Assembly: GCA_003707065.3 (NCBI GenBank)
Contig: PPXM03000002.1
Location: 992,001-1,056,000 of the forward strand
Length of the DNA: 64,000 nucleotides
Direction of reading: 5' to 3'
Source: Trigonopsis variabilis
Taxonomy: Eukaryota; Ascomycota; Trigonopsidomycetes; Trigonopsidales; Trigonopsidaceae
The notes beneath the pieces are model-generated. The model searched no databases. It saw nothing but the letters and a program-made list of their open reading frames with translations, and was not told the origin of the DNA. The position numbers were made by a program, and so were the translations under genes. Below are positions 1-64,000 of the stretch, one piece after another (position 1 is the first letter of the stretch; every line of letters begins with the position of its first letter).

Positions 1-2
1 TT

Positions 3-116
3 GACAAACTGGGCTACCCTAGACCTCATGTTGATTTCGACAGTTCAAAGAAGCGTGCAACTGAGGAATTCAAGAATGCAATGGAAGCTGCTAGACAAAG
101 CGAGTCTGACCAATAG
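3..116 (+). CDS. C-terminal end of a possible photolyase/cryptochrome (partial)
   Basis: An open frame enters from the left edge and stops with TAG at 114-116, giving the last 37 residues of a protein. The segment reads YPRPHVDF followed by a basic/acidic helix (KKRATEEFKNAM). DNA photolyases and cryptochromes end their FAD-binding domain with a YPxPxVDxxxxRxxxLxxYK pattern, and this tail fits it (family knowledge). The match rests on about 30 residues, so the assignment is an inference; another flavoprotein or an unrelated C-terminus is possible. The promoter and most of the gene lie outside the window. Confidence 0.45.
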   Translation, partial: DKLGYPRPHVDFDSSKKRATEEFKNAMEAARQSESDQ

Positions 117-466
117 AGTATTGTCAGAGTCAGATTGTCTCGATAAGAGCAGTTTTGCTACCCCTATAAAGTAAATATATATACTGTATCATAAGTAAAG
201 AAGCTTTATGCTCTAAGATCGAGCTTTGTGTTCTTCACTTGCTTGGTCGAGTTTTTTGATTCTCAATTGATGTCAGTTCCACTTTATCTTGAACCTATTT
301 ACTTTCTGTTCCATCTTTCTAGCTACGTACAAGTTCTTTCCGTAAATTCTAAACCCACTGTGGTTAGAGCAGCATCTGACTTTCATCTGTCTTGCCGTTG
401 GGACTTGAGACGCGGAGCGATGGTCGCGTAGCGACGTTTGCTAACCGTCCCAGCGGAGCCTGACGA
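117..466. other. Intergenic: 3' end of upstream gene and TLG2 promoter
   Basis: No supportable gene. The stretch holds the 3' flank of the left-edge gene and the 5' flank of TLG2. An AT-rich run (TAAATATATATA, around 171-182) could serve in 3' end formation. A 67-codon open frame at 228-431 has no recognisable features and is not called. Confidence 0.5.
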
Positions 467-1345
467 ATGTTTCGGGATCGGACGAATCTTTACTTGTCTT
501 ATCGACAATCGGCTGTACATTTTCCCAGTAATCAGTCCTATGAAGATGAACGAGATCATCTGGTGAACCCGTCAGGCGATAGCATGATCGAGATGGACGT
601 CCTCCCTCCATCGTGGCTCGACATTACCGACAAAGTCAATGATGAGCTGAGTGCAATTGGCCAGGAGGCCAGTCAGTTAGAACGGCTACATCAAAAGCAT
701 TCGCTGCCGGGGTTTGACGACAGAACTGAAGAAGAGGCTCAGATAGAACGGCTGACGGATGGAATAACGAAACGGTTCCATCGATGTCAAACGTTGATAG
801 GAAAGTTGGACCACCAGCAGCCTGTGGATGAGACTGCTGCTAGAATGCTATATAATGCCAAGATGGCTTTGGCAACTAAAGTTCACGATGCTGGAGCAGC
901 GTTCCGGAAGAAGCAGTCGTCTTATCTCAACGCTCTCCGCAGGGACACAGAGTTAAACTTACAAGATAATACATCACTGATAGATCACTGGACTGAGGGT
1001 GGCTCAATTGACGGTCAGCAGCAACAACAATCACTGCTGGTGGAAGAGGGAATTAACGAAAACATGATTCGACAACGGGAAAGTGAAATCACCCGCATCG
1101 CCGAAGGTATCACAGAGATCTCAATGATATTCAAGGAGTTATCGACTATGGTGATAGACCAGGGAACTTTATTGGACCGGATCGACTACAACTTGGAGAG
1201 CACAAAGACTCATGTTGCTGCTGCTCATCAGCAACTCGAAAAGGCAGAGCACTATCAGAAACGCACGGCAAAATGTAAGATTATCCTGCTTCTGATCTTG
1301 ATCATCGTCGGCTTGGTCATTATTCTTATCTATAGGAAAAGCTGA
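467..1345 (+). CDS. TLG2: Tlg2/syntaxin-16 family t-SNARE
   Basis: A Qa-SNARE of 292 residues acting in fusion of endosome-derived vesicles with the trans-Golgi. The N-terminus FRDRTNLYLSYR (residues 2-13) is the Tlg2/syntaxin-16 peptide that binds the SM protein Vps45. A three-helix Habc region follows (about 55-165), then the SNARE helix (about 203-262) with the zero-layer glutamine in VIDQG, and a C-terminal membrane anchor (about 272-289) ending in RKS. Length and order fit the family, though yeast Tlg2 has a longer tail after the anchor. The ATG at 467 is chosen because it places the Vps45 peptide at the extreme N-terminus. It is one intronless frame. AP-1 gamma and Swf1 in the same window act in the same traffic route. 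Confidence 0.9.
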   Translation: MFRDRTNLYLSYRQSAVHFPSNQSYEDERDHLVNPSGDSMIEMDVLPPSWLDITDKVNDELSAIGQEASQLERLHQKHSLPGFDDRTEEEAQIERLTDGITKRFHRCQTLIGKLDHQQPVDETAARMLYNAKMALATKVHDAGAAFRKKQSSYLNALRRDTELNLQDNTSLIDHWTEGGSIDGQQQQQSLLVEEGINENMIRQRESEITRIAEGITEISMIFKELSTMVIDQGTLLDRIDYNLESTKTHVAAAHQQLEKAEHYQKRTAKCKIILLLILIIVGLVIILIYRKS

Positions 1346-1499
1346 TCGCCAGCAGCAGTCAACAGGCTCGCCTGGTCGAGCTCTTTCCGACCCGATTGGA
1401 ATCACTACAACGGACTAAGGGATGCTCTCAGATATAAGCACTATACACGCCTGCTAATTGACTGCATCCAAGCTCATGATCTATGTACATTAATCATTA

Positions 1500-3872
1500 T
1501 CATAATTCATTGTAAAATCTTTCGAAAATTCTGTTCCGTGCGTTGGGGTGAGCACTCAAAAGATCGTCATAAACCTTTTGGATGCGGCCGTATGACAAGT
1601 GTTTGGCCGACCTGCGAGCAATAAACCGCACCTGGCGATCAACCAAATGATTGATTATTGGACTTAGCTCCTCTACATTGGTTTCGAGACCAAGGGCACG
1701 AAACAACCGATCCACAATGTTCCATTTCTTCTCCATTTCGCTGGGGTCTAGCTTGTCGAAATAGTCAAGCACTATCTCGCGAGCAAGTATGGGACCGTCC
1801 ATTGGACACCCAGACACGCCGTCGATAAGACCCAGAATATAGCCTGTGCCAAGGTTAAGACCTCCATCAAGGTTCGACTGCCAGATGGTACGAATCAGTA
1901 CAGAGACACGCTCTTGCTGAGTCTCACTGCCGACCTGAGCAAAGTTCCCTAGACCTATCACAAACTCCACAATGGCTCGATGAAAATTGTTGACACTAAA
2001 CTCTTTGGACCTCAAAATCAATGGCAAGAGAATCGACTCACAAAAATGGAATTGGAGCATGAATGGAGATTGGTCCAACACTGCCGAATACTCGGCAGAC
2101 GCACCAAGAGCGATGATGGATTTGCTGGCCTCATAATCAGCTCCGGCCAAATTAGGCAGTCGCTTCATGATTGCTCGGACATCTGTCCAGGATATAAAGC
2201 TACCAGGTACTCTGTCCAAGGCAGCTTCAAGCCATTGACTTGTGCTCCTCAGTCCAGGAGTCGATCCAAGCCTTGCTGAGGCCAAGACAAAGTTCACAGT
2301 TGCTTTATAAGGAAGGTTGCCGATATGTGCCTGTAATCTATAAGCAATGCCAAAGACCTGGGCCATTGTAGCCGAGTAGTTCGGTTCCGAACGCACATAG
2401 ACCGGCTTCTCCGAAAAACATCTGTTAGCCAGTGCAACAGCATTCTTTTTCAACAATGTCGCGGGATCTTTCGACTCTGATGCGAGGGACATTAGCGACA
2501 AAAGCTCTCTAAATGAAGACGTTTGTGAGATAAGAAAGCGTAACACCTCAGGATCCATCTCGTAGGCGAAGCAGTGGGCTAGAAATGGCTGGATCTCTTT
2601 CCAAAACATCTCCTTAATCGCCTCTCTTGATCGTCCCTTTTCTTCGTTCGGGTTGGATCTCTTGTAGATATGGTACCAAGCACGGACTGACTTGAAGTAT
2701 TGTACGGACAAATGAGAGTCCAGCAGAAAGCCAGACTTCTTGAGGGTATCCAAAAGATCCTGGACTGCCCTGAACGTGCCAATGGCTAATCTGGCGGAGA
2801 AGATTCGAAGAAAAAGATCCAAAGGCAAACGACCCTCGTACCTGTACACGGTTTGAAACAATAAAACCGCTGCTTTTATAGCATCTATTGCCTGGTTGTC
2901 CCTGTATTGGACAAAAGGCACTTTGTGCTTTTTCCGATACGATATAATTGGCTGTTTTGCAGACTGCTGAACTTGACTAATATAATGACTAGTCAGATCG
3001 ACCGCCATTGCGCTATTCAAGAATACTCGCGATTCGATTTCTCGTTGTAAAGTCGGCGTGATGGTTTTGAAACGGCTTTGTTGGGTAATTAGCGGTTTCC
3101 AAAACAAATGGAGGATGGCCAACCCAAGCTTGTATCGTTTATCTTGAGCAACCAAGATACTATTGGCAATTTTTATGGCATTCATGCATATATTGGTCAC
3201 AATAGGTGATCGTGACCGTCGAGAGAAGAGCTTCGTGAAAACTCCGAGAATTTCCTCGTTGGGGGCTTTATCTAGACATAGCTTCCTCATTAACAAAAAC
3301 CAGTTGTCACGGACTTCCTTCTGAGACGGACTTAGTTTCGTTCTGAGTCGGAATTCCTCTGGTTTCCGTATAAACATTTTCGGCCCCAACGACTGTCGTT
3401 TGTAGTCCAGGTTATTGCTGAGTTTGGAGGGCTCATATCCAACATTTCCAATCATGAGCTCGATCTTATGGCTATCATCTGGAAGGTAAAACGGTCCATT
3501 GCTCCGTCTTTCTAACGACAACAGCAACCGCTCCTTATAAATACCTCTTGCCCGCAATACTTTATACCGTGACCGAATTTCTTGAATTCTATGGCATTTT
3601 ATACCTGTTTGACTCTTCATCAGCTTCTCAATCGCCTTCAAGCTCTCCTCTGCAGCCTTAGAAGCAGCCGTGTGGTCTCCCTCTGATTCTTCACGTCTTA
3701 TACGACTAGCATTTTCCCCAAATTTAGCGATTTTTGGTCCAATTGTCGAATATAACTTTCTTCCTATTTCTATTGTTTTTCCAGCCCCAAATGCCCTGAT
3801 TGATGATACCGTTCCGTCAAGCCGTGATCCCAGATTCAGTCCTCTTCGGCAGATGACCCCACCTATCACCAT
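1500..3872 (-). CDS. Uncharacterised 790-residue helical protein, possibly mitochondrial
   Basis: A single long frame with no family I can name with confidence. The first 60 residues are rich in Arg, Lys, Ser and Gly with few acidic residues (RRGLNLGSRLDG, RAFGAGKTIEIGRKLYST), as in a mitochondrial presequence. The rest is predicted mostly helical. Stretches such as DLLDTLKKSGFLLDSHLSVQYF (about 350-400) resemble the paired helices of PPR-type proteins that process organellar RNA, but no clean repeat ladder is visible. The gene converges on TLG2, leaving about 150 bp between the stops. The start at 3872 is the first ATG of the frame. A divergent organellar RNA-processing or translation factor is my best guess only. 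Confidence 0.6.
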   Translation of the reverse strand: MVIGGVICRRGLNLGSRLDGTVSSIRAFGAGKTIEIGRKLYSTIGPKIAKFGENASRIRREESEGDHTAASKAAEESLKAIEKLMKSQTGIKCHRIQEIRSRYKVLRARGIYKERLLLSLERRSNGPFYLPDDSHKIELMIGNVGYEPSKLSNNLDYKRQSLGPKMFIRKPEEFRLRTKLSPSQKEVRDNWFLLMRKLCLDKAPNEEILGVFTKLFSRRSRSPIVTNICMNAIKIANSILVAQDKRYKLGLAILHLFWKPLITQQSRFKTITPTLQREIESRVFLNSAMAVDLTSHYISQVQQSAKQPIISYRKKHKVPFVQYRDNQAIDAIKAAVLLFQTVYRYEGRLPLDLFLRIFSARLAIGTFRAVQDLLDTLKKSGFLLDSHLSVQYFKSVRAWYHIYKRSNPNEEKGRSREAIKEMFWKEIQPFLAHCFAYEMDPEVLRFLISQTSSFRELLSLMSLASESKDPATLLKKNAVALANRCFSEKPVYVRSEPNYSATMAQVFGIAYRLQAHIGNLPYKATVNFVLASARLGSTPGLRSTSQWLEAALDRVPGSFISWTDVRAIMKRLPNLAGADYEASKSIIALGASAEYSAVLDQSPFMLQFHFCESILLPLILRSKEFSVNNFHRAIVEFVIGLGNFAQVGSETQQERVSVLIRTIWQSNLDGGLNLGTGYILGLIDGVSGCPMDGPILAREIVLDYFDKLDPSEMEKKWNIVDRLFRALGLETNVEELSPIINHLVDRQVRFIARRSAKHLSYGRIQKVYDDLLSAHPNARNRIFERFYNEL

Positions 3873-4534
3873 TATCTATCAATTCCGCAATTTCGTGGTG
3901 GCCTCTCTAAGTTCCGGACTGGCCCTCGTTCTCCGGAAACAGATCCGGTCTGGAGAAAATTTCGAGTAAAGACGAGTAGCGGACGTTGAACGTTACACCA
4001 TCCAAGTACTGCCGACTTGGATTGCTGCTAACGACTTGGGTTTGCAACTTGCGATTGTGAGTAAAATATTTCCTCTGCTTAAAGCCATCTAGTCATAGGT
4101 CTTATATAACCCCATGCTTGGAGGTACAGTATAAAAAGCTCTGTGATCTGGAAGAGTCTCTTTTGATCTCGAAATTGCATTTAGCATCTCAAACACCAAT
4201 AAATTTTCTACAGTGTCAAAGTATGCTGATCAAAAAGTTCTAAATGGTACCATTTGGAACGTTGAGGATACTAAATAGCTCAGAGCACAGTTCCGTTTGA
4301 TCCAGTATGACGGTCAAAATCCAAGCCACCAAAGCCCGAGTGTGTTAGCTAGAAACAAAGACGCTGCGATTCCTTAGGACGAGGTCTACATTAGAGAAAT
4401 TCCACCAACCTGATCCTTTCTAATTCTACACTATCTTGCGAAAAGAACATCCTCAACTCCTCCTCGAACAAAAAATACATTCAATCCACCATTCCAATAA
4501 ACCTGATCCAAAAAGCCTTTTGCCATCTTCCTAC
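3873..4534. other. Intergenic between PALI 3' end and the 790-residue gene
   Basis: About 660 bases with no coding frame I can support and no RNA gene recognised. Both flanking genes are on the minus strand, so this holds the 3' flank of PALI and the promoter of the uncharacterised gene. Confidence 0.5.
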
Positions 4535-6817
4535 TTAACGTCCATACTGCGGAGATGACCATTGCATGCCATTGGGCCCTCTCCTTCGTGCAGCTGAGCC
4601 TCCACCCACGTTGAAGTCGGGATTATTTTGTAGGGCGTATTCCGAGACATTTGGGCGCGGTGGCCGTGGAGCAGGCTGCATCGCAGGCCTATATGGTCGG
4701 GCGCCTGGTCCTGGGTAGGAGCCGTACCCCATAGAAGGCTGGGGTCGGTACTGATTGTATGCATTGTAGCCTGGAGCAGGTCCCGCTCCCGGTGGAGGTC
4801 CATAGCCCTGGGGAACATAAGCGTTGGGAGGAGGGCCGTAGGGAGATGGCGAGCCATACGGGGCAGGAGATCCATAGCCACCCTGGCCGCGAGGTTGGAC
4901 TGGCCCATTACTCGTCGGTCCGACCCGCGGACGAGGAACCATTCCGTTGACTGCATAATAGCGAGGATTCACTCCTCGCTGGCTCACGCTGGTAAACTCA
5001 GACTCTGCGAGTGACTCTGACGGCGAAGGTGGAGCATATCCCCCTTCACCAGGAGGCGTATAGCGACTCATTTGGCCAACATCTCCATCTCTAGGCTGTT
5101 GCGACGATCCTCCCGACCCGTTAGGAGCACTAGCTGCCGTGGGAGCAGTGCTGTCATAGGGATTTTTAGTAAGTCCAGGGCCACCCTCTAGTCTTTGCGA
5201 TGCTGGTAGATAAGTGTAAGTGCTCGATTGGCTCTCTGAACGGCTGGCTGCATCTTGACTAAGACTGGAAGCGGCTGATCCAACTGCATTTTCTACCGTG
5301 TTTCCGGTAGCCAGATACGAGTCTGGGTTGGTGGCAGGGGTTCGCATAGGACCAACAAGGGGACGAGCAAAGTTCTGCTTAGCACCCTGGCCTGGGTTGC
5401 TGCGAACGTGAGAATCAAAAGCCTCGGTGAATACTGAACCGCTGTCTTCGGCGAGGTCAGCGCCAGCAGGAGGGATCTCGAATCGAGAAACTGGGGGGAC
5501 CCGTGAAGCAGGAGAAGGTCTCATTGCTGGGCCTACTCTGCTAATGGGAGTAATCCTACCAGGTGCGACTCGTCCAGGTAAGAACGCTCGCCTTTCCGAC
5601 GCAGGACTTGCTCGATCAGAGTAGCTATCATTAGGTTGAAGTAAAGCGCGGTCATCGTTATCATCTTCAGCACTGGCGCCGTAGGTTGATTTCGAATTGG
5701 TCTTGTAGAGCTCGATTTCACCAAACTGGGCCGTCTTATTGAGATCCGGAACAGCGGTTAACGATGAAGACTGAGTAGGGAACATGGAAGCTGGTTGTCC
5801 GAAAGGATTCGAAGACTCGAGCGAATCAAGTTCATTGGCTTCCTTAATTCTGTCGCGCATTGCTTTTCTCGTCACCACCGACCGACGCATGGTACAGACC
5901 AAGATCCCTCCCAGAGATATTAGAATCGTAGCGGCCAAAGCCATGTAAGAACCCCATTGGATGTGCGGAACAAACAAAAGCACATCGACCAGAAATGACA
6001 TGAGGGACAGCAAAAAAGATGGCAAGCAGAGAATCAAGAGGAAAGCCAAAAACGCAGGCGAGCCCGCAGGCCCTCGAATATGGGCAATCAACGAGAGCAC
6101 AGCTAGAAAGAAAGCAAATCCCAGAGCAATAGGGTGAGCGATAAGGATGTATGAGAGTGAATGTCGAGCTCCGGAAGAAAGTTTGAAAGATGACGATGAG
6201 CTGCTATCACTTGTTATAGAACCTAACGTTAGCATCCAATTACAGAGTCATTAGGGTTCTAGCGGACATTTCGAGCCAACAGCTTAGCCGAGGAGTAAAA
6301 ATAGAACAAAGCGTCAAATCGATCTGACCAGGACTCTGGCGGCAATCATAGTAGTTTATATCAAGAAAAGAATCAAATACCCCAGAAAACAACCTTATCT
6401 AATCCGGGTCTTCTTAAAAGAACGTAGTCTCCAACAAGGACGTCGTCACTCATAAGAGGCCACTTGAACCCAGAAGGAAATATCAAAAAAATATAACCCA
6501 AAAAAACTGGCTTTCCCTTGGAATCAAGTCACTCATGATCCCAGATCGGCTCTATCCACCCAACAGAACCTTTGAAGCGCCAGACCTGCCTGACATCCAC
6601 CATGGATCCCCATCAGCCACTTACTTGTATAACCGATTCCTGCCGAGCTGCAGGTGTCTCCCACGCAGTAGCCGAATACTCCAAAGGTAGCATCTCCTGA
6701 TTTTCCCAAAGAGATAGACTTAATGACCGGCACCGAGATGACAGAGACTAATAATAGCCCAAAGGCAGCGAGAAAAATTAGAAACAACGGCGTGGCCGCC
6801 CGGAATCTAAGAGCCAT
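4535..6817 (-). CDS. PALI: PalI/Rim9 pH-sensing membrane protein
   Basis: Two exons, 6817-6625 and 6222-4535, joined across a 402-nt intron (donor GTAAGT, branch TGCTAAC, acceptor TTAG). The phases match and give 626 residues. PalI/Rim9 (SUR7/PalI superfamily) assists the PalH sensor at the plasma membrane in the ambient-pH pathway that activates PacC. Exon 1 has the first membrane segment (about 8-30) and the family signature FGVFGYC...CSSAGIGY. The join restores GYTSSITSDS before RHSLSYILIAHPIA, as in Aspergillus PalI. Three more membrane segments follow (about 85-190), then a long Ser/Pro/Gly/Tyr-rich cytoplasmic tail. The start at 6817 (MALRFRAATP) is preferred over an upstream ATG at 6856 because the family begins a few residues before the first helix. 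PACC lies in the same window. Confidence 0.9.
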
Positions 6818-7696
6818 TTGACTGTTTTTTTCTTCTCCTTGCCGTTCTCTCTTCAAATTTGGCTTTGGCGATGATCAAAAAAGATGAGCGTCAGTTGGAG
6901 TTGCGAAGTAGCCACGGCGCGCCGCCCTTTAGGGTGTTTAATCTGAGCCCCCTTTGCTGAGCCCGCTTCGACATTGCAACCTCTTCTTGCGAACTACAGT
7001 CATGACAATGATACAAATGACGACCATTTACGACATTCCTTTGCTGTTCCGCCTTTACGCTGAATCCGCCATGGCTTTTTCTCGAACCTTTATATCGGAT
7101 CCAACAAGAGACCCCCTGTCTTGGTCTTTGTGCCTTGAACCTGGACATTTCCTATTTCGGTCGTGGGTCAACGTATCGTCGAGGACGAAAGCCTTGACAG
7201 CCCCCATAAGGCAGCAATACCAAGAAATAGAAATAAACGATAGAAAACTAAGAAAGCTTAGCTACAACAGTATTCCTACATCGCAAAGCTTTGTCGTTAA
7301 ATGGGTTGTCGCAGCCCCCACATGTATCATTTTTCTCGTGCACTCTGTCTCGCATAGCCCTTATCTCTCCATCTAGGTGCGACACCAGGAGATTCAGATC
7401 TGCCCACCACGAGCAAGTCACAGAGAACAGACCCAGCGCTAGGAAAGTACAGTGACGCTATCGTCACGCTAAAAATTTTAAGTTAGTTTTCTTTTTGCGT
7501 GCACGAAAAAATACACGTATACTATCACTTGAGGATTTAATGATTCTAATCCTGCGGGGGTGCCTTAGCTGTACGCCGTTGTTGGCTTGTAATAGATGTG
7601 ATGCCTCCATCCCCACGCTCTAGACTGGTCCCATTATGCTCGCACAAACTTTTGCAGACTACGATAGATAAACACAGAAAACGCCATTTATTCAAC
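6818..7696. other. Intergenic: PALI promoter and RhoGEF 3' flank
   Basis: About 880 bases. Open frames of 85 and 140 codons occur, but they show no family pattern and overlap each other on opposite strands. I see no RNA gene or repeat. Confidence 0.45.
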
Positions 7697-9685
7697 CTAT
7701 AACAATGCACGCTCACCAGCTCGAATCATACCCTCACATGTGGAAGCGTCTCCTTCAAGGTGATACACCACCCCGCCAGAGTTCCTGAACACAGCAAGGC
7801 GTATTCTCCCCGTATCTGGACTGGAGGAACCCCCAATCGATTGCCGTTTGGGACCAGATATCGTACTCCAATCTTTTAATAGTCGAACTCGAGAAATATG
7901 CCAACGTCGGAGAAGTTTCCTCGTCGACACATCTATCACAACCACGTCGGAACGGAGCGCAATGAGATGGACTTTCATCTTGCCCCCAACGTCAAACCAT
8001 TCTTCCACAGGGTCCGACAAGGATGCCTTGCACACTGCAGTAATTGAAAAGAATCCGTCGTGCACAAAGCTCTCCGGAGTCATCCATGTTTTTAGGACTT
8101 CCGGGTACATGTCGAGCACCACTTGGCCCCTGTGTACCATTTCTGCATCATGCTTGCTCTGATTCATCCTGTCAGCCAACTCAGACATGAATCTTGTTGC
8201 CAGACCGATCGATTCACAAACATTCAACTGTTCGAGAAGCAGCCGATAGCGAGTCACCCGTTGGACAGGCAAAAGGATATAAGACGATATATCCATCTCT
8301 CTATGTCTTTCAAGGCCTTTACACTCTTCAATCCACTGAGGGCGGATCGCTTCCCATCGTGTAATCTGCTCTGAAGCCTTGCAACTGCCGGAAACAAATC
8401 TTTTATATATCTCAAATTGATCCCGCAATTTCAGAATCAGGCTTCCCACTTCGTTGGCAACATTTATGGCTCCCTTATTATCTCGATCCTCAATGATATC
8501 TTCAAGAGCCGGGAAAAACTGATTCTTGTGAATATTATAGATCTTTCGAAGATCGCCAAATACCAACGATCGCTCTTCTTTTGGAGGAGCATAAATACTT
8601 TTCGACTTGACATAAATTTCAACAACTTCGCCCAGGGCCGTGATGTACCTCTTCTCTGTTTCTCGCAACTCCTGCAAACTGAGCCCAAGAATACGCTCAT
8701 CAGAGACACTTCTGGTCTCCAAGTTCAAACCATTCATCTCTATTCCAAGACCTTTGGGAATTCTATCGATTGGATTGCACAAAATGACTTTATGGTTCTG
8801 TAACTCCCAGATATCTCGGAATATTGATAGAATCGATAACGTCTTCTGGATCTCTTTGACATTACCTCCTACTGCGATTGCCAAGTTCATCGAAGATGCC
8901 ATGACTGGGCTCGCCAAGGCATTTGGTCTTGCTTTCGACCGTTTAGAATCCGCCAAGAAAGAAGAAGATTTTTTGAGACGTAAAGGACTGAGGATACCAG
9001 TGACTCTACCCTTTGTTGCTTTTTCTTGTCCAAAAGAATTATCATGCAAGTCTGCGAATATAGGAGCTTGATAAAAAGGATTCCCATCAAAATTGACTAA
9101 TTGAAGTCGAGGAAATAGCTTGGATAGATGCACGGGCCATTCAGTGATGCTATTATTAGGAACGATTAAGCTCTCAAGGTTGACGAGCTTCTCGGAGACC
9201 CATTCGTCAATAGCGACCAATCCGCAGTTCTCCGCTTTCAAATGCTGCAAGTTGGTATAGTCCGCCAGCCACTCTGGTAGACGACCTCCCGGAGGCTTCG
9301 TATTAGATATATCAAGACTCGTCACCAGCGATGTTTTGTTGGTCAATTTTGTTGGAGGTTGTGTTGATATTGAAGACGGATTATCCTCGGGAGAAAACCA
9401 TTTTTCATCGGAATAAGAGGAAAGTATTGACTCGTTGGAAGGAGTAATGAGGTGACTGTTATAGTCAGATGTGTGTGTTTGAAAAGAGGACGTAGGACTC
9501 GGTTCAGAGGTAGAATAAGGAGGACTAAGAGGCATTCCGATTTCGGATGCCTTAACCAAGGGAGAAGTGCTCCCAATCGTAAGGACACAGTTGTCTATAT
9601 CAACTGAGTAAGGCGACAACCTATACGGTTGAGTCTTTTTTCGGTGAATGGGTCGGGACAAAGACAACGATCTAGCAAGCGGCAT
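7697..9685 (-). CDS. Leucine-rich-repeat Rho guanine nucleotide exchange factor
   Basis: A 662-residue intronless protein expected to load GTP on a Rho-type GTPase. The N-terminal 110 residues are Ser/Pro-rich and low complexity. Leucine-rich repeats follow (about 115-200; for example LPEWLADYTNLQHLKAENCG and LVNLESLIVPNNSITEWP). A DH domain occupies about 335-515, starting ELRETEKRYITALGEV (CR1) and containing SSYILLPVQRVTRYRLLLEQL (CR3, the helix that contacts the GTPase). A PH-like domain takes the rest. The LRR-DH-PH order is seen in fungal RhoGEFs related to S. pombe Scd1/Gef-type proteins, but I cannot assign a specific orthologue. The start at 9685 gives a basic N-terminus (MPLARSLSLSRPIHRKK). 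Confidence 0.85.
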   Translation of the reverse strand: MPLARSLSLSRPIHRKKTQPYRLSPYSVDIDNCVLTIGSTSPLVKASEIGMPLSPPYSTSEPSPTSSFQTHTSDYNSHLITPSNESILSSYSDEKWFSPEDNPSSISTQPPTKLTNKTSLVTSLDISNTKPPGGRLPEWLADYTNLQHLKAENCGLVAIDEWVSEKLVNLESLIVPNNSITEWPVHLSKLFPRLQLVNFDGNPFYQAPIFADLHDNSFGQEKATKGRVTGILSPLRLKKSSSFLADSKRSKARPNALASPVMASSMNLAIAVGGNVKEIQKTLSILSIFRDIWELQNHKVILCNPIDRIPKGLGIEMNGLNLETRSVSDERILGLSLQELRETEKRYITALGEVVEIYVKSKSIYAPPKEERSLVFGDLRKIYNIHKNQFFPALEDIIEDRDNKGAINVANEVGSLILKLRDQFEIYKRFVSGSCKASEQITRWEAIRPQWIEECKGLERHREMDISSYILLPVQRVTRYRLLLEQLNVCESIGLATRFMSELADRMNQSKHDAEMVHRGQVVLDMYPEVLKTWMTPESFVHDGFFSITAVCKASLSDPVEEWFDVGGKMKVHLIALRSDVVVIDVSTRKLLRRWHISRVRLLKDWSTISGPKRQSIGGSSSPDTGRIRLAVFRNSGGVVYHLEGDASTCEGMIRAGERALL

Positions 9686-10597
9686 GATGAGGTTTTGACC
9701 ACCAGGTGGTAAGACTAAATGGTTAGCACCAAAGAGAAGGATGATTTATGCCACATAAAAGACTACAAAGATCCTTTGCGCCTCAATGATAATGTCCACC
9801 GCCACCGGACTAAGATGCTCTAAGACAAAGAGCGCCGATCAGAGGCAACACTACAGGTGGAGCTAGCGGAAAGAAGGCAAGAAAGGAAGATATAAATAAA
9901 GATTGCTGTAGAAGATAAGCAAACTACTAACCTTATAGAGAAAGAAAATCAAAAAGCTGAGGAGATATTAAGGCACCAATTTCACACCCTATCGGAACTA
10001 GGCCAATAAAAAGATCGGAAAAGGAACGACGGGACTGTAGGAAGAAAACAAGGAACGTAAATAAAAGGGATTAGAACGATAGTTGACTGAGGAAATGCTA
10101 AACACAACTAGGTGATAGGTAAACGAGATGGCTAAAATCAGTGGTCCGGAAGGAGTAAAACAAAGGGTGTAGTGAAAAGAACAAGCAGAAGAATATTTGA
10201 GACTACGAGGTGACTGGCGTGAATATGTCAGCACATCTGCCATTTTCGGCTTGTTACTAGAAATGCCCCTAGAAGGGTAACAAGTCAACATTGTTTGTGT
10301 CACGTCTCTATCACAGTCTGCCGCCGTAGATTTACTCGTTCAGTCGCCTCGCTTTCGGTGTTCAGAAACGCTAATGCGAGACAGAAGCTTCTCTCCTGCA
10401 GTGCGTTTGAGAGAAGGCGACTTTGCTTTATTACCCAGCAGTCTAGTGTAAACAATGTGCCATAACTCCCGGTCGTGATGGACCCAGTGGATGGGCTCAG
10501 GACACAAGTTTTTAACTGGGAGAAGGCTGCTCGGGAGAATGAACGGATAAGAAGGGCCATCGTATGAAACGCGTATGCTTGTTCCTATTAGAATCTG

Positions 10598-10699
10598 AAG
10601 AAGCTAACCTTTCAAGGCTTATCATATAACTGAGGCATACACAACATTAAGAAGCTAATCTTTCAAGGTTAGTCATGTAACTGAGGCAAGCACAACATA
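10598..10699 (+). repeat. Two-copy tandem repeat, 51-bp unit
   Basis: Two adjacent 51-bp copies start at 10598 and 10649. Both begin AAGAAGCTAA and include TTTCAAGG and AACTGAGGCA, differing at a handful of positions. It lies in the gene-poor stretch; function unknown. Confidence 0.8.
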
Positions 10700-11166
10700 A
10701 AAATTCTACAGTCCATATTGACTTTGTTAATATTATATTGCTTTATGATCGGAGCTTTCAGTATCAATGAGCGAAGAAAAATGACTCGAGTTGTAGTGCA
10801 GTCTACTCTGCTCTTCTAGGGATAATTGTTAAACATTTTTCATTTCGTCCCTGCATGATAAGGGGCAGAGCCTAAGGGACACCTTTTGTCTCACGTTTAC
10901 TAAATGAGTGAAACAGCTATAATCGGCATATTCGTGCTTCATATCCATTTAAAGGCAGCTTCTTCTGTAGTTCGATTCAGGGAGGATTTTGGGCAGCAAA
11001 CTATATGGCCCAAGCGATAGCAGCTGTACAAAAGGAAACTATTAATTACTTAGGTTCGAATAATGTGAGTTTGATTAATTCAATATACCGCTCAGAATTG
11101 CTCAGCCCCTTTTGATGCAACTTGATACCTACAGTGAAACTGAGCGTATAGTAAAGATCGATCGAA

Positions 11167-11245
11167 TTCCTATATGTGACTATATTTCTATATGCGATTA
11201 TGTTTCTATCATGGCGCATATTTCTACCTGCAGTTTATAGTTCTA
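11167..11245 (+). repeat. Short degenerate tandem repeat, about 18-bp period
   Basis: Units start at 11167, 11185, 11203 and 11221, each opening with TTTCTA or TTCCTA (for example TTTCTATATGCGATTATG). The first three are exactly 18 bp; the fourth is longer and a partial fifth follows at about 11241. Confidence 0.65.
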
Positions 11246-12429
11246 TGCATAAGAGGTAAGTTTCTCTTGCGATGTAAGAAGGGAAATACAGAAAAGACGT
11301 TCATGGATTAAAAGTAGACAGACAGTAAAGAGAAATATCTCATTACATTCGACGCTTCGAAAAAATAAAAAAATAGCAAGTTCACATTGTTGTCTGTTGG
11401 CTTATAAGTCGGTGCAGTTCGACACTGTACACTTGAAATGCTTCCACTATAACTCTTATAATGATAAGAAATACCGACGATTTATGCAGAGGAATCCAGC
11501 GACCAACTTACCCTGCCGGGTGTGCACAAATTGTCGCTTCCAAGCCGATGGCCATCACTAAGCATAGGACATACAAGGTTTACAACGCCATGGTCCTCGA
11601 GAGTACTCTTGCTATCTTAAGATAGAGTGGAGGATCTCAGCCATAAATATAAAAGCAATAGGGCTTGCAATGCATATGACGATATATACCTTTAAAGTCT
11701 TGAATGTCATATAAGTGACCATGTGAGCACTGAGACAGCAAATACCTTTCACTGTGATATCCCCGTTAATGTCTCCTCAGGTCTATCACCTATATGCTTC
11801 GAGTACTTGTCCAAACACTATATTCACGAGACAAAAAGACATTATACCTTAGTCATCTGATACCTCGCTTGGCATATACATGGAACAGTCTTCGAGGAAA
11901 GAGATAACCCGCACTCTTTTGATTTACCGCTCTCGTCGTTCTAGTATATGCGCAATAATCAGGAGAGTTATAACAGATTCCCAGACGGGGGTAGTGGACT
12001 TGTGGATATAAGGTAGATAGCACTAAAGGGTATCTAAAGATTACCCACCACTCATACCTAATGGGTTCTGTACATTTTGATATCTTGAGGAGGGTATAAA
12101 AGATTCCCTACTAAATTCATTTGCATACCTAAGGTGATTTCAGAAACAAGGCTCCACCCCAAATAATAATAGAACTAGATACCTCAAAGCTTGAAACTTG
12201 AGCATACGAAGAATATTTCTGGGCATTTTCACCATAATATGTTCAGCATCTTCTCCTTGTCCTCAAAGCTCTTAAATCAGAAAATGAAATACTCAAACTC
12301 AAAAGGCGCCATTATACTTATTCACTACTATCCATTAACACGAGCAAAAACGATATGGCGATACTTTTGTTGACGCTAGCGGCCGAGCATTTATCAGCAG
12401 CTGTCGTAGACATGGGACAGGGGTGGGCA

Positions 12430-12469
12430 GCATGAACCAGTTATCAGGTATCTGGTTTCTGGTTCATGC
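12430..12469. repeat. Inverted repeat with 11-bp perfect arms
   Basis: GCATGAACCAG at 12430-12440 is exactly complementary to CTGGTTCATGC at 12459-12469, with an 18-bp spacer that holds another CTGGTT. It lies about 280 bp upstream of THOC1. Confidence 0.6.
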
Positions 12470-12750
12470 AGGTTGTGAAACTTGTCATTTTCTTAACCGA
12501 AATTAACGAGTTTTGCAATCGGGTATCGCAATATGGAGCTCGAAACCGAAGTGATAGATCTATCAGAAAAGAAACCGTCGTCCAGAATCTCCAGGAAGTT
12601 TTATCAGTTTAACCTGTATTAGCTGTTAACAAGGTTCGCAAAACATCTCCTGCATTGTCGTAAAATTATAAGAATCATAATGAGGTCAAGTGATGAAGCC
12701 AGCGAGCTTGACAACGACCGTTCACGACACCATCAATCCCCAGTTGGATC

Positions 12751-14812
12751 ATGGAAAACCTGCTAAAAGATGCATCAGAGAGGTTATCGTCGATCATAAG
12801 TCAAATCAAGCCCTTGATTGATGAAGAGAGTTGCCTCTCTGCTTTCGTGCCCTCATCGATAATAACTGTCGACCAGCTCCAAACCGAGATATGCTCTTTA
12901 GCGGAGGCTGGAGATCGTAAAATGATTTTCGAATATGCATTCAAAAAGAACATTGAAAGTATAATGGTATGGATCTTAATTGCCTGTTTATTAATCGGTT
13001 TAGTCCGAGAATGAAGATGACTTGATATCGTTCAGTCTGTTGCTTGATTTGGCCTTTTTGATGAAGGATTTAGGTAACTATAGGTTTGATTGCTTTCTAA
13101 TTGCAGAATATGTCGATCATGGGCTTGTTCATGTTCTTTTGGAACTCATTCTTGATATCCATACGATCGATTGGTGTCAATCATTCTTCGGCTACATGGA
13201 AACTCGGAATGATCGACTGGCTAAAGGAATCATTGGCTCCAAGCCACCTGGCACAACCTTGATTAGGCTGTGCAATGGTCTTATTCGACGGCTATCGAAA
13301 TCTCTTCACCTAGAGTTCGCCGGGAAAATATTGATTTTTATAGCAGTCGCCTTTCCTCTCACGGAAATCAGTGGGCTGAATACTAGAGGAGAATTTGATG
13401 TGGAAAACGTGACAGTTTGGGATGAGTCCAACGACGGTCAATCGTTCTACAATGCCTTCTGGTCTTTGCAGCCAGTTTTCGCTAATCCATTAAAGTATGT
13501 CACCCATCCAAGAGAAATGAAGTCTATCCAAGATAAAATTACTCGCGTGGTCGATCGCTTAGCTGCCAGGCCGCCTGCTTCATCTGCTGCCAACCGAAAC
13601 AGCTCAACTGAGCCTATAACTCATTATATACCCAAATGGCTGACCGACTCTTCCTTATTTTCTCTCCAATTAGAAGATACACAATTCCGCAAAGTCGTCT
13701 TAGTCCAGGTCTTAATTCTCGCCGACTTCCTTCTCTCTCTTAGCCAGGACCGCAAAGAGATGTGGAAAAGCCTCACCGCGAGCAATAAGAGTGTCATGTT
13801 TCCATTCACACTTCGAGAACATGATCGAGCTTTTTTCCAAGACTTATCGAGAAAAATCGTTTCCTCTGATGCCTTCAAGAAAGAGGAAGACTATAGATTC
13901 ATGAGAACAATTCAATATTCTTTAATAGGCGACTCCAACTGGTCCTTATGGAAGCTTCAAAATTCTCCTTCGTTTGCTAAGAACGCACTCAGCCCGGATA
14001 ACCTCGAGCAGGCCGGAAAGCAGTTGGACAAACACAGAAAGCCACGGTGGGCCTTCCGTCATTCAATGGGAACGCCTGCCCTCAGCGAATTATGGAAGAC
14101 TCAGCGTGATATGGCAGAATTGCGGGCAGATGCCATTCCTGAACAGTGGAAGATTCCCGACATAGACACATCTTTAAAAAGGCTAGAATGGACCCATGAT
14201 GCCATATCTGATGAGTTTTCAACCGACAAAGAGAAGGAACTGGCTAAAGAAATGGTTCCCATAATGTCCTGGCGAGCCCTACGGTTGGCCAGGACTGACC
14301 CTTCTTGGTGGTCCAAGTTTCCTCTGGTGTCTAAGCGTACGGGTGCCCTAGGTCTCGAGAACAAGTCACTTCGCGAGACCGAGTCTACCAACAAATCTAC
14401 CGATTCTGTATTGCTGGATAGCTCTGAACTTCACATTCCCTCCATTGGGCCCGATATCGAGACGGTTGAGTCCCCTCAGCCTTCTCCGGGAGAAGTAGAA
14501 GATGTTGAGATGGAAAATGCTGATGAGCGTCCAAAAGATCCCGAAACATCTGCTACCTCTAAAGGAGACACAAAGATATCCAGTGCAAGTCCTAACGGAC
14601 AAGAGAACATAGATGAAGATGACGTCGAAACCCCAGGATCACTATCTGAGGAATCAATCTCACCTCCTGGTTCACCTCCAGGAGTCGAGGTCGATCCAGA
14701 GGAACCAGGTGTTGCCTCCAACGACACCACAGGATCACCATTAGGTGAAGAGGTGGAAAAGGAGACTGATGGTAATGAAGAGCCCGCGACGAAACGAAGG
14801 CGGACAAAATGA
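12751..14812 (+). CDS. HPR1: THO complex subunit 1 (THOC1/Hpr1)
   Basis: Three exons, 12751-12966, 13004-13073 and 13107-14812, separated by introns of 37 and 33 nt, encode 663 residues. THO couples transcription elongation to mRNA packaging and export and limits R-loops. Alignment by eye with human THOC1 is strong: SENEDDLISFSLLLDLA, ILDIHTIDWCQSFF (human VFDCQTIDSCEKIF), LCNGLIRRLSKSLH, SGLNTRGEFDVENVTVWD, FYNAFWSLQPVFANP and the LQLEDTQFRKVVLVQVLIL helix. The C-terminal 150 residues are acidic and Ser/Pro-rich, ending in the basic KRRRTK. Intron 2 (GTAACT to TTGCAG, with CTAAT near its end) is a multiple of three without stops, so it could be misread as coding. Removing it gives KDLEYVDHG, which aligns better. 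Confidence 0.88.
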
Positions 14813-14889
14813 CCTGTATTATAGAATGCTACGAAAGCGAGCTTAACAAGAATATCCATAAAGAATAAGTTACATCGTACATATACAAT

Positions 14890-15510
14890 TTATGAGCGAC
14901 CTCTTCCCCGGCCTCTTGAGAATCCCCGGCCACCTCGGGAACCAAAGCCTCCTCCACGACCACCAAATCCTCCTCGACTTGAACCTCCTCTACCTCCCCG
15001 TGAGCCACCGCGCATTCCACCACCGCGAGCACCAAACCCTCCTCGGCCTCGTCCACCACCAGCTCTCTTGGGCTTGGGTCCAGGAGGACCTTTGGGCTTT
15101 GGTAAAAATCGTTCAAGAGGAAGCAACTTATCAGAGCCAATATAGAACTTGTCTCCGACTTTAAAAGATGTCGCCTGGATGCCCTCTTGGGGCTTGATGG
15201 TGAAATAGACATCGGTGATGGGACCTAGGATCTCATCAACCTTTCCTATCAAAGACTTGTTTTCGAGATATATAGGAGCATTGAAATAAGGAATCTTGGG
15301 ATTCACAGATCGACAGACAAGCTCTCCTTCGCAAGGATGGGCAAACTCGCCCATTTCTATGGTCAGCGACAACCTCCTTCAAAACACAAACCTAGCACAG
15401 TTTCAGGGGGGCCCATAGGTACAGACGGCCTGCCACCTGTAGTTAGAATCTATTTCGCTCGTTGTAATCGTACCTCGGCCTCCTCTAAATGATCCTCTCC
15501 CTCTGCTCAT
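14890..15510 (-). CDS. GAR1: H/ACA snoRNP subunit Gar1
   Basis: Three exons, 15510-15474, 15436-15392 and 15356-14890, encode 182 residues across introns of 37 nt (branch TTCTAAC) and 35 nt (branch GCTGAC). Gar1 is a core protein of box H/ACA RNPs that pseudouridylate rRNA in the nucleolus. The splicing restores the N-terminal RGG segment [16 protein letters not shown] and the family core [20 protein letters not shown], as in yeast and human Gar1. After the core ([33 protein letters not shown]) comes a C-terminal Gly/Arg-rich tail from about residue 130. Without the first two exons the protein would lack the start of its core. It converges on THOC1, leaving only 77 bp between the stops. Confidence 0.95.
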
Positions 15511-15707
15511 GGTTGGAGTCGAAAATTTTGTGACTCGAGGTTACGATACGCTACAGTCACCTGACGGCCACATCCGTCACCAAGATTGTCCTACTAGTGA
15601 TGCCAGAGACACAATAGCGAAAGACCAAGTAAAAGCGTGAGGGAACTACATTTTTAAATTACACGATCGACACAGCTACAAATGATCAAAAAATATTCTT
15701 TGAGTCT

Positions 15708-17320
15708 CTAACCTAAGCTTGAAAAGTCCAAAGGCACCGAAGAACCACGGCCAGAGGGATAAAGTTTCTCTCGTCCATCAAACCTGCGAGGTTTGGGTAG
15801 ATCAGACTCTGGTTTGAACTTGAACCGGCTATCATCGATTTTAATTCGTTGCCCAGACGCATGCGAGTTTGTCACCAATGTATAAGATGCCGCACTGACA
15901 TTCCGTAGACTTGAGCCTCTGACACTGTTCGAGGCACCTCCAAAGGTCGAATGAGGAGAAGACGTAGGAGGCGGCGGAGGAGAGGGTCTGTTCTGTGAGT
16001 GATTCACAGAAATAGGAGGGGGAGGAGGGGCGTGAGACATTGGCGCGCTTGGCGGAGTAGGCGCATGCGATGCTGGGGCACTTGGAGGAGGAGCATAAGA
16101 TGCAGGTGTGCTTGGAGGAGGAGGAGCTGGAGGAGCAGGTGGCCTGGAAGATTGCTGAAAGGGTGTCGGGGGAGGAGGAGGAGACGAGAAAGACGGTACC
16201 GGTGGAGTAGGTGCTGCCGAGGACGGCGGGCTAGAAAGTGAAGGAACCGGTGGAGCATGAAACGTGGTTGAGCTGGACCGACTTCGGACATTAGGAGAGC
16301 CAGCATCATCGTCGAGTAGCATCGACGACGTGGTTGGGGTTCTAGAATGTGTCTTTGCAGCACTAGTAGGAGCTGGGGCAGAAGGAGCTGGGGGAGCTGG
16401 AGCTGGAGGAGCAGGTGCAGACCTCATGAAAGGAATGGGCACAGCATCATGAGGAACACCCGCAACCGGAGGAGCTGGAGGAGCCAGAGCCTGTGGTGCC
16501 GCAGGACGTCCAAAGCTAGGAGGAGGAGGAGCTTGAGGTACCGATGGCCGTGACGAGGGAGGCTTAGGAGAATCCTGTTCTAACAGCATGGAAGAGCCAC
16601 GAGGACTATCCGTTTTTCTTGCGCTCCCGTTAGGCATCGGCGGGGCTCTCGAGGGCTTCTTTGGCTCTTCAGCCGCCAACATAGAAGGCTGCCGGAAATT
16701 GGGTACTGGCGGCGCTGCAAACGATGGCGGTGCAGGAGGCCTTGGAGCTCCAGTCGAAGGAGGAGGAGGAGGGGCACTTGAAGGCTGACGGCTGGGGATT
16801 TTTGGAGCACTTGCTGCAGGTCTCGAAGGCATCGTTGGAATCGATGGGGGACGAGCACTTGGAATAGAAGGAGTCTTATGTGTAGCTTGACTGGGAGGAG
16901 GACGGGGGGCACTGAAAGCAGGCGAATGAGAAGCTAAGAGTTAGATCAAGAAATAGAGTATTTTTGCTTACCTTCAGCAGCTGAGCCCGCTCCAGACTTG
17001 AGCTTGGGCATCCCCCCTGCAAACAGATTGGCCAATTGAGCAGCAGCACCCCCCATATCTGAAGCCGGGGCTGGAGGTGCAGAAGAAGATGACAGTCCCG
17101 ATGGCGGAGCTGGTGCGGAAGATGGAGTTGAAGAGCTTGAATTGGCATCTCGCTTAATAATGGGAGCACTTCTGTCGTTCATCTGGACCTTTTTGAGCTT
17201 TGCACCTTGATGGATCTGAGACAGCAAGGCCGATCGGTCGGGAGCTACCGATGGAAGTTTAGGAGGAGGAGCACCCCCCATGGGCGGAGGAGGAGCAGGG
17301 GGTGGAGGAGGTCCGGGCAT
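15708..17320 (-). CDS. VRP1: Verprolin/WIP-family actin regulator
   Basis: Two exons, 17320-16972 and 16933-15708, are joined across a 38-nt intron (GTAAGC, branch ATCTAAC, TTAG), giving 524 residues. Verprolin binds the WASP orthologue Las17 and monomeric actin at endocytic patches. Visible parts are an N-terminal polyproline run, a WH2 actin-binding motif at about 28-53 (DRSALLSQIHQGAKLKKV), a long Pro/Ala/Ser-rich disordered middle, and the C-terminal WASP-binding block with FKFKPESDLPKPRRF and YPSGRGSSVPLDFSSLG. The WH2 and WASP-binding ends are both present, so the gene looks complete. It lies upstream of GAR1 on the same strand, 197 bp apart. Confidence 0.93.
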
Positions 17321-18594
17321 CTTTTACTATAGACTGGAATGTCGCCAAGTTGATGTCTGGTGGTATTCTCGGTATCCGGATGGCAACGTAACGCTTACGC
17401 TTACGCGAGGGTGAGAAGCATGTAACGTCTCTGTGTCAATACGCTGATGGTCAAAGCCAACAAACTCTGCTGGTCTCCTCTCTGATGAGTCACAAGAGAT
17501 GGATCACGAGAAGGGTCAAGAGAGCCTTCTATGCTCAGCCCTTACTCTTTTGCTTGGCTTGTCCACTTTAGTTCGCAATTTCTCGAAAACATTATCTGAG
17601 ACCAAACAGAACTTGGCCTTGTTGCCTTTTTCGTGGTCTATCTCCTTTGACTCGTGAGTGAGCAAAATTTCAAGCCCTGAGATACCATCTAGATATTCGT
17701 TCGTTCGCACCAGATCTCGTACTTTGAAGAATTGCACGCTACAGGACTCAACCCTGGCGATGGACGGCTACGGGGAGCATTTAGAGGTGTTCTACTTAGT
17801 CTCTGCCTTTTGCCTTGAACGCAGCGAAAATTGAACGACTTGCCAAATGGTGGTTGTACGACGCAGTGAACATAGCAGCATTCAATATATATACACTACT
17901 GCAGGGAACTAGTTGGATGGAGTGATAATAGCTAATATCATATTCAATGAGAGCACAGTCACACTTGACGTGTGGAGAGCTCCAAGAAAATCGTTTCTGA
18001 CTTCTCAAAGTCTCTCCACACAAGCAGTTGGACTTTGATTAGTCCAGCTGCTCATGGGCAAAAGCCGGGTATAGCTCAAGGGAGACGTCAGTTGGATATA
18101 TTTGATAATAAAAAAAAATTAGAAAGATAGCATGAAATCGAGGTAGATACCAGGTATATGTAATCGTAAAATGAGAAACAGTCCGGTCGTGTTGGTAAAC
18201 TTATTATCAGAGATATAACAGAGAGTAATGTCAACGAGGGTATAATGAGAAAGACCTGCAAAGTGGTTAGAAAACAAGTAAAGTATCGTAAAAAATAGAC
18301 AAAGATTTACAAGTAGCCGAAAAATTAAAGAAAATCAAGTTAAGAGTCCGATCATATTATGATAACACCAGTCGAGAATCAGACCATGGTCATATACCAA
18401 AACTCGCGATTGAAAACCTTGAGCTCTGCCCTAAGAAAGGAATCCATTCACACAAAATAATAATGGACGACCACACGGAATCAAGAGTAGAGTAAAGGCG
18501 CTGGTATAAGTAAGACAGGTTTTTCATCTTGAACAGAGCTATTAAGAGGGTGCTGAGATAATGTATCAAGGTATCAAGTCCACAGATTCAAGTT

Positions 18595-18735
18595 ATTGTA
18601 GTCACATGTAACAAAAGTAGGTATAAGCGTTCCAATAGATATAGCGAGTAAGAGGGCCAAGATCATTGTAGTCACATCAAAAGAAAGCTAGGTAAAAGAG
18701 ATCGTCCGAGTAGATATAGCGCATAAGAGCCTCAA
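18595..18735 (+). repeat. Two-copy diverged tandem repeat, about 70-bp unit
   Basis: A copy beginning ATTGTAGTCACAT at 18595 is followed by a second beginning the same way at 18665. Both contain GTAGATATAGCG or ATAGATATAGCG and then a TAAGAG block at matching offsets. They are clearly related but diverged, with small indels. Confidence 0.7.
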
Positions 18736-19015
18736 TATCACTGCCACGGTATAAGCGCTCTGTATTATGCCACGTATCCGCTGTTATAACGAGATAACAG
18801 AAGGAGAAGCTAGCCAGGAGCACGGCATGAGAAATAAATACAAGCACAATTAACAGCATTATAAGAAAACTGACGTACTAGACCAGCAGTCGATCCTTCC
18901 ATCAAAAAGATCCGTTGGTGACTTCCCCAATATGTAAGCAGGTATAGTGATTATCATTATACTTGCTTGCATATAGAATCATCGGGAACAGTAAACAGTC
19001 TTCGACATTCTCTCT

Positions 19016-19330
19016 CTTGCTTTAGTTCGTACATATTCAATACTTTCCTTAAAAAACTCTCTTGCATATCCTCTCTCCTGTCCAAGAGAGTCGGTTCATA
19101 TTAAGGAAAGTACTAAATATATACCAAGCAAAGAATGGTTTCTCTCCTGCTTAAGTTGCTATATTATTAATAATTGCCTTAATATAAACCGACTCTCTTG
19201 GAGACACACACTCTCCCTCCTGCTTCAGTAGCAATATATATATAATACTTCCCTTAACATAAGCCCGCTCTCTCTTGGAAATTTTTCTCCTGCGTTAGTT
19301 GGCATATATTAAAAGTTTCCTTTTCTTTCT
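19016..19330. repeat. Array of about five 65-75-bp repeats, one unit inverted
   Basis: Direct units start near 19016, 19147, 19220 and 19290 and share CTCCTGCTT-AGTTG, an ATATATTAAT run, TTTCCTTAA, ATAAACCGACTCTCTTGG. A unit at about 19081-19140 is in the opposite orientation (CCAAGAGAGTCGG, TATTAAGGAAAG). The inverted unit and the next direct unit could fold into a long imperfect hairpin. No coding frame crosses it. Confidence 0.75.
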
Positions 19331-20335
19331 TTCTTCTCGGCTTTGGATCTTTTCCGTTCCACTTGAAGTCAAGATGCAAAATAAAGGAAAGCAGTGTCGA
19401 TCTTAAATCCTAGGTAACATATAAGCAATAGAGAGCGTGCAACATGTGACATGTTGATGGCCGTTTACGACAATCAATGGAATCGCGCACCACAATCCGT
19501 TATATCTCATCACTGTCAAGTAAATAGACAATATCTGGTATCTCGACGTAGGAAGATTAGCTGCAGTCATGCATACTATAGGTATTAAAGGCGCAGAAAT
19601 ACTTGCATAAAACCCAACGTATAATAAGATCGCTAATCTGGCTCCTAAATAAATCACTGGTATGTAATCCTAAAACATCCAAACAGGCAGCTCGGGGACT
19701 TCACAAATTTCTAGCAGCATATGTTATCGGTATAGGTAGCTTCAGGTTGATCCAAATTCTAGGAATTCTTCGTGTCTCTCCTAACCTTCTTCTCACCTCA
19801 ACGTTAAAATCAACGTTGCTGCAAGCTCAATCTATTACGTTTCGTGAAGCTGTCGTGGCATCTTTTCAATCGTGTGGGAGTCAAGAATGCTTCATGATAT
19901 GCGCTTCAGTCTCGTCTTTGATACGACCTGTTGCTAGAACAGCTTGAATATCGCAAAGCCGTCTGGGACGTTGTCCGTCAGCACAATCCCCACAGACCAT
20001 ATTTTCCCATAGAGAAGTTGATAGCTTACTGTCTTGGGACTTTCAAGTAGCTCTGATCATTGGCGTGTCTTCCAGTTCGTCAGAGAGGAAAAAATGTCCA
20101 TCTGGTTGGGGTAGTTACATAATCCTTTCGAAACGTCGTATCTTATATCCCAGCCATAGCTTTTACATAATAAAACACTTTATAGGTACAGTCCTCGCGT
20201 TGATGAAGCGGATTTATTTCGATAAAGACACGTCAAGACGCGACGTGTGTTGTCATGACAACGACGATTTTCTGGGGCCGACCCCTGAAATTACAGTTAG
20301 AGCAAGCCGTCCATCATCCCTCAACCTCGGCAAAA

Positions 20336-21430
20336 ATGTCTTTTCTTAATACTTTAGGGTATGTCAGATAGAGATGGACTAATATCTCTTCATCTCCTCG
20401 ATCAAGCCTCTCCTAACCTCCAGTCGCGGGTTTGGGCGATCCAACAAACGCAACAAGTCCCCTCAGCGAAATAAATCTCCTCAAAGAAACCGATCTCCCC
20501 AACGGCAGGCATTAAACCAAGGTACGGCGATATAACTTGACCATCTAAGATAATCTATCCAAGAAAAGTTTAGATTTCCGTGGCGAGATCAAGATCTTTG
20601 GCCCCGATCAAGATGCTAACTTACAGCTCAAGCTGCTCAAATGGCAAACTCGTTGAGTGCATCGTCATCTTCCCAAGTCAGTTTGACCTCTACAACCACA
20701 AATCAAAGTCAACCCACTCAAAAACCGTTATATCTGTGCCAACCTTTTGTCCGGACGGCTCTGGTGAAAGGAAGCTTCAAAACTATAGTCATGTTACCCA
20801 AATATGTTGACATGGGAGAATGGCTCGCATTAAATGGTAAGCACTAGGGTCTTGATTTCAGTCGCTAATTGTCCTCTAGTCTTTGAGTTCTTCACTTATT
20901 TGAATCAGATGTATGGCGTCGTCTCGGAGTACTGTACTCCCAAGTCGTGTCCTACCATGAACGCGGGGCCAGGGTAAGTAGAGCAGGCTGCAAACGGGTA
21001 ATACTGACTCGATAAATAGAATCGACTATCTTTGGCTCGATACAAATCATAAACCCGTGCGGCTACCGGCGGCAACCTACATCGATTACGTCCTGACATG
21101 GATGAACAATAAAATTAATGACCAGTCCCTCTTTCCAATGAGAAAGGGTTCTCCTTTCCCCCCCAATTTCCCCCAGGTCGTTCGCAGTATCTATAAACAA
21201 ATGTTTCGGATCTTTGCTCACATCTATCACAACCACTTCGACAAAATCATCCACTTCAGCTTAGAAGCGCATTTCAACTCTTTTTTTGCTCATTATATCA
21301 GTTTTGGGAGGGTAACAATACTCGTTCTGTCAGAATTAACAACTAGGAATTTGAGCTCCTCGACCAACGGGATCTGGACCCATTAGCTGATCTGATCGAT
21401 GCCTTTGAGGGTCTGGGTAAATTTAGTTGA
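20336..21430 (+). CDS. MOB2: Mob2-type activator of NDR/LATS kinase
   Basis: Six exons, 20336-20358, 20424-20521, 20627-20836, 20880-20973, 21020-21311 and 21347-21430, give 266 residues; all phases agree. Mob2 binds and activates the NDR kinase Cbk1/Orb6 in polarised growth and septation. The N-terminus is MSFLNTLGRGFGRSNKRN, with three SPQRN-type repeats. The Mob fold begins at PLYLCQPFVRTALVKGSFK. LPKYVDMGEWLALNVFEFF, YGVVSEYCTPKSCPTMNAGPG and FRIFAHIYHNHFDKI carry the zinc ligands (two Cys, two His). The segment FSLEAHFNSFFAHYISFGRE and the FELLD end distinguish Mob2 from Mob1. Introns are 65, 105, 43, 46 and 35 nt. No single open frame shows this gene. Confidence 0.93.
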
Positions 21431-21787
21431 TTTTTCGGTTTATGGAGGCACACATGAGAAGGTTTGTTGTCAGGTTGAGGAATCGTCATTGTCTTTGGAA
21501 AGTTTACTTTGATCAGCATTGAGTGGAAGCACGGCATGATGTTAGTTAGACCATAATAATAAAAAAAATGAGTATATATCTTGTACTGCAGCAGCTTGGA
21601 ATAGAGAGTCTTAACGTGGCAGAAGACTTGTGGATATATTCGCATGCAAATGAAATAAAACTCATATATAAGACAACAATTGATAGAGCACCTTCACCCG
21701 ACAAAAAGAAGCCGATATCAAGAGTCCATAGCCTGGTCCCTCTGGCGCACAAAAGCGTAACCACTTTGTGCATTTCTGAAAAAAAAC
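21431..21787. other. Convergent intergenic between MOB2 and SWF1
   Basis: About 360 bases of 3' flank for both genes. I see no gene, only AT-rich sequence including AATAATAAAAAAAATG near 21556. Confidence 0.5.
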
Positions 21788-23071
21788 TCAACCAAGCTCT
21801 TGCGGTCGAAGTATATCCATAAGATTATTCCAAAATCCTTGATCATGAACATTATCAATGTCTTTCAATGAATCTAGCCGCCTCATTTGAAGACCATGGC
21901 TGTCTATTAGGTCCCTCTCGCGAGGAGTCAGCAATCTATTGAAACGTCCATTACCTAGATCTTGCAGAATTATGGATCCCCGGCCATGATCTAAGGGTCC
22001 TATATGGATGCCCTCCTCGGAAGGGCTATCAAATATATAGAGCTCTCCATCTTTGATAGCCCACTTCACGGCATCCCACTTTTCGAATTCGTTAGTGGTG
22101 CAACCCAGCCAGATGAAGTAGAGATGTTGCCCAAAAAATGTTAGGGCAACTATAGCTAGTGAAACCGAAACCAAAAAAAGGCTTCCGTTGATTCGTGCTC
22201 CTTTCGTAGTATACTTGATAACATGCCAGTACAAGGCTATTCCTCTAGCATAATCTGGATCTTCCAGTCGATAGTCTTCCACGTTTTGATCGAGAGCCAT
22301 TTTAAGTAAGTAAGCTCCATAGGTGAGCATTTCAAGGTTCCCAAACACAAATAAAAGAAACCACTTGTAGTTTCTCAACCCCACACAATTATTAATCCAA
22401 AGGCCTAAATAGAATTAGTGGCTTGTAAGAATCTTGCATTCTTACAATGGTGATCCATCTTAGCTATGCACCGCCCGCATACTCGACAGTGCTTGCTCCG
22501 AGCCGGCTTCTCTAGATGACATGTCTTGCAGATGGGTCCGGGAGGCCCAACAAACGTTATATTGTCATAAGGATATATCCTTAAAGCTCTATGGATGTTT
22601 TTTTCATTCAATCGGCCCGGGTCAACCACTGTAGCCATTGTCGTCCCGAAATACGGTAAAGCCATCCCAAACGGCACCATAAATCTAAACTCAGCTCACC
22701 TTCCATGGGTCATGCAAACCTGTGAAATGGCGATTGGATCAGTAAAAAGGCATTGGTAAGGAATAAATAATGGCAAAACATCATGCCTCCAACATAGATG
22801 ATCTTATTAGTCAGGATACAGCATTCATCATACCAAAACTATCCAATTAGGCTCGTAGAAGAGATAGTTGAAACACCGCTCTAATACCTTGACACCTCGG
22901 GGCCTATGATTCCATATAATATTGTGTAACTTTCCAACCCAGGTCTTCCTGGCCGGTCAGATCAGCAGCTACCCTCCAATCTCACTTGAACCGAGGGCTT
23001 CTTCCTAAAACTCCCGAAAATATCAAAGCACTGGCGAGGACAATGAGAGCAACCGTGATCTCAATCCTCAT
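21788..23071 (-). CDS. SWF1: DHHC palmitoyltransferase Swf1
   Basis: Five exons, 23071-22986, 22948-22834, 22802-22720, 22684-22446 and 22404-21788, with introns of 37, 31, 35 and 41 nt, encode 379 residues. Swf1 palmitoylates membrane-proximal cysteines of SNAREs such as Tlg1. An N-terminal membrane helix and two more (about 67-110) precede the cysteine-rich domain [21 protein letters not shown]. The catalytic DHHC is completed across the fourth intron, giving [19 protein letters not shown]. Two further membrane helices follow. The end, [15 protein letters not shown], matches the Swf1-specific yeast tail NIYDKGTFLANLTDLI. The start is the first ATG leading straight into the signal-anchor helix ([13 protein letters not shown]). 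It converges on MOB2. Confidence 0.92.
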
Positions 23072-23241
23072 TCTCAGGCAATGCGAGTGTCGTCGGCTAG
23101 CTGAACGTCTCCGAGTCGCCTACAGCGTATCCAAATCGAGGATGAGACAGCGCTACATGGTCTTCTTCCTTGCTCCTACTATGTCATTGACTCGTACAAT
23201 ATTAAACCGGTTTTCATCTCATTACCTATCTAAACTCTACC

Positions 23242-23299
23242 AAACTAACATCATATCATTTAGTCCCCCCGGGGGGACTAAATGATATGATGTTAGTTT
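23242..23299. repeat. 58-bp perfect palindrome with no spacer
   Basis: The left arm at 23242-23270 (ending CATTTAGTCCCCCC) is exactly mirrored by 23271-23299 (GGGGGGACTAAATG onward): 29 bp on each side, with a CCCCCCGGGGGG centre. It covers the stop codon of the neighbouring minus-strand gene (stop at 23293-23295). It could act as a bidirectional terminator or be a small palindromic insertion. Confidence 0.95.
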
Positions 23300-25116
23300 C
23301 CTCCAGGTAGTAGATTGCTCAGCGCATTCTTTCGACTTAAGAAGTCATCAGACCGGATCTGGGCTCGAAGCTCTTGCCGGAATTCCACTCGCGTCTCAGG
23401 ATTCCTTGCTAAACGTAGAATCTCTTCAGTTCTCTTATTAAGATACTGGAAGAACATATCAATCTCATCGGGTCCATCGATGCTTCGATGAACCCGATGA
23501 GATTGATGCTTGTTGGCCACAGAAAGAAGAGGGGAATTCTCCTCTGATGAGATCGCAACAACGACGCTCTGAGCAGTGTTCGAAGCGTCGAAAAACCCAA
23601 CTTGGGAAACTTTGGGATAAGAAGAGTTCATCTTGTCCCTCTCGGAGTAGTCCAGTGATGTCAAACGGGAGCGGGTATGGGACTCTGCCGAGGAGCAAAC
23701 GGGGGAATGAGACAAGGACGGAGTCCGCGATGAACAAGTAGATTGCCCGTCAGTGGTGATATTATATCTTTTCAAACCCTCATAACTATTAACTTTGGTA
23801 TTTTCTGGACAAGTCCTGTCTGCAGTACTCACGCTCTTGTCGAAAGTCTTGGTATTCTTTCCAGGCAGATTCGCTTCTGGATACCAGTCATGTCTAGAGG
23901 TACCTTTAGGGACTGGGGGAGAGCGATCTCGCTCAAATAGATGGCTCTTAGAGGAAGACCGCTTTCTCCGAGTGAGGAGGTTCCTGAGAGGCTTCATTGG
24001 GTTATCTGATTCCGACGACTGATCAGTAGCGTCCACATACAATTTGCGAATCGTCTTTAGAATATTTCTTGCTGAAAAACTATCCTTACTCTGATATTCC
24101 CTAGGGATTTTCTTGAGAGTATCGCTTTCGGAGAAGTCTTTTTCAACACTAACTGGAACTTTTTGAGAGAAAATGCCGTCGTCCAATTCTTGAATGGTTT
24201 CAAGACGCTGGCTTGGCTTCGTTGCAGCATTCAAAATTTTGGGATCATGTTTTATAGAGTTCATTCTAAAATTTCCAGCGCCAGCAGATTTATCTCCGTT
24301 TGCAGTTCGACAAGTGGAGTCAGGTTCGAGGGGGCATATACCCCCTCGAACCTGACTCCACATACCATTCTTTTTATCCAGAGACTTTCTAAAATTTTTG
24401 ACATATTTAGAAAGGCCCATGTCGCGCACCGCATTCTTGCGAGAACTTTGCTGGGGGAGAGAGAACCTGTACCTACTCTCTTCCCCAGCAAACTTCTTGC
24501 TTTCTTTAGAAAAATCTCTCGATTCTTCGGAACTTGAGCTAGGGTATTCTCTGCGAGACCTTCTTTTTTGTCTATTGTTCTTCTTTTGAGCTTTCCGAAA
24601 AGCATTGGATTCGGGGTCAGTAAGGATATAATCTTGAGGAAGACCGAATCTAGACCTCTCTGCAGAACATTCTTTAGTGATATCAACTGAACAAGGCAGA
24701 TCAGCGAAAAGAGGCGATTCAGGGGTAGAAGCAGAAGAAAGGGATTTAGCAATTTTCGTCTCAGATGATCTAAAATAATATGTAGGATAATGGATATTCT
24801 TGATAGAGCCAGATTTTGCAGATTTATACAGGTTCGCAGCTTTCTTGCTGTCCTTCATTTTGCGGCTAGGGAACTTGACTGTTTCTTTGCCTTTGATGGC
24901 CAAGACGTAATTATCGAGACGACGATCTTCGTCTGAATGGAAATAGCGGGTATTATGCAGGGCGTAAGGGCGATTTTCCCAGACTCGACTTGAGACTTTC
25001 TTGGCCTTCTTGACCGATCTGTCGATGCATTTATCGACACATTTCTTATTGCAACGGAATTCTTTGGAGCACACTTTGAAGATTTTCAAAGCACAAGTCT
25101 TGATAAAAACAAGCAT
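23293..25116 (-). CDS. Uncharacterised Ser/Lys-rich 607-residue protein with DNA hairpins
   Basis: One intronless frame from ATG at 25116. I recognise no family. The N-terminus is hydrophobic/basic with five cysteines in the first 30 residues (MLVFIKTCALKIFKVCSKEF...CVDKC). Most of the protein is Ser-, Lys- and Arg-rich and likely disordered (KKNNRQKRRSRREYPSSSSE). Only the last 80 residues look folded, with a helical EIDMFFQYLNKRTEEILRL. Three hairpin-forming inverted repeats lie inside the coding sequence and a 58-bp palindrome spans the stop. Lack of introns among intron-bearing neighbours, low complexity and hairpins suggest a fast-evolving, perhaps lineage-restricted gene. Whether it is expressed cannot be judged, but 607 codons without a stop in AT-rich DNA argues that it is real. 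Confidence 0.65.
   Translation of the reverse strand: MLVFIKTCALKIFKVCSKEFRCNKKCVDKCIDRSVKKAKKVSSRVWENRPYALHNTRYFHSDEDRRLDNYVLAIKGKETVKFPSRKMKDSKKAANLYKSAKSGSIKNIHYPTYYFRSSETKIAKSLSSASTPESPLFADLPCSVDITKECSAERSRFGLPQDYILTDPESNAFRKAQKKNNRQKRRSRREYPSSSSEESRDFSKESKKFAGEESRYRFSLPQQSSRKNAVRDMGLSKYVKNFRKSLDKKNGMWSQVRGGICPLEPDSTCRTANGDKSAGAGNFRMNSIKHDPKILNAATKPSQRLETIQELDDGIFSQKVPVSVEKDFSESDTLKKIPREYQSKDSFSARNILKTIRKLYVDATDQSSESDNPMKPLRNLLTRRKRSSSKSHLFERDRSPPVPKGTSRHDWYPEANLPGKNTKTFDKSVSTADRTCPENTKVNSYEGLKRYNITTDGQSTCSSRTPSLSHSPVCSSAESHTRSRLTSLDYSERDKMNSSYPKVSQVGFFDASNTAQSVVVAISSEENSPLLSVANKHQSHRVHRSIDGPDEIDMFFQYLNKRTEEILRLARNPETRVEFRQELRAQIRSDDFLSRKNALSNLLPGGN
23458..23507. repeat. Hairpin: 16-bp perfect arms, 18-bp loop
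   Basis: ATCAATCTCATCGGGT at 23458-23473 is exactly complementary to ACCCGATGAGATTGAT at 23492-23507. The loop itself contains a 5-bp stem (ATCGA/TCGAT). It lies inside the 607-residue coding sequence. Confidence 0.9.
24314..24361. repeat. Hairpin: 21-bp perfect arms, 6-bp loop
   Basis: The arm 24314-24334 (starting GTGGAGTCAGG) is exactly complementary to 24341-24361 (ending CCTGACTCCAC), with loop CATATA. It lies inside the 607-residue coding sequence. Confidence 0.95.
24447..24492. repeat. Hairpin: 17-bp arms with one mismatch, 12-bp loop
   Basis: TTTGCTGGGGGAGAGAG at 24447-24463 pairs with CTCTCTTCCCCAGCAAA at 24476-24492 except for one position. It lies inside the 607-residue coding sequence. 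Confidence 0.8.
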
Positions 25117-25497
25117 GATGTAAGATGGAGAGTTTCATAGGCTCCAACGCCATCATATACGACCTTCAAGAGTAAACAAACCATTGTAAACAAACAATCC
25201 ATCGCGAGAAACAAGGATGGTCTTCGAATCAGCGACAGAAGGGCCTGGATATAGGGGAATCAAGAGCCACCAGAGAAATCCTCCCATTTAAAAGAAGCTT
25301 ATAGCCAGGCAAAGTCTTTGCCATAGTCAGGCTAGCTAGGTACTGGTACATACCACGTAAAGGTGGACGGCTAAACAGGCTGGCGCGCTACAAGAACCCT
25401 GCAGATCAGTGTAATACCTTACATCAAAGAGTATCAATATTTTAATTAATTAACGATACAAGATAAATATATTGGAAATTTCAGAGGATAAGGGAGA
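25117..25497. other. Intergenic between the two uncharacterised minus-strand genes
   Basis: About 380 bases holding the promoter of the 607-residue gene and the 3' flank of the repeat gene. I see no open frame or RNA gene; a TTTTAATTAATTAACG run lies near 25440. Confidence 0.5.
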
Positions 25498-27420
25498 TTA
25501 ATTAGGGCGGAGAGCCATTCTGCGCTTCTCTTTTACTCGTCGATGAGCTCGACGAGCTTTTGCTTTCACTGCATATGCCTTCTCAAGAGGTAGTGAAGGC
25601 ATATGCTCCTCAAAGAGTAGAATAAAATCTCCCACCCCATTGTACTCTTCATAAGGATCTTCAGGATCTTTCAGGAGCTCTCCAACAAAGGCGTACGCCT
25701 CAAAGGGATCTTCAGCCTCGTAGAATAGATCTCCAACTCCATAGTATTCCTCATAAGGATCCTCGGGGTCTTTCAGGAGCTCTCCAACAAAGGCGTACGC
25801 CTCATAGGGGTCTTCAGTCTCGTAGAATAGATCGCCGACCCCAGTATATTCCTCAAAAGGATCTTCAGTCTCGCGGAAAAGATCTCCCACTCCATTGTAT
25901 TCCTCAAAAGGATCTTCAGCCTCGTAGAATAGATCTCCAACTCCATAGTATTCCTCATAAGGATCCTCGGGGTCTTTCAGGAGCTCTCCAACAAAGGCGT
26001 ACGCCTCATAGGGGTCTTCAGTCTCGTAGAATAGATCGCCGACCCCAGTATATTCCTCAAAAGGATCTTCAGTCTCGCGGAAAAGATCTCCCACTCCATT
26101 GTATTCCTCAAAAGGATCTTCAGCCTCGTAGAATAGATCTCCAACTCCATAGTATTCCTCATAAGGATCCTCGGGGTCTTTCAGGAGCTCTCCAACAAAG
26201 GCGTACGCCTCATAGGGGTCTTCAGTCTCGTAGAATAGATCGCCGACCCCAGTATATTCCTCGAAAGGATCTTCAGTCTCGCAGAAAAGATCTCCCACTC
26301 CACTGTATTCCTCAAAAGGATCTTCCACTCCATTGTATTTCTCAAAAGGATCTTCAGTCTCGCAGAAGAGATTTCCCACTCCACTGTATTCCTCATAAGG
26401 ATCCTCGGGGTCTTTCAGGAGCTCTCCAACAAAGGCGTACGCCTCATAGGGATCTTCAGCCTCATGGAATAGATCGCCTACCCCAGTGTATTCCTCAAAA
26501 GGATCTTCAGTCTCGCAGAAAAGATCTCCCACTCCATTGTATTCCTCAAAAGGATCTTCAGCCTCGTAGAATAGATCTCCAACTCCATAGTATTCCTCAT
26601 AAGGGTCCTCGGGGTCTTTCAGGAGCTCTCCAACAAAGGCGTACGCCTCATAGGGGTCTTCAGTCTCGTAGAATAGATCGCCGACCCCAGTATATTCCTC
26701 GAAAGGATCTTCAGTCTCGCAGAAAAGATCTCCCACTCCACTGTATTCCTCAAAAGGATCTTCCACTCCATTGTATTTCTCAAAAGGATCTTCAGTCTCG
26801 CAGAAGAGATTTCCCACTCCACTGTATTCCTCATAAGGATCCTCGGGGTCTTTCAGGAGCTCTCCAACAAAGGCGTACGCCTCATAGGGATCTTCAGCCT
26901 CATGGAATAGATCGCCTACCCCAGTGTATTCCTCAAAAGGATCTTCAGTCTCGCAGAAAAGATCTCCCACTCCATTGTATTCCTCAAAAGGATCTTCAGC
27001 CTCGTAGAATAGATCTCCAACTCCATAGTATTCCTCATAAGGGTCCTCGGGGTCTTTCAGGAGCTCTCCAACAAAGGCGTACGCCTCATAGGGGTCTTCA
27101 GTCTCGTAGAATAGATCGCCGACCCCAGTATATTCCTCGAAAGGATCTTCAGTCTCGCAGAAAAGATTTCCCACTCCACTGTATTCGTCAAAAGGATCAA
27201 TGTCAGACTCGTCATTGATACCTTGGAAGATGTCTGAGTCGTCGTCAGAGATATTATCGGAACCAGAGGCATAATTTTCTGACTGATCAGAGAACTTTCT
27301 TTCCCGACTAAGTGGAGCAAAATAGTTCTCGGACCGAAGGTAGATAATATAATCCTCCTCATGTGAGGAACATGATTTCATTTGCGCGACACAGTCATCG
27401 GTAATATCGATAAGAGACAT
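25498..27420 (-). CDS. Acidic 17-residue-repeat protein, family unknown
   Basis: An intronless 640-residue protein. After an 80-residue acidic, Ser-rich lead (MSLIDITDDCVAQMKSC, ISDDDSDIFQGINDESD), about thirty 17-residue units run almost to the end. They are of two kinds: EDPFEEYTGVGDLFYET and EDPYEAYAFVGELLKDP. Two units are cut to 10 residues (EDPFEKYNGV). Units are organised in blocks of four (68 residues, 204 bp) and nine (146 residues, 438 bp) that are nearly identical at DNA level, showing recent expansion in frame. The final 35 residues are strongly basic (KARRAHRRVKEKRRM), giving an acid-to-base polarity. There is no signal peptide or membrane helix. I know no family with this repeat; a scaffold or disordered binding protein is possible. 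Confidence 0.75.
   Translation of the reverse strand: MSLIDITDDCVAQMKSCSSHEEDYIIYLRSENYFAPLSRERKFSDQSENYASGSDNISDDDSDIFQGINDESDIDPFDEYSGVGNLFCETEDPFEEYTGVGDLFYETEDPYEAYAFVGELLKDPEDPYEEYYGVGDLFYEAEDPFEEYNGVGDLFCETEDPFEEYTGVGDLFHEAEDPYEAYAFVGELLKDPEDPYEEYSGVGNLFCETEDPFEKYNGVEDPFEEYSGVGDLFCETEDPFEEYTGVGDLFYETEDPYEAYAFVGELLKDPEDPYEEYYGVGDLFYEAEDPFEEYNGVGDLFCETEDPFEEYTGVGDLFHEAEDPYEAYAFVGELLKDPEDPYEEYSGVGNLFCETEDPFEKYNGVEDPFEEYSGVGDLFCETEDPFEEYTGVGDLFYETEDPYEAYAFVGELLKDPEDPYEEYYGVGDLFYEAEDPFEEYNGVGDLFRETEDPFEEYTGVGDLFYETEDPYEAYAFVGELLKDPEDPYEEYYGVGDLFYEAEDPFEEYNGVGDLFRETEDPFEEYTGVGDLFYETEDPYEAYAFVGELLKDPEDPYEEYYGVGDLFYEAEDPFEAYAFVGELLKDPEDPYEEYNGVGDFILLFEEHMPSLPLEKAYAVKAKARRAHRRVKEKRRMALRPN
25536..25556. 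repeat. Small hairpin near the 3' end of the repeat gene
   Basis: CTCGTCGA at 25536-25543 is complementary to TCGACGAG at 25549-25556, with a 5-bp loop, within the basic C-terminal coding segment. Confidence 0.65.
25571..25606. repeat. Hairpin: 12-bp perfect arms near the 3' end of the repeat gene
   Basis: GCATATGCCTTC at 25571-25582 is complementary to GAAGGCATATGC at 25595-25606, with a 12-bp loop. It lies just after the last 17-residue unit. Confidence 0.8.
25620..27205 (-). repeat. Higher-order coding repeat: 51-bp units in 204-bp and 438-bp blocks
   Basis: Blocks repeat with offsets of 204 bp (25773, 25977, 26181) and 438 bp (26181, 26619, 27057). Copies differ by only a few bases. The 438-bp block equals eight 51-bp units plus one 30-bp truncated unit. 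Every length is a multiple of three, so copy-number change keeps the frame. Confidence 0.9.
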
Positions 27421-27780
27421 TCTTCAAAAGATAGTATAAGATAAAAGCGGTAGAGATAACTAGGGTATGGATACAAATGCGAGACTTTATATGTTTTCGC
27501 TAAGGCATAAGGCTCGAGCTAAGGCGACGCCTTTCAGCCAACAGGCAACACCAAAGGCACAAGAAAATTCCCAGGAAGGCATTTAGAAGAAAGGAATGAC
27601 CGAGATACTAGCTCTCTTAGTATGTATTAATTAAATCAGGATGTTTTATGGTCATCTTGAACGTGTGTAGCGTATATCATTCAAATCAATCACACAAATT
27701 CTCTGGTACAGTCGAATGCTGATAAAGAATATCGCTATTCGCGCAACTTATTCACACTACGTGGTATATGCGGTATAATC

Positions 27781-27900
27781 TAGGCAAAGACAGAGATGTA
27801 AATGAGGCAATGAGGCAACAAAAGGCAGGTAAAGGCAAATGAGGGAAACAAGGCGGTAAAGCCACATAGAGGCAGGTAGAGGCAGGGAAAAGGCGGTATG
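27781..27900 (+). repeat. AGGCA-rich simple repeat
   Basis: About ten occurrences of AGGCA or AGGCG within 120 bases, irregularly spaced by A-rich linkers (for example GAGGCAATGAGGCAACAAAA). More AGGCA copies occur around 27530-27590. Confidence 0.6.
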
Positions 27901-29324
27901 TCTAGCAAATAGTATGCAACACTTTATGGAATATATTCAGTCAACAATTGGAATCACGTTGCCCCAGAGGTGATAATGCGTGTTGCACAAAGCCGGTGAG
28001 AATCAACAGTGACCAAGGAGTTGCCAAGGTTCCACGCTCCCAGCTATTCTTCTCACATCTAACTTGCCCGCATCGGTAGAAGTCTTGGATTTATGGTTTA
28101 TACGAGATTTGCTAACTATATATCCATCCCTGAAGTCCTTATAGAGGCTTATAGTACTTTTGCTCAAGGTTTACAAACCCCAGCTCGCATATCTTTTTTC
28201 TGTTGGCCATAGAAGCGCGCTATTCTTATACCATATTCGTTCTTGGTGTGCTAGGCACCAATATATTTAAAAATGCGTCAGACAGGATCATTGCTCGGGG
28301 CTCCTTCGACATGCTGACCATAGTGATATCTTTGCGCTACCTACTTATGAGGTCCATGTCTCCCTATTCTATATGTATTCAAATCATAGAAACATTTCTA
28401 TAATTCTACTTTTTCCGGATAGCAAGAATAAATAAGCATTGCCCGAAACGAGCAGCAGGTTTTTTCTGAGTTGTTCTATGCCTACTCATTCATATCGGCA
28501 GTGTCAGTGCTGATATATTATCTACCATTATTTTATTTACTAGCTGCTGTTATCTTATAGGTTGAACTGCCTATTTCTGGCATATAAAAGAGTATATCTA
28601 TCATTCTATTGTGTCTCTTTAATTATTTTATTTACCCTATAATTCTTACTTCCTACATGATCCCTCGTGCAGTGCAGTCTCATATCTTGCGGTCGCAGGA
28701 TTGATATGATTGTTCGTGAACTAGTCAACCACACGCTTGACTTCTGACAGGAGTTCTTTATTTGGCTTTGAGCAGGCGTGTTTAACGTTAGTATTCCTTG
28801 CTTGGTGTCAGCCTTGCTTTCTTGATTCATTCTTTGGCCAACATCAGTGTTTTTCCTATAATGGTGTGACCGTCAGGGGTCGACATTCTTCTCTAGTATT
28901 TTTGCTTATATATTTATGCCCTTATCTTTTTGAGCAGAAGGATGAACCAAAGTCCCATCTATGCAAGGCAGCAATACAAAATAATGCCTAAAAATGCATG
29001 TTTGCCGTGGCTTTTCAAATATTAGAGAGAGCTCATTCGCAAATGGCCTTGTTGCACGATATATAGGCCGAAAAGTGATCCTTACTTATTATTTACGAGC
29101 ATCTTAAAAACAAGCAAAACCGACATTTCAGCCGTTTTAGAGATCGTCTGAATGATCCTATGTTGCTTACCTGCGGCACCTTTATAGTATCCCAGTCTAA
29201 ATATAACCATACTCGATCTCGATCTTCGTATTGCTAGTCCATTAATCACCGCACTATTCTTTTCTAATCATAACATCTCCGCCATGACAGCCATGACATC
29301 TTGTGTGGGTACTACGTAATCACG

Positions 29325-29357
29325 ACCATTACCGCGATATAAGATCGCGGTAACGGT
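29325..29357. promoter_or_regulatory. Inverted repeat in the ERG24 5' flank
   Basis: ACCATTACCGCGAT at 29325-29338 pairs with ATCGCGGTAACGGT at 29344-29357 with one mismatch and a 5-base loop, ending 40 bases before the ERG24 ATG. It is either a dimeric factor site upstream of a sterol gene or a stem in the mRNA leader; the sequence does not decide which. Confidence 0.5.
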
Positions 29358-29397
29358 ACCCAGTATATTCTGCCCAGCCTTTCTAGTTATCAGCACG

Positions 29398-30669
29398 ATG
29401 AGCGAACTGAACCCCAAAACAACTCACAAAGAGTTCCGTGGCACCGTTGGAGCATTGGGAATTACTATAGGACTACCATTGGGTCTATATCTCTTGTATT
29501 ATGGGTGCAATGAAGTGGCATGCACTGCATCGCTGAGTACAATGATGCAGGTTGTCAAGACAAGAGAGATCTTCAATATCGAGTCGATGATATTTATTGT
29601 TTCCTGGATCATAGGTTTGATGTTGTTGGAGGTGATGTTGCCCGGAAAGTTCCTTGAAGGTTCTCCTCTAAGGAACGGGACGACCTTGAGCTACAAACAG
29701 AACGCAAAGGCGACCTTGATTATTATTGCAAATATTCTGCTTTACAGGTTTTGCTATGTCAAAGCGAAAGGAGGAAGAATGACTGAACTTTTGTTTATTG
29801 CCGAGAACTATCTTCCTTTGTTGACGGCATCACTTATATTTTCGTTTATTTTGGCAACATGGGTATATCTGCGTTCTTTTCGTGACTCTAAGGTCTTGTT
29901 GGCTCTTGGAGGAAATACTGGAGATCGCGTTTACGACTGGTTTATAGGAAGAGAGTTGAACCCTCGGGTTAGAAAGCTTGATCTTAAAGTATTCTTTGAG
30001 TTAAAACCTGGGTTACTTCTCTGGGGACTGCTTATTCTTTCATTTGCTTACAAACAATCGATAACCTACGGGCTAACTGACTCAATGGCAATTGTAGTTT
30101 TCTTCCAACTCTGGTATATAGTGGATGGGCTGCTTCATGAGAACAAGCTTCTTAATATGATGGATGTTATCCACGACGGCTTTGGATTTATGTTGGCATT
30201 TGGGGATATTGCTTTGGTGCCGTTCCTTTACTCTACGCAGGCAAGATACCTTATGTCCCACCCCGTCCATCTCGGCTTTTCCAAGACTTTAGCTATTATT
30301 GCTATTAATTATATCGGATATTTTATCTTCAGGTCTTCAAATTCCCAAAAAGAGGCATTTAGGAGAGGAGATTCTTCCACAGCTAGCTTGCCTTTTATTC
30401 AAACAAAACGAGGAACCAAGCTCCTGTGCGGAGGATGGTGGGGAAATGCTCGCCATATCAATTACTTTGGCGACTGGATCATGGCATGGGCATGGTGTCT
30501 TCCCACTGGGTTTGGCTCGCCCTTGACTTATATTTATCTCTTTTATTTTGCTACTCTTCTTATCCATCGAGAACGACGGGATGACCAAAATTGTTCGATC
30601 AAGTATGGCGAGGATTGGGAGCGGTACAAGCAGAAGGCAAAGTATCGAATCATTCCATGGGTCTACTAG
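29398..30669 (+). CDS. ERG24: Delta(14)-sterol reductase Erg24
   Basis: A 423-residue ER membrane enzyme that reduces the C14-C15 double bond of ergosterol intermediates with NADPH. Around nine hydrophobic segments are visible. The C-terminus is diagnostic: FIQTKRGTKLLCGGWWGNAR, HINYFGDWIMAWAWCLPTGF and LLIHRERRDDQNC followed by KYGEDWERYKQKAKYRIIPW. Yeast Erg24 has IQTKRGSKLLCDGWW at the same place, separating it from Erg4. The N-terminal block EFRGTVGALGITIGLPL matches the family start, so the ATG at 29398 is well placed. It is intronless. It converges on TPT1 with only 10 bp between the stops. Confidence 0.9.
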   Translation: MSELNPKTTHKEFRGTVGALGITIGLPLGLYLLYYGCNEVACTASLSTMMQVVKTREIFNIESMIFIVSWIIGLMLLEVMLPGKFLEGSPLRNGTTLSYKQNAKATLIIIANILLYRFCYVKAKGGRMTELLFIAENYLPLLTASLIFSFILATWVYLRSFRDSKVLLALGGNTGDRVYDWFIGRELNPRVRKLDLKVFFELKPGLLLWGLLILSFAYKQSITYGLTDSMAIVVFFQLWYIVDGLLHENKLLNMMDVIHDGFGFMLAFGDIALVPFLYSTQARYLMSHPVHLGFSKTLAIIAINYIGYFIFRSSNSQKEAFRRGDSSTASLPFIQTKRGTKLLCGGWWGNARHINYFGDWIMAWAWCLPTGFGSPLTYIYLFYFATLLIHRERRDDQNCSIKYGEDWERYKQKAKYRIIPWVY

Positions 30670-30679
30670 AATCCGTATA

Positions 30680-31345
30680 TCATGGATATAGCTGTGTACC
30701 ATCTTTTGTAACGACCTTCTCAAAAAATTCAACTGGAAGAATATTTCCACTGGGAGAATCTAGTCCTGACGTTAGGATGACACCATTGGACGATAAGTAG
30801 AATGGAATCTTAGCCCGAAGTGCTTTCTCGAGGTCAACGTAAATCATCACTTGCGCGTTATTTCGCATTCCACTCACTACTCCATCTTTGGGTAGCCCTT
30901 GAGCAAGATGAATATGTTGCCGATTCATGGCCTTAAGTCCTTCGTCCTTGATGCTCTGCCATGCTCTTTTATTGGTCCCATGGACCGCCATGGGTACCTG
31001 GCCGGCATCGTCAATACGCTCAAGTTCCAGATCAGTGACGCTGTCGATAGAATGGCCTTGGTTAGCTCTCATGTACCAGTCATCAACTGGTCGTTCCTCG
31101 TCAGCTAGAGCATCCTGGACGTCTGGATCATGAAAGAGCAACGTATATCGGTTTTTGGAGTCATTCGTCACCACTCGCAGTAGATCTTGAGGAGTGACTT
31201 GAAGAGATCTGAGATTGTTATGTCCAAGTAAGGCTTTCACAGATAGATATCCGTCAGCTCTGATCGGTAATCGCTCTTTTACAGCCCCATGACGCAAGAG
31301 ATATGAACATGCTTTGCTTATAATAACATCTCTCGGGCGAGGCAT
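30680..31345 (-). CDS. TPT1: tRNA 2'-phosphotransferase Tpt1
   Basis: A 221-residue intronless protein. Tpt1 transfers the 2'-phosphate left by fungal tRNA ligase at the splice junction onto NAD+, the last step of tRNA splicing. Family blocks are in order: SKACSYLLRHGA near the N-terminus, ADGYLSVKALL, RYTLLF, RANQGHSI, the HGT motif (AVHGTNKRAWQSIKDEGL) and QHIHLAQGL, then IYVDLEKAL and the final NGVILTSG. The Arg-His-Arg-Arg type catalytic set appears present. The start at 31345 gives the usual short lead (MPRPRDVIIS). Its stop faces that of ERG24 10 bp away, so the 3' UTRs must overlap. Confidence 0.93.
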   Translation of the reverse strand: MPRPRDVIISKACSYLLRHGAVKERLPIRADGYLSVKALLGHNNLRSLQVTPQDLLRVVTNDSKNRYTLLFHDPDVQDALADEERPVDDWYMRANQGHSIDSVTDLELERIDDAGQVPMAVHGTNKRAWQSIKDEGLKAMNRQHIHLAQGLPKDGVVSGMRNNAQVMIYVDLEKALRAKIPFYLSSNGVILTSGLDSPSGNILPVEFFEKVVTKDGTQLYP

Positions 31346-32495
31346 TGCATTTCACAGGCTAGTCGATGTTTCTGGATGACTATTCAATCTCAGCGTAGTC
31401 CAATAACAGAACATTCGGTTGCCAAGCTCTGTAGCTCATCATGTGATGCCAGTGTTACAGAAGAGAACCAGATTCCGCGGAAAGCCACTAAACACCCGTA
31501 CTACATGTAAAGTAGTTCAACATAGTTTTGATGTAGAAAAAGTGTACCTGAATTATCTCCAAAAGTAGAACAATTTCATAATATTTTAGAAATTAGATAT
31601 TTGGATTCAAGCATTAACTTGGAGATACTGATAGTCACTTCAAATGAGAATCGACAGCATTTTTACTTGGTTCAAGCTACCTACTGTCCTTCTCGCAAAT
31701 CCACCGTACTCTCTCCGCGATGATCTCGGAAAACAATTTCCGTCAGATCGCCAACAAGGCCAAGTTCTAGAACTGAAAGAGATCCCAATTGACAGTTAAC
31801 AACGTTCTGTTATTCTATTCCAGTGCCAATCTTGCCATGGCAATGACGATCCACGGGCCCACGTGTCTGTACGTGGATGATACATGACGAAAGGATACTG
31901 GGCCATCGCGAGAGTCTATCATGATTTATCTTCTGTTTCTTTTAATGCATTATTCCTCCAGTCCTTCTATTCGGCGTTTGCTTCTAAACCGCCCCTCAAG
32001 CCATCACCGTATGTTCACAAAGGAGCTACTACGCGCCAATCTTAACCCAGAGATACGCACCATCCTATTTTTGTCGTCTCCAGAGAGTGCCGTTTCTAAA
32101 CGAAGATTCCCCTTTAGTCTTGCACATATTAATGAAGGGCAGTCTCCATGCCAGGGTCGACGAGCCTCCCAGTCACCTTTGTCCCCACCCCCAATCACAA
32201 TGAAGGAGAACAATCGAAATGAAGGCACGACAGTGACGAGGGTTTAGAAGAGATCATGTTCAAGTCCCATTAACTTGCCACGACCCGCTGTCTTAGGATC
32301 GATGTTTATACCGCTATCTCCACGTGATCGCGCTCTCCTATCGACCGCCGCTTATCCATGACGTTGCGTCCAGCATTCTTGCCATATGCACCCTCCCACG
32401 TGACTGTAATCTATATTAGCCTACCAACCCCCATGTAATCTTTACCGTCTAGGTCGCCAAGTCGACGCTCAAAAGAGCCAGTTTACTCGCTGATA
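31346..32495. other. Divergent intergenic between TPT1 and the 235-residue gene
   Basis: About 1.15 kb with promoters for both neighbours. A 108-codon frame at 31921-32247 is Ser/Pro/Arg-rich without family features and has a counterpart on the other strand, so it is not called. No tRNA or 5S gene was recognised. Confidence 0.45.
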
Positions 32496-33203
32496 ATGTT
32501 CCATTCTCCTCCTTCCTCTTTATCTCCTAACATCGGTCCCTCCCTTGCGCCTGCTCTATCGCCTTTAGAGATCCTTTCTCTTATCACCAATCTCGTTTCC
32601 ACTCGCCCTATGACTCACGCCGACCTTGTCTCGACGCTTAGTTCTCAATGTGATGCCTTTGCGAAATTTCCCTCAATCGCCCAAAAAGACATTGTCTCTC
32701 AGGCAGTGTGCGGGCCCATAGGCTCGTCTTTTTTGGCTTATCTGGACGACGGATCTGTTCGGATCTCTGATGCCGTGACAGCGCGCAAGTTCCTCAATAA
32801 ATGTGGCTGCACTAATGATTCTGCGCTCCCTCCAACTCCTCCGACTGTCGGAAATACTGACATTGACATGGACGACGATATGGTCTTCGTGTTGGATGGT
32901 GCGGACGCGTCGGGCCATCCGCGGGCACTTGCCAACGACCGCAAGTCTACTGTCAGACAGAACCCAACTGAAAGTGATTATGATACCGAAGATGAGGATT
33001 GGAAATCTATGGGTGCCGCTTCTCTGCGCTCGCAGGCATGGAGCGCCCCTCGATCTCTCGAAGGTGGAGGGATAATCACATCTTCTACCTGGTCGCATCC
33101 TCTTCCTTCAAAGATGCCTCAAATAATGCAAGGGTTTGATACCCCCGATGAGAGTGCTGCTGTGGCTGCCTTAATGCAGCTCGGCACCCAGAATGCCAAA
33201 TAG
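32496..33203 (+). CDS. Uncharacterised 235-residue protein
   Basis: An intronless frame from an ATG in a CT-rich context typical of fungal leaders. I recognise no family. Residues 20-105 look folded and helical (LSPLEILSLITNLVSTRPMT, VSTLSSQCDAFAKFPSI, CGPIGSSFLAYLDDGSVRI). The middle is strongly acidic (DIDMDDDMVFVLDGAD, DYDTEDEDWKSMG) and the C-terminus (FDTPDESAAVAALMQLG) could be a short amphipathic helix. The acidic patches and final helix recall nuclear regulatory proteins, but this is speculation. It converges on the Gfd2-like gene with a 128-bp gap. Confidence 0.6.
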   Translation: MFHSPPSSLSPNIGPSLAPALSPLEILSLITNLVSTRPMTHADLVSTLSSQCDAFAKFPSIAQKDIVSQAVCGPIGSSFLAYLDDGSVRISDAVTARKFLNKCGCTNDSALPPTPPTVGNTDIDMDDDMVFVLDGADASGHPRALANDRKSTVRQNPTESDYDTEDEDWKSMGAASLRSQAWSAPRSLEGGGIITSSTWSHPLPSKMPQIMQGFDTPDESAAVAALMQLGTQNAK

Positions 33204-33331
33204 CATAGTGTTTATATGGAGTAGTGATCGTTTAGATTGTTTCTTATGTGAGCTTGAAAGGCGAGCATTAGCTCGGCCAGCGCAGGAAGGATTCATGTTT
33301 TGCATTTTTTCTAGGCAATTCCAGTATGTAT

Positions 33332-35590
33332 TTATAAGTACTCTGCATATATCTTCTCAGCCAGTCTGATGGCATCCTCCGTATCGCTTTCTTCTTCTGT
33401 CTCGTTATCACCGTCGTCGCGCTTTTCCTCGCTATCCTCAAGGGCAAACTCATGCTCGCTCAAATCTGGATCCAACTTGTCTGGAGATAATAGCGTTATA
33501 ATATCCTGCTTAGGGTCATTTGGTAAGTCTTGGAAAGCCAGACACTCCTCGACGGACTCGCTCGCCCTGTCCCTGACCTTTTGAGTCCACTCTTCCACTT
33601 CTTTTTGCTTGTCTCGTATCAGGATAGAAAATTGCTCTTCCAGTCGTGCCCACCTCCTGTTTATATCCTCTTGGAACTTTTTCTTGTCATTGCGATAAAG
33701 CCTTTGCATTGCAAAGAGTGAAGCCATGGTATAAAAGGCGTCATTAGCTGCATTGTGAAGAGCATAGTAGTCAAGCCCTAACCGGGACAGCAGTGCACTC
33801 AAAGATGACGCTGATTGTTGATAAGGGTCTGAAGGAAATACATAGGACATCAATGTCTTCGTATCGACAGTAACGACGTCCTTTGAGAGTGTGACGCCTA
33901 GTTCGCCCTTCAAGCACTTTATATCACTTGATATGTCATGTCCAATGATCAGATACTTATATCCAGGTATAGGCTTGAATATTTTCTTTGTCAATGACTG
34001 TGTCTGCGGTCCTGTCAAGATCTCGGAGTTTCCAAATAAGAAATTATCCGCATTGTCAGGGACAAATGTACCATTTCGTAGGCTGATATTCTCCTTGATT
34101 CTTATGTGAAGACCAATCATTTCCTTAAGAGGCGCTAGCAATTCATGGTTCGTCGCCGGAGAGGGGTTCCGGTTGCTGTCAAGTTTAGCTATGTATTTGC
34201 TCACCGGTTCACCATGCCCAGAGAAAACCTTCTGGTGCAGTGCACTTGTCATAATGGGATTATATGCCATGAGACCAACTTCTGTGATCTTCGATGATTG
34301 ATGTTCATACCACTCAATATCACAGCAAAGAGAGATATGTGCGTCGTCCTCAACAAATCTCATGTACTTGTCGAACTCTGCTGCTAGACGAACCTTTTTA
34401 TTGACCAGATCCTTCTGCTGCTTGCGAAGCTTATTAAGGCTGGCCTCGGCCTTGTGAAGCTTCTTAGTCAACTGATCTCGCCCTTTGCGTCGAGTTGCTA
34501 GATATGTGAAGAGAGTGGTGACGGAGAAACCAAAAAGTGCCTGAAAACAATCATACTTGGACAGTACGTACTTGCCATCTCGGCCCACCCAAGTAAGGCA
34601 TCTCTCGTCGTAGGTACCATTGTAATCCTCAAGACCAGTATATAAGGCAAGGCCTGGATGATCAGTAAGGACTCGCTTGAATAGGTCAATTGCGCCAGCA
34701 GATTTGGCAGGCACATTTAGTAACTCGATCAAGGGTGCTGAAGCCCAAGGATCCGCTTTCGTTATGGCCTCTAGTTTCTCATTCTCCTGTTCGAACAATG
34801 CCTGGCTGTCCTCGCGAATAGTACTCACGTACTGAGGGCACATCTCCGATGCTTTGGAACGGAGAATGGTCAGCATTTTATCAACCTTCTCGAATTTAAG
34901 AAAAGGTTGGCTTATTATCAGAGGATGATCACCTCTTGAGATGTATAGGGTCATATGAACATCCAGAAATGTCGACACTAGTTCCAATTTATTGTATGGC
35001 CTCAGTGACCTGAAATTTTCGTGCGTAGCCAGGTATCGCAAGACTTGTCCTAATGAAACATAGCTTGTAATAGCCACCGGGACCTGATCTTTGAAATCCT
35101 CTGTGAAATACTTTTGAGGAACAAGAAATTTCGATAGTGGACTCCAACAACTACGGTCATCTCCTAGTTTCTGGGGCTCTCGGTCTGTTGTACGGTTCAA
35201 ATGCCCACTTGTTCTATTAGATTTTCCTTTAGAACGGTTCTTGCCTTTAAAGCTTTGATGATCTATTTGGTCTTGAGAATCAATTGAAATCGCAGGTCCC
35301 CATTCGAAGTCCTGAAAAACAAACGAGCTTTCAGTGTCCGTCTGTTTCTTTTCTCGACGCCTTCTTTGCCTGTTCTTGCTGGTACCATCTGGCGATCTCG
35401 AGGTGGTGGAGTCGGATGCTGAAGGATCCTCAAGAGTCCATGCTGGGCTAGACGTTGCTTTTATATTCACTGTATGTGATTCATATGTGGCTCTATCGAA
35501 ATCAGCTTTTTTTGATCCCGCTTTTTGTGCCTTCCATGCGTCGAAGCCTAAGAACTTCTCTTGTCTCGTAGTACCTCCTTCCCGTCTCAT
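33332..35590 (-). CDS. Gfd2/YDR514C-like protein with a DEDDh exonuclease fold
   Basis: A 752-residue intronless protein. The first 150 residues are basic, Ser-rich and disordered. A central region (about 155-380) is of unknown fold and is followed by a coiled coil (about 375-410, KKLHKAEASLNKLRKQQKDL). The C-terminal domain (about 415-640) has the layout of the fungal Gfd2/YDR514C family, an RNase H-like DEDDh exonuclease fold: CCDIEWYE (DxE), YLIIGHDISSDIKCL (second acidic motif) and LHNAANDAFYTMASL (His and last Asp). All four acidic positions and the histidine are visible, so activity is plausible. Its substrate is not known; yeast Gfd2 is linked to mRNA export. An acidic tail (DDGDNETEEESDTED) follows. 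Confidence 0.75.
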   Translation of the reverse strand: MRREGGTTRQEKFLGFDAWKAQKAGSKKADFDRATYESHTVNIKATSSPAWTLEDPSASDSTTSRSPDGTSKNRQRRRREKKQTDTESSFVFQDFEWGPAISIDSQDQIDHQSFKGKNRSKGKSNRTSGHLNRTTDREPQKLGDDRSCWSPLSKFLVPQKYFTEDFKDQVPVAITSYVSLGQVLRYLATHENFRSLRPYNKLELVSTFLDVHMTLYISRGDHPLIISQPFLKFEKVDKMLTILRSKASEMCPQYVSTIREDSQALFEQENEKLEAITKADPWASAPLIELLNVPAKSAGAIDLFKRVLTDHPGLALYTGLEDYNGTYDERCLTWVGRDGKYVLSKYDCFQALFGFSVTTLFTYLATRRKGRDQLTKKLHKAEASLNKLRKQQKDLVNKKVRLAAEFDKYMRFVEDDAHISLCCDIEWYEHQSSKITEVGLMAYNPIMTSALHQKVFSGHGEPVSKYIAKLDSNRNPSPATNHELLAPLKEMIGLHIRIKENISLRNGTFVPDNADNFLFGNSEILTGPQTQSLTKKIFKPIPGYKYLIIGHDISSDIKCLKGELGVTLSKDVVTVDTKTLMSYVFPSDPYQQSASSLSALLSRLGLDYYALHNAANDAFYTMASLFAMQRLYRNDKKKFQEDINRRWARLEEQFSILIRDKQKEVEEWTQKVRDRASESVEECLAFQDLPNDPKQDIITLLSPDKLDPDLSEHEFALEDSEEKRDDGDNETEEESDTEDAIRLAEKIYAEYL

Positions 35591-36206
35591 TGAACGACGA
35601 GTGACCGATAGTCAGATCTCTGGTTTCCCCTTTCTGAATAACACGGCGGTGTTAAGGTCTTTGAGTTCCCTATGACCCTACACAAAGAAAGACATTAAAC
35701 ACAAAGTCAAAGTAGCTGACTAGCAATGGTGCTTATGTAAGCTCGTACCTTATTTTCAGTTTCATCACTGCCAGAGCAAGATATGTTGCGTTGTACATAA
35801 GAGTCTTATTATTATTTCCTTAGTGCACGTCTAAGGAGGCCTCCCATAAAGCTCTTATATGAATCGACGGGCCAGGAGTGGTGACAGTACTTCCCAACAA
35901 AGACACATTTTGCTCTTTAGCGTAAAGACACAAGGGGAAGTCGTTCATTGGTAAGCTATGATTGAGGCTGGTTCTGAGAAGGTATTGTGGCTGTCTATGG
36001 GATTCTGTAGCCTCTCAAATCGAGATGTTCAGTGGTACCTTTTCCTGGAGATGAAGATTGCTAAGCTGGTCTGTCATAACCTGACGTTTAATCCATATTA
36101 AAAACAATGCACGCTCAACTCGGTTTATTGATTCTATACACGACGAAAAAGATTAATATACAAAAAGAGTATCCTATGACTTGGCTAGAGAAGTGAATAC
36201 TATGAA
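35591..36206. other. Intergenic between the Gfd2-like gene and DBP8
   Basis: About 615 bases containing the promoter of the Gfd2-like gene and the 3' flank of DBP8. I see no gene or repeat. Confidence 0.5.
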
Positions 36207-37534
36207 TCATTCTCGAACGACCCTCGGTTGCGCTTTCTTCTTTCGCATCTCTCTCCTTTCTCCAAAATGCTCCTTCTCCATTTCCAGTTTAGCTTCCCTC
36301 CTAGCTTCGACGGCTTTCTGCAACGATTTCTCCAGGACCTTGTTCTCATTGACATCGTCGGATTTTTCAATCTGAGTTCCTATCCGCTGTTCAATTGCCT
36401 GGAATCGCGCCACATCACGCTGACAGACAAACGAGATACTTCGTCCTTTCCGCCCCGCTCGGGCTGTTCGACCTACGCGGTGAATATAGTCATCAGGATC
36501 GGCGGGAAGATCAAAGTTGACAACCAAGCCCACTAGAGGAATATCGAGACCTCGACTAGCGACGTCAGTCGCTACAAGAACTCTAGCGGCGCCTGCTCTA
36601 AACCTGCCCAACGAGTTTATCCTGTCTCGCTGGGACATTTCGGAGTGCAAGCTCGTCACTCTGATCTCTAACTTGCGTAGCATTCTTTGAATGATCTCGG
36701 CTGTGACCGTGCGATTAACAAACACAATCGCAGTTGTTTCGAGATTAGATTCAGCGGCTAGAATGTGGTATAGATAGGCCTCCCGCGCATAAGCGGCGAT
36801 GAAGAGATAAGACTGCTGTAGAGTAGTTGGAACGGCCAGATTGTCTTCGATCTCGTAGATGAAGGGCGCTTGCTTACCTGGTTTGAGAGGCTGATCTTTT
36901 AAAGCTCTTACGGCAGGAGTGATTGTAGCTGTGAAGAGTAAGGTTTGGCGGTTTTCAGAGGATGGCAAGGCATTTAGACATTCCTCCAGATCATCACCAA
37001 ATGAATTACTTAAGAGGCGATCAGCCTCGTCAAGAACAAGGAATTTTATTCGCTTTAATCCCCGGACAGTATCCTCACCGCTAGACCGCAGATGGTCAGC
37101 CAACCGACCCGGAGTAGCAATGACAATATGTGGAGATTTACTGAGAGCAAGAGCCTGAGTCATCATATCGACGCCACCGACTATCACGGTGTGTTTTAAA
37201 TTCATGTTTGAACCTAGGGCAGCAAATTGTTCGTCGATCTGAAGTGCCAACTCTCTAAGAGAGCGTTAGTCTAAAAACACCGGGCTGACACATACCTAGT
37301 AGGGGTCAAAATGAGAGCATAGACTCCAAAAGGATCTTGAGACCATTTATGCAGAATAGGAGCTGCGAAAGCAATCGTTTTACCTGAACCAGTCCGGGCA
37401 CCTCCTATCACATCTCGTCCATCTAGAGCAGGAGGAATAGTGTTTGCCTGAATCTTGGAGGGGACCGTTATAGCCATAGAGTTCAACGCATCTTGAATCC
37501 AAGGCGCCAAACCTAATGATTCAAAAGATGACAT
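36207..37534 (-). CDS. DBP8: DEAD-box RNA helicase Dbp8
   Basis: Two exons, 37534-37296 and 37254-36207, with a 41-nt intron (GTATGT, branch GACTAAC, TTAG) give 428 residues. Dbp8 is an ATPase of the small-subunit processome acting in 18S rRNA maturation. The order of motifs is complete: Q motif region ([12 protein letters not shown]), ARTGSGKT (46-53), PTRELA restored across the intron, [24 protein letters not shown] (motif III with TAT, as is usual in Dbp8), [17 protein letters not shown] and [11 protein letters not shown]. The tail is Lys/Glu-rich. The ATG at 37534 is preferred to the frame's earlier ATG at 37714, because homologues start right at the F-E-S-L-G-L block. Confidence 0.9.
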
Positions 37535-38498
37535 TGTGGGAAAAAATCTCGTATGCGGCGCGTTGGGAGTAAGGTAGGCACTACGACCAAAGAGACTGCC
37601 CGAAGACGCTGTGTAACGATCTGTAGTTGTAAGGACAATCCGGCTATTGATTAATATACGGCGCGTGATTAATTTATCACGCGTCACATGAGAGAAATCC
37701 GACCCACATGACAAAATGATTCGCTAACGCTCGTCAACTCTTGTTTGGATATGATTCTGACCAAAGGATTGAGTTATTTGTATCCAGCAAATCTTAGAAA
37801 CCCGACGCTGCCTGTGCATGTGAGTAATGACGTTGCCAAGCTGCACCCCGCGAAGTTGGGTCTAGACGCACACTCGAGCCGATTATCCTTGCTTGATTGG
37901 GGCCAACAACAAAGAACAAAAGCGCCATTGCATCCTTTGTCTTGAAGCTAAAATCCAAATCTTTAGTAACTTGCATTCGCTGCCGAAATTCGATCAAGTC
38001 GCATTTAGTGTAATAGATATTCTCAAGCAGTCAGGGGAAAGATACAGGGCATTAGTACTGGCGATCGTAGGACTTTATGAGACTAGAATGCTAGAGTGAA
38101 TGGCACGGTTAAAGGACGATCTTCGACACTACTGGCTGGTTGCATTGAGCAATTTACTAGTAGCGTTTGGCAAAAGATGTCGAAGTCACCAGTAAGGGTC
38201 ATCATCAGTCAAGCCGTAACCGATCTTGGAAAACAGCCCCCCTTTTGGACGGAGGTGATTTTCGACTTGACAACCTCAACCCGCGAGTCGCACAAGAACC
38301 CCTTAGAATATTCTTGGCTTTTTTCCTCTCCTCCGTTCTTTTTAAATCTTCGGATCGGTCTACGGATCCTTATTCAGACCCGTATTCTCTTTAAGCTTGC
38401 TTCGGTTGCTTCGTCCAAGTGCCCCTCCAGCCGCTTGCATTATCCGGAGAACTCAGCTTCAATCTCGCCTTAAACTCTCGTTTAGCAGCCCATAGGCC
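37535..38498. other. Divergent intergenic between DBP8 and MKK
   Basis: About 960 bases. It contains an inverted repeat (CGCGTGAT at 37662-37669 and ATCACGCG at 37676-37683) that includes an ACGCGT box at 37679-37684, some 145 bp upstream of DBP8. Short overlapping frames at 37745-38473 have no features. A CT-rich leader precedes MKK. Confidence 0.5.
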
Positions 38499-39647
38499 AT
38501 GTCAGCTCCTCCTGTTCTTCGTCTCAATACGCCCGGTTCATCCAAGTTGAAGCTGCCGTCTCTGAATATCCAGCCGAATGGGATCGAAGCTCTAGACGGT
38601 CCAGAGTTATTGGAAGATGATTTTTGTTCCTCGACCACCCCCTTTTGTGCAGAGGTCATGGCTGCGATAGGAGCCAATGAAGATGATCATAACTCGGCAT
38701 CTCATTCCGGCCTGAAGGGCGATGCGACTGACATCGGCTCTCTCGACGAAGAAGGGTGGCGGACGGTGGCTCGAAATGGAGACATTCAAGTCCTAGGGCG
38801 GTTAGGGGAGGGCTCAGGAGGATTTGTTGAGAAATGTAAACTCCGTCAGTCTCCTACCGTGTTTGCTTTGAAGACCATCACCACCAACCCCAACCCTGAT
38901 ACCCAGCGTCAAATCCTACGAGAACTTCAATTCAACCGGTCATGCAAGTCGCCTCATATTGTACGTTACTATGGATCATTTTTGCGTGAAGATGGATTGG
39001 GAATTTCGATTGCTATGGAGTTTTGTGGAGGAGGTTCCCTCGATGCCATCTACAAGCGAGTCAAGCTACGAGGAGGAAGAATCGGGGAGAAAGTATTACG
39101 CGAAATAGCAAAGGGAGTCCTTATGGGTCTATCTTATCTTCACGAGAGACGCATTATTCACCGAGACATCAAACCTCAGAACATCTTGTTGGATTCTCAA
39201 GGCCAGGTGAAGCTGTGTGATTTTGGTGTTTCTGGAGAAGTCGTCAACTCTCTGGCCACGACGTTCACTGGTACCTCTTATTATATGGCTCCAGAGCGGA
39301 TCCAGGGTCAACCGTACAGTGTCACGTCGGATGTATGGTCCTTAGGCTTGACCCTGCTCGAAGTCGCTCGACATAGGTTTCCCTTCCCTCCAGATGGAAG
39401 TGCGCCCCTAATGCCAATCGAGATTTTGGCCTACATTGTCAATTACCCTCCTCCTGAACTGTATGATGAGCCTGAAAACGGAATCAAATGGAGCGAATCT
39501 TTCAGGCATTTCATCAAATGCTGTCTCGAAAAGGACAATACCAAACGAGCTAGTCCTCGACAGATGCTACAGCATCCCTGGATCCTAGGTGGAGCCAAGA
39601 GTAAACCGGTCAATATGGCTCGATTTGTTCGTGAGTGCTGGGAGTAA
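38499..39647 (+). CDS. MKK1: Mkk1/2-type MAP kinase kinase (cell-wall integrity)
   Basis: A 382-residue intronless dual-specificity kinase of the cell-wall integrity cascade. The kinase domain starts near residue 97 with [17 protein letters not shown], a glycine loop characteristic of Mkk1/2/Pek1 rather than Pbs2 or Ste7. Then come FALKTI (ATP lysine), HRDIKPQN (catalytic loop, about 220), [16 protein letters not shown] (DFG about 240; activation-loop Ser and Thr in the MAPKK SxxxT/S spacing) and [11 protein letters not shown]. The N-terminal 95 residues are disordered with a basic/hydrophobic patch ([10 protein letters not shown]) that could be a MAPK docking site. The RhoGEF, Mob2 and verprolin genes nearby serve related polarity and wall functions. 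Confidence 0.9.
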
Positions 39648-40188
39648 GACGTTTGGGTTCCCATAGAGATTTTGGGCAAAAAGTTTAACTGTTATTGTTT
39701 TTGGAGTCTATTAACAGGGCATTGATTGATGTGGCTTGTAGTCTTACACAACCGTTCCATATATCCAGATGACCAACGACCCGACCCCTTGGGCTCCCTC
39801 CTTGCCTCCAAAGGCTCGGTGCTCGGTGGCATCTTGCCATAGAGTTAATCCTACAGATCTCTCCGCGATAACGAGAGATAACGGCCAGCACACCACTTCG
39901 CGTGGCTGAGATTGCCTATTTGGGACTGGAGAATCGGTCGAGAGGCTCGGACCAAAACACCGTTCTGATAAGAAGATAAGTCCAAGCCAGAGAAAATTTA
40001 GACTATGCCATCTCTCCGATTAGTAGGAATGACAGGAAGCACCAGTTCTCGAGCATGGAACCGAGACTAGAAAAGGGTGTCTCATACGGCTTGCTTAAGG
40101 TCGGGTTGCTACTTCTTATCGTTATCACAGACGGTCACACACACAATCTCAGCCTAAAGAAGCCGGTATTGGACATTACAGGGTAGTC
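39648..40188. other. Intergenic: MKK 3' flank and GRX promoter
   Basis: About 540 bases between two plus-strand genes. I see no gene or repeat. A minus-strand 68-codon frame at 39685-39891 has no features. Confidence 0.5.
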
Positions 40189-40722
40189 ATGGCGAGCCCC
40201 ACGGTTTCCATGCGTGAAGTATATAATGGACCAGCTCTGAGACAGGCGGTCAACTGGACGAATCGTCGACGATTAGCAAATTTTCGCTGGTCTAGACATC
40301 TTTGCCATTACAAACGACCGTTGTCAAGGAGCCTTAGAATGTCGTTTCTCATCCACAACCCCGTTACTCATTGGATTGGCAACTTTATCAAGTCATCCTA
40401 CTATATCGAAGCTTGCAATATGACTTTAGAGGCCCGAACTGAAATTGAGAACTTGATCAAGGAGAACAAGGTCTTTGTTGCCTCCAAGAGCTACTGCCCT
40501 TATTGCTCTGCTACAAAGAAGCTTCTAGAGGATCTTGGAATCCAATTCAAGGTGATTGAATTGGACAAAGAGTCTAATGGAAAAGCCTTACAAGACGCCC
40601 TTGAGGAAATCACCGGACAACGAACTGTCCCGAATATCTTTATCAATGGTAAACATATCGGTGGCAATTCCGACATCCAAGAGCTCAATAAGGAAGGCAA
40701 ACTCAAGGCTCTCCTTGCTTAG
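40189..40722 (+). CDS. GRX2: Dithiol glutaredoxin with N-terminal extension
   Basis: A 177-residue protein whose last 100 residues are a classical glutaredoxin reducing disulphides with glutathione. The active site CPYC is at 103-106 (ASKSYCPYCSATKKLL), the cis-proline is in QRTVPNIFINGKHIGGNSDI, and the GG pair contacts glutathione. The first 77 residues are rich in Arg, His, Asn and hydrophobics with few acids (TNRRRLANFRWSRHLCHYKR), like a mitochondrial presequence. An in-frame ATG at 40420 (MTLEARTEIENL) would start a cytosolic form of normal length; another in-frame ATG is at 40339. Yeast GRX2 makes mitochondrial and cytosolic forms from two starts in the same way. No introns. Confidence 0.9.
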   Translation: MASPTVSMREVYNGPALRQAVNWTNRRRLANFRWSRHLCHYKRPLSRSLRMSFLIHNPVTHWIGNFIKSSYYIEACNMTLEARTEIENLIKENKVFVASKSYCPYCSATKKLLEDLGIQFKVIELDKESNGKALQDALEEITGQRTVPNIFINGKHIGGNSDIQELNKEGKLKALLA

Positions 40723-40907
40723 ATTTGAATGGTGGTGTTAGTTAATTTACATTATTTTCTCTCATAGATATCATACAGTCGTATATAGTCATTCCATTAT
40801 TCCCAACACAACTCAACTGCAAATCACCACGTGAACATTTTTGCGCCAATAGCTCAATTACTCTCTGATTTTCACCGAAATATTGCCATCTTACGAGGCT
40901 TTAAGAC

Positions 40908-42078
40908 CTAGTCGTGGTTCTGATTATCCTCATTACCATTCTCCTTAAGCTTAACATCCATGACGTAACACAATCTGCGATTCAGATCATCGGGGACTGA
41001 GAAATCGCTGTTGGGACTATTCGAATATATGAGTTTGAGTATTTTCAGGATGTTGGCATGGTCAAATTCAAGCTTTGCTCTTCGCCCCACTGTATATGCC
41101 AACCGCCTAGTTTCTTCGCCTTCGCCTTGACCTTCTTCTCCTACCTGCTCTTCCTGCAGCTCATGTCTATCTAAATAGTCCATTCTAGTCAACACGGAGA
41201 TCAACTCATCAGCGGTCAGGACCTGTGGGCAATTGAACGCACAGAATGACGCGCTGAGCGTATTCAGGCCATCTTGGCGTTTGAATCCAAAGCTAGTTAG
41301 ATATCTAGCTAACTCGTAATGTTTCACGATCCTTCCCCGACCTGCTCCAAGGACAATCATGATCAGACAAGTAACTAGGATCATCCCAGAGAAATGGGTT
41401 TCGTTCGGTTGAATGGAACCAAAAAGGGATTCTATCTGCCTTGGATTATTGGAGACTTGCACGGTTTTGAATTTGTCAGGCAATATTGATATTAAAACCC
41501 ATGTCTGAGGAGACAACTGCCCTTTTGCGTTTCGCGCGGGCGGACGTGCGACAGTCCAGTCTTTAGCAAAAGGAATAATTCGTTCCCCAGCGCCTATTAA
41601 ACGTCAGTAATTTGTAGCTGAAATGCTCACCTTTCTTGTTAGCTTTCCTGACTTCTGGGATAATCTCTGAATCCGGAAAAGGAACCAGTTTGAACCCAAA
41701 AACTTCCTCAAGTTTATCTCCTACAGTCTCCATCATTTTGTTCATTCCTTGGCTACTCCCTCCTAGACTATTAGTTCAAATTCACTCTTCAACTGTACCC
41801 AGTTCAAGGAACTTCGTTCTACGGAACCGTTTTCTCGAAACTTCAGAAAATATCGCCATCCGCAACATATTCTTCATCATCTTCTGTTGGCCTCGGCTCT
41901 CCTCGATCATTAGCTTTACTGGTTTGAATCAATAACTTACTCGATCATCTCCGTCGTTCTCTTCTTCCCCAGAACTTTCTACCCCTTCATTCCTCCTCTT
42001 CCTGACTCGATCCTAGCACTTAGTTTATCACAAGTTGGAGGAACTTACCTGTAATTCCCCTTCTGGTCTCCGTATCAT
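40908..42078 (-). CDS. NSE3: Nse3/MAGE-domain subunit of the Smc5-Smc6 complex
   Basis: Five exons, 42078-42049, 42012-41941, 41901-41799, 41762-41631 and 41593-40908, with introns of 36, 39, 36 and 37 nt, encode 340 residues. Nse3 is the MAGE-fold winged-helix subunit that bridges Nse1, Nse4 and DNA in the Smc5/6 repair complex. After a basic then acidic lead, the MAGE domain starts at MMKNMLRMAIFSEVSRKRF. It continues through FLELGGSSQGMNKMMETVGD, LEEVFGFKLVPFPDSEI and SPQTWVLISILP, and ends in a YELARYLTSFGF winged helix. All four joins keep phase. The start is uncertain: the frame is open upstream of 42078 without an ATG, so a further small 5' exon is possible. An ACGCGT box lies at 42087-42092. 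Confidence 0.85.
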
Positions 42079-42855
42079 CGTTTGAGACGCGTTGCTAATA
42101 TCACGACCTCCGCGTCGCTGTCGCCTAGGAGAGACGCAGCGCGTTAACTCTGGTGACTAGAGTAGATCTCTAGCGAATAGTCAGTTGTAGAACGAAGATG
42201 CTGCTTTACGAGAAGAGCGTGGGTGCGTTACTGAGTCAATACATCTTCGGATATGGGTCACCACTAGTGGAGATAATTAATTAAACTCGTACAGTTAAGA
42301 ATGTTTTCCGTAAACACATATACCAGTATCAGAAACTATGACGACTGGCCATTAGCTTGAAAAGCGCTTTTCTTTAAGCTGCAGACAACTTAGGAAACAA
42401 TGGAACCAATGAGTTTCAATGTAGTTACCGAAATAGGATTCTACAGATCGCCAAGAAGTCAAGTGACCACTGTCCGAACAGAAAATCATCTCTCTTAAAT
42501 GGACAATCAGCTCCAAAAGTACGCTAGACTATCTACACGACTCTGATTGTTATAAACATCATTATAACTATGCGCTATCTTGACTACATTCGATCGCAAC
42601 ATTAGGGGACAGGAAAGGAACATTCTAATACTACGCAACTACCTTTCCTAAAGTTCCAAGGACGGTCAATCGATCTGCTTCAGATTTGAATTTGTGAACT
42701 TTGTCATTGGCGGAAGTCGGAAAGGATCGCGAGAGCAGGAGCATTCCAGACCCCGGTTGTCACGGTTCATCAACATCATCGTCATCATCATCCAGCTTCG
42801 AAGACGGTCAAGCATTGAGAGTTTCCTTTGTTTGTAAAAGTGGAATAATCGGCTC
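42079..42855. other. Divergent intergenic between NSE3 and the NT-C2 gene
   Basis: About 780 bases with both promoters. A plus-strand frame at 42701-42889 begins with TTG, not ATG, is Ser-rich and overlaps the NT-C2 start in another frame, so it is not called. Confidence 0.45.
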
Positions 42856-44745
42856 ATGCCGAAATTTTTTCTCCATTTGGATATTATAAAGCTGGATAAT
42901 GTTCCACTATTATATGGACAAGTCAAGGTGAAGTTTAGAGTCCACGATTCTTTCAAGTCCCAATCTCGAGGATCGACGCCATACGAAGATATTTCAAGTT
43001 ATACGGTTCATTGGGACTATCACCACGAGTCTAGAGTCAGTATAGGAGTTGACCGAGATGGGTTTCTTAAGGACCAGATTGTCTCGTTGCGGATAGTCTA
43101 TCGAGAGTCTATGACGAGCCACAAACGAACTATAGGAGCATTGGAATTTGACGTTTCTGAATATGCTGACGAGGACGAAATGGTTCATACTCGCTTTTTG
43201 GTCAAAGATAGCCGCATGAACTGTATCATTCAGGTGAGGGACAATGAAAGAAGGATGAGAGAAATTAACCGTGATAGTTGGCTGCCAAATTGACAAAATA
43301 CAAAGGCGATGAGTTATATAGAGCGTAAGACTGTCTTTGAGGATCTTGCACTAACCATCAGCCGACCTAGAAGACAGACGTTCTTATTCAATGATATCAC
43401 TGGGGTCATTAACGACCATAAGGATAAATTTGAGAATTCTTTAGCCTCTACACATGCCGGGTCGCGGCTCCGTTCAACAGTTGATGATGCTGACGCAAGA
43501 TTCTATCGAGCATTATTGGCATACAGTTGGCAATGCTCCCCGAACGAGTTTCTGCCTGATAAATGCATCGATGACATTTTTAAGGGCGGGTCTGGCTGGC
43601 CACATGTGCCTAGACCCAGTCAAGAGGAAGCAAAGCACTCTGCTGGGTCTCAGGATGAATCCAATCATTCGACTCCTCCTTCCTCCCGTCCTTCTCGACC
43701 TCCATCTATAAAGAGCGACAAACAACATCGTTCTCGAAGCCATGCCTTGAAATCTTTTATCTACTCTTCACGGCCAAAGATAGCGGCCATCAATATCAAG
43801 CCTGAGCATCCAACCATTGATACCGCCCTTAATCGGCCTTGGCGGTCAGGTTCCTTATCTCAGTCGATCCCCTCTCCTTTGGCGTCTCCCAAGAGTGGCT
43901 CAAACAGCCCTGTCTCGCCTCCTCCTGAAATAAATTCTAGAAGTAGCCGCCATAGTCTTGCCAGTGAAGACGAGGCCCAAGCACCAGAAGATAAACCGGA
44001 GATCAACCTTCGCGATACGACTTTCTCTATTCCTGACGACGCCGACGGGCAGATACACCCTTCGAAAAACAGCAAACTTGTAGAGGGTGGACAGAACGAG
44101 GAAGATGAAACGCCTAGAGAATACAGACTGTCGCCTTCGGGCAGCGAAGGGAACTTGATTGAAGATATCGAGCCTTTTATCTCACGGCATTCTACTTATG
44201 ACAGCATGGCTGAAAGCAGCGCCAGCGATAGCCATTCAGACCCCGAATCGAAAGGTTCTAGACAGCTTCATTTAGTAAATACTCGCCAACTCTTGCGATC
44301 GCGTCAGTCTGACGCCGAACCCTCTGAAACGGTAGATGAAGTCAATAAGAAAACGGAAGGAAACGTGCGCAAGGTCCTGCGAAATGCACAGACGTTGACT
44401 GAACTAGGAAACCTGGGTCGAAAACATCGACGACATCGAAGCAGCCTGGGCAGTGGGCAAGGGAGCACGAGCACACCGTCCCAACCTCAATCTCCAGATG
44501 ACGTTAATGACAAGAAACCACCTCTTACTGATATCGAGAAGCGGGGCCATGATTTGCTGTCCCATCCTATCCTGCCGTCCACTCCCAGCCCTCGCTCGCC
44601 TTCTCTTCGCAGTGCTGGGTCATCATTTTCCGGTAGCCATCACAGAGATCTCGGAGAACGACCCAATTCGCCTCTACTGGATTTCTATGAGGAAGATTTA
44701 CGAGATACATTGAGGAGCTGGCAAGCTCCCGACACCAAGACTTAG
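42856..44745 (+). CDS. EEIG1/EHBP1-type NT-C2 domain protein
   Basis: Best model: exons 42856-43233 and 43306-44745 with a 72-nt intron (CAG before GTGAGG; branch TTGAC; AAAG), giving 605 residues. The N-terminal 150 residues are an NT-C2 (EEIG1/EHBP1) domain: FFLHLDIIKLDNVPLLYGQV, VKFRVHDSF, HWDYHHESRVSIGVDRDG, IGALEFDVSEYADEDE and RFLVKDSRMNCIIQ. After the intron the conserved fungal TFLFNDITGVINDHKD block follows, then a long Ser/Pro-rich disordered tail with a final acidic helix (LLDFYEEDLRDTLRSW). Such proteins tether membranes to actin or Rab effectors; the fungal role is unclear. An alternative junction using a C|GTGATA donor and TATAG acceptor also keeps the frame. Confidence 0.75.
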
Positions 44746-44971
44746 ACTCAAAGTGTCCGATGCACTGTAGACGTTGTCCTGGTAGTGTACTTATAATTTA
44801 TGTTGATGTCACATATTGTCTGACTAATTGGTGAACAAGTAATTCATATAATCCTGAGGTTGTTTGGTCCTCTCGTAAAAATATAAGTTACAGAAAGCAA
44901 TAACATTATTTTTTCCTTTGCTCACAACATCTTAAATACCCTTTCGATAAATCCCCGACCCATATCATACA

Positions 44972-45786
44972 TCACATGCAACAGCTCAACTGGAGGAGGC
45001 TTCGGGCTGCTCCCAATTGTCCTGGAGTCCCTCCAACTGCACGCAGACCGCGTTTGAGAGGAGTGGCGGAGACCAACGTATAAGCTTCCCCAGGAACTCG
45101 TTTTTCGGGATCAATACCTTCCTTTTCGGGAGTAGACAACAGTTTTTGACGCGGATTCGAGACCGTCGTGGTAGAGATAGTAATTACGTTGCCTATTTCA
45201 TGGGGATGGGACAATTCAGGCAACGAGACTCCAACTTGATTGGTCTGGAGTTTATAGTAAGCCAACTGTAGTCGCAACTTCAACCGTTTCGTCTCCTGTC
45301 ATTAGTTTTGCTTCGTTTCTTCGACTCACATGCTGGCAAGTGCTTGGGGTCAAAACTGTAGGGGTGCTTGGGACCTTTGAGTCAGAATAGAAACAATAAA
45401 CAAAAACAAAAATGGATTGAGGGACGCAAAGTAAAAGTAATTGTTTATGCTTGGCTCTATAAGTTGAGACGAATTCCCGGTCGATATCGCCTCAATCGCT
45501 TCGAGATGCAAGCTAGAGTAGAATGAAGATCAAGTAGAAAATCGCGTCATTGAATAAACAAAACAACACGTACCTCCGAAATTTTGCGTTTGAGAGGATT
45601 AGAAACAGAAATAATCCGATTCAGCGATTTAGAGACTGGCTGAGGTGCATTAGAATCCAAATCAATTGACACCATGTTGAGGTCACTGGTTCTCATTCCT
45701 GAGGGCTTAGTGACCGCACGAGGACTCATTAGAGTATTTATGTCAAGTGACTCCAAGGCATTTCGTTCTCGCATTGGTGAACGCAT
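44972..45786 (-). CDS. NRM1: Whi5/Nrm1-like G1/S transcriptional corepressor
   Basis: Two exons, 45786-45574 and 45295-44972, join across a 278-nt intron (GTACGT; CTAAT; ACAG) and encode 178 residues. The join creates KISEETKRLKLRLQLAYYKL followed by QTNQ. This is the short Whi5/Nrm1 motif that binds the SBF/MBF transcription factors; the yeast and filamentous-fungal versions both have an R-L-x-x-A-x-x-K core. The rest is disordered with several TP/SP sites (STPEKEG, GGTPGQLG, SATPLKRG) suitable for CDK control. Upstream at 45840-45845 an ACGCGT box fits known autoregulation of Nrm1 by MBF. I cannot decide between the Whi5 and Nrm1 branches, since filamentous fungi often have a single member. 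Confidence 0.65.
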
Positions 45787-45839
45787 CTCTTTGTTCTACC
45801 GCCGGTCAAAGCAAGGTCGACAAAGGATGTTTGTTGTCG

Positions 45840-45845
45840 ACGCGT
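45840..45845. promoter_or_regulatory. MCB box (ACGCGT) upstream of the Whi5/Nrm1-like gene
   Basis: ACGCGT lies 54 bp upstream of the ATG at 45786. MCB boxes bind MBF, and Nrm1 is an MBF target and corepressor in yeasts (family knowledge). A single 6-mer is weak evidence alone. Confidence 0.45.
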
Positions 45846-46034
45846 GCTTGATAGCAGTAAAGGTTGACGTGGCAACTTGAGGGTGGCCGTTTGTTTTCCA
45901 AACAAAGAAACAAAGACAATGACCGCTACTGTATACGATGAAGTCCCTTATCTTAATCCTTATCTTGATCCTTGTCTGCTGATAATTCAGAAAGGATCCA
46001 TCTATTTACCAACTTTTCTTTGTCTCGCTCTCTC

Positions 46035-48521
46035 TCATGCAACCAAGCCAGGGAACCCTCCAAAGTCAACCTGATCCTGAACCTGTTGTCCTCCTACTGT
46101 AAACCCAACCCGTAATCGCAGTTTGACAGCGGAGCCACTAGGCGCCATCACGCGGAGTTGCTGAGTAGCATCCTGGCCGGCTTGGAGACTGGTCCTACTC
46201 AACGGCTGCATCTGTAACTTGTGACTTTTGGGAACGGCGGCTTGCAAAGAAACTCCCGATACGGCCTCGCCTGCCGCGTTGATAAAGCGAGCCTGGATAT
46301 TGACGACTCCTGGAGCCGATTCATCTTTGGCCGGCTGTAGCGACAGAATCACGCCGTGTCCATTATAAACATTAGTCGCATCTAGAGTTAGAAATAAATG
46401 GATACCCAAGAGCTTACCATAGCCGTTAGAGACCTTTCCATTCGAACTAGGAACCACCGCCTGTCCCTGAGGTGTCGATGAGCCAAATAAGCTCATGATA
46501 TCGGCATTCGAAGTAGGAGCCGACGGTGAAGCCGGACCTGTAGACGCTTGGGCAGCAGCCTGAGTAGAAGGCCCTCCGAAAATGTCGGCCAAGAGATCAG
46601 CGCTATTGGCGGGAGGAGCGTTGCTGACGGGCTCAGATGGGGCCTCAATTGCCACCAAGTCAAGCAAAGTTTCTGCTTCATCTCGATGAACAGCCTTCTT
46701 TACACTCTTGCGTCGGTCGACGGTGACGGAAAAGACTTGGCGGAGTTCTGGAGGAGGGATCCGCTCAAGCACCCCCCGTCGAAGATCATCATAGTTAAAT
46801 AGATGGGAGTATTCCACCGCTCGTTGCTGGATCTCTATCTCAAATGCAGTGGTGAACGATGACAGCAGACGCCGAAGCCGTTCAAGCTCTCTCGGGCTCT
46901 GGAGCCGGGTGGTCAACTTCATCGAAGCGTTGATGAGATACTCGAGAACTGTGGGAGTGGCATATGTGCTGGCGATGATGTTTTCAAATAATGAAAGAAT
47001 ATCCGACTCAGAGATGGCAGGAAAGTCTTCCTCGCCATCGACTCCAGCACCGCCTTTAATCAAGAGGTCTCCATACTCGCCGATGGCCCAAGCAGCAGCA
47101 AGAGTAAGGGACTCTTGAGTAGTGTCTTTACTCAAGGCAGTATAGAGTTTAGAAGTTGTGTAGAGTTGGAGATCGGGAGTGTTTGCAAGCAGGGCCAAGA
47201 AACCGGTGAGAACTTCTTCTCGGACGTAGTTTCCCGCCAAAGAGAGCATCCGCAGAGCGGTATCTATATGCCACCGGCGGTTAGGGGCATATTTCTCAGC
47301 GGCAATCCACAATTGCATAGTCATTTTAGGTTTGAACTCGGGATCAGCAGATTCAAGGAAGGCCAACAGCTCACGAACAAGAGCTCGCACTGTCTGTTCA
47401 TTGATAAGCGCAAAGGATAAATCCAGAGCCCGACTTCGAATAGAGACGTCAGGATCTTGCAGACAAGAAAGAATAGTATTGCGATGGCGTTGCACAGCAG
47501 CCGGCTCGAGGCTCACCATTTTTGTCAAGGTGTTGAGAGCGACATAGCGAACATTATTATCTTTATTTGATAAGAAGCTGCCCAGGATGTTAACGCCCAG
47601 TACCCTGAGACCAGAGTCGGCATGGATCTCAAGGATTGTGCGAACGCATTCGTAAAGGATCGAGCACCCGACATTTTTCGACGAGTCAGTATTCGTGGCG
47701 ACTTGAGCAAGTATATCAGCCATCATGTCGCTTGCTTCGGGGCTGTCACGGCCTAGAATAGCCAACATCCGCAGAATCTTTACCTGAAGAAAGGGATCTG
47801 TTATACCTGACACATCATGTTCAGGAGCATAACTTGAAGAAGCCAGAGTTTTCAACTGGGTAATCAACGTCTGCACATAAGGTAAGAAGGCTTCGACGGT
47901 CTGAGGGTTCTGCTCGCATAGATCAGTAGCTAAAGTGATTCCACAAATCAACACTCCATGGTTACGATCGGTCATTAGAGCCTGACTTTTTTCCAAAAAG
48001 CGTTCTTCCAGATCAGGCTCTTTTCGAATGATTCTCATAGCACATAGTGCTGCTTTTTTCCGCAAATACGGGTTCGAAGCCCCGATTAGTTTCTCGATAT
48101 CTTGAAACAGATCTTTGGCCATTTCGTTAGATGCAATATCGCCCAAAGCGCACAATGCAAGAGCAGCAACGTATTGATTCGGATGGTTCAGATCATTTCC
48201 CATCGTGTTGGTCACCAACGTGAGAACTTCCTGGTTTTCGTCCAACAATAACATGGTGCCCAGATACCCGAGACGCTTGTTGACGAATTTATTAGAAGCC
48301 AGTAGTTTGACACATTCGATCTGCCCAAACGCCGTTCGCTCACCCAGCGTGAAGAGATAGAGGAGCTTGGATACGTTTCGGCGTCGAAGACTGCTCGACG
48401 TACCGACATCTTCCCGGAAAGAAGCCCTAATGGCAGCACTTTCGCACTGAATCACTTTGCGCTCTTCAGCCATGGTTTTGGCGGCCCGAACAGACTTTAT
48501 AAAGGATTTAAGCGACGACAT
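46035..48521 (-). CDS. APL4: AP-1 clathrin adaptor gamma subunit
   Basis: Exons 48521-46418 and 46381-46035, removing a 36-nt intron (GTAAGC, branch TTTCTAAC, CTAG), give 816 residues. AP-1 gamma is a large subunit of the TGN/endosome clathrin adaptor. The adaptin trunk (about 1-570) is very typical: LKSFIKSVRAAKTMAEERKV, CESAAIRASFRED, RRNVSKLLYLFTLGERTAFG, RLGYLGTMLLLDENQEVLTL and NPYLRKKAALCAMRI. A Pro/Ala-rich hinge (about 600-700) leads to the gamma-ear (about 705-816). The intron is a multiple of three and stop-free, so reading through it would insert 12 residues before the ear. The start MSSLKSF is chosen over the upstream in-frame TTG. Its partner processes are shared with TLG2. Confidence 0.95.
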   Translation of the reverse strand: MSSLKSFIKSVRAAKTMAEERKVIQCESAAIRASFREDVGTSSSLRRRNVSKLLYLFTLGERTAFGQIECVKLLASNKFVNKRLGYLGTMLLLDENQEVLTLVTNTMGNDLNHPNQYVAALALCALGDIASNEMAKDLFQDIEKLIGASNPYLRKKAALCAMRIIRKEPDLEERFLEKSQALMTDRNHGVLICGITLATDLCEQNPQTVEAFLPYVQTLITQLKTLASSSYAPEHDVSGITDPFLQVKILRMLAILGRDSPEASDMMADILAQVATNTDSSKNVGCSILYECVRTILEIHADSGLRVLGVNILGSFLSNKDNNVRYVALNTLTKMVSLEPAAVQRHRNTILSCLQDPDVSIRSRALDLSFALINEQTVRALVRELLAFLESADPEFKPKMTMQLWIAAEKYAPNRRWHIDTALRMLSLAGNYVREEVLTGFLALLANTPDLQLYTTSKLYTALSKDTTQESLTLAAAWAIGEYGDLLIKGGAGVDGEEDFPAISESDILSLFENIIASTYATPTVLEYLINASMKLTTRLQSPRELERLRRLLSSFTTAFEIEIQQRAVEYSHLFNYDDLRRGVLERIPPPELRQVFSVTVDRRKSVKKAVHRDEAETLLDLVAIEAPSEPVSNAPPANSADLLADIFGGPSTQAAAQASTGPASPSAPTSNADIMSLFGSSTPQGQAVVPSSNGKVSNGYGKLLGIHLFLTLDATNVYNGHGVILSLQPAKDESAPGVVNIQARFINAAGEAVSGVSLQAAVPKSHKLQMQPLSRTSLQAGQDATQQLRVMAPSGSAVKLRLRVGFTVGGQQVQDQVDFGGFPGLVA

Positions 48522-49209
48522 GGCCGACCGGATTGAAACGACTGGCCAACAAGGACTGAGCAAGGATTAGTAGGGGAAAGGGACGATACGACCAAGGAGA
48601 CAACCGTGCCATGAGACCAGCAACTGTACAGATCAACCGAGAAATCTCAAATCGAGAGATCCCAGAAAAGATAGCGAGACAAAGCAATTATCAAGAAGAA
48701 ATTCTAAGAGGTTATTTGGTTGTCAAAGTCACCTGCTGACTCTTTGGGGCCGTCGACTTCACGCGTAGGTCGATCAGGAACGTGTGATCTAATACACTGG
48801 TAATTTCGAAAGGTTTTGATGACAATTAAATGTCTTTCGGTTCTATATGAGACTTGCGCCCATTTTAGTTCTACCAATTGTGGATAGTCGTGTTTGTTTA
48901 CATTTATTCTGAAGCATTCCAATTTAGTCCTCGACGCCATTTACAAAAACATTTATTAGCACAAATAGGAGCTAGAAATCTCTACTAAATCGCCATTCAA
49001 GCCAATAAATCCATCCAAACCGGAGTCCCGGGAATCTACCTCTGCTTTTGCTCTGCACTCGGTAACGCTGATGACGTTTTAGGATCGGAAGCGATACAAA
49101 CATATTCGCCCGAGTCGTCACCAGAAGGCAAGTTAGTGGGTCCATCATCGGGGAAGAACGAGAGCAAAAGTCGAGCCACTGAGGACTGGAAAAGGAGTTG
49201 AAGACGACT
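48522..49209. other. Divergent intergenic between AP-1 gamma and SIP3
   Basis: About 690 bases. A minus-strand 78-codon ATG frame at 48704-48940 has no recognisable features and is not called. An ACGCGT occurs at 48761-48766. No RNA gene was recognised. Confidence 0.45.
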
Positions 49210-52200
49210 ATGATGACCGGGGCTTCTGATACCTTAGAACCCGACCAAGATGCCACTAAGGAGGAGGAGAAGGCTGGCTCGAAGCCTCGCCATATTACCA
49301 TGATTCCGGTTGTTATCAAAGAAGCTGTTCTTGATAGTCCGTCATTCCGGGCCCATGCCAATTATGTCTCAGAACAGGTTGAGGCCATAGAAAAATGGGG
49401 AGACGGGATCACCAAGGCGCTTCAACGAAGTTCATCGGAACTTGAAGGTACTAGCAAGGTTGTTTTGGGATGGTTACTGACAATCAGGTCTCCAGGAAAC
49501 AATCAATACTTTGTTATCTCGATCCTTGCCGTCGGAACTGGGATCATGGCTAATTGATCAGAACTATACTCTACCTGCGTTGAAATCTGGAACGGAAGCC
49601 ACAAAGATCTTCTGGAACAGGATCTTTCTGTTGACCTTTAGCGTTTCAAAGCAGCAAGCTGACCGGCTGGCGAAATTTCAGAAACGGGAGCTGAAACGAT
49701 ACAAAGATGGCAAAAAGGTATTCGACTCGGCCCAAGCTCGGTATGATAATGCTCTTAATAGATACGCCGCCTCATCCAAAACAAAGGAACCAAGCGCTTT
49801 ACGGGAGGATGCTTTCCATGTGTTTGAAGCTCGAAAATATTACCTGAATGCCGCTCTAGACCTGGCGATTGCTGGAGCCGTCTTAATCCAAGTGCTCGAT
49901 AAGCTTATCATCGATCAGGTCTATGAAGGATGGACGTCTACAAGAAGTATTCACCTCTCTGACAAAGATACCTACAAGTCTTACGATGAAGAGTTCAAGA
50001 AACTGAAACTATTCTCCGATAGCACGTATTCAAGCAACAAAAGAATCGCAAGTGCCTTGATCGATGTTCGCAGGACTCTGGAAAGCGCTTATTTGAAGAA
50101 TGCTACTCCTCCTCGAGAACTGGAAGATTATACTAACAAGCCACTCAATATTCTGCAGCAAGACTTTATGAATGCGTCTACTGAGAAGCATGCTTATGTG
50201 TTTTTAAAGACTAGTGTTGGGAAACCCGCGAGACAGACCTGGGTTAGGCGATGGGCGTTTGTTAAAGACGGCTTGTTTGGTCTTCTATCGTTAGATTCCA
50301 CCAAGACCTTTGTCCAAGAGTCTGACAAGATTGGAGTCCTACTTTGTAACGTCCGACTTGCTAATAATGAAGACCGACGATTTTGTTTCGAGGTACAAAC
50401 AAAAGATTCAACCTTGACCCTGCAAGCCGACAGCTACGAAGAACTAGTTTCCTGGCTCGGTGCTTTTGAGTCCTCCAAAGCTTACGTTCTGAACAATCCG
50501 CTCTCTGTCCATGCTTCCCATGCTTTTTCTATTATTCCACCTGCCCTTCCTGACCTGGCTGCAAATCAAACAACTATTGACAGTGAGATTGTCCATGAGC
50601 CTCGGTTGAATGAAAGTACAATTGAAAGCTTGAGTGAATTCTCTCCTTACAAGGACAAAAAGGCCGGTTTTCAGGCTTTTGTCAGCGCCAGTCAAAGCCT
50701 TGGGATGAATTCTCCTACTGTTCCCAATTATCTGAACGAAGAACTCTTCACTAACGAGAATTATAGGCTTGGATCGAAGACGATTATCCAACCTCCTATT
50801 CACACTGCTGCGACCAGGTATTGTATATCGGCCTTCCGCTATTTCCAGGGACTAATTGCGCCTAATGCGCTCTGTGCAAATATATGGGGAAGTGCAAACT
50901 GGGGTTACACCAATTTTATGAAGGCAAGCGGTGACGACGATGCTCTTGAGAAGTCCAACTCAAGCTCTTCTGGTCCTAAGAAAGGTCACCAGCCAGCTGC
51001 CAGCATTGATGTCCAGAACTATTGGGAAGAGAATAGAGTACCCTATCCTTCTTCATTTCCGTCCGAACTGGTGTTCCAAGACATGCAGTTATGGGCTTTA
51101 TGTGAATATCGAGATCCCAAGGAGCTCGTACTCACGTCCTTTCGCATCGTCTGGTGCCTGAATGCACAAATTGAGCTATCAGCTATGATATTTTTGACCA
51201 CTTCCAACATATATATCTATGCTGCCAGTACCGGCTTTTGCTACACTCATAAAGTTGGCCTCGAGTATATTGTCGACGTGCGATCCAAGTCGAAGCCTGG
51301 AATGTTTGATATTTTGATTTTCGACATGCTGGATGATACTGAGATCGTCTGCAAAGTCTTTTTGGACAACTCTTATCAGATTCAAACCCGGTTCAATATG
51401 ATAATTGCCAACTATAGCGCGAATGACCCGCTATCAGCTCAAGAGCTTCTACCGAGACTAATCGAGGTCCCCAAAGCTGCCCCCGGCGACCAGAATACTT
51501 TGCAAACGGACGTTGATCTGCTTGCGATTCCCCAGTCTGATTCTCGAAGTAGTGAGTCTAAGGAGCAAATCTCGGACGCCCCCGCATCTCCAAGTAACGA
51601 AGAAGACGAAAACAGAAAGCTTTCCTCGGATGAAGCAGATTCGTCTGAAGACAAGAAGTCAGGCCAGATAGGTCACGTAGCCTCCTTATCAGAGTCTGGA
51701 GGCGAGGAGTCAAAGAAACGACACCGGATCAGAGACTTTTTACCCACAGAGCCAGTAGAGTACAAGCCAAAACTTCCAATGACAGAAATGCTATCTGCGA
51801 ACTTCAACGTTTCAGCAAAAGCGTTATTTCATGTTATGTTTGGTGATCGGTCTCCGGTGTTTCAGAGTCTTTATCGTGAGTGGGAAGCAGGGACCGTCCA
51901 ACAGACGGGATGGGTCAAAACCGATGATAAGAAGTACCGGCGAGAGTTTAAATATGAGGTTGTGGTTGAAAACTATAAGTTGGAGAATGAGATCGAGACG
52001 ATATTGGATGAGCAGCGGATCGAAGAGTATCGAGAGAATGTCCTTTACGTGGTGACGCAAAAGTCGTGTCCTTGGAACATTCCTTATCGCAACGATTTTT
52101 CCGACTGTTTTGTCTATGCCATCTCTTTTGTGTCACTATCTCACTGCAAGCTCACCGCATGGTACGGTCTTCAATGGTATAGGAATCATAACTGGTTTGT

Positions 52201-53185
52201 GACGCGAACGATTACTCGGCTCAGCAATATTGTGCACTCTAAGCAGATGGATTTCTTGCTTAGGACCATCAGGAGGAATATCGCCCGACTGGGGTCCCAT
52301 AGTCGGACTATCAAAGCCATCCATGTCTATGGTCACATTGGAAGGCAGTCTTCGCCAGCGTTCTTTACTGCTGGGCTAGACGAGCCTGAATCTTGGACGG
52401 ATGGCTTGCGCCATGTCCACGACGGAAAGCAGCGGCCTGTGTTCCTAGTTCGGCGGAGAAGTGTCCTGTTCATCATCTTGAACAACTTGACCGACGGACT
52501 ACTGGGAACGTTCTTGATTCTTGTGTACCGGGGCATCAAGGCCATCATAATGGTCCTGCGGGATATAGGCAGTCACAGGTTCCTGTTGTTTTTCCTTTTC
52601 TTGAGCCTCAGCTTCAATATAGTCCTGATGGGCAAGACGTCGTTGTCGTACTGGGCTGATCGGCGGACGAGTGAGATGATGGAGCGGGTTGGCATATTCC
52701 CGCTGCAAGGAATGCCCAAGCAAGTCTATTTGAGTGACATCTACGAGATGCTTGAAAAGAACCAGTTCCATCCTGATGTGAATGGAAACGAAACTGAGTC
52801 TTTCCAAGGGCTTTGCTACCGGCGATTTCTTTCGACCTCGTTTGGGGATGACATCTCTGGCCACGAGTTTGAGGACAACGCAAACACGCGGCACCGGATT
52901 GCGACCATCCGCCGACAAGCAGCCGGCAAGCGGTTCGAGCACCTCGTCGCTCTCCGGGTCATCAACCGAGCCGAAAAAGAAATGATCGAGGCTGAATGGG
53001 AGCACTGGGCAAATGCGGAAAAAGATCGGTGTGAGATCTTCGCCGCCAAAGTCCGCGACAACAAGCTCGATGACAACTCCTGGCCTAAGCTTCATACCAA
53101 GGACGGCGAGAGCATAGCGCTGTGGGTCAAGAACTACTGTGACGATTGCATAAGCGCCTATCAAAACATTACAAAGGATCTGTGA
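49210..53185 (+). CDS. SIP3: Sip3/Lam1-family sterol-transfer protein (BAR-PH-GRAM-VASt)
   Basis: Exons 49210-49447 and 49488-53185 with a 40-nt intron (branch TTACTGAC) encode 1311 residues. Sip3/Lam1 proteins sit in the ER at plasma-membrane contacts and move sterol. Visible parts are a BAR-like helical region (about 30-300), a PH domain (about 313-411; KPARQTWVRRWAFVKDGLFG) and a GRAM-like segment (about 590-660). An acidic linker leads to a VASt/StAR-like domain (about 842-1013; MLSANFNVSAKALFHVMFGD). A membrane helix follows (about 1110-1130; FLLFFLFLSLSFNIVLM), with a helical tail beyond. The splice restores SSELEGLQETINTLLSRSLP. The start MMTGASD (49210) is the first ATG; the open frame extends upstream only from a TTG. 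Confidence 0.9.
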
Positions 53186-54204
53186 TGACAAGGGCATCCA
53201 GAGCAAGTCTGATATGGCTGGTAACAAGAATGTGTCGGTCCTAAGCCCAATATGGCAACTATTACCACTCTACAAGCCGATAATGAGATGGATTCATCGC
53301 GACAGACTTGTCTTTCCCGCTACGTCGGTTAATTAATGTGCAGAATGTGACAACGGTATGTACTTTATGAAATGTGAATGATGCAAAAATAGCAATAAAG
53401 TTTGTCGTATTCACGTGTTCCGGATCGACTGTTACCGGTGGCGCAGATAGCCATATGCCAAGCCTCTTCTTTTGTCGCCAAAGCCGACCTTAGTAAAGAT
53501 CTACCAGGCTGCTGATAGGAATCAGGCAGGATCTGAGAGGATCAGGTCAGTTTATAATGGCGACTGACAGGCTCAACATGTTGGGAGAAGAGGTAGTGCT
53601 TGGGTCGTAACTAGCGAGAGTCCGGGTAAATGGTGTAGGGGGAACAGCAGAGACAGTGCTAGCGTAGAAAGTAAAGAGAAAAAGGGAAATCAGACTGTAA
53701 CTAAGTTGAATGAGGATTGATCCGTCGCTCATTAGGGTAAAAGGAAAGATCAGGGAGGGATACCGGGGCCAATAGTGGCTGACGGATTCTCGTTCGCCAA
53801 GGCCTTGGTACATGCGATATTCCCCTCTTCTTGGCCATGGCGGTTTTTAGTCTTTAGGAGCACGTTACAGTGGCAACTTAACATCTTGACATTATCCCCA
53901 CGAAAATCTAACTGGCCTGATCGTGGAATTTGAACTACAAAGTTAATTACCTAAAGCCAGAACTTGGTAAGCGTGATCTACCGGTCTCTCCCAACGAGCC
54001 TGAGAGCCATTTATCTTAGACTCGCCGCGTGACCTCTGGTTGGCCCATGGAGTACTAACAGCCCAGAAGTCGTTTTTCGGATCTAGTTTACCAGGCTTTT
54101 TATACCTTTCTCAGACGACAAACGAATAAGGGTTTCGATATCTTTCTGGATCTTTTAAAGTTTTAAAGAACTAGACAAGCTTGTGAACTCACCTGTTGAT
54201 CGCC
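53186..54204. promoter_or_regulatory. PACC upstream region with PacC-type GCCAAG sites
   Basis: About 1 kb between SIP3 and PACC. GCCAAG (the PacC consensus GCCARG) occurs at 53457-53462 and 53796-53801, and its complement CTTGGC at 53830-53835, 370-750 bp before the ATG. A candidate 5' leader intron runs from GTAAGC at 53967 to a TACTAACAGCCCAG acceptor ending at 54066, but a TATA-like TTTTATACC at about 54098 could instead mark a later promoter. A minus-strand 88-codon frame at 53547-53813 is not called. Confidence 0.5.
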
Positions 54205-56082
54205 ATGACAACCAACGCTTCTAGTCAACTGGACATTGCCAGTCAAACCGATCACTCTACCAACTCGCCAGAGAAAATCGGTCTTTCGCCTACATTATCA
54301 ATTGCGCCTATGGACTTGGGATCTGGTTCTTCAGATGCCGGGTCGGCACATTCGAAACTGTCTCCCGGAGACTCGTCATCTAACGCGACCACACCAGAGG
54401 ACTATTCCGTGCATCCGAATCATATGAGAGTCTCTTCTTCTCATAAAGAAGGAGTTTACCCTGCAGACTCATTCCAGCACCTTACCGCGGGCCATCCAAA
54501 TGAGGGTATTCCCGTTGCTCCTTTGCCCTCTGTCGAGCTTAGTCTAACCGGAAAGTACGTTCACGAAACCAGCCCTTCCGGTTATGATGAGTCCTTAAAC
54601 CACAAGAGCCCTGGACTAGTGGACGTTCCCTCCAACCGGCAAAGAAAATGGGTCTGTGAATGGGGCGACTGCTCGGGAACTTTCGGATCCACTGAGGAGT
54701 TGTATTTCCACGTTTGCGATTCCCATATCGGACGCAAGTCTAAAAACAACCTCTGTCTGACTTGTGGATGGGGATCTTGCCGGGTCAAGACCGTCAAGCG
54801 AGACCATATTACCTCTCACATCAGAGTCCACGTCCCATTCAAGCCTCACAAGTGCGACGTCTGCTCAAAGACGTTCAAGAGACCTCAAGACTTGAAGAAA
54901 CATATCAAGACCCATGCTCCTGAACCGGATTCGCAGCTCGATGCCTCAGGCTATATTGCCGGGAGAATGAATATGAGAAACGACCTTCACCCTGGCTCTT
55001 ACTATACCGGCCAAGCTTATCATGACCTCTCACAGCAACATATCCATCATCCCTCTCATGAGTATGTGGGTCAGACCGCCATCCATCAAGGGTATCCGGC
55101 TAATCAATACAATGCCTGCCACCCTGTCAGTGCGTCCCATCAATCGACTCATCAGAATATGAACAATTACGGTTACAATGGCGTCTACAATTACTCCCAT
55201 TCTCATGTACCTCAACAGGCTCCCCAAGTTTCTGATCACTATTATGGCCAACCCGGTGCTCAATACAATGCAATGTCGTTCTCAAGTGCTCCTGGTGAGC
55301 TTGTCAACTCCCGCAAGCGGCCCATTGAGGCAGTTGGTGAATTCCTTGATGACGTTCGACGGCATAAGGATGCCCCGGTCTATTCCAGCGAGATGGCGGG
55401 CAAACTGGCCAACTTGGAATCTGCTATAGGTAACACTGACCTGCACCTTTCCTCCTACAACCATCCTTCCCAGAAAATGAAGGTCGACCAGTCAGGTCTC
55501 CGCTCTCGTCATGACTTGCTCGAGACTTCTAGCTTCTTGTCTTCTTTGTCTCACTCTATGTACCAGGCCGGCAGTATTCCTCCAGTCAAGACTGGTGGTA
55601 TGTCGGCTCATCCTGGTGATTATTCTGCTGTTAACAAGGTTGCTTCCAAACCTCAGCAAGCTCCAAATGTCAATCTATACCCCACTCTCCCGTCTGTCAA
55701 TCACTACGACTCCTCCGGATCGATTAGCAGCATGTCTCACACTATTCTTCCTCAACTTTCGGGCAGGTTTGATGTCGACTATGGTCGCCATTGCAACGTG
55801 GGAATAGCCCAGAAAACAGGAAAGGCTCTAGAGGATGATGTTAATGAGCTCACGAGCAAGCTTGATAAACTCGAGACCTCAGATGTCGATGAGAGCAGCG
55901 AGGACGAGGAAACTCTTGACCCAGAGGAAGAGGCTTATCTCCGACAATGTGAGTTGGTTGACAGACTACTTGCATATGTTCAATCTTTGTTAGAAGACAA
56001 CAGTACAGAGCAAAAGGTGATTCCAGTGCCAAGCGAAAAGGCATTCTCATCATCTTTGTACCCTAAGTTGGCTGCTTACTAG
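54205..56082 (+). CDS. PACC: PacC/Rim101 pH-responsive zinc-finger transcription factor
   Basis: An intronless 625-residue protein. PacC activates alkaline genes and represses acid genes after proteolytic processing. Three C2H2 fingers (about 150-235) match PacC almost word for word: [39 protein letters not shown] and [20 protein letters not shown]. The long His/Tyr/Ser-rich middle is disordered. Two YPxL motifs, YPTL (about 491) and YPKL (about 618), are the PalA/Alix-binding sites flanking the signalling-protease region. An acidic coiled segment ([15 protein letters not shown]) and [20 protein letters not shown] lie between them. The start MTTNASS at 54205 is used because the frame is open 5' only from a TTG. 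PALI is in the same window. Confidence 0.95.
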
Positions 56083-56293
56083 AGGAGTGGAGGTTTGTCA
56101 GAAAGTGATGAAAAGATAGGACGGTTATTCTCAAGGTTGGTTGGTCTGCTAGCGTTTGATTATTTTGTTTTTTTTTCCCTGCGTCTCCTTTGTGTCTCGT
56201 GGGAATTGTACGTTGATTCTTGGGTTTCCCAGTTCTGTATGTGATGATATATAAGATAAGGTTTTACGAAAGAATAGAAATAATCGTACTTCA

Positions 56294-59200
56294 TTATTCG
56301 GCATGGACTAAGTCTGTTAGTTTGCCTTTATTTTTAAGTAAGTCCACATAGGCGCCATCTTCGACAATCCGGCCCTGTTGCATCACGACTACTCTGTCTG
56401 CCAGTTCCATGAGTTGTTGGGAATGAGTTATTATCACAATAGTGGGCCTTGACTCGGCTGGCTGATTGCGGATCTCGGTAATGGTCTTGCAGATTAGTTT
56501 TGTACTCTCGGTATCAAGGGCAGAGGTGATTTCGTCGAGGATGAGTACGCGAGCACGGCGAAGAAGCGCTCTCGCGATGGCAAGACGCTGAGCCTGTCCT
56601 CCAGATAAAGAAGACTGTCCATTTTGGAGAACTGTGTAGTAGCCGTTGTCCAAGTTTTCAATGAAAGAATGGATACAAGCTTGGCGACAAGCACTGATAA
56701 CTTCAGCCATGGAAGCTGAGCTCTTGTAGCCGTAAGTGAGATTATCATAAATGGTTTCAGGAAAGAGAACTGGATGTTGCCCCACGGTGACGAGCTGAGA
56801 TCTAAGGCACGCGGTGTCGATATCCATAACGTTCACACCATCCACCATGACAGAGCCAGATCGAGCAAAGTAGAGTTTGGAGAAGAGATTTGCGATCGTG
56901 GATTTTCCCGATCCCGAAAATCCTACCAAGGCTACGCATTGCCCTGATGGAATTGAGAGGGAGACGTCTTTAAGTGCAGAGATGTCAGGATTATAGGAGA
57001 AAAAGACGTGGTCTAGGCTGAGGTTACCATGAATGGCTCTATTAGTTTGGCCAGAATGAAGATTTGAGGAAAACAATGGGAGCCCGGACGGCAACGATTC
57101 CTGAGTGGTTTCCGGTAGAGAGTAGAGATTATAAAGCTTGATGATAGCTTCTCTAGACCTACTGAGTTGAGGAACTTGGGCCAATAGCCCTGCGACGGAG
57201 ATAAAACAGAAGAGGATGAGACCAATGACAGTAAGAGCTGAACCAAAGGAATATGCTGAGATGGAGACAAGTTTCATCGCATACCAAAACAACAAGGCTT
57301 TACGTTAGTGCTGCAATTCAACAGAACACATACCTTGAGTGAACTGGATCAAAGCGGTCATGAATCCACTAACAGGCCCGCTCTGAAATCCTTTCCTTAA
57401 ACCCACCGCGTATACCCTGGCACAGGCGTAATAGTATTTATCTCTAAAGTATTCATCTAATGATAGGACTTTAATCGTTTTATGCTTTGAAATAGCCTGA
57501 AAGTTAGTACAAAATTGTAAGATGAGCACACACCTCATGAAAGATGATGCCTGATTGTTCGAGCTCATCAAGCCGCTTCCGTTCACAAACTTGAAGGACA
57601 CGAGCGTATAATATGGATCCTGAATAGAGAACAGGAACGACAGAAAAGGACACCAGACTTAATTTCCATCCTGTGATCAAGGCCCAGACGATGGCAATCA
57701 ATAGTATAAAGATAGCAGAAAGAATGTTTCCAAATACGTCCGTTAACAAGATCCTGGCCTCCTCAGGTTCATTCACAAGAGTTCTCGAGATGTTTGCCGC
57801 GAAGTTAGAATTTTGCTGACTCGATGTATCCGAAGGAGAACCTGACGAAGTAAACCATTCCAGATCTTGGTTGCACACTCGATGAAATCCTCTCTCTCGT
57901 AGTTTCTTGACCCATATTTCTCCAGCAGATGACAGGAAATTCAGCCGTAAAGCTGTCGTGACGCCATCCCCAAAAGCCAAGGCGAATATGACTAGTGACC
58001 ACATCACGGTTGATCCATTGTCTGATGAGGATGATAGGATGTTGAGAAGTTTTGAGAAACAAAAACTGAAGATAGGGTTGATAGCACCATTTGCCATGGC
58101 CATTGCAAGACCAAGCCATACTATATGCTTTCTGGGGCTCGAGAAATAAACGAACTTAATCAAAGCAAATATGTCTCCGGCTAAAAGGCCTTTCTCCCGA
58201 TAATCTGTTGACTGAAATAGACCCTCATCGGATTGACCATCCAAATCAGACATGGCACTTTCACCGAGGAAGGATATCAACTGAATTGATTCATTAGAAG
58301 AAGTATTCGAAAGCCATTTGGTGGGATGAATGCCAATGAATCCGTCAAACTTCATGTCTGGCCCGCCAGACTGCATCGAATGGGATTTAGAATGATCACC
58401 GGGATAAGATGGAGGGGGACTATCTGGCAACTTCTTGCAGTCATCACGATAGAAACTTGGAGACTCCACGTATAAGGACACGGGCCGCCGAATGGAGTCA
58501 CTTTCGGAATAGAGATCACTGGTTCGTGATCGCTTAAAAGATAGGGAAGAATGCCGTCTGCCCGTTGAGAGACGATTATGATGAGGTTGGCAAACAGGAG
58601 CTGGGACTCTCGAAGGCAAAGATGAAGAGTTTTCAAGGGCAGAGGTAGTTTGAGATGCCAATTGACTGAGGGTTAGGAGCCTAGCAAATTCTCCCTTTGT
58701 TTCAATCTCCTCACGAGAGCCCGATTGAACGAGACTCCCATCCTTTAACACTATAACGTGGTCATTGGCACGTATGGCTGACAGATCATGGGTAATAAAG
58801 ATAGTAGTCTTATCCTTTCTCCATTTTCGGATGTTTTCCATTATTATCGATCGCTGGGAGATATCCATGGCGCTAATGAACTCATCGAGAATCAAAATTG
58901 GAGGATCTCTTATGATGGAACGAGCCAGAGCCAATCGCTGCCGTTGCCCTCCACTCAAGTCAATCCCGCCCTGGCCAATCTGAGTCTCAAGGCCATAGGG
59001 AAGAGAATCCACGACTTCGGCTAATAAGGATAGATTCAAAGCTGCCTCGACTTTACAAGGTGTGAACTCTGACCCATTCAAACATCCCAGTCGTAGGTTT
59101 AATTCAACTGTACCATCGAGGATTATATTGCTTTGCTGGAGGAGCATGATGTTCTGGAACAAGAATTTATCACATAGATCTTTGCAGTTATAACCATCGA

Positions 59201-60548
59201 TAAATATCTGGCCCTCATTACAATCATATATATTCAAAATCAGATCGGCGATCGTCGATTTTCCTGATCCACTTTTGCCAACGATGAAGGTGTGCGCACT
59301 CCAAGGTACGGAAAACGAGATACCGCGTAGCACCGGTGCGGTTGGATTCAGCGGGTAGGAGAAGCTCACCTTTGAGAAAGTAACTGAGCCATTAAGAGAA
59401 TTAGGACTGATCTTATCCATGTCGCGCGCTGTAGGCCCTAATTCTCGGAACAGAGACAGCAACTGATGAGCGGCAATCTTTGCTTTTTCAAACTCCAACA
59501 GCTGAGGCGCCAGAGACTGAAATGTACTTGCTGCACCAAGGCAAGTCAAGAAGACAATATAGACGCTCGCAACAGAAGCATGCTGGTGATGGACCAAGAA
59601 AGTGCCAAACCAAAACGACTCGACGAAAATTGACAGAATAAAGAAATGAAGTAAACCCTGCTGGAAAGAGAAATATCGTATGGCACTCAAGTGGTGGCTT
59701 GTAGACAGGTCGCTCAGCGAGTTGAATTGTCTTTCCTGGCTTTCTTGGCCATTGAACAGTTTAACGGTGGAAATATTCTTGATAGTTAAGTCCACCTGAG
59801 TCGCTAATCTTCTGAAACATTCCTTTTCCTGGCTAAATCCTCTATTGATTGGTTTGGAGGTCAAGCTGCCCAGAACAACAATGATCGCCAGAGACGCGAA
59901 GATCATCAAGGTCAATTTCCAATTGTAAGCAAATGCGACTGCCAAAGAGATGCAGACAGTAAAGAAACAATTAGCAATTTTTCCGCACGAGAAGGCTAGA
60001 GCTTGATATAGATCTTCGATTTGTCTTAAAGCTTTAGATACGAGCCCTGGGCCTTCGTGTCGTTCCAAATCCTTCGGAGTAGCTTGTAATATCAGATTGA
60101 ATAAGTTTTGACGTAACCGGAACGTGATAGATTCGGCAAGGTACACCCACAGAGTGGAGAAGAGCGAGTAAAAAAGAAACTGGATACACCCTAGACTCAC
60201 CAAGCCAAGAGTCCACTTGGTTACCTTGTGTAGAAATTCTGCTCCAGATTCCTGCTGGACAAGAAAGCCTGTAGCCGATTCAATCAAATTACTAATCAAA
60301 ATGGAGCTCACGGGACTCAAGAACGATGTAGCCAATGTTATCAGGAGACTGAACGCAACGGCAAGGTTGGTAGTAATCCTTGACACCTGAACAATTAAAC
60401 AGTAGAGGTCTTTTATTGATCCTTGCCCCTCCTCCCTCCCATTATGGCCAGTCTCAGACGTTTTCTGGACATCTTGGACAACACAAGTGTCGCCTTGAGC
60501 ATGGTCACCTTCCTGGAATAATGGACTCGGTCTAGTATTTCTAGCCAT
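56294..60548 (-). CDS. STE6: Ste6-type ABC transporter (peptide pheromone exporter family)
   Basis: Three exons, 60548-57534, 57496-57334 and 57297-56294, with introns of 37 and 36 nt, encode 1393 residues. It is a full ABCB transporter, TMD-NBD-TMD-NBD. NBD1 has GKSGSGKST (about 424), LSGGQRQRLALARS and LILDEFISAMD, with switch His in FITHDLS. NBD2 has GFSGSGKST (about 1187), LSGGQAQRLAIARAL and LILDEITSALD. The segment MENIRKWRKDKTTIFITHD in NBD1 resembles Ste6 a-factor exporters more than drug-efflux ABCB proteins, and a long Ser-rich linker joins the halves. NBD1 Walker B has FISAMD instead of the usual ATSALD, but the catalytic Glu is kept. The splices restore FHEAISKHKTIKV and FTQALLFWYAMKLVS. 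A multidrug role is not excluded. Confidence 0.8.
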
Positions 60549-61312
60549 TACACAGGAAGAGTAAAGAGTAAGCAAAGGGCTTCTTTGTCCATCTGGCCAT
60601 TGACCGCTTGTCAATGATATTGTTCTCTTGCCTATTTGGGAAGTTCATTGGGAGAAGCTGGGACAAGAGACTGCCAATCACTCATATAATTGATTGCACA
60701 AAAATAAGGAGCTAGCTCGGCCAGTCTATGATAGCTTGAGTTCTGAGAGCTTCCCATCGTCCTGTAAACAAATAGAGCCAAACCAGGAATTCAACAGAAC
60801 GTCCCAACCAGGCAGATCTAGAAGCTTTCACCAGAATTCTGGCTTCCAATAATAAAGAACATCACAGAACTTATAGAATCCTGCTCTCACTTCGCAGCAA
60901 CCACTTTAATGCCCATCTCCTGACAGCTCGAGGTCTTTCCAAGGACTGCCGATCAAAAGCTGACAGCTGTCAGCTATGATTATCTTCTGAGATCAATTGC
61001 TTATTGAGCATCAAGAGAGACTTTCCGGAATCGAACGGTACTCATATTTAGCGGATATTGTCGAAGACAGAGCGGAGCAGGAATGGACAGGACCATTCGA
61101 CGCATTCATTTCTTTTGTTCAAGCCATATCTTTTCTAGGGAGCATAGAGAAACGGCGAATGAAACTTGAATCAAAACAAATAGTTAATGTCAGGTTAGTG
61201 GAAAGAATTGCCAATTTCTTGCTTTGATGAAGCTGTCCAACACCACTGAGGTTGGTGACAAGAGACGTTAACGCGTCCCTTCAGCCCCAAGCAGTTTCCG
61301 ACTGAAGACGTG
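60549..61312. promoter_or_regulatory. Divergent STE6/SRS2 promoter region
   Basis: About 760 bases. An 18-bp perfect palindrome AGCTGACAGCTGTCAGCT at 60958-60975 contains TGACAGCTGTCA, the binding shape known for TALE-class homeodomain dimers (family knowledge); a half-site CTGACAGCT lies at 60920-60928. An ACGCGT (MCB) box at 61271-61276 is 37 bp before the SRS2 ATG. A 76-codon frame at 60997-61227 starts with TTG and shows no family features. Confidence 0.5.
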
Positions 61313-64000
61313 ATGGATAATGAGAACTTGCTGAATGATGAGCAAGAGGCCTGCGTTTTTCACCCAAAAGATCGAAATCTACAGATCATTGCAGGGCCTG
61401 GTACTGGTAAGTCACGTTGGTTTTGGTGAAGCTAAACAGTTAGGGAAAACCCATACGATAGTTTCAAAAGTCCTGTATCTTATAGAGCATGGAGTACAGT
61501 CGAGAGAAATAATGGTGATAGTGTTCACCAAGAAGGCTGCCACGGAACTCAAAGAGCGATTGGAAAGAGCCTTGGGAAAAGCTCGAGTGAAAGATATGGT
61601 GATAGGAACGTTTCATTCAGTATTCTATAGGTATATCTGCAGAAAGAGCAAAGAGTTTCCTCTTATCTTGGACGAGACCGACAAAAACGGAATCATTGGC
61701 GATATTGTCAAGAAGTACCCTAAGGAAATGTTTGAATCGGTCGTACTGAAACGCATTGGAGACTCAAAGTCCTATTTCTCATACTATCGTCTAACTGCGA
61801 GGAAAATAGCGGGCTTAATTTCTCTCTGGAAGAATCTTGGTCTTAGCGCTGCTGATATTGAGTCAATCCCAAAAAATTATACTACATCTACTGGAACGAA
61901 ACAGACCGATATTATTCAGACAATTTTCTCAGAGTATGAAGAGTATAAGGCGATGTCTGGATACCGCGATTTCGACGATCTCCTTATTGAAGGCCGGCGA
62001 GTTTTACGTGATTTCCCTCAGCTCATCCAGACTATCAAGTATCTGTTAGTCGATGAGTTTCAGGACTGTAATCTGGTTCAAGCAGGATTTGTACAGGATA
62101 TGATTGATACGAATCGGTTTGTGACCGTTGTGGGAGATCCCAATCAGTCAATTTATCATTTCAGAGGCGCTGTTCCCAAGATTTTCTACAAATTAATCGA
62201 TGATAATCCGGGAAAGGTTGATGTAAAGGAATTGGTTGTCAATTATCGCTCTTCCCAAGATGTCGTCGAGTTATTCCAGTCCCTTCATGGACCTAATAAG
62301 AAACGCAACGTTGTTGACATCCCTGAACACTCTACAAAGAAATCTAATGATCACACTTCTCCTCATTTAGTATCATTTGATTTTCATAGCCGGTTTGGCC
62401 GCCTCATTAAGCCCAGTCTTCTTAGTTTCTCCTCTCCGATGGACGAGGCCCGATTTGTTGCCGGCGAAATCTCCCGACTGATCAGATCTTCTCAAGGATT
62501 GTTCAGCCCCAAAGACTTTGCCATCCTTATTCGGTCCACACGTCCTTTTAGATCTCTGATCGCGACGTATGAAGCGAATCTGCTAAAGAAAGGCATTCCA
62601 GTCCATGTAAACAGGCAGACTTCCCTTCTGGAACGAAAAGAGATAAAGACTCTACTCGATTACATGAGAGTCGTATTTCACCCTGGAGACAGATTAGCAT
62701 GGAAGCGAGTTATTAATATCCCTAGACGAGGGATCGGGCTTGTATCCGGCGACGCTTTGGAGAATCTGTTCTCAGGTGAAGAAAAGGATATGATTGGTTT
62801 GCTATCGGCTTTACTTAGTGACCGTAAATCGGATCTTCCAAAGTCTTTGACTGAAAAATCGATATCAAAACTTGAGGAATTTGTCGAAGGCATCAAGTAC
62901 TGTCGAAAAATAGCAATCGACAATCCTGATAATTCCCTAGTCAATGTTGCTGAGGAGGTGCTCGATCGCTTCTCGTTGAAAACATTTTGGGAGGACTCTT
63001 CTCGAGGAGCAGCACCAGACAAGTCAAGTCGAGATGCGGAACAGCGACTGCGAAATATATATCTTTTTGTTGATTCACTTCGTGAGAGACAAAGAGTCTT
63101 ATCTGACAAGCTCGCCAATGGCGAAGAGATCCTCATTGATCTCGAGGGCAATATTATCAAGGACACTGTGGGCCAAATGTATCTGCGGGAGCTCGAACTT
63201 GTTGATAGCGATGACAAAGAAGAAAATGCTGTCACAATAACTACAATGCATAGTGCAAAAGGGCTAGAATGGCCTGTTGTGTTTATCATCGAAGCCAACG
63301 ATGGAGTCATTCCGTCCAGGCGGACGCTCGAGATCATTGAAGTCTTGAAAAGAAGCGCAAAAGGTGACATACGTGACCAGATAGAGCATTTACTCGATGA
63401 AGAACGCAGACTGCTATTCGTGGCCCTGTCAAGAGCCAGGTGTTTTCTTTACGTCTGCTACCGGGACCGCCATATAGATGGAAGCTCATATGCAATGTCT
63501 AGATTTCTCAATTCCGACAAATTCGCATCCCTCTTCTCACAAGATAAATTGCCCACAACAGAGGCATTCGAGGATGCAGCGAGACTTCTTGGACGGGAAG
63601 TGTCCGAACCGCATCCGGACTTTTGTAGGTATTGACCTTTGCATACTGGTTGCTGATTTTAGGGCCGAAGGGAATAGAATGTATGAAGAACCCGGTTTTC
63701 AAAGTGTGGAAGGGAGTGATGGCTCAGACGCCGATGAACCTTGTTCCCAAGACTTCGAGGCCTTTGACCCTGGAAGACCTTTATCCAAACGACAAGACCA
63801 ACATCGATCACCAAAAAAGGAAATTCTCGACGATGACAGCTACGTTTCGTACGATGAATATGACGAGTATGAGGTTGCCGACGCCTTTTTCAAAGCATCT
63901 CAGGCATCTCGTCAGAATCGGCCTCCGAAGACGAAAGCCATGACTAGACTACCTGAATGCAATAAACGAGCGAGAACTTCAAAAAGGACTGATACAAGTA
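61313..64000 (+). CDS. SRS2: Srs2-type UvrD-family DNA helicase (3' end beyond window)
   Basis: Exons 61313-61406, 61444-63628 and 63663 to beyond 64000, with introns of 37 and 34 nt; at least 872 codons. A superfamily 1A 3'-5' helicase; Srs2 strips Rad51 from single-stranded DNA. The first splice completes Walker A: LQIIAGPGTGKTHTIVSKVL (about residues 25-44). Then come VFTKKAATELKERL (Ia), FDDLLIEGRRVL, LLVDEFQDCN (Walker B), VVGDPNQSIYHFRGA (III), ELVVNYRSS (IV), TITTMHSAKGLEWPVVFIIE (V) and LLFVALSRARCFLYV (VI). Exon 3 starts a hydrophilic acidic tail (DDDSYVSYDEYDEYE). Fungi usually have Srs2 and Fbh1 in this family; with no F-box at the N-terminus, Srs2 is preferred. An MCB box lies just upstream. 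Confidence 0.88.

Follow-up and report, generated by a model that had tools for sequence, protein, structure and literature searches.

The 64,000-nt stretch of DNA analysed here (the window) contains, on its minus strand at 25498-27420, a single open reading frame (ORF) of 640 codons, in exactly the interval where an earlier note on this DNA had placed a repeat protein without giving a strand (Table 1). Neighbouring genes in the window include ERG4/ERG24, Tpt1, THO subunit 1, SUR7-like, DHHC and adaptin genes. The fungal host that the earlier note had assumed fits a 288-residue RPB2 stretch, which makes a yeast likely: 257 of its residues are identical to PDB chain 5x4z_B, which we take to be from Komagataella; the next matches are S. 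cerevisiae chains and another chain presumably from S. pombe. All five CTG codons in this RPB2 stretch align to leucine, which fits the standard genetic code.

Table 1. Features of the repeat-protein locus, in window coordinates.
Feature	Coordinates	Strand	Remarks
Repeat-protein ORF, 640 aa	25498..27420	-	ATG at 27420, stop at 25498-25500; codon log-odds +0.27, other five frames at most 0.028
Unique N-terminus, residues 1-73, acidic/Ser-rich	27202..27420	-	Without hydrophobic signal-like stretch
Array, 32 units (30 x 17 aa, 2 x 10 aa), net charge -161	25612..27201	-	
Unique C-terminus, residues 604-640, net charge +8	25501..25611	-	Helix predicted weakly, with block pLDDT of 45-54; resembles a nuclear-localisation signal by eye
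TATA-like element CATATAAAGT	27484..27493	-	64-73 bp upstream of the ATG; read by eye
438-bp (146-residue) block, first copy, units 2-10	26713..27150	-	Unit DNA identical to units 11-19; 562-bp identical run
438-bp block, second copy, units 11-19	26275..26712	-	Unit DNA identity
204-bp block, units 22-25	25969..26172	-	Self-identity over 353 bp at a lag of 204
204-bp block, units 26-29, copy of units 22-25	25765..25968	-	
Truncated 10-residue unit 9	26764..26793	-	
Truncated 10-residue unit 18	26326..26355	-	DNA identical to unit 9

The repeat array spans residues 74-603 and thus makes up 530 of the 640 residues (83%, slightly above the 80% put forward previously). As the earlier note had stated, the protein has an acidic N-terminus and a basic C-terminus, with net charges of -13 (residues 1-74) and +8 (residues 604-640); by far the most acidic part, however, is not the N-terminus but the array itself, which carries -161 over residues 74-603. 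A hydropathy scan gives no sign of a signal peptide in the repeat protein, the highest 19-residue Kyte-Doolittle mean being 0.49 at residue 594, and the protein is probably intracellular.

An orphan ORF of 607 amino acids (23293-25116, net charge +42) starts 381 bp downstream of the repeat-protein ORF on the same strand, and its single match in the genome is itself. Four near-perfect palindromes lie in or abut this ORF, and the window has no others with arms of at least 18 nt, at most 13% mismatch and a spacer of at most 12 nt; at looser identity, weaker palindromes appear, one of 20 nt (85%, at 22023-22062) and three more of 18 nt (83-89%). In a comparison set of 76,001 bases drawn from eight stretches elsewhere, no palindrome had arms of at least 18 nt and one had arms of 16; two Markov controls of the window likewise gave none with arms of at least 18 nt. 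The arms have no second copy in the window beyond their own partners, except for one 17-of-23 match. The two regions holding the palindromes fold with z-scores of -9.7 and -10.6.

Coding potential and block history of the array

Codon usage, scored as log-odds trained on 13 ORFs of the window, places the coding frame on the minus strand both in the unique N-terminus (+0.235 for residues 1-73) and in the array (+0.285), the sense frame scoring above the five other frames in each. The signal is weak in the 37-residue C-terminal tail, where the sense frame scores +0.129 and one antisense frame, interrupted by one stop, +0.263. On the plus strand, the ORF listing holds no start-to-stop frame of at least 60 residues at the array. 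Comparison of 13 distinct full units yields a pN/pS of 0.39 in the sense frame and of 1.26-2.55 in four other frames. The remaining antisense frame, which shares its wobble positions with the sense frame, is open for 530 codons and gives a pN/pS of 0.37 with a codon score of 0.017, so that pN/pS alone is unable to choose the strand. Codon bias and the pN/pS of 0.39 together favour a coding ORF, and we regard the repeat-protein gene as real.

Delimited at an acidic-Asp-Pro-aromatic start, the array resolves into 32 units, 30 of 17 residues and two of 10, in agreement with the roughly thirty 17-residue units counted previously. Twenty-two units are of a GVG(D/N)LF type, the last of them with a divergent end, eight are of an AFVGELLKDP type and two are the truncated ones. 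The earlier note had described two alternating unit types; two types are indeed present, but the alternation is not strict, as the AFVGELLKDP type recurs mostly at every fourth unit, in a cycle of 68 residues or 204 bp. Within the GVG(D/N)LF type, position 4 is F or Y and position 17 mostly T or A, variation is greatest at position 8 (any of T, S, Y and N) and position 15 (any of Y, C, H and R, with L in the last unit of the array), and the others are nearly invariant.

A larger period is superimposed on these cycles. Tandem Repeats Finder reports a 438-bp period with a score of 2504 (reporting threshold 50), and units 2-10 equal units 11-19 in DNA, unit by unit and with the truncated unit included, which confirms the earlier proposal that the 438-bp block itself was duplicated and the truncated units were copied along with their blocks. 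The identical run extends over 562 bp at a lag of 438 and over 353 bp at a lag of 204. In contrast to these runs, the 13 distinct sequences among the 29 full units compared, a set that excludes unit 32 at the end of the array and both truncated units, differ by a pS of 0.468 and a pN of 0.183, and the reading frame is preserved across the 10-residue truncations. Long identical runs among otherwise diverged units indicate that an older set of units was recently copied in blocks, or homogenised. The copy number, including that of the identical 438-bp blocks, is that of the assembly and depends on it.

A diverged paralog and the age of the unit

The unit resembles no family in the collections searched. 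For the repeat protein, Pfam returned no family at an E-value of 0.01, the best match at E 1 being Tyrosinase_C at 0.13, below its cut-off. With E allowed up to 10, NCBIfam returned two matches, of which the stronger, a non-heme ferritin (NF007638), reaches 26.1 bits against a curated cut-off of 178 over 25 residues only and was rejected. A PDB sequence search gave two insignificant matches, at E 0.34 and 1.4, both of them to engineered TPR proteins. A known-domain identity for the array, which the earlier note had named among the results that would speak against its reading, was thus looked for in Pfam, NCBIfam and the PDB and set aside, all matches lying below cut-off. Eight pattern matches arose in prokaryote genomes, none of them confirmed as a relative, and a short-pattern scan of viral contigs found no relatives; both scans use short patterns that reach close relatives only. 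A tblastn search of plasmids and phages likewise found none. In the portions of the literature covered, six peptide strings of the unit were unmatched anywhere, and no counterpart to an acidic 17-residue repeat from yeast was found. As far as can be tested, the unit therefore appears to be new as a repeat family relative to the Pfam, NCBIfam, PDB, prokaryote, viral, plasmid and phage collections, as the earlier note had surmised.

A translated search of the whole genome (11,351,025 bases on 15 contigs, with only the best candidates scored) found the array itself and one other place, 62 kb away. This single paralog lies at G000:C2:954956-955345 (L009:3957-4346, minus strand); the search hit at G000:C2:955067-955201 has an E-value of 4.7e-5, a second search gives 4.0e-5, and a reciprocal search from the paralog recovers the array at 6.2e-5. 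The locus holds a frame of 212 codons, of which the 83 before an internal ATG score -0.023, so we take that ATG as the coding start of a 129-residue part with a codon log-odds of +0.123. Three units lie in this part, which shows an internal 17-residue period: the lag-17 score of 47 is matched by none of 2000 shuffles, and by one of 2000 when any lag from 5 to 59 may win. Local alignment of paralog and array scores 104 against a maximum of 60 in 500 shuffles, and an A-A-B order of units is common to both.

When the paralog is codon-aligned to four places in the array, 14-15 of 43 residues are identical, with a pS of 0.68-0.79 and a pN of 0.39-0.40. Near-saturated pS, the lower pN and the identity of the array blocks together point to a unit that is old, near synonymous saturation but constrained, and to an array that is recent. 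The likeness does not extend beyond the units with any force. By eye, the N-termini of the two proteins have the first three residues only in common (best local score 18), and no downstream homology between the genes rises above shuffles. Upstream, a weak local likeness around the TATA-like element is equalled by 15 and 4 of 1000 shuffles; given this marginal likeness and a global alignment score (35) that falls below the mean of shuffles (39.8), promoter homology carries little weight.

The coding part of the paralog ends at an in-frame stop, beyond which 92 codons in the same frame keep a coding-like bias (+0.238) and include a putative second repeat (best lag 40, raw score 77). The paralog could thus be a gene that lost its end recently, and the family may be dispensable. 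This bears on the possibility that the array is a minisatellite expanding in a tolerant ORF, that is, a young or decaying orphan without strong function. Such an origin would accommodate the paralog's stop and its being the only one found, the identity of array copies along 562 and 353 bp, and the lack of relatives in the prokaryote, viral, plasmid and phage collections; it sits poorly with near-saturated pS and constrained pN in the paralog, with the low pN/pS among the units of the array and with a frame kept through two truncations, and we consider it unlikely. Orphan tandem-repeat proteins grown by block duplication are a familiar kind, and as an orphan, probably disordered tandem-repeat protein the present one would be of an ordinary kind; array and paralog together would make the founding pair of a repeat family missing from the family libraries searched.

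Fold, motifs and candidate partners

AlphaFold2 models have a mean pLDDT of 37.9 for the whole protein, predicted from a single sequence, and of 37.7 for a 156-residue piece predicted with 10 rows. Neither contains a residue with pLDDT of at least 70, and confidence is highest in the C-terminal tail (blocks at 45-54). The array thus appears to lack a confident fold; with a near-empty alignment, low pLDDT argues only weakly for disorder. Both paralogs intersperse acidic residues with aromatic and Leu/Val residues, and the spacing is fixed in each. The earlier suggestion of a binding scaffold or condensate-type protein is plausible on these grounds, since the array is acidic-aromatic, lacks a confident fold and has its spacing kept in the diverged paralog.

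For disorder, localisation and partner we infer the following, beyond the observed coding frame, repeat history, paralogy, constraint, lack of a confidently predicted fold and likeness in motif and composition. The array protein would be a disordered multivalent scaffold with exposed acidic-aromatic motifs, a reading that we prefer tentatively and to which we give slightly less than an even chance. The protein would be mostly intrinsically disordered and would display one short linear motif 32 times, an acidic-aromatic one composed of acidic-Pro-aromatic, an acidic pair, Tyr, Val, Gly-acidic and Leu-Phe. The array would probably form a chain of short, transient helices. Their aromatic, Leu and Val side chains would be held out by the acids around them and could dock in a hydrophobic groove of a partner, with the number of units supplying avidity. 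The basic C-terminal tail might serve in nuclear import, nucleic-acid contact or self-association. Growth of the array is recent and would be due to slippage or unequal exchange of the 204- and 438-bp blocks, whereas the unit itself is old and constrained. Two partner classes, Atg8-family proteins and transcription coactivators, lead about equally as guesses; both are sub-cases of the disordered scaffold, and each is, taken alone, rather unlikely.

The Atg8 guess arises because an LIR-like core is kept in both paralogs. In PMC7615515, the LIR consensus is given as [W/F/Y]-x-x-[I/L/V] with preceding acids, and an FIR form as similar, a description that the unit fits. The core [DE][DE][WFY]xx[LIV] occurs 22 times in the repeat protein, once per GVG-type unit, and three times in the paralog, once per unit, compared with three occurrences in the 11,582 residues of 21 other window ORFs. 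Apart from the repeat protein, the window has 27 ORFs that reach 150 amino acids; six overlapping or doubtful ones were left out, which leaves the 21 controls, and 13 ORFs of this set trained the codon score. None of 2000 shuffles of the paralog reaches three cores. The array could accordingly be a multivalent binder of Atg8, or of a FIP200-claw-like partner, with a weak LIR/AIM-type EEYxGV core in each unit compensated by avidity, as in an autophagy receptor or scaffold. Several features temper this reading to a somewhat improbable one: a stricter LIR pattern matches three times in the paralog but once in the repeat protein, outside the repeated core; a glycine before the final core residue is unusual; and AFVGELLKDP-type units have alanine at position -1. 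An acidic-aromatic repeat may moreover hold such a core by coincidence, and the core shared by two homologous genes is not independent evidence, homology making the paralog copies dependent.

The coactivator guess rests on composition, which matches that of acidic activation domains. The array might be a natural string of such domains, comparable to the synthetic VP64 design, in a nuclear protein that recruits coactivators while tethered by its basic tail or by a partner. A composition rule for acidic activation domains (PMC10550315), made on human factors, was applied here in an original and an improved form. Under the original rule, which asks for 39-residue tiles that are acidic and rich in W, F, Y and L, the array passes in 490 of its 492 tiles and the paralog in 19 of 91, compared with 23 of 10,784 tiles in the 21 other window ORFs and 28 of 7,174 in 18 frames, each at least 200 residues long, taken from five stretches elsewhere in the genome. 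Twenty-one of the 23 passing control tiles come from one ORF with zinc-finger matches (54196-56082), which serves as a natural positive control. The improved rule passes 376 of 492 array tiles, along with 27 of 91 in the paralog and 71 of 10,784 in the 21 window ORFs; the array tiles that fail do so by charge only (46), by too few W, F or L only (64) or by both (6). Any repeat of such make-up passes a rule that considers composition only, and the repeat protein has no DNA-binding domain among Pfam families at E 0.01, so that a coactivator recruiter is, like the Atg8 binder, a somewhat improbable guess. Both tests measure likeness and not function.

A more ordered alternative, a helical solenoid of 17-residue helix-turn units each started by an Asp-Pro cap, appears distinctly improbable. 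The models do place short helices in most units (28 of 32 for the whole protein, six of seven for the 156-residue piece), and the two insignificant PDB matches were to engineered TPR proteins, yet the helices are drawn at very low confidence, at the mean pLDDT of about 38 and with no residue at 70 or above. Two glycines in 22 of the 32 units, the net charge of -161 and the absence of Asp-Pro from the paralog also argue against it. A strict amphipathic helix is disfavoured by the unexceptional hydrophobic moments, since 152-177 of 2000 shuffles are as high for four array units, which makes them mildly high at most, and 25, 124 and 1993 of 2000 for the three paralog units, of which the first is thus high, the second intermediate and the third near the bottom.

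An endocytic-type scaffold, whose DPF motifs would bind adaptor appendages by avidity as described for DPF arrays in Eps15 (PMC4921775), would explain the 17 DPF and 15 DPY tripeptides of the repeat protein, but is very improbable: the paralog has no DPF or DPW, so that the tripeptide is not kept in the family and DPF rates low as a conserved core; patterns for NPF, clathrin-box and GAE-like motifs find no match in the repeat protein and one clathrin-box in the paralog; and no EH or other Pfam domain is present. The most elaborate picture is more speculative still and very unlikely to hold as a whole: a natural 32-fold array of one docking motif, either LIR-like or like an activation domain, with its strength tuned through copy number by 204- and 438-bp duplication, maybe paired with the adjacent, oppositely charged 607-residue orphan in a charge-complementary assembly, in a fast-evolving 4-kb module with tandem copies and palindromes.

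If the array is the exposed acidic-aromatic scaffold that we prefer, it would offer a natural series for relating binding or activation to motif number, because the unit would be fixed by old selection while the number varies by block duplication.

Comparison with known systems

The proposed scaffold touches on several known systems. With LIR/AIM motif proteins it shares an acidic-acidic-aromatic-x-x-V/I core, and it differs from them by the regular 17-residue spacing and by core residues that depart from the stricter pattern. Like acidic activation domains of the VP16 H1 and CITED2 type, it interleaves acids with F, Y and L; unlike them, it is a 32-fold tandem array in a protein without a DNA-binding domain. 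The DPF array of Eps15/Eps15R resembles it in having many DPF motifs in a probably disordered chain, whereas the present protein has no EH domain, its spacing is a regular 17 residues and the motif is absent from its paralog.

Two further comparisons concern the architecture of the repeat. Plasmodium LSA-1 contains 17-residue repeats of mixed charge, rich in Glu, Gln and Lys; unit length and tandem arrangement are shared with our array, and the contrast would lie in composition. Fungal surface and wall repeat proteins carry variable intragenic arrays with block duplications. Block duplication within a coding array is common to them and to the present protein, which differs in having neither a signal-like hydrophobic stretch nor a matching Pfam family.

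Palindromes at the orphan reading frame

Immediately downstream of the acidic repeat gene, and on the same strand, lies an orphan ORF whose product carries a net charge of +42 and 85 serines and has no Pfam match at an E-value of 0.01. When palindromes were called by script (arms of at least 18, mismatch of at most 13% and spacer of at most 12), the window yielded only four, all situated within this ORF or at its 3′ end. The same settings returned no palindrome from 76,001 bases sampled in other parts of the genome. Their arms span 23-29 nt with 88-100% complementarity, and the four sequences are unrelated to one another. A separate repeat search located weaker palindromes in the window at 22023-22062 and three other places.

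The two regions that hold these palindromes have RNA-fold z-scores of -9.7 and -10.6. In appearance the four suggest either independent template switches or hairpins with a function in the mRNA, and they may also be artefacts of the assembly or the library.

Positions of the features (window coordinates unless locus L009, on contig G000:C2 of the same genome, is named)
Feature	Position	Strand	Description
Palindrome 1	23242-23299		near-perfect, long
Palindrome 2	23458-23507		near-perfect, long
Palindrome 3	24314-24361		near-perfect, long
Palindrome 4	24439-24500		near-perfect, long
Orphan ORF	23293-25116	minus	607 aa; basic, Ser-rich
Paralog of the repeat gene, with frame beyond its stop	L009:3678-4346 = G000:C2:954677-955345	minus	outside window

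Neighbouring features

The two ORF pieces of the DHHC gene are separated, at 22400-22450 on the minus strand, by a 41-nt intron-like gap, in which intron-like signals were read by eye (GTAAGA...CTAAT...TAG). The interval separating the repeat gene from ERG4/ERG24 contains a short tandem repeat (27805-27874; 2.5 copies of a 28-base unit).

Reading frame of the paralog

The diverged, three-unit paralog of the repeat gene is interrupted by a single in-frame stop after 129 residues. Beyond it, the unchanged frame runs for 92 codons with coding-like codon bias and contains a second repeat, with a best lag of 40.
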